Origin: Corallium rubrum | Taxonomy: Eukaryota; Cnidaria; Anthozoa; Scleralcyonacea; Coralliidae | Direction: 5' to 3' | DNA length: 64,000 nt | Assembly (NCBI GenBank): GCA_964035015.1 | Contig: OZ036000.1 | Span: 3,849,099-3,913,098 of the forward strand | Shown: positions 1 to 64,000 of the stretch, in pieces | Layout of the letters: each line of letters opens with the position of its first letter | How positions within the stretch are numbered: position 1 is the first letter of the stretch | The notes under the pieces: model-generated | The model's database searches: none | What the model was told of the DNA's origin: nothing | What the model saw: only the letters and a program-made list of their open reading frames with translations | Position numbers and translations under genes: made by a program

Positions 1-107
1 GCGATGGTTCTGCTTAAGCTCCTAGCCTGTATTGTTTGATAATGTGTATTACACACAATGTTTAACACCAGTGTGGGTCCAATTACCTATCTATCAATGA
101 AAATTAC

Positions 108-3100
108 CGTTTTTCTTCAAGAAACTGAAGGTGGTTGTTTTTCTTTGATCTTGTTCCACGACATGGCTGCGATAATGCTCTTTATAAGAATGAGCGACTT
201 CTTCTTCGGTACTGGAGTGATGAGTAAGAGGAGTGTTCGGACATGAAACCGCTTTATGTTGTTGCTTTAGGGCCCACACTTGATCTAACAAGAGCATTAA
301 TTTGCTTAATCAATCTGCTAAGAATCGATCTCCTGTATTGCGCGCTTCTGTACTGCGTGCTTCTGTATTGCGTGCTTTTATATTATGCGTTCCTGCATTG
401 CGTGCTCCCGGATTGCGCGCTCTTGAATTACGCGCCCCTGCATCGCGCACTCTCGCATTGCGCGCTTCCGTATTGTGTGCTCCTGTATCGCGTGCTCCTG
501 TACTGCGCACTCTCGCATTGCGTGCTCCTGCGTTCCTGTATCGCGCGCTCCTGTATTACGCTCTCTTGCATTGCGCGCTCCTGTATTGCGCTTCCCGCGT
601 TCCTGTATCGCGCGCTCCTGTATTGCGCGCTTCTGTATTATGCGCTCGCTCCTATATCGCGCGCTCTCGTATTGCATGCTCCTGTATTGCTGTATTGAAC
701 GTACCCTTCGGAGAGTGTAACTTCTGCGTCAATACAGGAATTGCTTCATCGTTAAATTCCGATATATCTTCTACAACAGACTCCTTGAAAAGAATGAGGT
801 GTTCATTAAGCGGCATAAAACAAGACAACATTATGCATGAAAAAAGAAGTGTTTAAGAGTGGACAGCAGAACGCTACACAATGCTTCACTGCATGTCTTG
901 AAAATGAGTGGTAAATATCATTTATTAAGTGCAACATAATTTTGTTAGAAATATTGAAGTCCAATCAATGATTTTGAGATACACATAACAGAGAAGCATA
1001 GCCAGAAGTAAGTCGAGTAGATTAATTTAAGGGGGGATGGGAAAGGATTTCCAAATAACTTCTCACCTCATCTTGGTCTCCATTATTAGAAACATCATCC
1101 ACTCCCTAAATGGGAAAAACAAAAACTTAGCAATCGCATTATCGTCTATCGAGAAAACAAATTCTGTCCTGACAAATTCTCGCTTATTACTGATTGAAGA
1201 AATCCTACCGAATTTTGTTTGCTATCATTATTCGATTCTTGCCAAATAGCGGACAAAAGCTTGTAAGCGGCATCCCGTGTTAGAAAAGAACAAAACAAAT
1301 ACTAGAATTAAAAAAGAAAGAAAAATTTGATGAACTGTTACTAATAGTTCCAGATTATGTTACGTACGCTTTTTATTCGCAGGTTGCGTTTTATAGAACG
1401 AACAAGTGAGGTGTGAGCGAGTCAACCTCTGAGCGAGTGAGTTCACCAACCTTCTTTTTTTCTGTACGAAGCAATATCGCATTTGGGAACATGTAAGCAG
1501 TCTTCGCCCGACTGATTGACTTGATTTGTTTGCATTCAAGTTTCACCTGAAATATAAATTTCAAACTAATTTTGTGTTTTTGAAAAACCCCATCTTATAT
1601 TAAATATACGGTATTTTTAACGCGACATTTTTAACGCGACTTTCTTCACGCGACATTTTTGACGCAATATTTTTTGAAGCTAAACGAAACGTATACACAC
1701 ATACCAGAGTTTCAAAGCCAAAGATGTTTGAATAAAAACAAATCCAATTCTGTGAAGCAAACAGGCGACCATGAAGCAAAATGTCTCGGCTAAGAGCACA
1801 GGAATAGTCTAAAAAACAAACAAAAAATTAAATCATAAAAACCTGCTCTCCTTCCCCCACTGGAGAAAAATAATAGTGTCTCAAGCATACCATTGATGGG
1901 AAATTCCTCTTTAGGTATATCTTTGAAAAGTCTGTGAAATTCTTCATAAGGATTACGGGGAGATAACAAAACCTATGATAAAATCAGTTGATACATTTAC
2001 ATGCTTAAGCGTACAGGATTAATTTTTTAAATAATAGATACAGCATGAGCAGCCGAGCTGTATCTGATTTACAAGGTGAGCTGCAACACTGCAAACTATC
2101 TATTATTCACTGTTATATAAAATCTCCTTATTTCATTTATACTGATCTCGAATAAAAAGTAAAATTTGGAAATAAAAATTTAAACAAATTTAAACTTTGG
2201 GAGAGACAGCAGATGGGAACAGGCCTGGAAAAGTGCACTGGAGGACGCCCTTCAACCCCTCAGAGATTTCTTTTATCTCATTCTGTTTATTTCTCTCTTG
2301 AATTTATGTTTCCAAAGTGCATGGCTGGTTTAATATTATGACGTTATGTATGCAATTTATTGAAAATTCAAAATAAATTCGAAATAGCGCCTGATTTTTT
2401 TGACTCGAATTCAGAGTTTGTGCAACTTTTGAGTGGTTCAATTTTATAAACCCTCCAAAGCACAGAGAAACGCTTTTGAACATTGATATTTATCATCATC
2501 GTCTTTTTAATAGGGTGCAAGCCGCTATTCACCGCTTTAATATGATCGCTAGTTGTACTTGTATTTGTAGACCACTGTTTTTGTAAAGTGCCACGTGGTC
2601 AGTTTTGGACTGGCATCCTTTCGCAAATGGCTTAAATAAGCCTATAAAAAAATTCCTGCAGAGCTTGCACACTGAAAAAAAAATCCTGCAGGGAATTTAA
2701 GCTGAAAAAAAATAATTCATGCACACATATTTTTCACACACCCCTCCCTTGATTTCTAATGGTCCAGCCCTTAGTTTTAACAACGAAATACTAACATTTC
2801 GAGCGAAGCCCTTCATTAGAGTAAACTGATGAAGAGCTCTGCTCAAAACGTCGGTTTGTCGTTGCCAAATTTCAGTACCTTTGCTCTATCCAAAAACACA
2901 GCCTACGCAGCACTCTTTTACATACTTCTCAAATATGTCATATGTATGGTGTGATCGACTACTTTTGTCTACGAGTGAAACACATCGTCATTTCATGCTT
3001 GATATATTTGACGTGGAAATATGCCACGTGGCCCGTATGGATAGATAGCCTTTTTGTTTATTTATCTAGTTCAGTTAGTTTCATCACATTTGACAGTTCA

Positions 3101-3816
3101 TAATTTCATTGAGAGCGCCTCGCATGGCCAGCCCTGTAATCAGCTCTAATGTCCCATTTGCGCTTTTCCGATTTTGACGGCCCACGTCTCTAGTGTAAGC
3201 GATATTGATTGGTTTTTATTCTTTTATTTATAAGTAGTTTATCTAACAAAGTTGTCGGGGGGAAAATAGGGTTTATTATATATCAGTGCAGAAAAACAAT
3301 AATAATATTCGACTTATATTGACCTATACTTTCTATATAAATACACGATTGCATTACATTCCCAACTCAAGTAGATCTGCATCATGATATATATTAGCCA
3401 TGCTGCCCATGCATGTAAATCGGACGATATAAAAAGTTCGTTACCCAAACCAGAATTTACGCGGCTTCAATCTTTATAGATATTATACTGAATATCTCTG
3501 AATACGCCTTATTACATGTAAATACCTATTTTCAGTTCGAATATCTACTTTACACATTGGCCTTTGCGGCTCCATTTAACCGTCAGTTCCATATCAGAAT
3601 TCGACACCCAGATTTTACTTGATTCCAGATTTTACTTGATTACTTTAAGTATACGCAGACTATGTATTCCACTTCTTTTTTTTTTAAAAAAGTAAAGAAT
3701 ATAAAAAGTCTTACCCTAACACCTTTTGGAAGCTGTAGAGAGTTTCCCCTGTTCCGTCGCCTTGGTGATTTCTTTTTGAAAGCCTTACTGGTTTTTAATG
3801 TATCAGGCGAGTCCAT
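108..3816 (-). CDS. 5' part of an unidentified host gene (three exons, runs off left edge)
   Basis: I do not recognise this gene. Three minus-strand exons join in frame at GT-AG sites: 3715-3816 (ATG at 3816, 34 codons, phase 0), 705-783 (phase 0 to 1) and 108-284 (phase 1 to 1). Exon 1 starts MDSPDTLKTSKAF and is strongly basic (KKKSPRRRNRG), which suggests a nuclear localisation signal. Exon 2 is acidic (ESVVEDISEFNDEAIPVL). Exon 3 is polar and reads PNTPLTHHSSTEEEVAHSY. No transmembrane segment or recognised fold is seen. The donor of exon 2 directly abuts a 15-bp minisatellite. The exons at 5677-9676 end in phase 0 and could splice into the exon at 705-783, so they may be an alternative 5' end of the same gene. 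Exon phasing is seen directly; expression is inferred. Confidence 0.5.
326..700. repeat. 15-bp minisatellite
   Basis: About 25 degenerate copies of a 15-bp unit resembling CTGTATTGCGCGCTC. Because the period is a multiple of three, several frames on both strands stay open and encode meaningless 5-aa repeats. It lies in the intron between the exons at 108-284 and 705-783 and touches the splice donor of the latter. Confidence 0.85.
784..3714. other. Intronic stretch without recognisable genes
   Basis: About 2.9 kb of AT-rich sequence between two exons of the left-edge gene. I see a short run of related ACGCGAC words at 1618-1670 and a head-to-head pair of hammerhead-ribozyme-like motifs at 2791-2858. 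Nothing else is supported. Confidence 0.5.
2791..2858. ncRNA. Head-to-head hammerhead-ribozyme-like motifs
   Basis: On the + strand CTGATGA (2826-2832) is followed by a GAGC/GCTC stem and AAAAC, where an active hammerhead would have GAAAC. On the - strand, starting at 2819, CTAATGA is followed by an AGGGC/GCTC stem and an intact GAAA. Such motifs occur in Penelope-like terminons and retrozymes. Each copy differs from the catalytic consensus, so activity is unlikely. Confidence 0.35.
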
Positions 3817-4675
3817 TATATGATTGACGAAATTTGACGCGAGAAGCAGGCAAGTCAATGTACTGTGGGTCGCAATACACCCCAGGGAAAGTGTGTATTC
3901 GGAGGCGACCATAAAAATACACGACTCTTTGCACAAAGTGATTTTCTTTTCATGTTGCAGGTGGCAGAAACACATCATGAATTAGTAATTACAGCTAAAA
4001 TTTTATTTTGATAACTACACAACTAAAAGCCTTAAGTATACGCTTTAGTATATTTAGCTTGGTTCGCGAAGAAGCGGTGTTTTTCACAGCTTTTCTGCAA
4101 CCTGATTGGTTCGTGAGTGGTCTTTACAAACCGGTAACGACCGGTCCTTACAACAAAACAACAAAAAAACTGAAAAAACCTTGCAGGAAAAATTGAGGAA
4201 ATGAGAGAAATTTAAACTGAGCAAAAAATTACTTCCTCGACGTAAAATCAATTTAAACGAAACGTTTGGAGATGACAATGAAACGTCTTATTGTTATAAA
4301 AATAAATTCGTTCAAATCTCGTGGTTGTTTACAAGGTTTCTACGGTTCAGGTGTATGGATTACGGAATAAGATTATTATTCTCGCTGAGCCGTATCATAA
4401 TAAAAATAACCCAAACATTTTGGCGGTGTTTGCGGCAAAATTATGCTGCCCTTGGATAATTCCTCGTGCCGTTTGAAAAAAACACTACACATGCAGACAA
4501 CGCCACAGCTATGTTCAACGTTGTTCTCAGTTAGTTAGCGTTCCAGGTGCTGCTGACTGCTACTATTAACTACAGTACTCCAGTCTGTTGTGGCAGACTC
4601 CTGAAGATGCATCATGACAGCTGCCACTCTCTGTGCTGCGCATTTGTTAGTTAGGCAAAGTGATGCTGCAGGCCA

Positions 4676-5336
4676 TATAGACCCTTTTAATAAGTAAAGA
4701 CTACGAAATTTTCACCCTATAACATCAAATTCTTTATAATTCTTCTTTAGAATTCTTTTCAAGTTCGTTTAGTGTCTTAGACCCCGTTTACGCGATGCCG
4801 GTACAATTTGAAAACGGAACAAAATCATGCCGGTATGCAAATACAGCATATAACACTTCATGTTATTTTTGTGCTGGTATCGTGTAAACGCAAGGCCTAA
4901 ACGGCATGATTTTGTTCCGTTTTCAAATTGTACCGGCATCGTGCAAACGAGGTCTTAAGGTGAGGTAACATGGCAACATTTTTCTTTAACTTTTCGTTGT
5001 TGCACGTATTACCACCCACCTTAAACATTGCTACGCAACAATGATTTTGTTCCAAGTTGAAAAACTTCGTTAGAAAACTAGTAAACTCCAGTTCTACTTG
5101 CTGCAACATGCTAATTCAACTTGCAACAAAATCATTGTTGCACGACAATGTTTAAGGTGGGTGATAATACGTGCAACAACGCTATTCAACTTGCAACGCA
5201 AAAATGTTGCAGCAATTTGTTGCTCGTATTATTTCACCTTTAGATTTTGTACATTTTCAATAGAATTCAGAAGGCTGAAAATGACGTCAAGTGCGGGAAA
5301 TGATCACGTGCTCTGCACTTATTAAAAGGGTCTATA
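4676..5336. mobile_element. MITE with TATAGACCC ends, holding two nested MITEs
   Basis: Twenty-bp terminal inverted repeats (TATAGACCCTTTTAATAAGT) bound 661 bp and begin and end in TA, as in Tc1/mariner-type elements. Inside are an inverted-repeat element at 4779-4955, whose arms of about 23 bp begin AGACC next to TTA, and another at 4957-5242 with AAGGTGA ends and long self-complementary arms. No coding capacity. Confidence 0.8.
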
Positions 5337-5502
5337 GACCACTTTCATAACAACGACTAATTTGAATATTCTTTTATGTTCTGGCCTCGTTTGTGTGTCT
5401 GCAATTTAAAAGAATCGTTGCTTCATAACGAGGCTAAGAATGCTCATTTAGATGCACATAAAAGTATATTTAAAGCGTCAGCCATTATGAAAGTGGTCTA
5501 TA
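5333..5502. mobile_element. MITE with TATAGACCACTTTCAT ends
   Basis: A 170-bp element with near-perfect inverted ends TATAGACCACTTTCAT and ATGAAAGTGGTCTATA. It shares its first four bases with the end of the preceding MITE, so the two sit back to back. Non-coding. Confidence 0.8.
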
Positions 5503-5676
5503 CCTTCCTCCTTAAAACTCTCTCTAATCAATCATAACTTTTTCGGACTCTATATACATTGGAAGTTCTCTACAATAAGTGGCCTGAAATTTCACTTTCA
5601 CTTTTTTAGACTACCATGTATTATATTATGTTTATTATATAAATTATTACAATACTGTATTGCTTATTATTATTAC

Positions 5677-6338
5677 CTTAAGCCGTGATAGCCTGGTTGG
5701 ATGAAACTAAATATTAACAGAAAGAAACACCAATTTAATAAAAAGATATCACATAAGGAGATTTTGACTGTATATACTGGTAGCTGCTGCTTGCCAGTAA
5801 CATTTTACTGAAGATAAATCAGAATAGTCCAATGGCTGACACTCTACAGAATATATTGGCAAGAGGGCAAAGGTTAGTCAATGTAGCAGCCTGCTAATGT
5901 TTTCAAAAGTCCACACATGTAGGGAATCATTTGTGATATCCCTTACAAAAATTCCACATCAAATCACATGTGATCACATATTATGATTTTGGAACATGTT
6001 CATTTGGAATTTTTGTAAGGGATAATATCAACAATATATGACGCCAAAATGCTGGAGGCAACTCCTAGCTAAATCAGCCATAACTGGCTCTATATTTTGT
6101 CTGTCTAATGCCATAAACAATCTTGAACTCCTCAAATAAGAACCTTTAAAAGTTAAAAGTTCAACTGCCCACTTAACCTTGACTACGAAACTACCCACAA
6201 CCAACCTATTTCTTATTATACTAACTGTCTAATGCCAGAATCAGATGATTTACTTGAATTGTCAAGAACAACCCCTTTTGTTATTTACTCTTTTAACATG
6301 AAATATCAGATGATATTTCAGTGATGGATTTACATGGT

Positions 6339-6393
<55 letters not shown>

Positions 6394-9300
6394 GGGGGGG
6401 GGGGGGCACCCCCTGGTCTTGGCCAAGGGGGTGCAGTGGGGTGCCAATTGCTTAAACTTCATGCTATCATATGATTCATAGATATATTATGATTCATATA
6501 TTAGCTATCATATGATTCATAGGTATTAATAGGTATAAAAAAAATTTTTCTGGCGGGCTTCGTCCCCCTACCCCCAGCCCCACCACCAGCTCAGACCCTG
6601 GACCCTGCCGGGGCTGTGTCCCCAGACCCCTGCTGTAGCTCCCTCAGCGGCACTCCACCCTGTCTTGGTCACACCCCCCCCCCCCCGCCGCAGGCCTGAT
6701 CTCACTTCACTCACTCAGCACCCCTCCCCCCCTATCAGATCAAACTGGATCCATCACTGGACAATTTTAGTCATAAAAAAGAGAATTAGCCCCATACCAC
6801 CTAGAGAGCAAGGGATTAATCCTTTTTCCTACTAGGCCACCCAAAACTTGCCACTTTATCTTACTCTGTCTAATGCCAGATGATTTTACCCATCAAGTGA
6901 TGGTTAACTGGGCCTATATGTGCCCATCTGCCTTTCTTAATTAACCCTCTTTTAATGTGAAACATCATAAAAGAGAGAACCCCCCAGTGGCATGGTGGCA
7001 GGGGGGCCCAAGGCCCCCCAGCTGGGGTTGCAGAAGGGGCACCAAAATTAGCAAGGGCACCAAAACTAGCAAGGGGTGCCAAAACTAGCAAGGGGCACCA
7101 AAACTAGCAAGGGGTGCCAAAACTAGCAAGGGGCACCAAAACTAGCAAGGGGTGCCAAAACTAGCAAGGGGCACCAAAACTAGCAAGGGGCACCAAAACT
7201 AGCAAGGGGCACCAAAACTAGCAAGGGGTGCCAAAACTAGCAAGGGGTGCCAAAACTAGCAAGGGGCACCAAAACTAGCAAGGGGCACCAAAACTAGCAA
7301 GGGGTGCCAAAACTAGCAAGGGGCACCAAAACTAGCAAGGGGTGCCAAAACTAGCAAGGGGCACCAAAACTAGCAAGGGGTGCCAAAACTAGCAAGGGGC
7401 ACCAAAACTAGCAAGGGGTGCCAAAACTAGCAAGGGGTGCCAAAACTAGCAAGGGGCACCAAAATTAGCAAGGGCGCCAAAACTAGCAAGGGGTGCCAAA
7501 ACTAGCAAGGGGTGCCAAAACTAGCAAGGGGCACCAAAACTAGCAAGGGGTGCCAAAACTAGCAAGGGGCACCAAAACTAGCAAGGGGTGCCAAAACTAG
7601 CAAGGAATGCCAAAACTAGCAAGGGGCACCAAAACTAGCAAGGGGTGCCAAAACTAGCAAGGGGTGCCAAAACTAGCAAGGGGTGCCAAAACTAGCAAGG
7701 GGTGCCAAAACTAGCAAGGGGTGCCAAAACTAGCAAGGGGTGCCAAAACTAGCAAGGGGCACCAAAACTAGCAAGGGGTGCCAAAACTAGCAAGGGGTGC
7801 CAAAACTAGCAAGGGGTGCCAAAACTAGCAAGGGGTGCCAAAACTAGCAAGGGGTGCCAAAACTAGCAAGGGGTGCCAAAACTAGCAAGGGGTGCCAAAA
7901 CTAGCAAGGGGTGCCAAAACTAGCAAGGGGCGCCAAAACTTAACAAAATAAACCTATTTCTTTGTATAGCTAGGTCTTCAATGGGGGATATAAAGATCTG
8001 AAATCTGTAATCTTTTGTGTTTTCTATGAAGTTTTATAATCTTCAGAATTCTGTAAAATCTCACTCCAAAATGCAGGCAATGGCATATCAGAGACTCTAG
8101 TTTTCACAGTTTTCCAGGGGAGCATACCCCCTGGACCCCCCTAGAGGTTTGGCGCTACTTTGGTGCTCGCATTGGCATGGCGTTGTTTGTTGTAATATTT
8201 TATATTGCTACTTGAGTTATTTTAAAACAAAAAATGCGACCATTTATCAAATACAGTAATGTCTTTCTTTCTTTTTTTCATTTTTGTTTTGTTGGTTTTT
8301 TTTTTTTTTTGGGGGGGGGGGGGCACGAAAGCTAATCTGGCCACCCCAGCCTAAAACTTGCCACCACACCACTGGAACCCCCATATCACCTACTAGGTCG
8401 ACAAAATCAGCCACTTTGTTATTTGACGCTGTCTAATATGCCAGATGATTTTACTCCTCAAGTGAGATTAACCCCTACGAGGAAAAGGGGTTAAGCCATT
8501 CCTAGCTAAGCGAACCAAAAATGGCCAATTTTTTAAACTTTCTCTAACCCGCTAACATCAGACAATTTTAATGGGTTAAAAAAAGGCAGTGTTGCCATAT
8601 GAGTGAAACCTCACAGTATCTTAATATTTACAGTAATGTAACAGAGAGATAATTTACCCATACATGTAAGCTACTATATGCCTATAATTGCTATACATGT
8701 ATACTATGATCGACTAGTCAGTCACTAATTACAGAAACACTGTTGATTACTGGCTGATAATTCAGCTCAATTCTATGTAGACTACAACAACACAGAACTA
8801 AAATACTTAGAATATATAAGTCTTCCATAAGTCTTAATTCTGACCTTAGTCTCACTGGCCAGTTTTACTTGAAATGCAATATCATCTATTCTGCTTTCTG
8901 AAGAAAACCTGAAAATACAAAAGATCCCAGAATATTTTTGATCCTTTCACAATTCAGTCAATGAATCATTGTGTTTATAGCAGCTACACAGCTATGTGAA
9001 GGGCAGCTAGTTAGTTATGCAAAGTTTATTAATTAATGGTTAGCTAATACTTGACACCTTGTACTTCAAATATATTATATTATATTTCAATATATTTTAA
9101 TTCACAAAATGTTACTAAGAACCCAGAGAACCTCTGCTAAGAACCTTTAATACCAAAATATAACAACGTTATAAGAGTACAGTTATAAAGAGATATTACA
9201 ATGTTTACCCCGTTTCACACAAAGGTGTGAAAATGTTTTGTATCAGATTACAATGTTTCAGTTTATATCCAACAATGAGTTCAAAATAATGTTAATTCAA

Positions 9301-9676
9301 TGAGCTCAGTTGAAAAGGGAAATAATATTAACACCATAACTGTTTCAAGTCAAGAGAGAGATTATACTGTAGTATTATAAACTTTTAATATGATTCTCGT
9401 AAGACGAAGGTCGTAATTTGAATTATGCTTGATATTTGATTATATATAACCTAATTTTCCCCCTAGTTTTTCTCATGCTTAAAATGTTAGCCAACATACC
9501 TGCCTTCTTGTTGCCCTGGTACAGAATATTGGCTTTCCTCCAAAATAGAAGGACTTGTGTGACCTAATTTAAAGAACAAAAGAATAAACGATTAGAATAT
9601 CAGAAAAAAAGTTTAAAAAAAGAAAGAACTCACATTTACGAAAGTTCAGGCGTTTTACGGTCGCAGGAGAGGTCAT
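5677..9676 (-). CDS. 5' exons of an unidentified gene, possibly an alternative start of the left-edge gene
   Basis: Unrecognised. Exons on the minus strand: 9634-9676 (ATG at 9676, ends phase 1, donor GTGAGT), 9500-9563 (phase 1 to 2), 8845-8908 (phase 2 to 0, acceptor TATTTTCAG) and, less surely, 5677-5706 (30 nt, phase 0 to 0). The N-terminus reads MTSPATVKRLNFRK, then polar, Ser-rich sequence (TSPSILEESQYSVP) and FSSESRIDDIAFQVK. No domain is recognised. Phase agreement across four independently found exons is the main support. The last exon ends in phase 0, which matches the exon starting at 783, so this may be the distal promoter form of the gene at 108-3816. The first three exons are better supported than the fourth. 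Confidence 0.45.
5937..6024. mobile_element. 88-bp foldback MITE
   Basis: Arms TATCCCTTACAAAAATTCC and its reverse complement, about 19 bp each, separated by about 50 bp and bounded by TA. Non-coding. Confidence 0.65.
6319..6759. mobile_element. hAT-type MITE, copy 1 (CAGTGATGGAT ends)
   Basis: Ends CAGTGATGG and CCATCACTG bound 441 bp. The interior matches the copy at 51680-52114, including a GCTATCATATGATTCATA block and a C-rich block. A TG microsatellite (about 6338-6390) followed by a run of about 18 G has expanded inside. The flanking 8-mers match poorly, so only the ends and homology support the call. Confidence 0.7.
7035..7940. repeat. 19-bp minisatellite with two alternating unit types
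   Basis: About 48 tandem copies of GGGGTGCCAAAACTAGCAA. Nearly all variation lies at one site, where units read either GTGCC or GCACC; a few carry ATTAG or GAATGCC. The right half is mostly GTGCC and the left half mixed. Confidence 0.9.
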
Positions 9677-10384
9677 GGCCTACAGACAGCTGTCCAGAAA
9701 ACGACGATGAAGATTTGCATCAGTTCTGATCACTGAAAGCCTGTGAGAAAAGCAGCTGGGTTTCTGAATAATTTGCATAAGTCAAACGCCCCACAGGTCA
9801 TAGAGTATTGCTAAAAACACTTTATTCAAAAACAAAACACATGTTCTGTATTAAATGTATTATGTGGTGACTAGAACTGTACTGTAGTGGCCAACTTCTT
9901 TGGGAAACAGCGTCTACGGATAGCGAAATACCACAAATTTAAGGGCCCTGCTATTAAATTCAATTGTGTTCTTCATTGAATAACAGAATAAAGTTTAATT
10001 AGAATGGATGCTTTACATGGCTTCCCGTTATTTCTGAAAACGTCTTGGAATTGGCATACCGTACTACACGATAAGCCAGCCGGCCGGCAGCCGTTTTTTG
10101 GACGGGCATTTGAAAAAGACGGCTTTTGTATGTCAGTGTATGTAACACCACAAACAAAATGTAAATACCTACGCGTCACGTTGACGCCGTCTTCGAAAGG
10201 AACCTCATTATCGATTGTTTTATCAAGTGCTTTTTCAATACGATGATTACGATCCTTGCTTCACAGACCACAGTTTGACTTCTTGTACGTTATCTCTTAC
10301 TGTATAGCTAAAATGCGTTTTTGCATGAGGTTACGCCGGAAATTAAACATTTTCTGAAGGGAGGGAGGGAGCATGCCTGGCGAG
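9677..10384. other. Gene-poor stretch; possible promoter side of the minus-strand gene
   Basis: Overlapping open frames on both strands at 9973-10246 show no recognisable domain, so I call no gene. The upstream side of the ATG at 9676 should hold its promoter, but no TATA box is evident. Confidence 0.3.
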
Positions 10385-11184
10385 AGGGGCTCTCTCCTCC
10401 GCAGAGGCTTTGCGTGGATAATGAGGTCTAACATGAAGTAGCTACGTGCTACGAGGGAAAACCGCTAGTGGAAGAAACGTGGGCGTAAGGTCAGAGGCGT
10501 GCGGTGAACCCTGGGAAGACGGAAAACGAGAAAAGAAGGAGGCCTCTGCCAGATAATGTGCCGTTCTCTGGACAAATCCGCGGTTCTCTGGTCATGGCAG
10601 ACAGCGACGATAGTTTGCACGAAGTACATTGTTTTCTTCAAGATCTAAGGCTAGAATGTACTTCTGGATGTTATTCTGAATTTTTCTATGGAATCACCTG
10701 CCGAACGGGTCGAAAAATTCGAAACGCTGCCAGACTGACAAACGTTTCATCGAACGTTGTCATGATCAACTGCCTGGAAGCTTTCCACTCCTGATTAAGT
10801 ATTAACTTGATAAACAAAGCCGACGAACAGCGCTAGAAATATTCTCGGTGCTAACTTTCTACGACATAATGGTAAGATCTATGTTTACAACAGTTCGTCC
10901 TTTGATGAATGATAAACTTTCTCATGTAGCGTTTGTTTTATACTTTTATTTGCATAAATTCAAAACCGGAAAATCCTGTCCTTGTGTTGCAGTAACATTG
11001 TCGAGTTGAGAAGTATCAGCGATTTAAATGTGTCTTTTGTCCACAGTTTAGTGATTTCCGACTTTTGCGCAATCTCGTTCCCAGTCGTCATCCCGCGCGG
11101 TTGCTGTGAGGCGGGGAAGACTCTGGGGAAATCGAATTTTCATAGAATTCCTATTGGATGCTTAGAAACAATGACCTTGACCGG

Positions 11185-11799
11185 ATGTCACCTTTCAACG
11201 GAAAGGAAAACCCGCAAAGGCGAACCCTTTCTGTTCCAAGCAACATCACAAAAATGCATTGTCGCTGTTGCCGTAAGTTTATTGCAAACAATTATGTTAA
11301 TTTGTTTGAAACTAAGAAAGCGTTGACTGAAAATATTATACATGCAATAGAGCAGTACGGTGGAATAATAATTAAAGAGCGCGACATTGGACGCTTGTCA
11401 ACTGTTGTTTGTAAATCGTGCTATCTTCTTGTGAAAGGCATTCAAGACCGCGTGAAGAAGTTTTCGTCACTTTGCCAAACTGGAAACACTTGTAGTGAGG
11501 CAACTACTGGTAAACGGTTAATGAGTGTACGAAGTCCTGCACAAAAAACGATGTCGCCATCTGTTTCTTCTAAATCAAAGCGTGTCAGGCAATCGACTTC
11601 AACTTCAACTCATAGCCGTGAAACGCAATCATCGCAGGATTCACACGTATTTCCACAATCGTTGTTATCTCGGTTCAACACGATCGCTCCGGCTATTGTC
11701 CCAGACACGTCGACACCCGAGCAAACTACTGACAAAAAATCTAAGAAAGAGAGCAGGTGTCATGAAATTCTACGGTCTGCAGGTCTTCGAAATATCCAG
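11185..11799 (+). CDS. ZAD-like zinc-finger protein, first exon (transposon gene)
   Basis: Open from ATG at 11185 (MSPFNGKENPQRR) to a GTACGA donor after 11799 (205 codons, phase 0). An upstream in-frame ATG at 11158 is possible. A HCRCC...CKSC cysteine pattern about 50 residues apart resembles a treble-clef ZAD-type finger. The rest is Ser/Thr-rich and basic (KSKRVRQSTSTSTHSRE), ending CHEILRSAGLRNIQ. The likely role is DNA binding by a transposon protein. Later exons are not found: a TTA-type MITE lies in the intron and the minus-strand helicase follows. The family call is from cysteine spacing only. Confidence 0.5.
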
Positions 11800-11888
11800 G
11801 TACGAATATGACACTTAACAGTATAATTAACTTTGTTTATGTACTGCATCGCCTCGCTTTATTTACATTGTGTTTTTATATATTCTTA

Positions 11889-12273
11889 GGCCTGTTTTAG
11901 ACGGCGTGCTTTTCATGTGTCGAATCTAATAGTAATTTGGGACGACTCAAATCTATTTAGCACGGCAGTCAATTTATACGGCGAACCAAATAGGTCGCAC
12001 CAAATACCGTTTCGTATTCTGTGAACCTAATATAGAAAATATATTTTAATAATTTATGCATTAGATATGGTACATGAGAAGTTCGCCGTCTAAATCGATC
12101 TAAACCAACGTCGCACCAAATGCATTAAGTACGACCAATTCAGTCGAACTTAATCAAAAGGTCGAACCAAATAAAAACTGCCGTACCTATTTGATTTAGA
12201 CGCCGTGCTTATCATGTACCTAATCTCTCCTATTCGGTTCGGCACATGAAAAGCACGCCGTCTAAAACAGGCC
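11889..12273. mobile_element. MITE with TTA target duplication
   Basis: Arms GGCCTGTTTTAGACGGCGTG and reverse complement, about 31 bp, bound 385 bp. TTA flanks both sides (11886-11888 and 12274-12276), fitting the PIF/Harbinger-type 3-bp duplication. Smaller inverted words (GCACGGCAG, CTGCCGT) lie inside. Confidence 0.85.
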
Positions 12274-12325
12274 TTAGATCAACCAAAATTCAACAACTTT
12301 GTTGCCGGACGCAGTGCCATTGAAA

Positions 12326-12855
12326 TCAGCCAAGTGATTTTTTCTTTAAAAAAACATGGTAAACAGGCGAGTTGAATAGAGCAAGGATTTGCTTGTCGTA
12401 AACACAGACTTCAGGGAGTTCAGGATGGGCGTATAAAAGCAACTTGAAGGATGGGTTGTGTAGTTGTTCCCACGGCAAAGACGTCGCCATGTGGGGTTCA
12501 TCAGTATCTTGAAAGCGATTATCCGTAACACGCTGACCTTGAAGCATGCAAGAATACACGCCTTGGTCATTCAGCTTGGATATCTGATCACGCATCAAGG
12601 CGTTGAGGGGTGAAACAACCACTAGACTATCGAGTTCGAAGCGCCGTAATACCAGTCGAACACGTCTGGAAGAAGCTGAAATATAAGTGATTTACCAAAA
12701 CCAGTTGGTAATACAGCCAGGACATCTTTTGCGTTAATTATAGATTTAATACACTCGTGCTGCTCCTTCTTCAAGATAAGATCTCCAAGACCACGCTTTC
12801 GAAGAGCATCGACTAAAATTGCGTCCAGGGTCGTTTCAGGTTGATAAGAGGCCAT
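12326..12855 (-). pseudogene. RecQ-like DNA helicase fragment, frameshifted
   Basis: The N-terminal part, from ATG at 12855, runs through a RecQ-type motif 0/I region: KKEQHECIKSI, then Walker A in LPTGFGKSLIFQLLP. The frame then shifts near 12622-12628, and the next frame continues with motif Ia (VVVSPLNALMRDQ) and LLLYAHPEL. The DEAH box and all later helicase motifs are absent, so it cannot be an active ATPase. It lies inside the transposon at 10385-13335, convergent with the ZAD-like exon. The helicase identity is clear from the motifs; assignment to a transposon helicase rather than a host RecQ is inferred from position. Confidence 0.75.
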
Positions 12856-13337
12856 GGAGTGTGTTAACGCGGGTTAAACAAATACAGGATGTAAAAATTA
12901 CAATATGAGAATGAACTCTTTCCAAAAAAAGTCGAGAAAAAAGCAAGCCAGAGGCCCAGAATAGCCGGAATCGTATTTAGAATTACACAATGAGTCCGCG
13001 TTAAGCAAGAAAGCGGATTATGGGGAAGCATGCGCACAAAAAATAGTTTATCCAAAATCAGATAAAATAATTCGATTATCCCAGAGTCTTCCCCGCCTCA
13101 CAGCAACCGCGCGGGATGACGACTGGGAACGAGATTGACTTTTGCGTAGTAGATTTGTTGATTATATAATGAAATCCCGAGTCTGGCGCCTAGTCCATCA
13201 CGGAATTTGGGCGCCATATTGACATCATTATCTGGCAGAGGCTCATTTTCTTTCCCTCTTCCCATCATTCCCCGCGCGTCTTCCCTCACCCGCACGCCTG
13301 CCCCTCCGAGCCTCTGCGGAGGAGAGAGCGAGAGGGG

Positions 13338-13443
13338 AAGTCGCGATCGCGTGTTATAAGTCGCAATCGCATGCTATAAGTTGCGATCGCGCGTTAAAAG
13401 TCACGATCGCGTGTTATAAGTTGCAATCGCGCATTAGAAGTCA
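13338..13443. repeat. 21-bp tandem repeat (GCGATCGCGTGTTATAAGT)
   Basis: Five copies of a 21-bp unit containing a GCGATCGC-like palindrome, starting just outside the transposon end at 13335. Confidence 0.8.
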
Positions 13444-13600
13444 TGATTTATTTTATTACTTGGGCTACTGTGGTAGCCGAGTCAAGGTTTGTTAGTGTCA
13501 CAGAATAAAGACTATACAGAAGGGCCACTTAGCGGTACAACGTGTCCTCGTATTTTTATGCAAAAATATGCAGTTTACTGGCTAGGACAGCCAGTTCAGC

Positions 13601-14261
13601 CCTGTATGGAATGTCCATCTTTTGTGCACCGGACATCAGCTTATCCTGTATATTTGTGCACCAATACTAGGATATAGATTTGTCCATGTGCACCAACAGG
13701 CATTTGACTGTTAGTGGTGGCACCAGCATGGAAAGGATGGGGCTGCCAATTTTAGCGCTGCAGGCATGATAACTATGTAGGGTGGAGCCCGTGTAGGGGG
13801 GTTTGGGGGCATGCTCCCCCGAAAAATTTTGAAATCTAGACTCTCTGAAATGCCATTTCCTGCATTTTGGGGGAAGAATTTACAGAATTCAGAAGGTCAG
13901 TCTGGTCTATTAATTCCCATGTTTGTTTGGTCTTTATTTCTTTGTTTAAGTTGGTTATGTCAAAATAACTAAATTAAAATTAACAATTCAGCTCAAAATA
14001 ATTAATGAAGTCCATTATTAGGAGCAGAAACAACACAGCTTTTTTACCGCACTATAATACAGTAGTTGTCATATCAGTCAGTGGCATTGTCTCAATGTCT
14101 CTACCATTTATAACTAGCTTAGCTTGTGCACCGCTGTTTATAACCACTTTTCGTGTGCACCAATAATTGCTATTTTTCATTTTTGTGCACCAGTTTGTGC
14201 ACCATTTCCCGTTGCTGTGCACCGGACATGTCCGGTGCACAGCCTCTACATTCCATACTGG
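13601..14261. mobile_element. hAT-type MITE, copy 1 (CCTGTATGG...CCATACTGG)
   Basis: 661 bp with imperfect inverted ends starting CCTGTATGGAATGT and an exact 8-bp duplication AGTTCAGC at 13593-13600 and 14262-14269. The ends include GTGCACCGGACAT motifs. Homologous along its length to 15262-15885. Confidence 0.9.
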
Positions 14262-14318
14262 AGTTCAGCGTGCTTATTGGCCAGAACATGCAGTTTACTG
14301 GCTGAGCAACATGCGTAA

Positions 14319-14468
14319 GTCCGATTTTCCACTAGGCGATTCTTTTCGCGCGAAGCGACTTTCTTTTGTTCTAATTCAATAGATTTCTGATTAGTTCCAG
14401 CTCAGAGCTCATGAGACAAGAGAAAAAGTCGCTTCGCGCGAAAAAAGTCGCCTAGTGGAAAACCGGCT
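14319..14468. mobile_element. 150-bp MITE with TAA duplication
   Basis: Arms contain TTTTCCACTAGGCGA and TCGCCTAGTGGAAAA plus a second complementary pair around TCGCGCGAAGCGAC. TAA flanks both sides (14316-14318, 14469-14471), a Harbinger-like pattern. Confidence 0.8.
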
Positions 14469-14879
14469 TAATGCGACATGCGCGTGGCCCTTCTGTAGTC
14501 TTTATTCTGTGCATGCATGGTTAGTGTTTTTTGGGGTCGCGATATTGCCCCGACAGGCTTTGCGAAACTGAGGCATGTGACACTTCTGACGTCACAGCTC
14601 AAACGCTGATGTTTCATGATGGCGGATTTTCATGCAGGAATGGCGAGTTTTTTCTTCTCCTGACGCCTTTGGTTGTGTTGTTCGAAACTTGTGAATTTGT
14701 GTTTTAATGATAAACAGGCTCGCAATGCTTTTATACTATAGTAGACCTGGGTTGGTCCGCGATCTCGATAACCGTACGCTGAAAATGTGTAGTACTCGAT
14801 CACCTCTCGATCAGTGTGTTCTCGATCAATTTTATTTATTATTTATTTAACTTTTTTTAAACACGGTAGCCTATCAACA

Positions 14880-15260
14880 TTGAAAAAAATTAAAATGTAA
14901 CTAAAATAAAAATAAATTGTTGTTGCTTTTCATAGGGCCGTGCCTCTAATATTTTACATGCTTTCATAACTAATTAATCTAATTACATAAAATTACTAAC
15001 AATATAAAATTATGGTATGTTACTATAAACTACATCTAATTATCTCCTTATAAAAATGGGGTAAAATACTACTACTGTATGTATTTACATGGTTAATAAC
15101 TTAAATATGATAAAATTTTGATGTTTTCATCACGCAGCCATGTTCTCTCATAATTTGTTCTTAAAATCATCTATTTTTAAAAACGTGTTTTTAAGATCTA
15201 CTGGCAAAGTGTTCCAGACCTTCGGAAGTGGGTGGTTTGCAGCAACTGGCTCACCAATCA
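14880..15260 (-). mobile_element. 3' end of a non-LTR (LINE) retrotransposon
   Basis: Read on the - strand, 15260 down to about 15153 encodes PKVWNTLPVDLKNTF then a short tail and a stop. This is the pattern seen at the C-terminus of many LINE reverse transcriptase proteins (WNSLP-type). An AT-rich 3' region follows. A hAT MITE cuts the upstream side at 15262. Only a remnant. Confidence 0.5.
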
Positions 15261-15261
15261 C

Positions 15262-15885
15262 CCTGTATGGAATGTCCATCTTTTGTGCACCGGACATCAG
15301 CTTATCCTGTATATTTGTGCACCAATACTAGGATATAGATTTGTCCATGTGCATGGCACCAGCATGGAAAGGATGGGGCTGCCAATTTTAGCACTGCAGG
15401 CATGATAACTATGTAGGGTGTAGCCCGTGTAGGGGAGTTTGGGGGTATGCTCCCCCGAAAATTTTTGAAATCTAAACTCTCTGAAATGCCATTTCCTGCA
15501 TTTTGGGGGAAGAATTTACAGAATTCTGAAGGTCAGTCTGGTCTATTAATTCCCATGTTTGTTTGGTCTTTATTTCTTTGTTTAAGTTGGTTATGTCAAA
15601 ATAACTAAATTAAAATTAACAATTCAGCTCAAAATAATTAATTAAGTCCATTATTAGGAGCAGAAACAACACAGCTTTTTTACACTATAATGGTTATCAT
15701 ATCAGTCAGTGGCATTGTCTCAATGTCTCTACCATTTGTAACTTAGATTGTGCACCGCTGTTTATAAACATTTTTCGTGTGCACCAATAATTGCTATTTT
15801 GCATTTTTGTGCACCAGTTTGTGCACCAATTCCCGTTGCTGTGCACCGGACATGTCTGGTGCACAGCCTCTACATTCCATACTGG
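15262..15885. mobile_element. hAT-type MITE, copy 2 (CCTGTATGG...CCATACTGG)
   Basis: 624 bp, homologous to 13601-14261, with exact 8-bp duplication CCAATCAC at 15254-15261 and 15886-15893. It lacks a short segment present in copy 1 near 13680. Confidence 0.92.
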
Positions 15886-16377
15886 CCAATCACCATTCAC
15901 AAATTATAGGTTACTCGTTAGGCTAAAGTAACTGTTACAGCCTCATTCCTGTCAGCCAAAAGCACACATATACTGATATACAGCGATAAGTCAACCCAGT
16001 AAACACAACATCGAAAAATTGTTGAAATGTGTTGTATTGTTTTTATAACATTTCATGACCTTCAGTGTTCTTAAAAATCACCCCTCAGAATGCAGGAAAT
16101 GGCATTTCCATTTCTGGGGGGCGTGCCCCTGGACCCACGGGAAAAATTTTAAAAAGGCCCTGTTCAGCACTTCAGCCCCCCTGGACAAAAACAAAACTCT
16201 ACGCCTATGAAAGCAATGCATATGCAGTTTTACCATGTAAAAACCTGAAAATTTCAAGGATGGAAAAATCTTCCAAAATCTTTGCTCTCGGAAATACTCG
16301 GCTTCTTATCGGGAGCAGCCGTTTCCGAGCATACCCGAAGGGCTCGCCTTCTTGGGTCTTGTCTAAATTTTCTTTGT

Positions 16378-16388
16378 TGTATATATTA
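16378..16388 (+). promoter_or_regulatory. Possible TATA box of the first Ig receptor gene
   Basis: TGTATATATTA lies about 55 bases before the start codon at 16441, similar to the TATA-to-ATG spacing of the paralogous gene. Weak, since the region is AT-rich. Confidence 0.3.
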
Positions 16389-16440
16389 TTCGATTTATCT
16401 GCGAACAATCTGTACATAACTACCTGCATTAAATTCTAAA

Positions 16441-19400
16441 ATGAGGAGATTTCAAGGGAGCCTTTCCAAGATCGTGACTTGCCTTTACGTTCTTCTAATA
16501 TCGATCTCTCCAGGTAAGACAAAAATCTTGCTTCAAACCGGAACCAAACGGTTACAAAACATGGATTTTAAAAACAGTATGGTTTCAAATGTTGCAAGTC
16601 CTTGCATGTCAAATCAAATACAAACTGTGAAGAAGACTTTATAAGATTTTGTATTAAATCGTCTTTGAAATTTGTGCTCTATAAAAAGCGAGAGGCGTCG
16701 ACAGACGAAGATATAACGAGTTTAAAAGTGAAATAATTTTATATTCTAAGCAGACTTTTATCGGTAATTTTCAATGGAGGGTGAACTTTCGAAAGTACAC
16801 TCGCGACATTTAAACTTGAACACTTTAGAGGTTAATATTTCTGAGTGACATACATTAGTATATGATTATCTACACAATGCAGCTTTCTAGAAATTTGACA
16901 CTGGGGCGAACGAATAGATATTTTTACAACGTTATTGTGTAAACAGCTGTTGAAGTATGTCGCGAATGTAATCTTTATTTAATTCTTTGAACGTTTTCAT
17001 GGCGATAAAGTAATATAAATAAGTTTTGTGGAAACACCACGTAAAATATTTCTTTGCTATGATGAAGGCCTGAGTCAACAGGCCGAAAGCTTAGCAAAGA
17101 AATATTTTACGTGGTGTTTCCACAAAACTTATTTATAATCTTTATTTGTTGAAAGTTTATAGCCCGCTGTCTAAAACTAGTGTATATTAAGTACTAAGGC
17201 ATTTATACGTAAACACAAAACACGGAAATGACATTCCATAGGGTAAAGGACATTAAGTTTTTCACAGAATTCATTCATGTGAAAACGATCATATGTTTCT
17301 CAAGTTGAAAGTACGTTAATAATTGAAGGCCACTCAAAATTTTCATGAGCATACAATATTTTTAGATTTTTGTACACTCAGCACCACTGCCGAGTGTACA
17401 AAATTTTCAGAATTTTTGTATGCTCAGCACTTGATTGCTGAGCATACAAAATTTTCAGAATTTTTGTACGTTTGGCACCTGACTGCCGAGTATACAAAAT
17501 TTTCAGATTTTTTGTATGCTCGGCATTTGGCTGCCGAACGTACAAAATTTTCAGAATTTTTGTACGCTTGGCACCTGACTGCCAAGCGTACAAAATTTTT
17601 AGTTACATGCTGTCTGATCATTCTCAGCCAGTCATCTTCCTGTTATAGCTGTGCCAGGGGGGTAGGGTAGGGTTGCAATACGAGCTGTCACAGTTTTAAA
17701 GTTGTATGTCATTTTTTGAATTTATCAGATGTTGTTGAAATCTTGCAGCACTGCCAGTCAAAATAAGTTCCTTTATTTTGGCACTCAGGGGCCTGGGAGG
17801 CTGCATTTACATGCATCATTAACTGGTTTCCTATTTTTTCTCTCTAATTATCCAGTGGCATCTAAGGCTGAATTGAAAAAAAACAGTGTTTATGATAGTG
17901 CCATCCTCGAAAATACAACATTTCAGCTAGAGTGCTATTTGATAGATAATGAGAACAAGAAAATAACAGAAACAATTAATTGGTCACGGGATCCAGTACA
18001 TGGTTCAACAGAGCCTGATCCAGTACATATAACAGGAAACAACGATAATGGTAACATTACAATAATACCAGGTAAGATATTTAAAACATGAGGTATACAT
18101 TAGAGCTGCTCCCATCGGTTCATTTTCTTAATACAGCATACATGTGTCTACAGGCCTTTGAGAGCAAGTTGACTAGTCACTTGTCATATCACGTGCTTAG
18201 GTGTTCTGTAGCTTGATGAAAAATAGTCAGTGATTAGATAGATCTGTGCTGCTGACATAGCACTATACATGGTTGTATAAATGTGATGTGATTAGGAGCC
18301 CATAAAATTTTCATGGCTTATCACATCTATCCTGACTAATAATAGATCAACTTTGAATCCTAATTTTTGTTACTTAAATATTTTTATTTATTGCATAGGC
18401 AATGGGAGAATTACAAGTATTTTAACAGTGCGACGTGCTCCATCTTATAATGTCAATTCCGTATTTTATTATTATTGTGCAATTGGAAGCCAAGGAGATT
18501 CATTTACATTTCCAATGAGACTGTTCAAAGGTTTGTGTTGTCTCAATAACAGTATAATTATAATTTTTATATTTATAGTATTTGATGACTTTATTACATT
18601 ACAATTAATTTACTAAGTTATCAAGAAACATATGTATTAAATATTAATTATTTTGTTAGTCAAAAATTCTTTTTGTATTTTTTTGCCAACATTTCTTTTT
18701 CATTACTCTAGCTAGTAATATACCAAAAGCTACAATTCAAAATGGAAGCAGTGTTACTGCCATGTTTGGTGAAACAGTTAAATTGGTTTGCGACGTGTCC
18801 TATGAAGTCACTCAGAATACTAAAAGGGCAAAGTTGTCAGTAGATTGGAGAAGAGGAAGTAAGAAAGTTAAACAGAATTACGTATATGGAAACCCATTTT
18901 CTTATGTGGTGGCCATCAAAGAGTCCAGTGATGGAGGGGTTTATACATGTCAATCAAAGTTGTCTATTGGAAAACAGGATTTTGTGAGGAATGCAAGTGT
19001 TGAATTAAGAAGTAAGTCACTGTTCTGCGAGAAATTGAGAAATTGTAGTTCAGGGTTTGAATTAACATTTGAAAAGTGTATCGTGAAAATATTGTTGAAA
19101 AAGTAGGGGGGTTGGGACTGACCACCACCCCCCCCCCCACCCCACCCCCAGTTTTAACTTCCACTTTCGCTTTGGTATTTCTGTATTTCATGACAGAATG
19201 AGGTCCTGTTAGGGTAAATTCCAACAACCGACATTGCATTAAATCAGTGACATGCGAGAGCTGAAATGGCGACAAATGAAACCAAAGTTGACTAAAATTG
19301 CGACAGCGAATGGAGAGTAGTGAAAAAATGAAGCCGAAATAATGACAGGGACATGACCAAGTCCTAAAATGACCTAAAATTGCAACACGACAAGTTTTGA

Positions 19401-21156
19401 AGTTCAGACTGGCGACATGTGCACCCCCCTAACAGGGCCTCCAGAATCAGCATTGGAGTTCTGGATTATACTAGAATTCGAAATGCCGTGCAAAGAAACA
19501 ACGCATTTATTTAAGCTTGTTTCAAACGTCAAACTCATCAGTGCATAATTCGAACCTTTTCAAGCATTTTACTCATTAAATGTGACGTTTCAAACTGCAG
19601 GTGAAACAATAATGTCAGAACTGTGTCTGAAATGACATGTGTTTGTTTTATTTTTGTCCTCAAAATCTCACTGAATTTCAAGGATAAATTTACAGTAGCA
19701 GTGTTTCAGTTTCACGAGGTTTTTATTGTTATGATGCGATATAACGTGAGAACTATCCAAGGCTGTTGTTTTGTTTTGTAATAAACCAAAACACACTGTG
19801 AAGAAGTTTTATATTGGAAGGCACTCAGCGGTTACTTTGCATCGCGATTTTGGAGTTTTTATGTTTGTTTTGGATCGCATATTTTCAAAAGTGCATCGCA
19901 ATTTGCGAATCGCGATATGTTAATTCGAACCCTGTAGTTGTGATTGAGGGTTCAAAAATGTACGTGGTGGCTGTCTATTCATAATGCTATACCTTTAGCC
20001 AGCCCAAATAACCACAAAACATTCTTTAATTATCAAAACAAAACATACACCAAAAATAAACATCTTGTAAAATCCAAGATATGAGTCAAAAACAAGAGAG
20101 AATGTTGAAATGGTTAAATTTTGAATAATTTCTTACAAATTTATGATATCAGACCAAGTATTCAAGTTTCAGTGTATGCTTTGTTTTTTATTATTTGTCA
20201 TGCTGACATGGTTTTGGAAAGGCTTCTGTGAAAGGCTTCTTGCAATTACTACACACAGAATTGTGGTTAACTATACAGTGGAGCCTCGCTATAGCACGGT
20301 AGTTGGGGTCCATAGTGGAGACTGCGTTATAGATGAAGCGCGTTATTGTGAGTTATTGGGTAAATCTCATTCCCAGTACTTTTCTCACTCGGTCCTGGTG
20401 CAATATTGTGGAAAGAGTACTGGGAACAAGCTTAGATACTGCCAGAAGCACTTTTTGTTGGATCCTTATAACGTCTAATAAAATCAACACACATTTTCTG
20501 TTATGTTATTCATCTTGTTATATTACCTAGTGAATATCAGACTATCAGTAGTAAATACATACAAAACCAATATTTAAATATGCAACTTTTTCGTGCTTCG
20601 ACTTTAGCCTGATGTAACAAATTTCTAAGATGAAAAATAGTTACAGCAGCAGAGTTCTCTGCGATTCGGTGCACTTCAGCGTTGTCTCTATGCTCTGCAC
20701 CACAGACGTCATTGACGGGATCAGCTCTGCCTCCTCTTCATCTTCACTGTCACTTTCTGGTACTGGTTCTTCTACTACGCTACTGATGATGTCATCCTCT
20801 GTCATTTGAGAAGAAATCGCTTCATTCTCGTCAACGTTGAGCCATGCGTTCACCTCTTCTGCGGAAAACGATTCACCAAATACTTGCACTAAGTTAGACA
20901 TGTCATCTGCGTTGAATTGACCAGAGTTGCGATCATTCAAGACGCTCAGCAATTGTTAAGAAATTCAAATTCTCTCTAGTGATCATAATAACCAGGCAAA
21001 GAGAAATTTTTGGGGTCCAAGGATAAACAGCGTTATACCGAGTCGCGCGTTATAATGATGCGTGCTATAGCGAGGCTCCACTGTATATGCTGAGTACTGT
21101 ACAAGTTAATTGCTATATATCAGATCTTCAGTACAGTCAAAAAAATGTATTTATTT

Positions 21157-21252
<96 letters not shown>

Positions 21253-22682
21253 GTAATAATAATAATAATAATAATACAGGCATATGCTTTGCAATGCATT
21301 TCCTGTTTTAATTAATATTTTCCTCTGCAATTTTATTATAATTCTATTTTTTGTTGTGTTTCAGTTACACCGAAACTTATTGGACCTGCAGAAAAAGAAG
21401 TCAAAGATGTTGCTGGAGCGGATGTCAAACTAAAATGTGATATTATTGGCTATCCTATGGTGTACAAATGGCAGTATGAAGATGGAAGTATTATAGGTAT
21501 GCCAACTGTTAGCCAGGTCTTGGTTTTTGGGGGGCAAGAACCTCAATCTCCTAGAGGGGTATGGGACATGCCCCCCCCCCCCCCCAATTTTTTGAATTCT
21601 AGGGTCTCTGAAATTTTGAGGCATTAGTATTTAAGAACTAGGAATTACTATCGCAAGTGAAGTGCTGCCTCAGAAGGCATGGGACATGGGTAGCCTAATT
21701 TTTGATAAAATTTCCAAAATAAATCCTGGGGATGATTATATACATTGTAACAGACATACTGCAGCATGTACACATTTTTTTCAATTCTTTTAATTACATT
21801 CAAATACTACAGACTTAAATTACAAATAACTATCACTTATCTGAATATATTTGGCAACATTTTTTTGCCTCAACGGGCAATATATTTGTGTCGATCAGTG
21901 ATCGACATGTCTCAATGGACGAGTTCTTTGACTTGTCTTCTAACCAACGGCAACAAACAACAGTTGGTAAGTTGTTCAGCGACAGAAATCCCTCAAGAGG
22001 AACAAGATCATTGTTAAAAACATTCAAGTGCATGTTGTCTCCTTGTACTAAGACATTGTCGATGGTTGTCGAGTTCCACTCGATAACTGGAATAGTTTGT
22101 GCTTTTAACAGCGCTGATAAACTCATGAAAGAGCACTGCTTTCCTCGAGACTGGCCACTGAAACCTTCATGGCCTTGATGAATACTTCCACGAGAAAGTA
22201 AAGACATGATGTATTGTTCTTACCGTGAATTTTCTGTGGAGGAAGAACTTTACTGCGAGAAGCTGAACCAGAACAACCACCGGAGTATCGAAGGCAGCGT
22301 GGTAGCGGAACATGCGCACTGAGTCACATCAGCTCATATATGGATGACGTAATGCCGACAAACAAACAAACAAACAAACATCCACAAAATTTAACAAATC
22401 GAGATCTGGTCGGCTTTACATAGCTCGGACAAAGGCCTGGGCATGAGGCAACGTCAAGAATAGTGTGCTGCCTCCCTGAGGGGAGGCAGCAATAATCTGA
22501 AAGCCATCAATCTGACATAATTTTGCTGTTATCAAACCAAAACATAGCTTGATACACATTAGAATATCTTTAGATTTATTTATATAAAACTAGTCGTAAA
22601 TGTAAAAACAAGTTGGAGGCATTTTATATAATTAGATGCTTTATTATAGTACAGTGTATTGTAATTTATAGTGTATGCATGC

Positions 22683-22738
<56 letters not shown>

Positions 22739-22999
22739 GCATGCATATGCTATAAATGCACTCTGTGAAGTTGCCGTGGGTACCTATTAGCGATAATGCA
22801 ACGATCACTACCCTTGTGGAAGTTTGAGCATTCTGGGCCCATGCGCACTTCACGTTATCTGAATGTACTTCACCGATGCTGTCCCACATGCGGTTGTCAC
22901 CGACGATCGCATGTGTATAAGTAATTGATGAAATTCATTCAGATTGTTCCAAGCTACACTGATGAGCTGTAGTACAGTGAAACACGTGTCTGTAGATTG

Positions 23000-23054
<55 letters not shown>

Positions 23055-25777
23055 GAACAAAAGAGACAAACTTTGGTTACTTGACAAATTTTGGTTACTT
23101 TGGTTAGTGAAATAAAGTTTAAATGAAGTAACCAAAGTTTGTCTCTTTTGTTCTTACTATTCTGCTCTACTTAGGTATTGAGCACTCTACCTGATATGAT
23201 TCTGAACCTGACACTTATATATATGTATATATATAATATATATGTATATTAAAACAACTGTAACCCCTCCCCGGGGCCCTACAAGTTTCTCTATGACTTT
23301 AATGCTTAAATTGTTTATTTCTATTGGCATGTGCTAGCCTTATTCTAAATTTACTTTCAGCTGGAAATATTTCAAGGATTAGCATATACAGAGATGTTCT
23401 GTCCATAGAAGATATCGAGTACAGTGACAGAAAGAAATACATTTGTGTTGGAGCCTTAAAAAACAAAAGCAAAATTGCACCAAGACAAATTGTCATACTG
23501 CGAGTCAAAGGTACTGTGCCCCCATTGTTTGTTTTAATACAATCATTATCACCAAAGTTTAATTTTAAGAGTTGGTGCATGGTTATAACTGGTTTAAATT
23601 TTAAAACAGTTTTTTTAACACTCACTAACTTTCTCTGACAATTAGTGGTAAACTACTACTAATGTGCCAGCGCATTAACAAATCTCGTACTTGTAATAAA
23701 ATTGCGGTGCCTTGAGAGTGTTATTAGACCACATGCATTAATTATATTCTGGGTGTGTGCAATCTATAAAAAAAACCTATAGAAAACAGGCCAATTGCCT
23801 AATAAGGCACTATAGAAATATAGACTAATATTGTACTGTAATCCTATATGTCACCTATAGAAAATGGGCCAATTGCCTATAGAAACGTATAGGTTGGTTA
23901 TAGATAACAACTCTATATTGGGGCAGCAGACCTTCCACCCCACCCCTGCAATTTCCAAGGTAAATTACCTATGCATGTTTTTGGTGGTTTTTTGATGACA
24001 TCAGAAGTCACAGTCAATGCTGTAAATATTATTTTTCAGCAGGTATTGAAATACAATTTTTATATATACAGTATAACATACTATATCTAACATCTTTTGT
24101 AGTAAAGCATTTTTCAAATGCCAAATATACAAGGCACTGCACTTTAGCACAGGGATGTAGCCAGGGGGGAGCTGTGGCTCTCCCCCTGTTGATATAAAAC
24201 AACAGACATGTAACTACAAAACTGATGCAATATGAATTATGTCAGGAAATAAACTAAACAGTGTATTCAATCTACTGAGTGTATTCATTTGGAGTATCTA
24301 TATGACGTTTGCGTGTTTTGAGTATTTTATGACATTTTTTAACCTTTAGTTAGAGTCTGTAAATGGCATTTCAGCGACTCTCAATTTCAAATTTCCCAGG
24401 GGAGCATACCCCTGGACCCCCCTAAAAATGTATTTTGATTTCAGCTCCCCCCTTTCAATATCCTGGCTACATCCCTGCTTTAGCATCCTTCTGGCTTAAT
24501 CTTAATAGATCCATTGGCACCACTCTGGCCTTTTATTGGAATTGTTGTAGAAGCACTTGTTGTGGCTGCCATCATTGGTGGAACAGAGTACTACAAATGC
24601 AGGAATGCCAGGAAAAACAGCAAAACAGGTAGGTAATACAACTGGAATCCACAACTGGAATCCAGTTGATATTTTTTCTACCACAAGTTTGACTTTAAAA
24701 CTAACCTGTATATTAATAACTTATTGGATTCATCGAAGCCTGATATGGCAAAATATTTAAGTTGAAAATTCAATATTGGGTGAGACCAAAGGTCAAGCCT
24801 AATATTAAAATTTTAGACTTAAATATTAAATTCCATATCGGGCAAAGATGAATCCAATTGGTGTTTTATTATATCGAAAAAATAATTGTGCAATTGGCAA
24901 GTAAATATACCTTGTGCACCTGTCCAAAGGTTGCTGCCCAATATGTAGTTGTCCTACATCGTAAAATATTGGGGTGGCATGTGACGCTAATGTAGGCATT
25001 TGATTGGATGATTAATTGCAAGGGTATATATAATAAAACTGGACTATGGGTGCCCTATATATCAATGACTGACCATCCAAAAATGGCAGTTTATGGATCC
25101 TTTCCCCATAGGCCCATAGTAGTAACCACCGACTTTTTTCTGATAATGAATTTATAACTAATTGATAGGCCAGCAGGCACAATTGAGCCCACAGTCAACA
25201 TATTGGCCAAAATATGGTCAGCAGTCACTACCATAAGAAAAGACTCATATTTCTGCCATCTTTGTTTGGTCACCTCTTGTAATTACCAGGTGATCTGACC
25301 GTGAGGGAAAGGCCTGGAACTAGCAACCTAATAGAAATCCACTTTGCTGTATTGAATAACTTATTTCTTTCATTTTCCTTTATCAAACTGGTTGAAACTT
25401 TGTATTTATGTTCAGTGTTGAAAATGATAAGTCTATGCTAAATTTGGGAACAAAATAAAGTATATTTCACGAGATATTAAATAGTTTAATTCGAAAAATG
25501 GATTTCTATTTGACAACTAGTCCCAGTCCTTTTCCGTGTTTTCAGATCACCTGGTATATATACAGTATATTTGGGGATACACCACACAAATATTTGCTGA
25601 GCTTTTGGCTTGTTGACTAAGGTCTTTGTAATGTCAGAGCAGTAATTTTATTTTGTTACGTTATTAGTGTTTAACTTATGGCATCTTGTACAGCTAAAAA
25701 ACATACGAAAATACTTTAATTTGATTTTTCTTTCCCATTTCATTTGTATTTTAGATGCTGGGGATAACGAAATGTAA
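16441..25777 (+). CDS. Basigin/neuroplastin-like receptor with three Ig domains
   Basis: Exons: 16441-16513, 17856-18071, 18399-18530, 18712-19011, 21365-21496, 23361-23510, 24509-24628, 25755-25777; all introns GT-AG and phase 1; 381 aa. Residues 1-24 are a signal peptide (CLYVLLISIS). Ig1 (25-140) spans exons 2-3, with cysteines in LECY and YYYC and the Trp in INWS. Ig2 (141-240) is one exon (LVCDV, VDWRR, VYTCQ). Ig3 (241-334) spans exons 5-6 (LKCDI, YKWQY, YICVG). The membrane segment LWPFIGIVVEALVVAAIIG carries the buried Glu and the LWPF-IGIV start typical of basigin and neuroplastin. The tail is short (KCRNARKNSK...DAGDNEM). Basigin relatives chaperone monocarboxylate transporters and mediate adhesion; that role here is inferred. 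An alternative C-terminus exists: a GTAAGC donor after 25773 could join an exon at 26443-26482. Confidence 0.85.
17018..17133. repeat. Foldback repeat with hammerhead-like loop, copy 1
   Basis: Perfect arms of about 42 bp (GTGGAAACACCACGTAAAAT and complement) flank a loop reading TGATGA, a GGCCTG/CAGGCC stem, then GAAA. The base before TGATGA is A where the hammerhead core needs C. Intronic in the three-Ig gene. The arms and the 40 bp to their left recur at 38300-38415 with the loop deleted. Confidence 0.7.
17372..17592. repeat. Five tandem 48-bp hairpins
   Basis: Units start at 17372, 17418, 17466, 17514 and 17562. Each is a 12-bp arm, a loop of about 6 bases and a complementary arm, joined by AAAATTTTCAGAATTTTT. 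Arm sequences differ between units (GTATGCTCAGCA, GTACGCTTGGCA) yet keep pairing within each unit. Because 48 is divisible by three, both strands read open. Intron 1 of the three-Ig gene. Confidence 0.9.
19200..19440. mobile_element. MITE with AGGYCCTGTTAGGG ends
   Basis: Inverted ends AGGTCCTGTTAGGG and CCCTAACAGGGCCT bound about 240 bp in intron 4 of the three-Ig gene. Flanking 8-mers ACAGAATG and CCAGAATC agree at six positions. The left side abuts a C-rich tract (19121-19150). Confidence 0.6.
20276..21083. mobile_element. Deleted Tigger/pogo-type DNA transposon
   Basis: Perfect 23-bp inverted ends starting CAGTGGAGCCTCGCTATAGC, flanked by TA, the signature of pogo/Tigger elements. 808 bp; most of the transposase is missing. 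Lies in intron 4 of the three-Ig gene. Confidence 0.92.
20641..20952 (-). pseudogene. C-terminal remnant of a pogo/Tigger transposase
   Basis: An open frame inside the Tigger element encodes SFSAEEVNAWLNVDENE followed by MTEDDIISSV and an acidic stretch. This matches the acidic C-terminal tail typical of Tigger/jerky-like transposases. The DNA-binding and DDE catalytic regions are absent, so it is an internal deletion derivative. Family call from tail motif plus element ends. Confidence 0.7.
21157..21276. repeat. AAT/GAT trinucleotide microsatellite
   Basis: About 40 AAT-type triplets with scattered GAT triplets, just upstream of exon 5 of the three-Ig gene. Confidence 0.95.
21500..21625. 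repeat. Fragment of the shared MITE core module
   Basis: GGGGTATGGGACATGCCCCC with a C run, then AATTCTAGGGTCTCTGAAATTTTG: the same module found inside several MITE families in this window (see findings). No ends recognised. Confidence 0.5.
21640..22490. mobile_element. Dispersed element, copy 1, with a minus-strand reading frame
   Basis: Homologous in blocks to 34400-35222 (TTAACAGCGCTGATA, CATGGCCTTGATGAATACTTCC). Both ends carry a word like GTGCTGCCTC, suggesting weak inverted ends. A 124-aa minus-strand frame (21833-22207) contains VQGDNMHLNVFNNDLVP and FLSLNNLP. I have seen similar wording in multi-copy cnidarian transposon-associated proteins but cannot name the family. Intron 5 of the three-Ig gene. 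Confidence 0.55.
22495..22640. repeat. Dispersed repeat also present near 55275-55390
   Basis: Shares ATATCTTTAGATTTATTTAT and CGTAAATGTAAAAACAAGTT blocks with 55275-55390. No ends identified. Confidence 0.6.
22675..22748. repeat. TA microsatellite within a palindrome
   Basis: A TA tract of about 48 bp is flanked by GCATGCCTGATATATA and its complement, so the whole region is self-complementary. Confidence 0.9.
23004..23155. repeat. TA tract next to a foldback MITE
   Basis: A TA tract (23004-23051) is followed by an inverted repeat at 23052-23155 with arms of about 30 bp (AGAACAAAAGAGACAAACTT and complement) around a 40-bp loop. Confidence 0.85.
23760..23935. repeat. Two-copy repeat with CCTATAGAAAA and GGCCAATTGCCTA
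   Basis: Two diverged tandem copies about 83 bp apart in intron 6 of the three-Ig gene. Confidence 0.6.
24150..24477. mobile_element. hAT-type MITE with CAGGGATGTAGCCAG ends
   Basis: 328 bp with perfect 15-bp inverted ends and an exact 8-bp duplication CTTTAGCA at 24142-24149 and 24478-24485. It ends only about 30 bp before the exon encoding the membrane segment of the three-Ig gene. A truncated relative is at 54890-55181. Confidence 0.95.
24718..24870. mobile_element. Small MITE with ATTGGATTCATC ends
   Basis: Imperfect inverted arms around TTGGATTCATC and GATGAATCCAA, with further pairing of GCCTGATATGG and CCATATCGGGC. About 150 bp, non-coding, in the last intron of the three-Ig gene. 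Confidence 0.6.
25030..25290. mobile_element. Dispersed element, pair member 1
   Basis: Homologous to 29710-30000: shared TATCAATGACTGAC, GAGCCCACAGTCAA and GCCATCTTTGTT blocks. The ends resemble ACTGGACT next to TATATA. No coding content. Confidence 0.6.
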
Positions 25778-26115
25778 GCTAGTTGTATTAATGTTATATT
25801 ATCAAGTACAGTATGTACTTTATTTAATCGTGGTGTGTTGCAAAGTTTATTAATTGGGGAGTTCATTCAATTATCCAATCAAAATTGAAATGAGCTTTAA
25901 TTCACAGCTAACAATTTCATTGGATAATTGGCAACCATGATTTTATACAACAAATTTCTGAATTCTAAAATAATCCTGAATTCTAACAGAATTGAAACCC
26001 AAACCCTCCCTCCCCCCCCCCCCTCCCCACCAGCAAGAAGCCCCACCTCTGACCACGACACCCCCTACCACTATACTCCTCAGCCTCACCTTATACACTT
26101 GATAATTTAATAGTT

Positions 26116-26316
26116 AAGCCTGGCATACATTAGAGAAAATTTCCAAAACACTGTTTCAGAAACAAAAGTTCCCAGTGCATGTTAAAAAGTTTCTGAAACT
26201 TTGTTCCAGAAATTAAGTTTCCCTGACCAGAGCACTGTTCTATTTTTTAAAACATGTTTTGGGAACTTTCTCAAAAATGTGTTTCGGAAACTTTGTTTCA
26301 GTGTATGCTGGGCTCT
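26116..26316. mobile_element. MITE with AGCCTGGCATACA ends
   Basis: Imperfect ends AGCCTGGCATACAT and TGTATGCTGGGCT bound about 200 bp rich in GTTTC/GAAAC words, between the two alternative last exons of the three-Ig gene. Confidence 0.6.
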
Positions 26317-26989
26317 ACAATACGCTTTTTAGCCTAACATATCGCATGTGGGACAGAGAAGTCCCCTGGGATTCAGGATTAAGTCCTGAATTCTAAGTGA
26401 GAGGAGACGTTGCAGCCTCAACTGTTTGCTTGGTTTCTTTAGAGAACCTCCAGCGGAGACAGCGACTACGGTGTTAACCTGATAAGCCTTTACATGATAG
26501 AAGGAAATCTAAAGAAACTCCAAACAAATCGTCTTGTAAAGCCCAATATTTGAGTTATGAACTAAGAAACAGAATATTTTGACTTCTAGCCCGGTCATTG
26601 CTAATTTGAAGTCCGAGATGAAAAACTCCCGAGTGCATGTTTTCTCCAAATTTCCGGAAAAACATGGTATTACTTGTTAATATTAATATACATGAAAAAA
26701 TTTGTTCAAGTCAATTGTACTTACATTACAGTGCTCCTGAAGTTCGAGGTCCAGTCCTTGTTACCATGCATATTTGGTTGTTTAAAAACGCTTTGCTTCT
26801 TTCACCACTATTTGAGAAATGTACTCAAAGCACTAAGAATCTTCTAGTTTTCGTGTAGGCACTTTACTTACAACATTAAACAAGAATTAGCTTCAAATTT
26901 GAACGAATTCATTGTCCACCACTATTCCGAATCTTGTCCGCCATCTTTGTTTATTTTGTACAGGTAAAGCCTGCGCTGTGGCCTGGGTA

Positions 26990-27490
26990 CGAGGTCGGAA
27001 AATACCATCCGTCAAAATCCGCCACAGAACTGATTGGTTCTTTTTAGTTTATATTGGTTTTTGATTGGCTCATTGACTCTAAAAAATTGCAGTGCTCTCG
27101 CCAATCAAAATTTAGACTTTCAATACACTGCTATTGGTCGAAATATCTTCTACAGCGAAATATCTTCGGTTTTCTATAACTCAAATGTTTGTATTTACAA
27201 GGTGATATTTCTCGTGGTTGGTTTTAATTCTATATTGGTTTTTTGACATCGTCCTGGTGATGGTTTTTAGCTCATACTGGAAGCTATAAACATTTAAAGA
27301 TAATTCTAATAACACTTTTTTAAAACTCTTAGAAACCATTTAAGAAATTCTAGAAACTATTTGGAAAATTCTAGAAATTTACACTTTTAGAAAATTCTAG
27401 AAATTCAACAACTTCTGAGAAATTTTAAAAAAGGATTCTAGAAACAGAAAATTCTGGAAATTCTAGAAACTTCGTAGGCCTTTCTGGAAA
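26990..27490. promoter_or_regulatory. Cluster of CCAAT boxes and perfect heat-shock elements
   Basis: Five CCAAT boxes (ATTGG at 27033, 27053, 27064 and 27133; CCAAT at 27101) precede three perfect GAAnnTTCnnGAA heat-shock elements at 27364-27376, 27390-27402 and 27447-27459, plus several near matches built on TTCTAGAA. This layout is typical of heat-shock promoters, where HSF and NF-Y bind. No gene with a matching start was found on either side. Confidence 0.5.
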
Positions 27491-27740
27491 CTCGTTGACT
27501 CGAGAAACAAGGTGAAAGGATACGTTATGAAAACCTAGTTCCCGTATAGTATATTTATTGGTATTTGATTGACATTACTGCTTGCCTCTGCCCCAGATCT
27601 CGCGCATGATCTCATTCGGTCCAGTTCTCGTCGTTGCGTTTGCAAGCCTGTATTTAATAATAGATTGTCGATAGGCGTATCTTTAGATTTTTAATATTAA
27701 GTTTAAAAATAACAAAAACTGTGTACGTCTAATTGCATGA

Positions 27741-27889
27741 GCGAGGGAGGGGGAAGGGGGAGGGAGGGAGGGAAGGAGAGGGGGAGGGAGGGAAGGAGAG
27801 GGGGAGGGAGGGAAGGAGAGGGGGAGGGAGGGAAGGAGAGGGGGAGGGAGGGAAGGAGAGGGGGAGGGAGGGAAGGAGAGAGGGAGGGT
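27741..27889. repeat. 20-bp purine-only minisatellite
   Basis: About seven copies of a 20-bp GGGAGGGAGGGAAGGAGAGG-type unit. The + strand is all G and A with dense GGG runs, so it could form G-quadruplex or triplex DNA. All frames are open, without coding meaning. Confidence 0.95.
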
Positions 27890-28261
27890 ATATTATTCCA
27901 TTTTGTGATACCACTCAACAAAATCATCTGATTGCTTGTCTCTTCTGTTAACATAGGCCAGTTGCACGATGTCGAGCCACATGCATAAAAACGTGGCCAA
28001 TACTAAACGAAATTTAACTATGTTTTTTAGTTCCTGATACTAATATCTAGAGAAATTGTCGAATTTCCTTCATTTACCACATTTGTTATGCTTGTGGCCC
28101 GCCAAAATGATGCGTGCGCATGATCGTGCAACTCCGCGTATATGTGTGTTTTCGCCTCAGGTAGTCAGCGTGGCCTCCAAAAGCAGACGTGAGGCGCTAC
28201 CGTCACTCCCCATTCCCTTACGGAAGCTACCGGCGTTAGGCGTCACCCTTCGCGTATTGGC

Positions 28262-28560
28262 CATTTCCCAAAGAGTTGAAGACTGGTGACGGGTTAGGAA
28301 CGCTTACTTGGGATCGTTTGTAGGGACAGATTTCGTGCTTGATAGCGTAAGCTCAATGAAACTGTCCCAAGAGCACTCAATGCTCTTTACCAGTCTTCAA
28401 CTCTTTTGGGAAATAGACAATTCCCCTTGAGTCACGTCATTCTCGTTCCCAGAGCCCGTGTTTGTGGACCACGCCAGAGTTGACAGACCTGTCAGACCAG
28501 AAGTGAAGCATGTTTGCAAACTACTTCGTCGTTAACGAAACCAGTTGAAGACTGGTGACG
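28262..28560. repeat. Inverted repeat around GTTGAAGACTGGTGAC
   Basis: CCCAAAGAGTTGAAGACTGG (28266) pairs with CCAGTCTTCAACTCTTTTGG (about 28390). A third copy, AGTTGAAGACTGGTGACG, lies at 28543. Probably MITE remains. Confidence 0.5.
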
Positions 28561-28786
28561 AGATACGATCGCCAGGCGCTAGCATTCGTGGGATCGCTTG
28601 GAGAGATGTTGTCGTGTTCAACGAGTCGATTTGCCACAGTTCTGAAACTGAAAGCATATTTACAATCTCATCGCCGCGTCCCCGAGCTATCTCGCCATGG
28701 AAATTATCGGACATTCCAGGACGCACGTACAAAAGTTTAAAAACGCTCCTTTAGCCATTGAAACAAAAAATATTTCACTGGCTAAC

Positions 28787-29412
28787 ATGGCCTTTTATAC
28801 CGTTACGGGGCAAAATAAGTCGCGAACACAGCTCGTATTAGATTTTCACAAAGTCCTTTTCAGACATTTGTGACCTTTGGACATTTTCGACCTTTCGGTT
28901 CCTCGTTGAAAAGGTAAATATTTTTGACTTTTACCACCTGCAGCGCGCCAAAATTCACCAGTGAATTTTTCGACCGGATACGTAATTCGGGAAGTAATTA
29001 TAAGTGCTATCTTTGGAAGTTGGAGTTAAACAGACTCTTGAAAATGTTTTAGTAGGGGTAGAACCACTTTCCATTGCATGTACGACAACCCGAAACACGT
29101 CAAAACAGGGCGATGTACATTTCAGCGATTTCCCGCCAGAATATTTTATTAGATTCAAACACCTGCAAGCGAAGCAAGTCCGCTTCTTTCCTCCCGCCTT
29201 TCCGCTCGGCCGCAAAAACTAGCGCTAAGAGGCGGACTTGGAGCAAGTCTAAGCTCGTATAAACGGTCATGTAATCAATAAGCCGCGACTAAAGCAAGCC
29301 CAGGGTTGAAGCTAGTCCAAAATAAGTCGCGGCTTATTCAAGAATTGATCGTTTATACGAGCTGTTTCCAACGTATTTAAGTCGCGACTTATTTTGCGCG
29401 GTATAAAAGACC
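28787..29412. mobile_element. MITE-like element with GGYCTTTTATACCG ends
   Basis: Ends CTTTTATACCG then GCAAAATAAGTCGCGA pair across about 620 bp, with gaps. AAGTCGCGACTTA-like words recur inside. A short minus-strand frame from about 29078 (MESGSTPTKTFSRV) is present but not recognised. Confidence 0.6.
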
Positions 29413-29709
29413 CTATTGATGCGCATGTGTGCTGTGCCATAAAAGACAAGACAAAGATGAATAATGGCCATAATAATTTTTTACAACAACACTTCAGTTT
29501 TATGGCTACCTGATTTATATACCTGTTGGCCACTTTGTTTTCTTCATCTCTATTTTTGATAGTTTCTGAACAATATTTTCAACATTAATAATTTAATTCG
29601 TTGCTGGAATACTTTGCAGCGCTCCCACCGTTCAATAAAATGATATTCAAGGACTTTTCCACGAGATTAACCAATCGCCAGACTTTTTCTCTCAAATTTA
29701 AGGATTTTC

Positions 29710-30000
29710 CATAACTGTATATCAATGACTGACAAAGGATGCCCGATCCAAAATGGCGCCTAATAGATCCCAGATAGGTCCTCTTTACCATGGTAGTAAC
29801 TGCCGACCTTTTTCTAAATTTAACTGGTTTCATCCTGGTTTCATCGGAGTGCGGGCGCGTATGAGCCCACAGTCAAATAAACTTGCAAAATGGGTCAGCG
29901 GTATCAACCATGAGAAATAGGTCCCCTGTTTGTTTCCGCCATCTTTGTTGAGTGACCAATTTTTGAGGCATTTAGACGAGACGGGCAGTCCAGTTATATA
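29710..30000. mobile_element. Dispersed element, pair member 2
   Basis: Diverged copy of the element at 25030-25290, in the same orientation, ending near GCAGTCCAGTTATATATA. Confidence 0.6.
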
Positions 30001-30166
30001 TAGGTCAACAGTGGGAACTGACTGACTTCATTCCATCAACGTTACACTTCACCTCTCGTACATCTCGATGTACAATATGTTGGCGTTAATATCAGATTAA
30101 CCACTCATCCGCAATAAACTATAACTCTTATTCTTAATTAAAGTGGTAACCATAAATATAGTCACC

Positions 30167-30647
30167 TTAACGTGCGTATGAAGCGAAATTATTATTGTCT
30201 TAAATGAAAGAGCTCTCAAAACGACAAAGTAACATCTTTTACAGATCTTCGTTTCTGTGCCTCGTTGTTGAGATATTTCAATTTTTTTGATATGCAAATT
30301 AAACTCTTTGACATCACACGTGTATAATGAGTTATCAGAGAAGGTTCGGTATCTTTGTTATTATCAAACGAAATCAATTAAAAATCTGTATGTCTAATGC
30401 TGTATGCGAAATAAACGCTCAGGATCGGTTTCGAAGTGATTTCGTTTGATAATAGCAAAGATATAGAACTTTCTCCGATAACTCATTATACACGTGTGAT
30501 GTCAAAGTGTTTAATTTGCATATCAAAGAAACTGAAATATCTCAACAACGAAGCACGGAAACGAAGATCTGCAAAAGATGTTACGTTGTAGTTTTAAGAG
30601 TTCTTTCATTTAAGACAATAATAATTTTCGCTTCACAGGCACTTTAA
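30167..30647. mobile_element. Foldback element with TTAA ends and arms of about 210 bp
   Basis: TTAACGTGCGTATGAAGCG at the left pairs with CGCTTCACAGGCACTTTAA at the right, and pairing continues for about 210 bp to a central region near 30380-30435. TTAA at both tips fits piggyBac- or Kolobok-type insertion. Non-coding. Confidence 0.85.
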
Positions 30648-30649
30648 CA

Positions 30650-30912
30650 CATGCATGTCTCAATCCGGTACTAAAAAATAACAGACGCAGAAATTATAGA
30701 GTAATGAACATTCGACGCCTTGTCTGTCTTCTAGCCATGTCTAGAAACGCGTAGCTTGAACACACTAGGGACTTACCAACACAGCTGTCTAACACATCAT
30801 TTGACAAAGCTCACTAACGGTTGTGAGTGTTCGGCCTCTCCGTCATGGAGTTCAGTGCCTTGCTCAGCATTGGCATCTACATCAAATACAAAGCAATACA
30901 AATAATTTAATT
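30650..30912. repeat. Segment duplicated near 54830-55690
   Basis: CAATCCGGTACTAAAAAA, GCCATGTCTAGAA, GGACTTACCA and TCTACATCAAATACAAAGCA occur in the same order at both loci. The second copy is longer because elements were inserted into it. Confidence 0.75.
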
Positions 30913-30914
30913 TA

Positions 30915-30937
30915 ATAAATTTCCAATTTGCTAAATT

Positions 30938-31009
<72 letters not shown>

Positions 31010-31036
31010 AATTTAGCAAATTGGAAATTTATTATT
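30915..31036. repeat. TA microsatellite in the loop of a palindrome
   Basis: A TA tract of about 68 bp is flanked by AAATTTCCAATTTGCTAAAT and its reverse complement. Confidence 0.9.
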
Positions 31037-31345
31037 ATATATATATATATATATTTGTGAAATTCATTACTAATTCATGAGTTTTGCAGCCAATCCAATT
31101 TCAGAAATTGCGTCACATGTTACCCCTGTAAACCCCATACAAACTAAAACCAATGATGCTAATTAGTTACAACCACTAGTGGATGTATACTCTTCTGATA
31201 CAACCACTAGTGCCTGTAACTAATTAGCATCTCAATATCCCAAAGGGATTTTTACTATTCACTCATTTCACAAGTTGTTTTTCGGCTCGTGATTGTATAT
31301 TCAATACAACACGGCCGCTCGTGTTGTAAACATTACATATAAATA

Positions 31346-31432
<87 letters not shown>

Positions 31433-31697
31433 GAAATTCATTAATAATTCATGAGTTTTGCAGCCAATCCAATTTCAGAAATTACGTCACATGTATACCC
31501 CTGTAAACCCCATACAAACCACTAGTGCTTGTAACTAATTAGCATCTCAAAATGATTATCCCAAAGGGATTTTTACTATTTATTCATTTCACAAGTTGTT
31601 TACAACAAGAGCGTCCTTGTTGTATTGAATATACAATCACTCGCCTTCGGCTCGTGATTGTATAATTCAATACAACACGGCCGCTCGTGTTGTAAAC

Positions 31698-31766
<69 letters not shown>
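31036..31766. repeat. Two-copy tandem repeat with long TA tracts
   Basis: Copies at about 31051-31340 and 31428-31700 share TTTGTGAAATTCATTA, GCAGCCAATCCAATTTCAGA and CACGGCCGCTCGTGTTGTAA. Each is followed by a long TA tract. Copy 2 has an internal inverted pair (TTGTATTGAATATACAATCA region) partly deleted from copy 1. Confidence 0.85.
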
Positions 31767-31767
<1 letters not shown>

Positions 31768-31859
31768 ATTAAAATTAAAGGCACATTGAGGCCACTGGCA
31801 GCAGAGCGAAGCCCCAATCCAGGCCAGTGAAATACTATATAGCAAGGACAACAGCGACG

Positions 31860-31905
31860 ATAAACAACAACAACAACAACAACAACAAAAACAAAAACAA
31901 AAACC
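31860..31905. repeat. CAA microsatellite
   Basis: CAA repeats merging into CAAAAA repeats immediately before the 19-bp minisatellite. Confidence 0.95.
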
Positions 31906-31911
31906 ACTCCG

Positions 31912-32395
31912 CCAAGTTTGCCCACGCCACCCAAGTTTGCCCACTCCGGTGTCCACACCATCCAGTTTGCCCACACCACCCAAGTTTGCCCACACCACCC
32001 AAGTTTGCCCACACCACCCAAGTTTGCCCACACCACCCAAGTTTGCCCACACCACCCAAGTTTGCCCACACCACCCAAGTTTGCCCACACCACCCAAGTT
32101 TGCCCTCTCCACCCAAGTTTGTCCACTCCACCCAAGTTTGCCCACTCCACCCAAGTTTGTCCACTCCACCCAAGTTTGTCCACTCCACCCAAGTTTGCCC
32201 ACTCCACCCAAGTTTGCCCACTCCACCCAAGTTTGCCCACTCCACCCAAGTTTGCCCACTCCACCCACGTTTGCCCACTCCACCCACGTTTGCCCACTCC
32301 ACCCAAGTTTGCCCACTCCACCCAAGTTTGCCCACACCACCCAAGTTTGCCCACACCACCCAAGTTTGCCCACTCCACCCAAGTTTGCCCATTCC
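31912..32395. repeat. 19-bp minisatellite at the 3' end of the five-Ig receptor gene
   Basis: About 25 copies of CAAGTTTGCCCACACCACC, with blocks of CACACC- and CACTCC-type units and a few variants. The unit has no stop codon in any frame of either strand, so long frames here say nothing about coding. The last receptor exon runs directly into it at 32391. Confidence 0.95.
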
Positions 32396-35300
32396 CGGTT
32401 GGAATAGATGGAAGAACTTTCACCCACAATATAGTCTAAAACTTCGTTTGCTGTATAAGAGTGCTGGTTGAGAGTTCGCTTACTATTTGTATCTCTCCTT
32501 TTCTTGACGTACCACGATACACCAATAATAACAGCGACGACAACCGCTGCGACCACAATTCCAATAGCAGGCCATAGTGCTGCATAAGGGTCTTGAAATA
32601 CAGGAAAAGAATGAAGATAATAGACTTGAAATAATCAAAGAATTCTAATAACACGATTCCCACCCTTTAATAACACCATAGTCAATCGAGATATGGTCTG
32701 ATATAGGTTTATTAATATTTAAATAGCATGGTTGAGTGATTGAACTGAAACGTTGCTATTGGACAATTCGTTCATTGTACTAAAATACAATGTGTTCAGT
32801 GACCGTGCATTGTGCACAAAAATGCATAAAGGCGAACAAAATGATAGACCAAAAACTTTAGCTGAGTTTCCAGACCATCAGATCTCGATTGACTATGATA
32901 ACACCGCAGCCAAACGTTTGCGCATGCGTGAATTCGCTAGAATAAACGTCAAGAGAAGCCGTGGCGAAGTAAGACTCGACTATTCATTTGTGTTTTAAAA
33001 AAAGGGTAAGAAAATTACGAAGGGGTAATTTCAGAATATGTTACAATATTGACAAGGAAGTCATGCACAAATTATCTACCTTATCTTTTCGGTAGTATGC
33101 TTATAAGTTTAACTTTTGTGTCGGACTCTCGGACCAGTCCAAATATTTCAGTGTTTTCCCGCTCTTTTTCTGAGGACGAGCTTGGACGTCGCGCATGCGC
33201 AAAACGTTTGGCAGCGGCGTACCCTTTAATCTATTCTTGGTTTTCATCTGACGTCACTCACTCACGGCGGCCGTATTGGTGTACAGAAACAATGAAATGG
33301 CAGCCATATTGGTGCATAATCTTAATTTATTGCAATTTATCCGATGGGAATTATTCAAACATTTCCTATTGTTTCACCACGCGAGTGAAAACGACATATC
33401 CATTGGCATTGCTGCTTAGGCTGTCGGCTCCCTTTCGGCGAGTAAAATCGTCTGGCATTGGACAGAATAACAGTGAAAGGGACAACTTTTTGCCGGCTCG
33501 GGCAGGAATGAAACAACATGAAGTACAAGGAGTTTTCCTGGTCTTTCAAGGATCTGATACCAGTCTGGTGCTAACGTAACACTCCCCCCACCACCCCCGA
33601 AAAAGATTACCCTACTTTTCCCACGCCTGCTTGCTTCAGTCTTGATCGATAAAAACTCTGATAATTCTTACCTTTCACGCGAAGAATGATTTCTTGTTTT
33701 ACTCCTTTAGGATCAAGAACGTTTTTAGCCGAGCAAAAAAATGAATTACGGTCATCATAATCCACGTCCTTAATGTTAACTATGTGTGGATCTACACTAG
33801 ATATCATGTATCTTTTATTCGAAGCTGGAAGATAAAAACAGTAACTTTAATACAGCACGTATAATCTAGCCAATGTTTTCTTAAACTAACTTTATTTATA
33901 CTGGATAACCCTTATTAGTCATATCGAAGCTGTTCTCCCTAGAGGTCTAGTAAGGGCCATCTAACATTGGTCCAGTGTTACTACAGGAGGAAATTAACTG
34001 GAGTACGGCGGAGGAGGAAACCGTAGTACCCGGAGTAAACCTGTAGTGCTACTCCTCTCGCATGTGGTAAAACGAGGGTCACAGAGGTGAAAGGCGCGTG
34101 CGCTAAGTAATAAATAAATCCCGAGAACGAGGGATTTATGCTATATAAAGACCCGAGGACGCGAAGCGTCCGAGGGCTTTATATCGCATAAATCCCGACG
34201 TTCGTCTGACTTACTTTATTATTGAGAAGGTTTTCCAACAAAGTTGTTGCGTTTTTTTCTACCTTGGACAAAGATTTTCCTAGTTTTTTCCTTCATTTCT
34301 TATCTAATTAGTATTCAAGGGCTTTACGCGATATAAAGCCCTCGAAAGAACAAAGAAAACCGACTCAATAATAAATGAACCACTGTTAAATAAATATTAT
34401 AAAACTAAAAGTTACTATCGCAAGGAAGTGCTGCCTGGTTAATAGTTGGTAGCTTGTTCAGCGAGATTTCAAAAGTTGAAAAATTTGAAAAAATGTAGAG
34501 TGGGCACCCCATTCACCTCCTTGCACCATAGTCAATCGAGATATGGTCTGGAAACTCAGCTAAAGCCTTTGGTCCATCTTTTTGTTCGCCTTTATGCATT
34601 TTTGTGCACGGTGCACGGTCACTGAACACATTGTATTCTAGAATAATGAACGAATTGTCCAATAGCAACGTTTCAGTTCAATCACTCAACCGTGCTATTT
34701 AAATATTAATAAACCTAAAACAAAAGATGTGCACGGTGTAAGGTGCGGTTCAACATAAAATCACAGCTCATTACAGGCGCTTTGAAGTTTGCCGAGTTTC
34801 CAGACCATATCTCGATTGACTATGCTTGCACGAAAACTCGGTCGATAGTAGATGAATTCCAATCGTTCACTTGAATAGTTTGCTGTTAACAGCGCTGATA
34901 CTAATAAAAGAGACTGACCACTAAAACGTTCATGGCCTTGATGAATACTTCCACAAGTATAAAAGACATGATCATTGGCCGCACTTACTTAGCGCCAGTG
35001 GTAGCGCACTTTGCTGCAGCCTTGTACCCAGGCTCTTTACTGCTGTCATACCCATCTGTTACATGGTCAGGGGGGTTCGGAACCAACATCTCGAAATCTC
35101 CAAATCCGAAAATTGATATACGCAGCCATACATAGCTTGGCAAAAAGACTGAGCACGAGTAACGCATGCAGGAACCCAAGAGAGATGTCAAGAATAGTGT
35201 GGGAGGCAGCAATAAAGTTCATACCACTTAACGTGTGACCATCCACTGACCACGTGATATTCAAAGGCTTGACAGCAATATCACAGTTCAAGGTGGCGTC

Positions 35301-38300
35301 ATCCCCTTCCTCTACCTTCACTTCCTTTGACGATGGTCCATAAAGGTGGGGTTTTGCTAGAAAAATAGAGATAAAAAATATATTGCCACAGTAGAACCAA
35401 TGAGCTTTATACATTTTTATTTTTGGCATATGTCACACATACCTACTGTATACACACATCTAAACACACCTACACATATACCTAGACACGTCACACATAC
35501 CTACACACACATCTAAACACACCTACACATATACCTAGACACATCACACATACCTACACACATCTAAACGCACCTACACATATACCTAGACACATACCTA
35601 CACACATCTAAACACACCTACACAAATACCTAGACACATCACACATACCTAACACATCTAAACACACCTACACATATACCTAGACACACACCTACACACA
35701 CATCTAAACACACCTACACATATACCTAGACACGTACCTACACACATCTAAACACACCTACACATATACCTAGACACGTCACACATACCTACACACATCT
35801 AAACACACCTACACATATACCTAGACACGTCACACATACCTACACACATCTAAACACACCTACACATATACCTAGACACGTCACACATACCTACACACAC
35901 ATCTAAACACACCTACACATATACCTAGACATGTCACACATACCTACACACACACATCTAAACACACCTACACATATACCTAGACACATCACACATACCT
36001 ACACACATCTAAACACACCTACACAATACACTTAAGCACACCTACACATACACCTTACGACACCTACACATACACCTAAACACTACACTCCTTGTGCTTA
36101 CTCATTATCACAGCAGAAATATTTTGTGCAACGTCACCATCGCTGCAAGAAAATATTTGTCCATCTGCAAAAGCTGTAACATTTGTGATCCGCAACGTCT
36201 TGCCGTTACAGCGCGTAGGTGGGACAACGACGCCTGGAGTTAAATCTATGAAGAGAAAGACAGTTCTCTCACAACCACCTGCTCAAATGTATCATTCAAC
36301 GACGGACGGACGGACGGACGGACGGACGGACGGACGGACGGACGGACGGACGAACGGACGAACGGACGGACGGACGGACGGACGGACGGACGGACGAACG
36401 AACGAACGAACGAACGAACGAACGAACGAACGAACGAACGGATGGACGGACGGATGAATAAATAGACGGATGGGTGAATGGATAGGGGGAGGAGTAGATG
36501 AATGGATAGAGGGAGGGGTGGATGGAAAGGAGGAGGAATGGATGAATGGACGGATGGGTTGGTGGGTGAATGAATGAATAGATGGATGGATGGATGGATG
36601 GATGGGTGGGTGGGTGGATGGATGGGTGGGTTATTGGATGGATGGATGGATGGATGAATGGATGGCTGGATGAATAAATAGACGGATGGATGGATCGATG
36701 GATGGGTGAATGGCTGGGTGGGTGAATGGTTGGGTGGATGGATGGTTGGGTGGATGAATAAATAGACGGATGGATGGGTGGATGAATGGATAGAGGGAGG
36801 GGTGGATGGAAAGGAGGAGGAATGGATGAACGAACAGTCGGACAAACAAACAAACAAACAAACAAACAAACAAACAAACAAACAAACAAACAAACAAACA
36901 AACAAACAAACAAACAAACATGAAAACAAACAAACAAACAAACAAACAAACAAACAAACAAACAAACAAACAAACAAACAAACAAACAAACAAACAAACA
37001 AACAAACAAACAAACAAACGAATGAATAAACAAACAAACAAACAAACAAACAAACAAACAAACAAACAAACAAACAAACAAACAAACAAACAAACAAACA
37101 AACAAACAAACAAACAAACAAACAAAAAAACAAACAAACAAACAAACAAACAAACAAACAAACAAACAAACAAACAAACAAACAAACAAACAAACAAACA
37201 AACAAATGAATAAACAAACAAACAAACAAACAAACAAACAAACAAACAAACAAACAAACAAACAAATGAATAAACAAACGACATCCTACCAAAAACTTAC
37301 CAGTCACATCGCTTTTCATTAATTTTCCAGGCTCATAAGTTCTCCAGGTGATGCACAAGGGGACCGCATGTATATCACATTCCAAACTAAACTGCTGTCC
37401 AGGGATTAAAGTTACACTTTTCTCAACTGCGTCACTCCTAATTGTAGGATCAACTGCCAAAATATGAAAGAATTTAAGGGCTTTCCTTTGACGAGTAAAA
37501 TGCGTGTTTGTCCAATAAAAGACGCTTTCATTAAGTGAGAAAAGACAATGTTATTCAGGAAAAATAGCAAGAAAGAAAGCACTTTGATCACAGTCCCTTG
37601 GAATAAAATTTTCTGGAAATGTGGCAAACGTCAAAGCGGGCAAGAATGAGCTGCGATTTACGTTGATGATGGCCTGAAGGTGCACAAAACTTTTGTTTTG
37701 CGTTTCTTAATATTTACACAAATAGTTGGGTGATTAAATTGGTTGGTTGCTTCATTATATCAAAAATACAAGGTTAACCCTTTTTCTGTGGCATAATCGA
37801 TGATGGCATCGTTGCGAGCTTGTTGCAGACACACTTGCAGTAACAAGCCTTGCAGCAATTAGCCAACAAGCTTGTACAGTAACAAGCTTGTGAGATTTTT
37901 GGCCTTGCTTTGGCCTTGTGCTAGAGCTCAGGACTGAGCAGCAGTGTTCCTTTGTCCACATTTTTGATAAAATAATAAATTCTATGCCTAATATTGAATC
38001 ACCCAATCTGATTGGATGGACTCAGGCAATCAGAACGATTGAACCAGGCTTAAATTACCTTTTAGAGTTAGAGTAATTGTTTGGACAATATCTGTGCCAT
38101 TTTTATCCTTGCTCTTGCAGACAAAGTCTGTAGCATCACCAGATTGAAACTTGTCTATACTTAATGTTTTCCCGTTGTCTTTAAATTGAAAATGACCACC
38201 ATCTGAGAATTTTCAAAAAAGAAGAGATATAAGAGCTATTGGCCATTGGAGCTATAGAGTGAATTCTGGAGTGAAAGGGTTAACAATTATACAATAATTA

Positions 38301-41300
38301 ATTCTTTGAAAGTTTTCATGGCGATAATGTAATGTAAATAAGTTTTGTGGAAACACCATGTAAAATATTTCTTTGCTAGAAATATTTTATGTGGTGTCTC
38401 CACGAAACTTATTTATATAAATTATACAATACCTGAAACATTTTGTAAGATCCCTTTGGCAGACTTCTTTTGCCATGTTATAGACAATGGGAAACCATCA
38501 ATGTTGCATAAAACACTCACTTTGTCTCCAATAGAAAAATAATGATCAACTTTCTTTTTAGGTTCAATCAACTTTGGAAAAACTGTAACAATCAGATTAA
38601 TTAATTAGATTAATTACAATTAATTCTAATTAAAATTTATTAGATTAAGCTAAACTGTAATTAATTAATTAATTGATTAAGTATTAATAAATTATAATTA
38701 AAATTAATTAGATTAATTAATTAATTAAACAAAGTAATTAAATTAATTAATTATATAACTAATTAATTACTTAATTAATTAATTAATTAATTAATTAATT
38801 AGACAAAGGAAAATAATCTGGCATTAGACTGAGTAAATAATTGTCATTGAATATTAAACAAACAGGCATCACTTTTACAATTATAACCTGTACTGCACTG
38901 TCTTAGATTTCCAAGTAAAAAGACCTCCAAAGTTTGTTGTTATGGCTCATTCGAATATTATTATAATTTGTGCATTTCTTGTAGTTCAGAAATGTGTGCA
39001 ACTGGAAAGTAAAGGCAGACCTGCCAACCTACCCCAAGCAAAAACAGTGAGATCCAATTTTTTCCTCGCAAAAAATAGTGAGAAAAATGCAAAAAATAGT
39101 GCGAAAAATGCAAAAATAGTGAGAAAACAATGTTCATGTTCAAATCAATCCATTTTGCTTTTTTCCCATGTAATAGTTCTAACAAATACAGTAGTATTAA
39201 TAAGAGATAAGACTTTTTGTTGTTGTTTTTTGGGTTTTGTTTTATTTGACGATGGTATATACCATCGTCAAAATGGTGGATGTGGAAATGAATTTTTCAT
39301 GACTGCTAAATTACCATGTTACTTGTCAGTTGTCCTACATCTACAAGTACAGACTATACAATCTATGTCCATATTTATTTTGTAACTAAATTTCGGTAAA
39401 TTAAAATACTGAAATAATACCAATGAAGAATCTAGTTTTAGGATTTTCATTTATCGTGAGAAGTGAGTATGGAATCGTGAAATTGAGTACAGAATCGTGA
39501 GACCATGAGATTGTAGTCAAAATCGTGAGTCTCATGGCAAAACCGCGAGACTTGGCAGGTCTGTAAAGGTTAAAATAAATATTTTTTAAATAATCTACAG
39601 TAAGTGAAATATACTTACCAACTACGCTCACTGTATCATTTGCTTGAAAAAGAACACTGTTTGAGTCTTTGGTTGCACGGCAAATGTACATCCCCCCTGA
39701 GGAACCTTCTGCACTTTTTATGATTAGTGGTAGATTGACTTCTTCACCATAGAAACTTTGACTACTATTTTTTACGACCTTGCCATCTTTTCTCCATTCT
39801 ATATCAAGTTTCTCCGTAATAAGATTGCCGCGTACTGTACAATTTAACTTGATCTCTTCACCATATTCAACATTGCTTTTTTGTACAGTGATTGCCACAT
39901 TGGGCATGTTCTTGTCTGGAAAAAAAGAAAAAGTACAGTGGTTACGGTAGAACATTTGCACAACTGGTGTACTGGACTGTCAATTAATGTGTAAATCAAC
40001 ATTAAATTAAATTAGAGTGGTACAATTGATGATTGATTGGTTGGGGCAATTCAATTATTTTTGACAAGTTGTCATACAGTATACATGTAGTGCATGTGGT
40101 ACAAGCTTGGTGTAATGTAACAGACGTTCTGTGGATGTTCGTCAAGCTCAATTACTCTGAGCCCCAGACAGGGTTCACTTTCTCACAGCAGCGCAGTGCC
40201 CAGGCTTCGAAATAAGTGCCGGTCACCGGTCACTGACCAGTAAAATTTTACAGTTTGACCGGCAAATACCATCGCTTGGCGGACATGCATGACCAGTGAA
40301 TTTTTGAATCCAAGTGAGAGCGAATGTGTCAAATTGTAATAGTGTTGAGTGGCTAGCACTCGTTGAGGTTCAGTTATGATTGTTATGATATTTAAACTAT
40401 TGTATATGGCGTATAATGACGCGAACTGTCGTAGGCACGGTCTTTCAACCGTTTTGTGGTTTTTGAGTTGTTGTACCTCTGTGTTGAGAGGCTTAATTTA
40501 TCGATACCTTAATAAATATATAACATTTGGTGGCAGCGGTGGGATGGCTGAGAAAGAAAGAAACCTCGAAACAGAAGTAGAGGAACTTACCCAACGTCTT
40601 AAAGAAATGGAGGAAGAAATGCGAGGTCGGACGCCGTCCGTTGAGTCAGTGGCAAAGCAAGTGGTAAACTCCAGGGCGAAACCAGATGTCTACAAAGACG
40701 GGCCTTGGGAGGAATGGCTGAACCACTTCCAGTTGTGCGCACAGATAAACCAGTGGAATGAAGACCAACGCTGTCAGCAACTAGCAGTTTCCTTGAGAGG
40801 TCGAGCCCAAACGGTTTACATCATGTTAAGCACCGAGGAAAAGTCGAGCTACAAAGAATTACTGGCAGCCCTGAACAAAAAGATGACACCGCCGCAAGAA
40901 AGAGTCGTTCACAAATTAGCATTTCGTCAGAGAAAACGGGAAAAAGGAGAAAAACTCGTGGATTTGGCGACTAACTTGCGGAGATTGGCAGCAAGAGCGT
41001 ATCCGGGAAAAGATTCGTCGTTTATCGAGGACGAGATCGTTGACCAGTTTATCAGTGCGCTCGACTCGAGGGAATTACGCATCGGAGTAAGTCAAACAAG
41101 TCCCACAAGTTTGGACGAAGCACTTTCTACGGGCCTGAGACTGGAGAGCCTTCACGCCATAGAAAACAAACACCGAGATGCAAGAATCAATATGGCCGAC
41201 ATTGTTGATGTGACGTCAACCGCTGGCGTAAATACGGCGGGCGCAAGAAACGACGATATCCCAGCCAACCTCGTACCCAGGGTCTTATCTGGTTTCAAAA

Positions 41301-44300
41301 TGGCGAGATGAGAAGACCCTGGCAAAGGCTGGTCACGTGATTCCAAAATACTCCAAGATTCTGGAGTATTTGGTCACGTGGATAATTTAAGCTTTGCCCG
41401 TCCTGGGGGGGAGCGGTTGATTCGGTTCTCACAAATGTAGAAGGTTGTTGCAAGTTCTGTAACGTTAAATTAATTCGAGCGCTAAATAAATGAGATATAT
41501 TTCAAAATTTACGACATTTGCTGGATCAGTAATTCATATTTGTTGCCGTCAATCGCTAGAAATGAAGCCGAAGGTGATGAACGATCATAAACTGATAAAC
41601 AGGAACCCGCTTTCAATAGAACTACTGCGGTTTAATACAGGTACTGCTACATACACTTAAAATATTCGAATGCTGTTGATTGTTGGAAGTTTATTTACCG
41701 TCCAGTATAGCACATTTATGTTTCTTGTCCACACGTTTGGGATTTGTGTTAATTTAATTGTTGATCTGTCGATTTATACTCAAACGGCATATTCGAATCT
41801 GCTGTCCTCGTTGACTTTGAGGTTCATGTACTTTAATACAAATATTCGATCAACAACAATACTACGATTGACGAACATTATAGATTAGCATTGAAGACTT
41901 TGGCTTTGTAGATTTCTAAACTTTTTAAATTAGATTCGGATAGTCCAGAAAGAAATAAACACTTCTTGCTTGCATTCAGTATAAAGCAAATATGTTTTAG
42001 TATAGACGCTTGAGAAGCGTCACGCTTCTTACTAAAGATGGTCATTAACTGATTTTATAAATTTGTTAAGAGAATGTCTTGTTATTTGTACGGTTTTTGT
42101 TATTCTTGGTTGCTTAAATAGTTCGCTGAATAACAAGCCAACTATACTTGTTTATCAGTGACTGTACCGCGCCCCCGGTACAGTGTGAGTCACTCATGAA
42201 AATATTCCAAAATTATTGGTGTCACGTGACCAGCCTTTGCCAGGGTCTTCTCTCCGCCCCGCCATTTTCAGAAGGCCCTGGGTACGAGGTTGTATCCCAG
42301 CATGGGCGAAGAATTATTTCGACCAGCAGACGAAGTTGATGGAAAGATTACTAGAAGCTACGACGGCTCCGAAAACACCAGGGAAGCGTTCAGTTATTTG
42401 CTACAAGTGTGGGAAACAAGGTCATTACCAACGAGAATGCCGATCCAGAGTTGATGACAGAAACACCAACCAATCCGGAAGTGATCAGGGAAACGCCAAA
42501 CAGGGCGGGGTCTTACCGATGGTGACTCCGCCCGCGCCAGTCAACCCGGAGATTATGAATCCACCAAAATGCGTATCAAGTGAGGCGATGGGGAATGCGA
42601 TATTTATCAAGTGTGAAATAAACCAACACCACGTCAACGCCTTGGTGGACTCCGGTGCAGCGGTCACGCTAATACATTCGGACGTCTTCTATAGAACAAA
42701 GAGCAAAGCTACCAGCATGTGGTCATCGCATCAACCAATACTAGGAGCAAACAACAATCCCTTAGCTGTTTGTGGAATCGCAGAAATCGATATAAAGATT
42801 GAAGATACCGTTATTCACCATCGAGTTTACGTGTGCAAAGACCTGGCCCAAGAGTTGCTGCTAGGAGCTGACTTCCTCAAGAAGAAGAATTGTGTTATTG
42901 ACTTTGAAAGGGAAACCATTAAGATTGGAGCCCTAGAATGCAAGATGGATTCGACGAGTGCTAGAAAGATTTGCCATGTCGCGGTAGCATCCTCAGTTAC
43001 CATACCACCCAGATGTATGGTAAACGTTTGTTGTAACGTGGAAGAAGCCAGTGTCGTTGGTAAAACAACTGGAGTACTTGAACCTGAACCGAGATGGAGA
43101 TTTGAGAACCGATACTCGGTAGGTATCATCAAGGTCGTGGCAACAGTGAACAAGGGTGGAATCCCTGTCCGAGTATTCAACCCCCTATCCAAGCCGGTAA
43201 GGATCTTCAGAGGTAGCAGCACAGTTGGGAAGCTATTTCCACTAGTAGAAACCGAACAAGAAGAAAAGACAGAGGATCAACAATCATGTTACCACGTTTG
43301 CCAAGGTATCAGCAATTTGGAGGTTAAGGAGACATATGCATCCGTGACAAGTCGTCGGGAACACAACAAAGAGACGATGGAAGAAATGGCTAATTTATTT
43401 AAGATAGAGAACCCATCGTTGTCAAAAGATCAGAGGGAGACGGTATACAACATACTAAGTCAGCACAGTGGCGCAGTTTCTAGAGGAAAGACTGACCTGG
43501 GAGAATTGAAAACGAGCCAACATTTCATCGAGACAGGCGAAGCTAGGCCTATCAGAGCGACAGTGCGTAGACTACCGTATCACCAGATGGAAGAAGCACG
43601 CAGAGAAATTGAGACAATGCTCGAAAGCGACGTCATTGAAGTGTCCGAATCACCTTGGTCAGCACCAGTGGTAATGGTAAGAAAGAAAGACGGCACTCCA
43701 AGATTTTGTGTGGACTATCGAAGGCTGAACCAAGTAACAAAGAAGGATGTATATCCCTTGCCCAGATGTGACGACGTATTGGAAGCTCTTTCTGGTGCTG
43801 TTTTCTTCACCCATCTAGACCTCGTCCGTGGCTACTGGCAATTGGGAGTGAGGGAAGAAGACCGAGAAAAGACAGCATTCTCGACCCCAGAAGGACATTT
43901 CCAATTCAAACGAATGCCGTTTGGATTAACCAATGCTCCAGCGACATTCCAACGTGCCATGAACACCATTTTAAATGGGCTTACCTGGACAGATTGCCTA
44001 GTTTACCTTGACGACATTGTCATCTTTGCAAAGGATTTCCAGGAACACAACCGCAGATTAAAAGCTGTACTGGAACGACTCGAAGCCGCGGGAATGAAGC
44101 TGAATGCAAAGAAATGTCAATTGTTGAAGACGGAGACACTGATTTTGGGACATGTGGTTAGTCAGAAGGGTATCGCGACCGATCCAGAGAAGGTGAAAGC
44201 TATCAAGGAGTTCCCTCAGCCGCATGATGTATCCAGTCTACGTTCCTTCTTAGGGTGTGCTGGATACTACAGACAGTTCGTACCCAACTTCGCCGACATC

Positions 44301-47300
44301 GCATCTCCACTTTATGGTCTTGAAAGGAAGGGAGCGAACTTCAAGTGGACGTCAGAATGCCAATCAGCTTTCGATACCCTAAAAGATCGACTAACAAGTT
44401 CACCAATCTTAGCCTACCCCAACTTCGACCGTCCTTTTATCCTGGATTCAGACGCCAGCGACACTGGTCTAGGAGCTGTGCTGTCGCAAGTCGAAGACGG
44501 GAAGGAGCGAGTAATAGCCTACGCCGCCAAGGCACTATCCAAACCACAGCGCAATTATAGCACCACAAGGAAGGAACTGCTCGCGTTAGTCTGGGGCATG
44601 GAACATTTCGAGCCATATCTTCTTGGGAGGGAATTTACGGTGCGAACAGACCATAGTGCGCTAACATGGTTGAGAAGTTTCAAGCAACCCAAAGGACAGG
44701 TCGCCCGCTGGTTAGAAAGATTAGCAGAGTTTCACTTCTCAATCGAACACCGTCCAGGACGACTACACGGGAATGCAGACGGATTGTCACGGATACCGAC
44801 TAAGGAAGATGCAGAGCCAGACGAGATGGTAGAGGATCACAGTCAAAGTTCTAGTCAATTGTCTACTTGTGCCGTCACTGAAGGCGATGGATGGGCCTGC
44901 CGCTGGGATAATGATGAGTTGGTTCTCCTGCAGCGTGATGACCCCATACTCAAGGAAGTGGTAAGATGGGTAGAATCCGGAGCCAGACCCAGCAGAAACG
45001 AGATTTCTGGTGCTAGCCCAGAGACGGGGAGCTTTTAGAGTCAATTTAAACGATTGGAGCTGGTAAACGGAGTATTGTGTCGAGAGTACGAGTTGGAAAA
45101 TGAAACCGCAAAAGTTCTGCAAGTATGCCTGCCCCAAAAGATGGTCCAGGAGATACTTGAACTGAGTCACGCCCTACCTACCTCCGGTCACTTAGGGACT
45201 ACCAAGACGTGTGAACGGATCAAGTCACGTTTCTATTGGAAAGGGTGGCGCGACGACGTCGAGAACTACTGCCGAAGGTGCCAGAAATGCGCACAAAGAA
45301 ACCCCCCTAGGAAGAAACCACGAGCGCCATTGGTGACCAGTCGCTGCGGTTACCCTATGGAGAGGGTAGCAATGGACATCGTAGGTCCACTCCCAACAAC
45401 CGAACGAGGCAACCGATTCATCCTTGTAGTGAATGACTACTTCACTAAGTGGCCGGAAGCGTTCGCCATTAGCGACCACGAAGCTGAAACGGTAGCGAAG
45501 AAACTGATGGAAGAATGGGTTTCAAGATTTGGAGTAATGCAGTATTTACACACCGATCAAGGAAGGGAATTCGAAAGTAAAGTCTTCCAGGCATTATGCA
45601 AACTTCTCGGGATCAAGAAAACCAGAACGACACCATATCATCCCCAGAGCGACGGCCTGGTGGAGAGAAACAACCGGACTATCAAGGATATGTTGTCGAA
45701 AGTGGTTAACGACAATCATGACGACTGGGACGAGTGGATTCCGCATGTGCTCTTGGCTTACCGAACGGCTGTCCAATCTTCAACTGGTTTTACCCCCCAT
45801 AAGATGTTGTTCGCGAGGGAAGCAAGAATACCGATCGATGTAATGGTGGAGGGACCAACCGACCAGGGCTCACTGATCCAAGATGTACCGACATATGTCA
45901 AAAAAATGAAAGAGACGCTACAACGAGTACATGAGTTAGCAAGAACAAGAACCGGTAAATTGTCCAAGCGATACAAGGACTACTACGACAGCATGTCAAC
46001 AGAGTCTGGTTACAAGGTTGGAGATGAAGTGTGGTTACACCAACCATTTGTAAGGAGAGGCTTGTCAAGAAAACTGGCAAGACCGTGGCATGGCCCTTAC
46101 ACGATTGTGAAGAAACTGTCGGGCGTTGTTTTCCGTATCCAGAAAGTCGGTCGGGGGAGAAAAAGGATGGTAGTTCACTTCAATAGGCTTAAACCTTGTC
46201 GGCTACCTGGGAAAGAGGATGACAAAACCAGTCAAAAGACAACTCCAGAAACACCCAAGAGGGACGTTAAGAAGACTTATCAGAAAACGAAGGCTAATCG
46301 CGCACCGGATTGCAGTGATCAGTCAAGTGATGACGAAGATGTTGTGGAGATACTACCGGCAAGGAACCATTGCATGCGCAAAAAGCCAACCCAAGGGATT
46401 ACTAACCCAGGGTTAAGCTACTTTCCAGAGTCACCCACAGGAGATACACCGGAAACACCAGAAACAACCCACGACGAACCAGGAAACTTGGGAATGTCCC
46501 AAGGTGATGTTCCATGGTCAAGCTACTTTCCAGAGTCACCCACAGGGGATACACCGGAAACACCAGAAACAATCCACGACGAACCAGGGAACTTGGGAAT
46601 GTCCCAAGGTGACGTTCCAGAAGAAACAGATGTGGAAGCGGGAGAAGGTCCACTCCCGAGGAGACCACATCGAGAAAGGAGAGCCCCGATGTGGATGCAA
46701 GACTATGCACGATCGATAAAACTTCAGACTTAACTGAACGGACATTCACCCTCTATTTATAAGGGGGAATAGTGTTGAGTGGCTAGCACTCGTTGAGGTT
46801 CAGTTATGATTGTTATGATATTTAAACTATTGTATATGGCGTATAATGACGCGAACTGTCGTAGGCACGGTCTTTCAACCGTTTTGTGGTTTTTGAGTTG
46901 TTGTACCTCTGTGTTGAGAGGCTTAATTTATCGATACCTTAATAAATATATAACAATACGATATGCTGGTGTTGTGGCGTTGTGCCTAAAGCGTGCTTAA
47001 ACAATGTTCATATACAAATATAATTCATAATCTATATTATAATACCTTTATCTGTCTGTATGTGCGTGTTTGTTTGTTTGTCTCACCGTCATTACCTAAA
47101 AACTCAAAAACGGTTACGCCGTTGGCCCGTTGTATATTATTGTTTCTAAAGTCACGAATCACATGAACGACGAGCGCAAATAAGTATAACTAAAAATGAC
47201 CGGTAAAAATTCCACTGTGACTGGCAAATTTATTGAGCTGCCGGTCATAGTGACTGGTATACGTTTCAAATTTATTTCGAAGCCTGGCTGGCAAGTGCCT

Positions 47301-50300
47301 TTATTGCAAAATTTACAGTCAATCTGAATCACAAACAAAATCAAGCTATACTCTACTATTTACATGCATGCAGTGCCAACCTTGGGAGGGTGGGTGGGCA
47401 CGTATATGGTGGCAAAGAACAAAGATGCCAAACATTTAACACGTGATGTTAAATACTAATTTGCCCTAGGCTCCCCAGTGTGAGAAACACGTTTCTCGAA
47501 ACACGTTTCTCGAAACACGTTTCTCGAAACACGTTTCTCGAAACACGTTTCTCGAAACACGTTTCTCGAAACACGTTTCTCGAAACACGTTTCTCGCTTC
47601 TTTCATAAACTCAGCCAGCGAGAAACTCCAATTAACTACATCTCACATACAAACACTCAGAAACTCCAATTAACTACATCTCACAAGGAAACACTACTGT
47701 CTGGGGCTCAGAAATCTTTTCTGAGTAATATATCAGTCAATTCCAATTGTGCCCATCCCCCTGGGCCAACACCTGGGCATTAGACATTTTGGGGGGAAAA
47801 TTGACCATGTCCCCACCCTAGGGAAAGACATAAGCTGTGTTTACACAGCCAAAATTTATGCGGGATCTGAACCACATCTGCCTTTAAGCAGGCTTAAAAT
47901 GTCCATGTAAACAGATCGGTGTAAATTAATTGCGATTAGTTTGCACCACCTCAAGGAGGTGGATTAAACTGAGCACGATCAGTTAATCGCGCTTAACTTG
48001 GTCGTGTAAACGCAACAGGATTGAAAAATGCTTGCTATTAATACAGTGTTATTAATACGATAAAATGCCTTTTTTTGCCCTGTTGTAGAAGCTTCCATCT
48101 CGCTATTCTTTGTTCCTTTGTTTGTTTGTTTGTTTCTTTTAGCTGTTACTCTTTCTCGTGTACCAATGTCTTCCATTATTCTTTAACGCACGCTACCCAT
48201 ACGAAGCTTCCAAAACCAAAAATATAGCTCGTCTCCCATGTTGAATGATGTACATGTTTTAGTAAGGGATTATTAAATGACGGTGTAAACGCACCAAGGT
48301 GCATTTTAAGCACGCTTAACTTAAGCGTGCTTAAAGTTTGGCTGTGTAAACACGTCTATAGTGTTGCCCTGGGCAACAAATTCAGGTCTAAACCCCAAAC
48401 GAAAACACAGATAAATCGCTTTAAATCAGTACCTCAAGAAGAGCACAAATAGAAGACAACACATCATGAACTCAAGGTAATGTCATTTTATTGAAAAACT
48501 TGTATTTTAGCTCCTTTAACATTCTGATTTACATGTACTTGGAAATTTGAAAACTTATATTTCAAATATATTTCCATTAAAATGCCTGCACGGCGCCCAC
48601 CACAACTTGAGGTTGGGCTGCCTGTGGTGTGAATTAGATATACTTTCCCACCAAGCCTGGATATAATTTTTTTTGCCCTGCCTGTCAAAATGACCAGCAT
48701 CAATCAGATTGTGCCTGTCATAAAACAAAACGTACCCGTCACTAAACAATTGTAAACAATAGTCTATAATTAAATAATATAATTATATAATGCACTGTAT
48801 GTCTGTATTTCTTATGTACAGTAAATGTAATGTACACTACAGTAATGTATTACTATTACCAGCAAGTGTTACAACTTCTCCTTTCCCGTTGTCTTCGTTT
48901 TTGCTAGATCTTTGTTGATCCATTTCACTACAGTGCTCGATTTTAACGTTCGGCTTGACTTCTTTTGTCCTAGTTGTACTGAGGCTGATTCATCAGAAGT
49001 AACTGAGTCCTTGTTACTAACACTATTTGTGTCAGCAGACGTGAAAAATGCAGTTATTTTCTTCGACATACTGTGTAACTTACATGCTTGAGTGATTGCA
49101 GACAATCAAGATGGCCGCACTTTGCCATGCGGTCTAAACGGGACATGCTCGTGCGAGTATTCCAAAAGCCCTCGCGCGTATTCGCGTGTGCTCCACTAAG
49201 TGAAGTTCATGTGCCATGAAACGGGGATTTAATATACAAATGAAAAGTGATTGATTCAAAACAAATAATAGTTGATTCTGCCATGAAAATGGAAGTAAAT
49301 TTTATCGAAAAACATTCCAGACAAAAAGACCGACACAATCAAATTTGTGACTGTCAAAACCTTGTAAATAACAAATTTGTACCGGACAATGTCCGTAACC
49401 GGACGCTAATATCCAGGCTTGTTTCCCACAGTGCATAGCAAGTGCGAATGTTCCAAGTCCTGACCCCCAGGTTATGTGCTTCTGGCAATAGTGCCTGGGG
49501 GGGGGGGGGGGGGGGATGGGCACAGCTGGATTTGACTGATACATAATTGAGCTTGACGAACGTCCACCAAACATCTGTTCAATTATTTTTGTTAATCAAC
49601 TATGGAATCTCAATTGATCCCCACACTAGTTATAAACAGAAACATTATCTTACTTCGTAGAGGTACAAACTCCAAATAATATAGTGCCACATGATCTTCT
49701 TTACCATCCGTCACGAGATAACAGTCAATATGATATAGGTTGTCCTCAAATCTGGTGACATTTTTAAGTACAATTGTACTTGTTAAGGTATTACCTAACA
49801 AAAAATAAATACACTAAATGTTAAAGCCTCAATTTGACTATACCAGTGAGAGGTTCTCACTTGATGAATAAAATCATTTCGTAAATAACAAATGGGGGTG
49901 GTTTGGGGGCAGCCTGAAAGGCAATATACCATAATTATTATGCAACAATTTTGTTTCTCATACACCTAATCCAATACAACATTAAAGATATTACAGAGAA
50001 GTGACATTGTTTGCATCAGGTGACAAATTGCATAGAAGCAAGAGAATGGGGAATCCAGGATTTTTCATCAAGGGAAACAGTACACAGATGGACACCAACT
50101 AGGGGGCCTGCCCAGAAAATTTACTTAATTCTAGGGTCTTAGAAATAAGATTTTCTGCATTTTGAGAGCACTGATTGTCAAACTATGTTTTTTCCCACAC
50201 CAAGGACACATTTGGAATAGTACAAGGGTGCAATAGTACAAGAGTGCCCCCCTCCCTAACACCATGTTTATCATGAATTGCTTAGCTTTCTATTTATTTT

Positions 50301-53300
50301 TTCCCCTATTTTTTATAAAATATGGTGGGACTAATACTTTGTGTTCTACCACGGCAGTGACAATGCACTGTTATTTGTGGTATGTTTCATAAATTTGCCA
50401 GTTTCTTTCACTCATTTTTAAGCCTAATACTTTACATTTGACCACAGCAGTTGAGTTTCATGTGAAGTGTCTAGTTTCAGTCAATATAAGGTTGTCAAAT
50501 ATGCCTGCGGTTTGATGTATGTTTTGGGAGAAGAATGAAGCGTGGAAGGATTAATGTAGTCTGTGTTCTTTGGATAACCCTCGATGCGCTTCAACCTTCC
50601 AGTCTTCTTCAGGAGGGATTTTGAGTCAATGTTGAAATCAGTAATGTTAAGACGAAATTACAGATATTAGAATGCGCGTGCAATACTGAAGTATAATAGA
50701 CAAGTTAAAAATAAGTTTGGTAGGGGCCACGATTCCTTCTGAGCTCAATTTGCTATTGTCTTCAAAACTTATTACCTGTTCTAATACTTGTTATGATCTG
50801 ACAGCTTGTGTTCGTGATTTTCACTTTGGAATAGCACAAGGGTGCAATAGCCCCCTTCCTAACACGATGTTAATAGACGACTTTCACGATCATGCGCAGT
50901 AGCAACAAATATTCAAATATTTGTCGGAGATAAAAACAACTGTTTTAGCTGGAACGAGCATATTGAAAATAGTAGAAGTGCAAAGTTTGAAACGAATTGC
51001 TTAACAAATGGAAAAAGGTTCTCAAGCGGAAAGTTGACCATTCCAACAGGGATTTATTAGTGATTTAATAGGGATTTTGGCTTGGTGGGCGGGAGTTGCA
51101 CACCAAGCCAAAATCCCTATTAAATCCCTAGTGGAGAGCAAAACTTCTGAAGAGTGTAGCTTTCGCACTATTTGTCCGATTTATTTTAAACTTTGCACTT
51201 TTACTATTTTTAATATGATCTTTCCAGCTATTACCTCCGATGAAAATTTGAAGTAAAGTTGCTACTGCACATTTGCCTGAAAGTCGTCTATTGTTTATAT
51301 TGCTTAGCTTTCTATTTTTTCCCCTATTTTTCTAATTATCTATATTTAGTTTTCTAATTACTATTTTCAGTTTGGTAGGGGGCACAATTCCTTCTGAGTT
51401 CAATTTGCTATTGTCTTCAAACCTTATTACCTGTTCTAATACTTGTTATGATCTGGTTGCTTGTGTTCGTGATTTTCACTTTGTTCTTGCCATCACTTTT
51501 TCCCAAATGCCAAGATATGGCATAAGTATGTCCACTGTCAAGTTGGGAAGTCTCACAAATTTTTGAAATGTTTTTGTCTCTAAATAGCCAGTAATTTGCA
51601 TCACCATCTATATTTAAAAGACAACAATTCAGCAAAACTGAACAACAGTAAATCTGCTGTACATTATAATTCCATAGCTCAGTGATGGATTTACAGGGAG
51701 GTGCAGGGGGTGTGTACCCCCTGGCCTTGGCCAAGGGGGGTGCCAATTGCCTTGTCAAATCCAAGTACATTAAAGGATGCATTCATTCAATGTCTGTGTA
51801 AACTTCATAGGACCTAGGTATTAGGTATCATAGCTATCAGCTATCATATGATTCATAGATATATGATTCATATATTAGCTATCATATGATTCATAGGTAT
51901 TAATAGGTATAAAAAAATTTTCTGGTGGGCTTCACCCCCCTACCCCCAGCCCCACCACCAGCTCAGCCCCTGGACCCTGCCAGGAGTTGTCCCCAGACCC
52001 CTACTGTATCTCTCTCAGCGGCACTCCACCCTGCCTTGGTTGCGCTACAGGCCTGATCTCACTTCACTCGCTCAGAACCCCCCCCCCTACCAGATCAAGC
52101 TGGATCCATCACTACCATAGCTTAACCAATTTCTGCCCGAAGCAGCCCAAAACAGCCCTTTTATTGTTTGACCCTAACACCAAACAATTTTACTCAACAA
52201 GAGAAGAATCCTCAGACATCCTAGGCAATGGATTAAAAAGAACGAAAGTGCATGTCCTATTTGAAAGCGCATGTCCTATTTGGCAGAACGAAAGTGCATG
52301 TCCTATTTGGCAGCCTGATCGGATAGAGATCAACCCTATTTTAGAGAAAAATTAGGAACTTGGTAAATAGTCTTGGGTGCATCCCCAAAACACCAAACTA
52401 AAAATTATAACCAATTTAATATTAGTTTGGTATAAATTAGAGCCTTCAGCCTTGTTTAAGATTAGACAGATTAGGATTGTGAAATAAGATTTAGTGTTTT
52501 GAATTAGCAAGCTAAAATCTTAACCAAATAACCTCACAATGCTCATGCAATGTCTATTGTTTTGTTGGTTTTTTTGTACACAAATCCAAAGCCAAACATG
52601 GCAGAGCCTTCTTTTCATCTCTTTCTCAGCAAGGATGCAAGCAAAAAATATTATCTTGATATACAAAGACAATTTTTGCTATGCCCAAACACATCAGTCT
52701 CATTTTGGCTATTGTTCTAGATGAAATCCAATGCAATAAACATTTGACTACATGTACATGCATGTATTTGATTTCAAAGCACAGCCAAGGTACTGCCTTT
52801 AAATATTAAATCTTTTGAAATGAAAGTGCTTGGCAGAAATAAAAAAACTGAAAACATTTAGGGTTGTACAGCATATTAAGCACATAGGTATTAACAAAGG
52901 TATTGGTAGACTCGGATCAAGTCACTGTCTCTCGAGGGGACGAGGTATAACAATGGTTCATTACAGGTGGCTCAAATTTCAGATGTCAGCTACTTCTTTG
53001 TTTTGAAAGATAAAAATACTGTAAAGAAAAATACTAAAGACTTGTTTATAAACGGGCCTTAATGAATACACATAAGAAAATCCAATGATATGCCATATTT
53101 AGCAAGACAAAAATTAACCAATATTTTGTGAAGACAACCACACCAACAAAAGAAAGGAATCGAAAATAAAGCGATTCCCTAATTTCTATTGTTAAATAGG
53201 GCTGCCGGAAATTCATACCGATTAATATAGAAATACGGAAACATGAAAAAAGCGTTTTTGTATTAAAGAAATAAGGGACAAGGGAAATACAAGTCTTTCG

Positions 53301-53808
53301 GAAAGAGCTAGAACACGCACTGGCATACAGCTACGAAATATGAATGCGTGCATGATATTGTGGACTAGAATAATATTAGTGAGTTGAGAAAACGAAAACT
53401 ATACTGTCAGTCTGGAGAAGTATAAGAGAATCTAAAGGCGAAATTCATGTAAGAATTGTGATCGTTTGTACAGAAAGGGGACAGGGATGCAACAGCATAC
53501 GAAACAGAAGCTACGGGTATTCAAAACTGTATATGATATAAGCTTATGTAAATATTACCCGATATTTGTCAGCTGATATTTAGGACAAGTGTTCGATCAT
53601 TTTTAAAGACGACGTATTTTTAAAGGAAAGAGCATCTGTTGGTGTAAATTTAGATAAACTTCAGGGTTGAACCATTGTTTCTAGTCTAGAAAATCACTAT
53701 TTTAAGAGCGAACATTACTTTCAAGTTCAACAAGGCAATACACTACTCACCGACACTTAAAAAGAATCCAAGCAGAAATGCTAAACCAATAAAAGCATTG
53801 GTCGTCAT
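32392..53808 (-). CDS. Basigin-like receptor with five Ig domains (paralogue of the + strand gene)
   Basis: Exons on the minus strand, all phase-1 GT-AG: 53751-53808, 51431-51607, 49654-49794, 39619-39915, 38433-38582, 38059-38202, 37301-37453, 36102-36245, 35225-35356, 33672-33824, then 32591 downward. [19 protein letters not shown] is a signal peptide. Ig1 (20-125), Ig3 (225-322), Ig4 (323-421) and Ig5 (422-516) are each split over two exons; Ig2 (126-224) is one exon. Cys and Trp landmarks are visible (IKLNCTV, IEWRKD, YICRA; VSVLCNI, ITWQK, FVCKS; SLECDI, ITWRT, FSCSD; TLNCDI, ITWSV, FFCSA). The membrane segment is [19 protein letters not shown]. Compared with the paralogue, Ala replaces the basigin Glu. 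The tail has KKRR, LDYIVG and IYSNRE (a YxN, Grb2-type motif). The true stop is unclear, because the frame enters the 19-bp minisatellite at 32391. A role in surface recognition or adhesion is inferred. Confidence 0.82.
32677..32897. mobile_element. MITE with CATAGTCAATCGAG ends, copy 1
   Basis: Ends CATAGTCAATCGAGAT and ATCTCGATTGACTATG, with 7-bp duplication ATAACAC at 32670-32676 and 32898-32904. It lies between the last two exons of the five-Ig gene. Copy 2 (34527-34824) is in the opposite orientation. Confidence 0.88.
32905..33215. repeat. Inverted pair around CCAAACGTTTGCGCATGCG
   Basis: GCAGCCAAACGTTTGCGCATGCG-like sequence near 32907 pairs with GCGCATGCGCAAAACGTTTGGCAGC-like sequence near 33190, probably the ends of a further MITE. 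The open frame at 33049-33579 that overlaps it has no recognisable domain. Confidence 0.5.
34040..34385. repeat. Self-complementary repeat with GGGCTTTATATCGCATAAA words
   Basis: Several facing copies of an ATAAATCCC / TATATAAAG / CGAGGGCTTTATA module form hairpins at 34105-34200 and again near 34318-34345. Probably MITE remains in an intron of the five-Ig gene. Confidence 0.55.
34400..35222. mobile_element. Dispersed element, copy 2 (with MITE inserted)
   Basis: Degraded relative of 21640-22490, carrying the MITE at 34527-34824. Its right end, GGGAGGCAGCAATAAAG, finishes a few bases from the splice donor at 35223-35224 of the five-Ig gene. Confidence 0.55.
34527..34824. mobile_element. MITE with CATAGTCAATCGAG ends, copy 2
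   Basis: 298 bp with exact 7-bp duplication CTTGCAC at 34520-34526 and 34825-34831. Its interior matches copy 1 on the opposite strand (GAACGAATTGTCCAATAGCA) and keeps about 80 bp missing from copy 1. Confidence 0.9.
35430..36090. repeat. 51-bp minisatellite
   Basis: About 13 copies of a 51-bp unit made of CACACCTACACATATACCTA, GACACGTCACACATACCT and ACACACATCTAAA. Intron 7 of the five-Ig gene. Confidence 0.9.
36300..37275. repeat. Tetranucleotide microsatellite complex of almost 1 kb
   Basis: Successive blocks of GGAC (36303-36395), GAAC (36396-36440), GGAT-rich (36440-36835) and AAAC (36845-37275), with GAATGAATAAAC interruptions at 37019, 37206 and 37266. Intron 6 of the five-Ig gene. 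Long frames encoding FVCL and THPSIH repeats are artefacts of the period. Confidence 0.98.
38300..38415. repeat. Foldback repeat, copy 2 (loop deleted)
   Basis: Same left flank (TTTTCATGGCGATAA) and GTGGAAACACCA...TGGTG arms as the repeat at 17018-17133, but the hammerhead-like loop is gone, leaving TTGCTAG at the centre. Ends about 20 bp before an exon of the five-Ig gene. Confidence 0.8.
38590..38805. repeat. AATT-rich simple repeat
   Basis: TTAATTAATTAA-type tetranucleotide repeats with interruptions, in intron 3 of the five-Ig gene. Confidence 0.9.
39016..39563. mobile_element. hAT-like MITE with CAGACCTGCCAA ends
   Basis: CAGACCTGCCAA and TTGGCAGGTCTG bound 548 bp, with TAAAGG directly before the left tip and directly after the right tip. 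Inside are AATAGTGAGAAAA repeats and a perfect 28-bp palindrome at 39245-39272. Confidence 0.75.
40343..40525 (+). repeat. 5' LTR
   Basis: 183 bp, apparently identical to the 3' LTR. Contains a TATATGG motif and AATAAA. Confidence 0.95.
40544..41265 (+). pseudogene. gag portion, interrupted at its 3' side by a MITE
   Basis: Opens at ATG 40544, just after the primer-binding region, with an acidic coiled-coil-like start ([15 protein letters not shown]). The central PWEEWLNHF and LRGRAQTVY patterns are typical of Ty3/gypsy capsid. At 41266 the reading frame enters the MITE and stops at 41309. Beyond the MITE the same frame resumes at 42302, so gag and pol were one continuous frame before the insertion. 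The product would lack the nucleocapsid zinc knuckle. Confidence 0.85.
41266..42292. mobile_element. 1027-bp MITE with CAACCTCGTACCCAGGG ends and 9-bp duplication
   Basis: Perfect 17-bp inverted ends. The 9-bp duplication TATCCCAGC lies at 41257-41265 and 42293-42301, a length seen in Mutator-like elements. It has no transposase. Its ends read in one frame as NLVPRVLS. It must be younger than the retrotransposon it splits. Confidence 0.95.
42302..45038 (+). pseudogene. pol part 1: zinc knuckle, protease, reverse transcriptase, RNase H
   Basis: Continues the gag frame. A CCHC knuckle ([14 protein letters not shown], 42399-42440), protease DSGA (about 42648), RT with YLDD (about 44005), then RNase H with [12 protein letters not shown] and [10 protein letters not shown]. 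The frame ends at an in-frame TAG (45036-45038) located after RNase H, while sequence immediately downstream continues integrase in the same frame. The most likely explanation is a nonsense mutation; a programmed stop is unusual at this place in the family. Confidence 0.88.
45039..46733 (+). pseudogene. pol part 2: integrase and C-terminal tail
   Basis: The same frame past the TAG encodes an HHCC zinc domain (from HALPTSGH to CRRCQKC), the integrase catalytic DDE region (MDIVGP about 45375; HTDQGREF about 45556; SDGLVERNN about 45662) and a GPY/F-type domain (RPWHGPYTI). It ends in a Pro/Glu-rich tail carrying a 35-residue tandem duplication (105-bp period, 46416 and 46521). The tail is unusual for integrase and has no recognised domain. 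Translation would need readthrough or an internal start. Confidence 0.85.
46773..46955 (+). repeat. 3' LTR
   Basis: 183 bp, apparently identical to 40343-40525; preceded by the polypurine tract AAGGGGGAA. Confidence 0.95.
47491..47600. repeat. 14-bp tandem repeat (GTTTCTCGAAACAC)
   Basis: Eight copies at exact 14-bp spacing. Each contains the TTTCTCGAAA palindrome-like word. Two 36-bp direct repeats (AGAAACTCCAATTAACTAC) follow at about 47622 and 47660. Confidence 0.95.
47829..48362. mobile_element. MITE with TGTGTTTACACAGCCAAA ends
   Basis: The left arm near 47836 (TGTGTTTACACAGCCAAA) pairs with TTTGGCTGTGTAAACACG near 48336. The right tip ends GTCTATAG, similar to other TATAGAC-type MITEs here. 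GTGTAAACGC and GCTTAA words repeat inside. Confidence 0.75.
48653..49424. mobile_element. DNA-transposon remnant with CAAGCCTGGATAT ends
   Basis: CAAGCCTGGATAT near 48653 pairs with ATATCCAGGCTTG near 49412. It encloses a short minus-strand coding exon. Together they look like an internally deleted hAT-type element. Confidence 0.5.
48869..49069 (-). pseudogene. N-terminal fragment resembling hAT-family transposase-derived proteins
   Basis: From ATG 49069: [18 protein letters not shown], a Ser/Asp-rich spacer, then [11 protein letters not shown] and an early stop. Many hAT-derived proteins begin with a K-x-x-x-FF motif and a Ser-rich linker before a BED- or TTF-type finger. Everything after the linker is absent. 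The call rests on this N-terminal pattern and on the enclosing inverted ends. Confidence 0.4.
50715..50832 (-). pseudogene. Duplicated 3' half of the first Ig exon
   Basis: About 115 bp matches 51370-51485: the end of the first Ig half-exon of the five-Ig gene, its GTAATAA donor and downstream intron. The 5' half, including the cysteine and acceptor, is missing, so it cannot act as an internal exon by itself. Confidence 0.85.
50869..51293. mobile_element. MITE with AATAGACGACTTTCA ends and an internal hairpin
   Basis: AATAGACGACTTTCA (50870) pairs with TGAAAGTCGTCTATT (51277). A second, stronger hairpin at 51050-51132 has arms of about 30 bp around TTAATAGGGATTTTGGCTTG. It sits exactly between the duplicated half-exon and the real exon. 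Confidence 0.85.
51680..52114. mobile_element. hAT-type MITE, copy 2 (CAGTGATGGAT ends)
   Basis: 435 bp. Start CAGTGATGGAT, end ATCCATCACTA, exact 8-bp duplication CCATAGCT at 51672-51679 and 52115-52122. Homologous to 6319-6759 without the TG/G expansion. It lies just upstream of the first Ig exon of the five-Ig gene. Confidence 0.95.
52115..53750. other. First intron of the five-Ig gene, little recognised
   Basis: Contains three close copies of AAAGTGCATGTCCTATTTGG (52244-52312) and a diverged CTAACACCAAACAATTTTAC unit near 52172. The rest is AT-rich sequence with no gene or element that I can support. Confidence 0.5.
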
Positions 53809-53854
53809 TGTCAATTCGAGCAAAGCAAAGACGTTTGTCGTAGGCTGTGTAATA

Positions 53855-53862
53855 TATTTATA
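53855..53862 (-). promoter_or_regulatory. TATA box of the five-Ig receptor gene
   Basis: TATAAATA on the minus strand lies about 47 bases before the start codon at 53808, a normal distance for a short 5' untranslated region. Confidence 0.6.
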
Positions 53863-53869
53863 AGTCAGC

Positions 53870-54829
53870 GAGCTGGTGAGGTTCCCCTATAAACGGACGT
53901 CCAGCGTTGTTTGGACCATGCTTGATCGTGTCGGTTACAAGCCCTCAAAACAATATGCAGAAAACTATATAATTAATAAGTAATATGCTAATTATGTAAC
54001 TATATTAACCACAGCTTCAAGGTTTTCCTTATAAAGCATAAACTTTGAAGTCCTATAAACTTGGCCGGATTTTTAGAATTTGGAACACTTCGTCGAAAAT
54101 CGAAATTTCTTGGAACATTCGCAAATGCAACATTTCGCTAAAATTAAAGTGGGACGGACCATAAATGACTTATGAATTCGATCTATTGAAGATATACAAA
54201 AGCTTGAAAAAATACACAAAAATTAGTCGAGCCTGTAGTGTACTACCACCTTCACAAATTTGGAATCAGTTTATTAATTCAGATATTATTCTTTTTGTAT
54301 TTATGCAACACGTATTTCTTTCTCTGTTTTCTTTTATCTTGTTCATTTCGTCCAATTTTTTGCCCTGCCCCCCCCCCCCCCCCAACTTTTTTCTTTTGCC
54401 AATAATAGTACCAATAATGAAACTACTTTAGGATAAAGAACTGTAAATTGTTGGAAACTTAAACTTCCCAGTTTACACTACACTACACTATACTTGACCT
54501 TAGCCCTTAGGATATCTCACTTTTTAATTCGCAGAAAACGCCAAATACAGTTTTATAACAGTTTTATAACAGTTACGTGAAAAAGGTTTCACAATGTTTA
54601 AATAAAAGCATTAATAATTCATGAACCAAAAACAAAAGAAATTAACGTTTATTAATCAGTGCTTTGAAATCGAAGGAAAAGTACTAGTACTTTGAAATAA
54701 TGCAAAATAGGTTTTCAAAGTCTTGGGACTTTTCAAAAAGCACTCGGACTTTGAGTCTTTGAAATCCCGCTAAAGTCCTCCGTCTCGTATTTGAACTATA
54801 TAGTCACTCTTAACGAATGCAATGTCTCA
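53870..54829. other. Intergenic, AT-rich
   Basis: Upstream of the five-Ig gene. A C run lies at 54369-54384; otherwise no feature that I can support. Confidence 0.4.
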
Positions 54830-55690
54830 ATCCGGTACTAAAAAAAATAACAAACGACACCTTGTTTTCTCGCCATGTCTAGAATACACCAGATGTAGCC
54901 AGGGGGGGGGGGGGCACAGCTCCCCCCCTTTTGATATAAAACAACAGACATGTAACTACAAAACTGATGCAATATGCCACTGTGTCAGGAAATAAACTGT
55001 AAACAGTGTATTCAATCTACTGAGTGTATGCATTTTGAGTATCTATGTGACGTTTGCATGTTTTGAGTATTTTATATGACGTTTTTTAACCTTTAGAGTC
55101 TGTAAAATCTTCCTCCAAAAGCCAGGAAATGGCATTTCAGCGACTCTCGATTTCAAAATTTCCCGGGGGAGCATGTCCCCGGAATACACTACGGACTTAC
55201 CAGGGTCTCTGAAACACTATTTCCTGCATTTTGAGGCAAGTATTTATACGTAATCCAAAGGTCATAAATGACATAATTTTGTTGAAATCAAACCAGAACA
55301 TAGAATGATACACGTCAGAATATCTTTAGATTTATTTATAAACAAGTCGTAAATGTAAAAACAAGTTGGAGGGCATTTTGTATTGACCCTTAGTATTGTA
55401 CTTAAAAGCATATGCACGCCTGCTAAATATATAACACATTACTACCTTAAAACAATGTAACACCCCCACCCCCTACAATTTTCTCCACGGATTTAAACTT
55501 TTCACGAGAATGGTCTTGGAGACCATGGGGAGGGGGGGGCGGGGCGACCATCCCCCTCCCCCCTCCCCCCCCCCCTTGGCTACACCACCTCATTTGACTA
55601 ACGATTGTTCGACCTCTCCATCATGGAGCTCAGTGCCTCGCTCAGGAATGTCATCTACATCAAATACAAAGCAATACAAATAAAATACTA
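54830..55690. repeat. Duplicated segment (partner of 30650-30912), carrying insertions
   Basis: Homologous ends at 54830-54885, 55182-55200 and 55590-55690 enclose the MITE at 54890-55181 and further repeat sequence at 55200-55585, including the block shared with 22495-22640 and two G/C runs. Confidence 0.75.
54890..55181. mobile_element. hAT-type MITE (CAGATGTAGCCAGG end), right end missing
   Basis: Relative of 24150-24477 with exact 8-bp duplication GAATACAC at 54882-54889 and 55182-55189. The last 50 bp, including the right inverted end, are absent although the duplication is intact. Confidence 0.85.
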
Positions 55691-56165
55691 ACAAAAACAA
55701 AAACAACAACAACAAAAACAACGACAACAACAACGACAACAACAACAACAACGACAATGACAACAATGACAACGACGACAACAACAACGACAACAACAAC
55801 AACGATGACGACGACGACGACGACAACAACGATGATGACAACAACGATGATGACAACAACGACAACAACAACGACGACAACAACAACAACGATGACATTA
55901 ACAACGACAACAACAATGATAACGACAACAACAATGATAACGACAACAACGACAACGACGACAACAACAATACCACCACCAGCACCAACGACAACGACGA
56001 CAACAACAACAATGACGACAACAACAACGACAACGACAACGACGACAACAACAACAATAACAACAACGACAACTACGACGACGACAACAACGATAACAAC
56101 AATGACAACGACAACGACAACAATGACGACAATGACAACAACAAAACCATAACAAGGACAACGAT
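55690..56165. repeat. Trinucleotide array of AAC, GAC and GAT units
   Basis: About 475 bp of AAC, GAC and GAT triplets with few interruptions. Frames encoding poly-Thr, Ser/Leu or Cys/Arg are period artefacts. Confidence 0.97.
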
Positions 56166-56350
56166 AACAACCAAAGTCGAAAATTTCGTTCCCTTTGGCT
56201 TTGGCGATATGGTTATGCTAATTACATGACTGAAAACGTATATATATATCCGGTGTTAGCTGTGACGAATTCTTTCTTTCGAAGTTTAATCCGAATTAGG
56301 TCACAGTTTTCAGTGGGTACTGACATTGGAAGTTTTTTTGGAAAAGAATT

Positions 56351-59201
56351 ATGCGGCCTGGGCGTCCTCGAAAGGAGTTAGACTCTACGAGAGTACAAAG
56401 CTCACTTCGCGCGAACGTTCTAACCTTGGTGAGTTATTTGTATATACATATTATATTTATATTGATCATCATTAATAGATGACCTCTTAGCTTATTTTAA
56501 CGTGTGTTGTCTCTCCCAATGTCCACAGATTACCGACGACCTCAAAGCCGTAGGATGTCGAGCTACATGGAGGGTAAAAGACGACGACGTACAACTGGCT
56601 ACAAACCAGATTGCTTCGAAGAGATTGCAGCTTGATGAAGCGCTTTCTGCTATACACGGCGTGCAATTTTTCTTTTCGTGTGTTTCAAGCGTGTGTTCCA
56701 ATGCAAAAGAAGCGAAACGCAGTAACAAGACCCAAGAAGAACCTCCCATCGAGGAGAAAACATATCCGGCAATAGGATATTTCGTCGTTTACCGAAAAAC
56801 AGAGACGTGCAACGAGAACGCACTATTTGCTGCCCTGCATAATCAGGACGTGGAACCTAAGATTCGCACAATTAGAACCAGAGCGAGAACATCGGCGAAC
56901 AGGGTTATGGAAAAAGCTGCTCGGGAGCTGTTTCAAGTCCTGAAGGACCATAATAATCCGAGGATCGAAGAGATGGTCAACATGTCAAACACATACTGCT
57001 ATGATGAGTCCGTTATGAAATCGTCCGACGAAGACGACGACATGCAGCTACCAAGTCAACCGACGCATTTCCCCACAACCCCTTGTCGTCTGGTTGTAGT
57101 CAACCAACACGAATTCAACGACAAATTGCACACAGCCACAGCGATACTTCAAACAGACGGGCTGTTGGTAGAGATTGACCCGACAACAAACGTCAGCTTG
57201 GAAAAACCTTGCTTTTCTTCACAGAACGAAGTAGCGGCGACCATCACAAAGATTGAGAGGGTGATGAGGTTGTGCGATCACGCCCTTTGTCGTTCGCACG
57301 TCTACGCAAAACCACCAGAAGCCAAAATGACTTATTTAAAAATGATGGACGTCAAGAGTTACTTACATAAATTGTTAAGCAACGAAGCAACACGAAATCA
57401 AGTTTTAAGGCACTTCCAGGTGCTCGAAAAAATTCTTTCCCATCCCGCGTGCGAAATAATTGAACAGATAAAATTTGATCTGGACCTCATCGAAGTATCT
57501 AACGGGTTTTGCTTTTCCATATCATCGAGAACTTTCATAACCTGTCCAATACCAGAATCGAAACGTGGAACATTGTCGCCGAGAACGTTCCTCCCCTACG
57601 ACTGTACTACACCACCACAACCGCAGTTCTTCCGCGAAGGCATCTTAAACTCGTTCCAGGATACAGCAGTGAGAGTGAACTTCCTGAACAAAATGTATCA
57701 GTGCCTGATGCCTTCAAAAATGCCGCACAAGGTAAGGAAGCTTGTGGTAGCCGGACCAAAGGACTCGGGCAAGACATCATGGGCGTCTATCTTCCATCGC
57801 ATCATCCCCCCTGCATTTATCGCTTCTATCACCAACGAGCGCCAGTTCTCCGCAGCGATGATCAACGACGAAACACAACTGGTGCTTGTCGACGAATGGT
57901 CCGATCGCACGTTACAATCTGATCTCGCAAAGACCATCTTCCAAGGTGGGTGGCTAGTCACAGCCGTAAAGCATGAGGCACCTAGGTGCGTCATGAACAA
58001 CAGCCCGTTCTATATTACAACAAATCATGTTCCGAACTTTGGTAAAGAAGACGAGAACGTCAAACGGCGCATTGCAGTCTTCAATACAACATCTTTGCCG
58101 CAAACGTTACCAGGAGTGGATCGCTGGATTTTCGATCACGCGATGGACTGCGTGGCGTGGATGGCAGAAGAAATCAATTTAAACCACCACCACATCCAGT
58201 CACACGAGCTATGGTACGAGCCCGGAAACCCACGTGACGTCACCATCGAAAGCCACCAAGCGGTCGAGCTATTCGAAGGCAGTAAAATGCGACAAATTAC
58301 AAAGGCCGATCTCGAAGAAACAACCTGTCCACCTGAACATCCCGACCCTATACACAGAAGTTTTTTCGCAGAGTCAATGTGCCGGCGTTTTGCGCGGAAA
58401 AGACGTGCGAATCGTGCTATGCCCTGCAGTTACAACGACGTCGACGAGGCGTACGAATGCGAATCCCCGGGTTTTGACGTCTCTTTGGAAAGCAGCGGTG
58501 ATGACAATGTGAATCCCGATAACGATCCATTTTCCTTAAATCTAATTGAGCCATTTCGGATAAATCCTAACAGAGAACAGGCTTGTTCTTCTCTTGAAGT
58601 GACCACTGAGCCACACGCATCGTCGGGAGATTGGGACGAAACCGAAGAAGACCGACCAGCCGAACAGACTGCACAACCGACTTTGTCGACAGACGGGACA
58701 CACGAGGCGTCTTCTGGCTGCAGCCTGAACAGCGAAATTTATTGCGTAAAGGTTGCTCACCTAATACAATCCAAATTTGGTAAAAATGTGACGAGCGTCC
58801 ACGCATTGTCGTTCATAGAACGAAAAAGAAAAGCACTTTTGAAAAGAGACGAAAAGGAGAAGGCATTCTGGATCGAAGCAGATCCATCTATAGACGTGTG
58901 GATGCTAGTATTGGGCCTGCGACGGGATGTGTTTGACCTAAAGAATTTCGTTAGTAAGCATCCCGATATCCTTATGCACCTCGAGCGACTACGAGAAGTG
59001 GTAAAGGTTCTAGTTCCACCGTGTTGCTGTCCCGTGGTCAAGGCGTTAGGGGAATGCAGAAGAGAAGGGGAAAGGCCAGAACAAAACGAGGAAGAGGAAT
59101 CAGAAGAAGTACATGATGTCGACAGTCAGGGGCTAGAGCGTCGCCCGCAGCTTAGTTCCCAATCTTACTGGACAAAAGTTAAGGGATGGCGACCGTGGTG
59201 A
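56351..59201 (+). CDS. AT-hook-like protein with superfamily-3 helicase core
   Basis: Two exons: 56351-56428 (26 codons, phase 0, donor GTGAGT) and 56529-59201 (acceptor TGTCCACAG); 916 aa. Exon 1 begins MRPGRPRKEL, an AT-hook-like GRPRK. The C-terminal half has an SF3 ATPase: Walker A GPKDSGKTSW (about residue 435), Walker B LVLVDEW (Asp about 481), a B'-like WLVTAVKHEAP and motif C PFYITTN (about 519-525), followed by ENVKRRIAVF. SF3 helicases drive replication of parvo-, papilloma- and related small DNA replicons. I see no HUH endonuclease motif in the N-terminal half. A second globular region near 770-860 and an acidic C-terminus follow. The GC content is above that of its surroundings and the large exon is unbroken. 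Could be a domesticated viral or transposon gene, or a resident replicon gene. Confidence 0.8.
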
Positions 59202-59570
59202 CTAAACTGTAAAACATTTTATTTCTCTCGTTGTTGTTAATTAACTTTGACAGATTATCTGTACTAAACTGTAAATTATAATCGCCAACATTGTTTTGAA
59301 CAATCATACTGAACTGGTATTTACAGCGCGTAGCGAATATTTATCTAAATCACAGTTCTACTTCACATTGATTATGTCTCCCAGTTTATTTATACAAAAT
59401 AAGATCTTTCTCTATGGTATTTGATGTGACATTAAAAAGCGACCATATATGCCTTCATACTACACGATATACCATGTATGGGAAAGCCTGTTTTAAATAA
59501 ATTGGTTGAAATTTCAGATTAGACTCAAATTTCAAATTAGATTAGTGAATGAACTGGAGGATACCGAGAT

Positions 59571-60345
59571 AAAGTAGCCGGTGGTTTGCAATATATTATA
59601 ACGCTATTTAATTGATATTCATGACTACCGTCTTCCCGGCTACTAGTTAAAACCTCGTTAAATTGACCGGCTATTGACCGGCTACCATATGGAAACGACC
59701 GGCTATCGAGCTAAAGTAGCCGGTGGTTTGGAATATATTATAACGCTATTTAATTGATATTCATGACTACCGTCTTCCCGGCTACTAGTTAAAACCTTGT
59801 TACATTGACCGGCTATTGACCGGCTACCATATGGAAACGACCGGCTATCGAGCTAAAGTAGCCGGTGGTTTGGAATATATTATAACGCTACTTAATTGAT
59901 ATTCATAACTACCGTCTACCCGGCTACTAGTTCAAACCATGTTAAATTGACCGGCTACTGACCGGCTACCATATGGAAATGACCGGCTACCGAGCTAAAG
60001 TAGCCGGTGGTTTGGAATATATTATAACGCTATTTAATTGATATTCATAACTACCGTCTACCCGGCTACTAGTTCAAACCTTGTTAAATTCACCGGCTAT
60101 TGACCGGCTACCATATGGAAACGACTGGCTATCGAGCTAAAGTAGCCGGTGGTTTGGAATATATTATAACGCTATTTAATTGATATTCATGACTACCGTC
60201 TTCCCGGCTACTAGTTAAAACCTTGTTACATTGACCGGCTATTGACCGGCTACCATATGGAAACGACCGGCTATCGAGCTAAAGTAGCCGGTGGTTTGGA
60301 ATATATTATAACGCTATCTAATTGATATTCATACCCACCGTCTAT
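59571..60345 (+). repeat. 142-bp satellite, forward block (six units)
   Basis: The word AAAGTAGCCGGTGG recurs at 59571, 59713, 59855, 59997, 60139 and 60281: exactly 142 bp each time. Each unit has four CCGGCTA words and one TAGCCGG, a CATATGG palindrome and an AT-rich TATTATAACGC segment. Confidence 0.97.
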
Positions 60346-60670
60346 CCGGCTACCGACCGGCTACCATAGACGGTGGTTATGAATATCAATTAAATAGCGT
60401 TATAATGTATTCCAAACCACCGGCTACTTTAGCTCGGTAGCCGGTCGTTTCCATATGGTAGCCGGTCAGTAGCCAGTAAACTTAACAAGGTTTTAACTAG
60501 TAGCCGGGCAGACGGTAGTTATGAATATCAATTAAATAGCGTTATAATATATTCCAAACCACCGGCTACTTTAGCTGGGTAGCCGGTCGTTTCCATATGG
60601 TAGCCGCTCGGTAGCCGGTCAATTTAACAACGTTTTAACTAGTAGCCGGGTAGACGGTAGTTATGAATAT
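60346..60670 (-). repeat. 142-bp satellite, inverted block
   Basis: Two or more units in reverse orientation (CCACCGG at 60417 and 60559, 142 bp apart). The switch from the forward block happens around 60335-60375 without any other element between. Confidence 0.95.
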
Positions 60671-61519
60671 CAATTAAGCTACAGATCTAATTTACATATA
60701 TATTCTCTCTCATTAAATATAACCGTATTTTCTCAAAGAAAAACAGCGATTTTGACAGTGGGAACGCTTTGTTGAGATTCAGTAATCTGAAGTAAAAGTT
60801 AGGCACTAAATGCTATACCGTAAGGCCCACTCTCTTCAAGATGTGTACATTTGTGTTATGGAAAATTACGATTACCTTACCACCATACAATGGAACCATG
60901 AACCCTAACCCTAATCACAAACAGGGACAGTTTGTGGTATGGAAAATTACGATTACCTCACCACCATACAATGGAACCAAGAACCCTAACCCTAATCACA
61001 AACAGGGACAGTTTGTGGTATGGAAAATTACGATTACCTCACCACCATACAATGGAACCATGAACCCTAACCCTAATCACAAACCGGGGAAGCTTGTGGT
61101 ATGGTAAATTACGATTACCTCACCACCATACAATGGAACCATTGAACCCTAACCCTAATCACAAACCGGGAAAGCTTGTGGTATGGAAAATTACGATTAC
61201 CTCGCCACCGTACAATGGAACCACGAACCCTAACCCTAATCACAAATCGAGGACGTTTATGGCACGGTTTTTTTATTAGGGTTAGGGTTCATGGTTCCAT
61301 TGTATGGTGGTGAGGTAATCGTAATTTTCCATAACACAAATGTACACATCTTGAAGAGAGTGGGCGTTACGGTATAGCATTTAGTGCCTAACTTTTACTT
61401 CAGATTACTGAATCTCAACAAAGCGTTCCCACTGTCAAAATCGCTGTTTTTCTTTGAGAAAATACGGTTAGATTTAATGAGAGAGAATATATACGTAAAT
61501 TAGATCTGTAACTTAATTG
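60671..61519. repeat. Palindromic element E1 (arm X, 81-bp array, arm X reversed)
   Basis: The left arm X (AGCTACAGATCTAATTTAC to TTGTGTTATGG, 60677-60860) is repeated in reverse at 61325-61515. Between are five forward 81-bp units (starts 60861, 60942, 61023, 61104, 61186), a centre near 61240-61275, and one reversed unit. Each unit contains AACCCTAACCCTAA. Confidence 0.92.
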
Positions 61520-61915
61520 ATATTCATAACGACCGTCTACCCGGCTACTAGTTAAAACCTTGTTAAATTCACTGCCTACTGACCGGCTATCATATGGAAA
61601 CGACAGGCTACAGAGTGATTGTAGCCGGTGGTTTGGAATATATTATAACGCTATTTAATTGATATTCATAACTACCGTCTATCCGGCTACTAGTTCAAAC
61701 CTTGTTAAATTGACCGGCTACTGACCGGCTACCATATGGAAACGACCGGCTATCGAGCTAAAGTAGCCGGTGGTTTGGAATATATTATAACGCTATCTAA
61801 TTGATATTCATAACTACCGTCTACCCGGCTACTAGTTCAAACCTTGTTAAATTCACCGGCTACTGACCGGCTATCATATGGAAACGACCGGCTACAGAGT
61901 GATTGTAGCCGGTGG
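61519..61915 (+). repeat. 142-bp satellite, forward block
   Basis: GTAGCCGG at 61621, 61763 and 61905, again 142 bp apart. Two units carry GAGTGATTGTAGCC in place of GAGCTAAAGTAGCC. Confidence 0.95.
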
Positions 61916-62550
61916 GTCAGAACATATTAACTTCTTCATTGGAAATTGCACTTATTATATATCTATATCAATTTAGACTTTGACTACGAATGTCAAAACG
62001 TGTTATTCTTTAAAAAACTATCATTATAATCACTTGAAGTTCCTCAAAAAAAAAAAAAACTGCATAAAGTTTCTACTTTACTGCAGATCTCTGGAGTTTC
62101 GTTGTATGGAAAATTACGATTACCTCATCACCATACAATGGAACCATGAACCCTAACCCTAATAAAATAACCGTGGCATAAACGTCCTCGATTTGTGATT
62201 AGGTTTAGGGTTCATGGTTCCATTGTATGGTGATGAGGTAATCGTAATTTTCCATTCCACAAACTTTCCCCGGTTTGTGATTAGGGTTAGGGTTCATGGT
62301 TCCATTGTATGGTGGTGAGGTAATCGTAGTTTTCCATACCACAAGCTTTCCCAGTTTGTGATTAGGGTTAGGGTTCAATGGTTCCATTGTATGGTGGTGA
62401 GGTAATCGTAATTTTCCATACAACGAAACCCCAGAGATCTGCAGTAAAGTAGAAACTTTATGCAGTTTTTTTTTTTGAGGAACTTCAAGTGATAATAATG
62501 CCCGTTTTTTTAAACAATAACACGTTTTAACATTCGTAGTCAAAGTCTAA

Positions 62551-62632
<82 letters not shown>

Positions 62633-62690
62633 AGTGCATGCAATTTCCAATGAAGAAGTTAATATGTTCTGACCCACCGGCTACAATCAC
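61906..62690. repeat. Palindromic element E2 (arm Y, 81-bp units, arm Y reversed)
   Basis: Arm Y (GGGTCAGAACATATTAACTT to TTTCGTTGTATGG, 61915-62105) returns reversed at 62420-62675, where a TA tract of about 70 bp has expanded (62557-62628). Between are one forward and three reversed 81-bp units. Confidence 0.92.
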
Positions 62691-63075
62691 TCTGTAGCCG
62701 GTCGTTTCCATATGATAGCCGGTCAGTAGCCAGACAATTTAACAAGGTTTTAACTAGTTGCCGGATAGACGGCAGTTATGAATATCAATTAAGTAGCGTT
62801 ATAATATATTCCAAACCACCGGCTACTTTAGCTCGGTAGCCGGTCGTTTCCATATGGTAGCCGGTCAGTAGCCGGTCAATTTAACAAGGTTTGAACTCGT
62901 AGCCGGGTAGACGGTAGTTATGAATATCAATTAAATAGCGTTATAATATATTCCAAACCACCGGCTACTTTAGCTCGATAGCCGGTCGTTTCCATATGGT
63001 AGCCGGTCAATAGCCGGTCAATTTAACAAGGTTTTAACTAGTAGCCGGGTAGACGGTAGTTATGAATATCAATTA
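62672..63075 (-). repeat. 142-bp satellite, inverted block
   Basis: CCACCGG at 62674, 62816 and 62958, 142 bp apart, in reverse orientation. Confidence 0.95.
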
Positions 63076-64000
63076 AGCTACAGATCTAATTTACATATAT
63101 ATTCTCTCTCATTAAATATAACCGTATTTTCTCAAAGAAAAACAGCGATTTTGACAGTGGGAACGCTTTGTTGAGATTCAGTAATCTGAAGTAAAAGTTA
63201 GGCACTAAATGCTATACCGTAAGGCCCACTCTCTTCAAGATGTGTACATTTGTGTTATGGAAAATTACGATTACCTCACCACCATACAATGGAACCATGA
63301 ACCCTAACCCTAATAAAAAAACCGTGCCATAAACGTCCTCGATTTGTGATTAGGGTTAGGGTTCGTGGTTCCATTGTACGGTGGCGAGGTAATCGTAATT
63401 TTCCATACCACAAGCTTTCCCGGTTTGTGATTAGGGTTAGGGTTCAATGGTTCCATTGTATGGTGGTGAGGTAATCGTAATTTACCATACCACAAGCTTC
63501 CCCGGTTTGTGATTAGGGTTAGGGTTCATGGTTCCATTGTATGGTGGTGAGGTAATCGTAATTTTCCATAGCACAAACTGTCCCTGTTTGTGATTAGGGT
63601 TAGGGTTCATGGTTCCATTGTATGGTGGTGAGGTAATCGTAATTTTCCATACCACAAACTGTCCCTGTTTGTGATTAGGGTTAGGGTTCATGGTCCCATT
63701 GTATGGTGGTGAGGTAATCGTAATTTTCCATACCACAAGCTTCCCCGGTTTGTGATTAGGGTTAGGGTTCATGGTTCCATTGTATGGTGGTGAGGTAATC
63801 GTAATTTTCCATAGCACAAACTGTCCCTGTTTGTGATTAGGGTTAGGGTTCATGGTTCCATTGTATGGTGGTGAGGTAATCGTAATTTTCCATACAACGA
63901 AACCCCAGAGATCTGCAGTAAAGTAGAAACTTTATGCAGTTTTTTTTTTTGAGGAACTTCAAGTGATAATAATGCCCGTTTTTTTAAACAATAACACGTT
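63072..64000. repeat. Element E3 (arm X, centre, seven 81-bp units, arm Y reversed)
   Basis: Arm X at 63072-63262, one forward unit, the centre near 63312-63340 (ACCGTGCCATAAACGTCCTC), about seven reversed 81-bp units to 63890, then reversed arm Y to the window edge. Unlike E1 and E2 it joins X to Y, so it probably shows the original arrangement. Confidence 0.9.

Follow-up and report, generated by a model that had tools for sequence, protein, structure and literature searches.

The SF3 helicase gene found in a 64,000-nucleotide stretch of the Corallium rubrum genome (the window) is part of a multi-copy mobile element, which carries, besides the helicase, a downstream recombinase gene (ORF2). 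In our reading, to which we give a probability of roughly two in three, it is a DNA element that is integrated by its own tyrosine recombinase (YR), the product of ORF2, and probably copied by its own SF3 helicase. The observations behind this reading are a two-gene element with fixed ends, a target that differs by family and head-to-tail joints, and structure prediction shows YR and SF3 folds in the two proteins. Integration by the YR is well supported; a circular form and replication driven by the helicase are what we infer.

Results

Copies, ends and extent of the element

In the genome assembly (474 Mb, 312 contigs) at least 15 copies of the full exon 2 were found at 99-100% identity and free of stop codons, together with several partial copies and a second set of helicases at 60-67% identity. 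The 10 kb around 20 helicase copies were fetched, and in 19 of these 20 loci the common sequence begins at CAAAGTCG, with only microsatellite-like sequence before it; genome-wide, the left end CAAAGTCGAAAATTTCGTTCCC has 38 exact matches. The right breakpoint was present in 10 of the 11 right-flank loci fetched (L029-L039), the exception being L036. Right ends number 33 in the genome, of which 12 continue as ACAACAAC and three are joints; the fetched loci cover 12 of the 33. The window copy of the element spans 11,812 bp, from 56172 to C13:3917081 (window-equivalent 67983), about 4 kb beyond the window. The only frames that start with M and reach at least 120 aa outside the repeats of the 11.8-kb element are two in number, a count that spliced genes with short exons would escape. 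The stretch read as L036 belongs to C98, a 70-kb contig with two ORF2 copies and one helicase among the matches listed (26379-47438), and contains array units and no right end.

The ends of this family (family 1) read AAC/CAAAG on the left and GAGG/ACAA on the right, the slash marking the boundary, and a short direct core, ACAA(C), of about 5 bp is present at both. At L014 the right end runs straight into the left end of the following copy, head-to-tail, with the sequence GAGG-ACAAC-CAAAG. This joint, the one expected of a circle, occurs three times in the genome, within assembly contigs (L014/L021 at C1:79884500-79909999, C22:14920175 and C49:8149720). No inverted second left end was found, the left-end pattern occurring once in 26 of 28 loci and being absent from two. 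The element bears the mark of recent activity, because at least 15 near-identical full-length copies with fixed ends are present. Such copies do not fit a domesticated gene, one option of the initial annotation, whereas its other option, a gene that is still mobile, gains support from them; its wording of a replication initiator, possibly of a new family, came near the mark, since SF3 helicase and mobile context both hold, while the role in replication would be a probable one.

Table 1. Features of the element and its target in window coordinates.
Feature	Position	Strand	Remarks
Target: degenerate (AAC)n microsatellite, last bases AAC forming the shared core	55696..56171	+	tandem repeat finder
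Part of the 11,812-bp element inside the window	56172..64000	+	L029 continuation and right-end breakpoint
Left end CAAAGTCGAAAATTTCG	56172..56188	+	common breakpoint in 19/20 fetched loci; L027 masked there
SF3 helicase gene, exon 1, basic AT-hook-like N-terminus	56351..56428	+	26 codons
Helicase gene intron, GT..AG	56429..56528	+	from sequence
SF3 helicase gene, exon 2	56529..59201	+	open frame, 890 codons and stop
SF3 helicase domain (predicted)	57213..58223	+	exon-2 residues 229-565
Walker A GPKDSGKTSW	57753..57782	+	conserved, 47-sequence alignment
Walker B TQLVLVDEW	57873..57899	+	conserved, 47-sequence alignment
Motif C SPFYITTN	58002..58025	+	conserved, 47-sequence alignment
142-bp array with CCGGCTA motifs	59565..60353	+	5.6 copies, 95% match
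142-bp array, inverted	60368..60677	-	repeat finding
81-bp array, telomere-like, unit carrying TTAGGGTTAGGG on the other strand	60850..61246	+	
142-bp array	61513..61929	+	tandem repeat finder
81/82-bp telomere-like array, inverted	62185..62429	-	tandem repeat finder
142-bp array, inverted	62660..63077	-	tandem repeat finder
81-bp telomere-like array, inverted	63343..63903	-	6.9 copies, tandem repeat finder
ORF2, tyrosine recombinase gene	64851-66515 (window-equivalent)	same as helicase	downstream of helicase; L029 continuation

The helicase gene

The initial annotation had the gene and its coordinates right (56351-56428 and 56529-59201), as well as the uninterrupted second exon. A frame disrupted in all related copies, which it had raised as evidence that would speak against it, is not what we found, as all 890 residues are read without a stop in at least 15 genome copies. 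The putative splice model receives comparative support from L044, a copy of a second family (family 2; helicase about 62% and ORF2 about 75% identical to family 1), whose exon 1 also has 26 codons, with 21 of 26 residues identical to those of the window, and is followed by GTAAGT and an intron of 103 bp ending in TTTCAG. Among 14 of the 15 full-length copies (all but L023, which is shorter by one codon) the variant codons of exon 2 comprise 15 nonsynonymous and 11 synonymous ones against a neutral ratio of 3.6 (p=0.017), which is a purifying signal, and the mean pairwise distance in the 14 copies is 0.23% for exon 2 versus 0.79% for the intron.

Walker A, Walker B, motif C and the arginine finger are all conserved in the helicase alignment, with G409, D455 and R513 in 47 of 47 sequences, K415 in 46 and N499 in 45. 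The predicted structure, a check that the initial annotation had proposed, supports an SF3 AAA+ fold, and with the motifs it upholds the assignment as an SF3 helicase; structure comparison places viral and satellite helicases as the nearest folds. The Pfam model PPV_E1_C (papillomavirus E1) scores 20.7 bits with the window protein, below the gathering score of 26.5, and is matched at E<=0.01 by 35 of the 47 alignment members. Searched by sequence against the PDB, the window helicase alone has no match at E<=1, and the helicase profile has six weak matches (best E 0.089), the two displayed lying in charged or glutamine-rich low-complexity stretches. PHROGs returned weak primase matches (E 0.00094 and 0.0026), and NCBIfam TIGR01613 (P4 primase) scores 14.5 bits, with a cut-off of 108.7.

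No conserved HxH, the HUH motif, was found in residues 1-230 across the alignment, where histidine is in the majority only at H104 (35 of 41) and H141 (45 of 45), in line with the earlier remark that no HUH nuclease is visible. An HUH Rep and the nuclease of parvovirus NS1 or CRESS Rep are ruled out by this absence, and so are Helitrons, in which an HUH Rep is fused to the helicase, the present one being of SF3 type. The N-terminal stretch reads MRPGRPRK in the window copy, whereas family 2 has MSPPRPRK at this place and a short derivative has MFRRRPAK; the basic character of the AT-hook-like N-terminus described in the initial annotation is thus kept, but its GRP core is not kept in family 2 and in the derivative, and the identity of the stretch as an AT-hook is uncertain.

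The recombinase and the repeats

The product of ORF2 has the R..HxxR..H..Y pattern of tyrosine recombinases, with R336, H431, R434 and H461 invariant in 48 sequences and Y470 present in at least 90%, and the spacing of these residues is that of XerD. The structure is predicted to have the YR fold, and the protein also contains a C2H2-like pattern and a C-terminal Myb domain. Pfam matches of the 48 members at E<=0.1 included no Crypton YR or DUF3504 family, NCBIfam gave no match to ORF2, and PHROGs gave one, at E 0.26.

Over the element, TTAGGGTTAGGG is found 19 times on both strands, against a mean of 0 in 100 shuffles, while window positions 1-56000 contain none, and CCGGCTA 83 times against 0.8 in shuffles; the motif counts of this section refer to a stretch offset by 9 bases relative to the ends finally assigned. 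The 142-bp and 81-bp arrays, which lie between the genes in both orientations, are candidates for an origin or iterons and for protein-binding sites. The motif GGAAC/GTTCC is packed in the last 0.5 kb of the element in both families (L029:3599-4083 and L046) despite their diverged sequence, with 8 occurrences where 0.9 are expected in family 1, and 15 against an expected 1.2 in family 2; these motifs are candidate arm sites of the recombinase.

Insertion targets

Insertion is target-specific by family, and the YR would be the agent of this choice. The left flank of the window copy has period 3, unit AAC and 73% matches (tandem repeat finder), and in most other family-1 copies read a cleaner (AAC)n abuts the left end. 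An AAC tract lies at or beside 18 of the 19 family-1 left ends read, the remaining one being a head-to-tail joint. At least 14 of 20 AAC triplets fill the adjoining 60 bases in 17 of the 19 left flanks, among them L017 and L022, in which a few other bases stand between tract and element; the two outside the 17 are the window copy with its degenerate tract and the joint at L014. As a control, an AAC tract of that density occurs at only 7 of 111,880 strand-positions in window positions 1-56000. AACAAC precedes 25 of the 38 exact left ends, and the other 13 are two joints, L017, L022 and nine with flanks unread. The right flanks of family 1 are less uniform, L031 continuing into AAT repeats and L032 and L033 into other sequence.

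At all 6 family-2 loci read, the left end, GAC/CAAAGTAAATT, is embedded in GAT-rich tracts, where in-phase GAT triplets number 14, 12, 5, 17, 1 and 11 of 20, the low counts arising because these tracts mix GAT, AAT and phase shifts. The right end of this family, CGCTAG/ATGATGATG, is present in each of 3 loci read and has, when followed by ATGATG, 18 matches in the genome; GATGAC precedes 17 of 26 exact left ends, and no head-to-tail joint of family 2 was found. The two families thus differ in their core, ACAA being associated with (AAC)n in the first and ATGA with (ATG)n in the second. Both the microsatellite target just upstream of the gene and the recombinase partner, which explains integration, had escaped the initial annotation. 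A copy of ORF2 on C53, of a 73% family (L050, L052, C53:6262450-6263700), leads into CCGGCTACC-type repeats with (ATT)n behind them, perhaps a third target repeat, seen in one copy and on one side.

Pairing and exchange of the two genes

Of 50 helicase loci (80 rows taken one per locus, plus the broken copy on C49), 41 have an ORF2 downstream on the same strand, no more than 16 kb away. Counted from ORF2, at least 42 of 74 rows have a helicase among the matches listed, which is a lower bound because the helicase search scored the best 51 of 180 candidates. The 32 ORF2 places with no upstream helicase among the matches listed may be helicase-free relatives or have unscored helicases, and some members of the ORF2 family may move with no helicase alongside.

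The element at C8:17736220 combines a helicase 61% identical to that of the window copy with an ORF2 that is 92% identical, and it has the left end of family 1 with (AAC)n on its left side; a like mismatch is found in the elements on C285 and C23 (helicase 60-61% and ORF2 91-92% over the three). Judging by these identities, elements seem to have swapped their helicase module. Because the C8 element still sits in (AAC)n, the target goes with the recombinase and the left end and not with the helicase. A 1-kb derivative, L049 (C298:23050-24180), retains both ends, an exon-1 remnant and the GGAAC/GTTCC-rich last part and has neither gene, with (AAC)n at its left and ACAAC at its right end; since it moved without both genes, the ends seem to suffice in cis for movement.

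Relatives in other genomes

Sequence searches found 80 relatives of the helicase, or 147 when its profile was used, and 965 of ORF2. Among the matches listed, named helicase relatives come from the octocorals Paramuricea clavata and Dendronephthya gigantea, and named ORF2 relatives from Paramuricea and the stony coral Oculina patagonica; four apparently common source assemblies, compared by eye, suggest that the two genes are linked in other genomes too. IMG/VR viral contigs gave 37 and 22 pattern matches, and no relative among them was confirmed by tblastn.

Discussion

We propose that the YR would recombine the two ends (AAC/CAAAG and GAGG/ACAA) and release a circle closed by the joint GAGG-ACAAC-CAAAG. 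The helicase would be the initiator that binds the repeat arrays and opens the circle, host polymerases would replicate the opened circle, and the YR would insert the copies into a microsatellite matching the short core, ACAA into (AAC)n and ATGA into (ATG)n, while its Myb domain may bind the TTAGGG units of the arrays. Replication as a circle is unproven and would be the most likely use of the helicase. Tentatively, the element could be pictured as an animal integrative plasmid-like replicon: a capsid-free circle with an SF3 initiator and repeat-array origins, integrated in trinucleotide microsatellites that are chosen by a 4-5 bp core, with a telomere-factor-like Myb domain on the recombinase that binds the element's own telomere-like repeats or holds it near telomeric chromatin, and with families that partition microsatellites (AAC, GAT, perhaps ATT) as niches.

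The YR tetrad, the short direct core and the lack of an inverted left end in the loci would also suit a Crypton-like YR transposon that carries the helicase as a passenger or regulator and gains copies by cut-and-paste during host replication; the short copy that moved without either gene, the 32 of 74 ORF2 rows with no helicase among the matches listed and the separate histories of the two genes on C8, C285 and C23 point the same way. A passenger, however, has no need to be kept whole and stop-free in at least 15 family-1 copies, and the purifying signal in its variant codons and the company of ORF2 at 41 of 50 loci also weigh against this reading, which we consider unlikely. Descent from a virus (polinton-like, adomavirus-like or nimavirus-like), now endogenous or degenerate and without its former capsid genes, would account for a helicase fold nearest to viral and satellite helicases, and YR insertion into simple repeats is known from endogenous nimaviruses, as described in the part of PMC10871703 used here. 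Such an origin seems quite improbable given only two long unspliced frames outside the repeats in 11.8 kb, the lack of an IMG/VR relative confirmed by tblastn and copies too nearly uniform for a decayed remnant. The open frames and the purifying signal would be expected of a host gene family or a domesticated initiator spread by segmental duplication as well, but common breakpoints in otherwise unrelated flanks, on many contigs and at a microsatellite target, contradict it and leave it hardly credible.

A cnidarian element with YR and SF3 helicase was not found among the open-access titles and abstract openings listed, an absence that is weak, and the parts of PMC11071296 and PMC6431247 used here describe nothing like the present element. 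Nor did those listings yield an animal element in which a YR is paired with a replication-type helicase of its own. With two families that each sit in a three-letter repeat of their own, the element would represent a novel means by which a parasite of animal genomes copies and places itself. The element makes it testable whether an animal mobile element replicates as a circle without a virus. Families with different target repeats in one genome, together with natural helicase exchange, offer a ready comparison for target choice by recombinases, and they also inform on microsatellites as safe landing sites.

Satellites of the P4/SaPI type, with the SaPI5 primase-helicase as example, are bacterial and depend on phages for packaging, and they differ from the element in that the helicase scores far below the cut-off of the P4 primase family TIGR01613. 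In polinton-like viruses and virophages YR and SF3 helicase can co-occur, and capsid genes are carried; here no further unspliced frame of at least 120 aa, and hence no capsid frame, was found outside the repeats. Cryptons are elements with a YR and short terminal repeats for which a circular form has been proposed, and their animal members are described, in the part of PMC3212892 used here, as lacking both a C-terminal domain and terminal repeats, the metazoan finds encoding only the YR; the words helicase and microsatellite do not occur in that paper. As far as these descriptions go, the element shares with CryptonA/I of animals the YR, a short direct terminal core, a proposed circular intermediate and non-autonomous derivatives, and it departs from animal Cryptons in its SF3 helicase gene, Myb domain, long arrays and microsatellite targeting. 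In endogenous nimaviruses, according to the part of PMC10871703 used here, each YR type inserts into its own simple repeat, complete majaniviruses, which carry WSSV homologues, measure 278-401 kb, and the targets of the YR types are either a telomere repeat of five nucleotides or 28S rDNA. The element resembles the nimaviral YR in its C2H2 zinc-binding domain, one simple repeat per type and possible concatemers or episomes, and differs in having two genes in 11.8 kb and trinucleotide targets; a nimaviral gene set is absent, with only two long frames outside the repeats. The best explanation, with Cryptons and nimaviruses compared by description, is an element that fits no family tested and works like a Crypton with a replication initiator.
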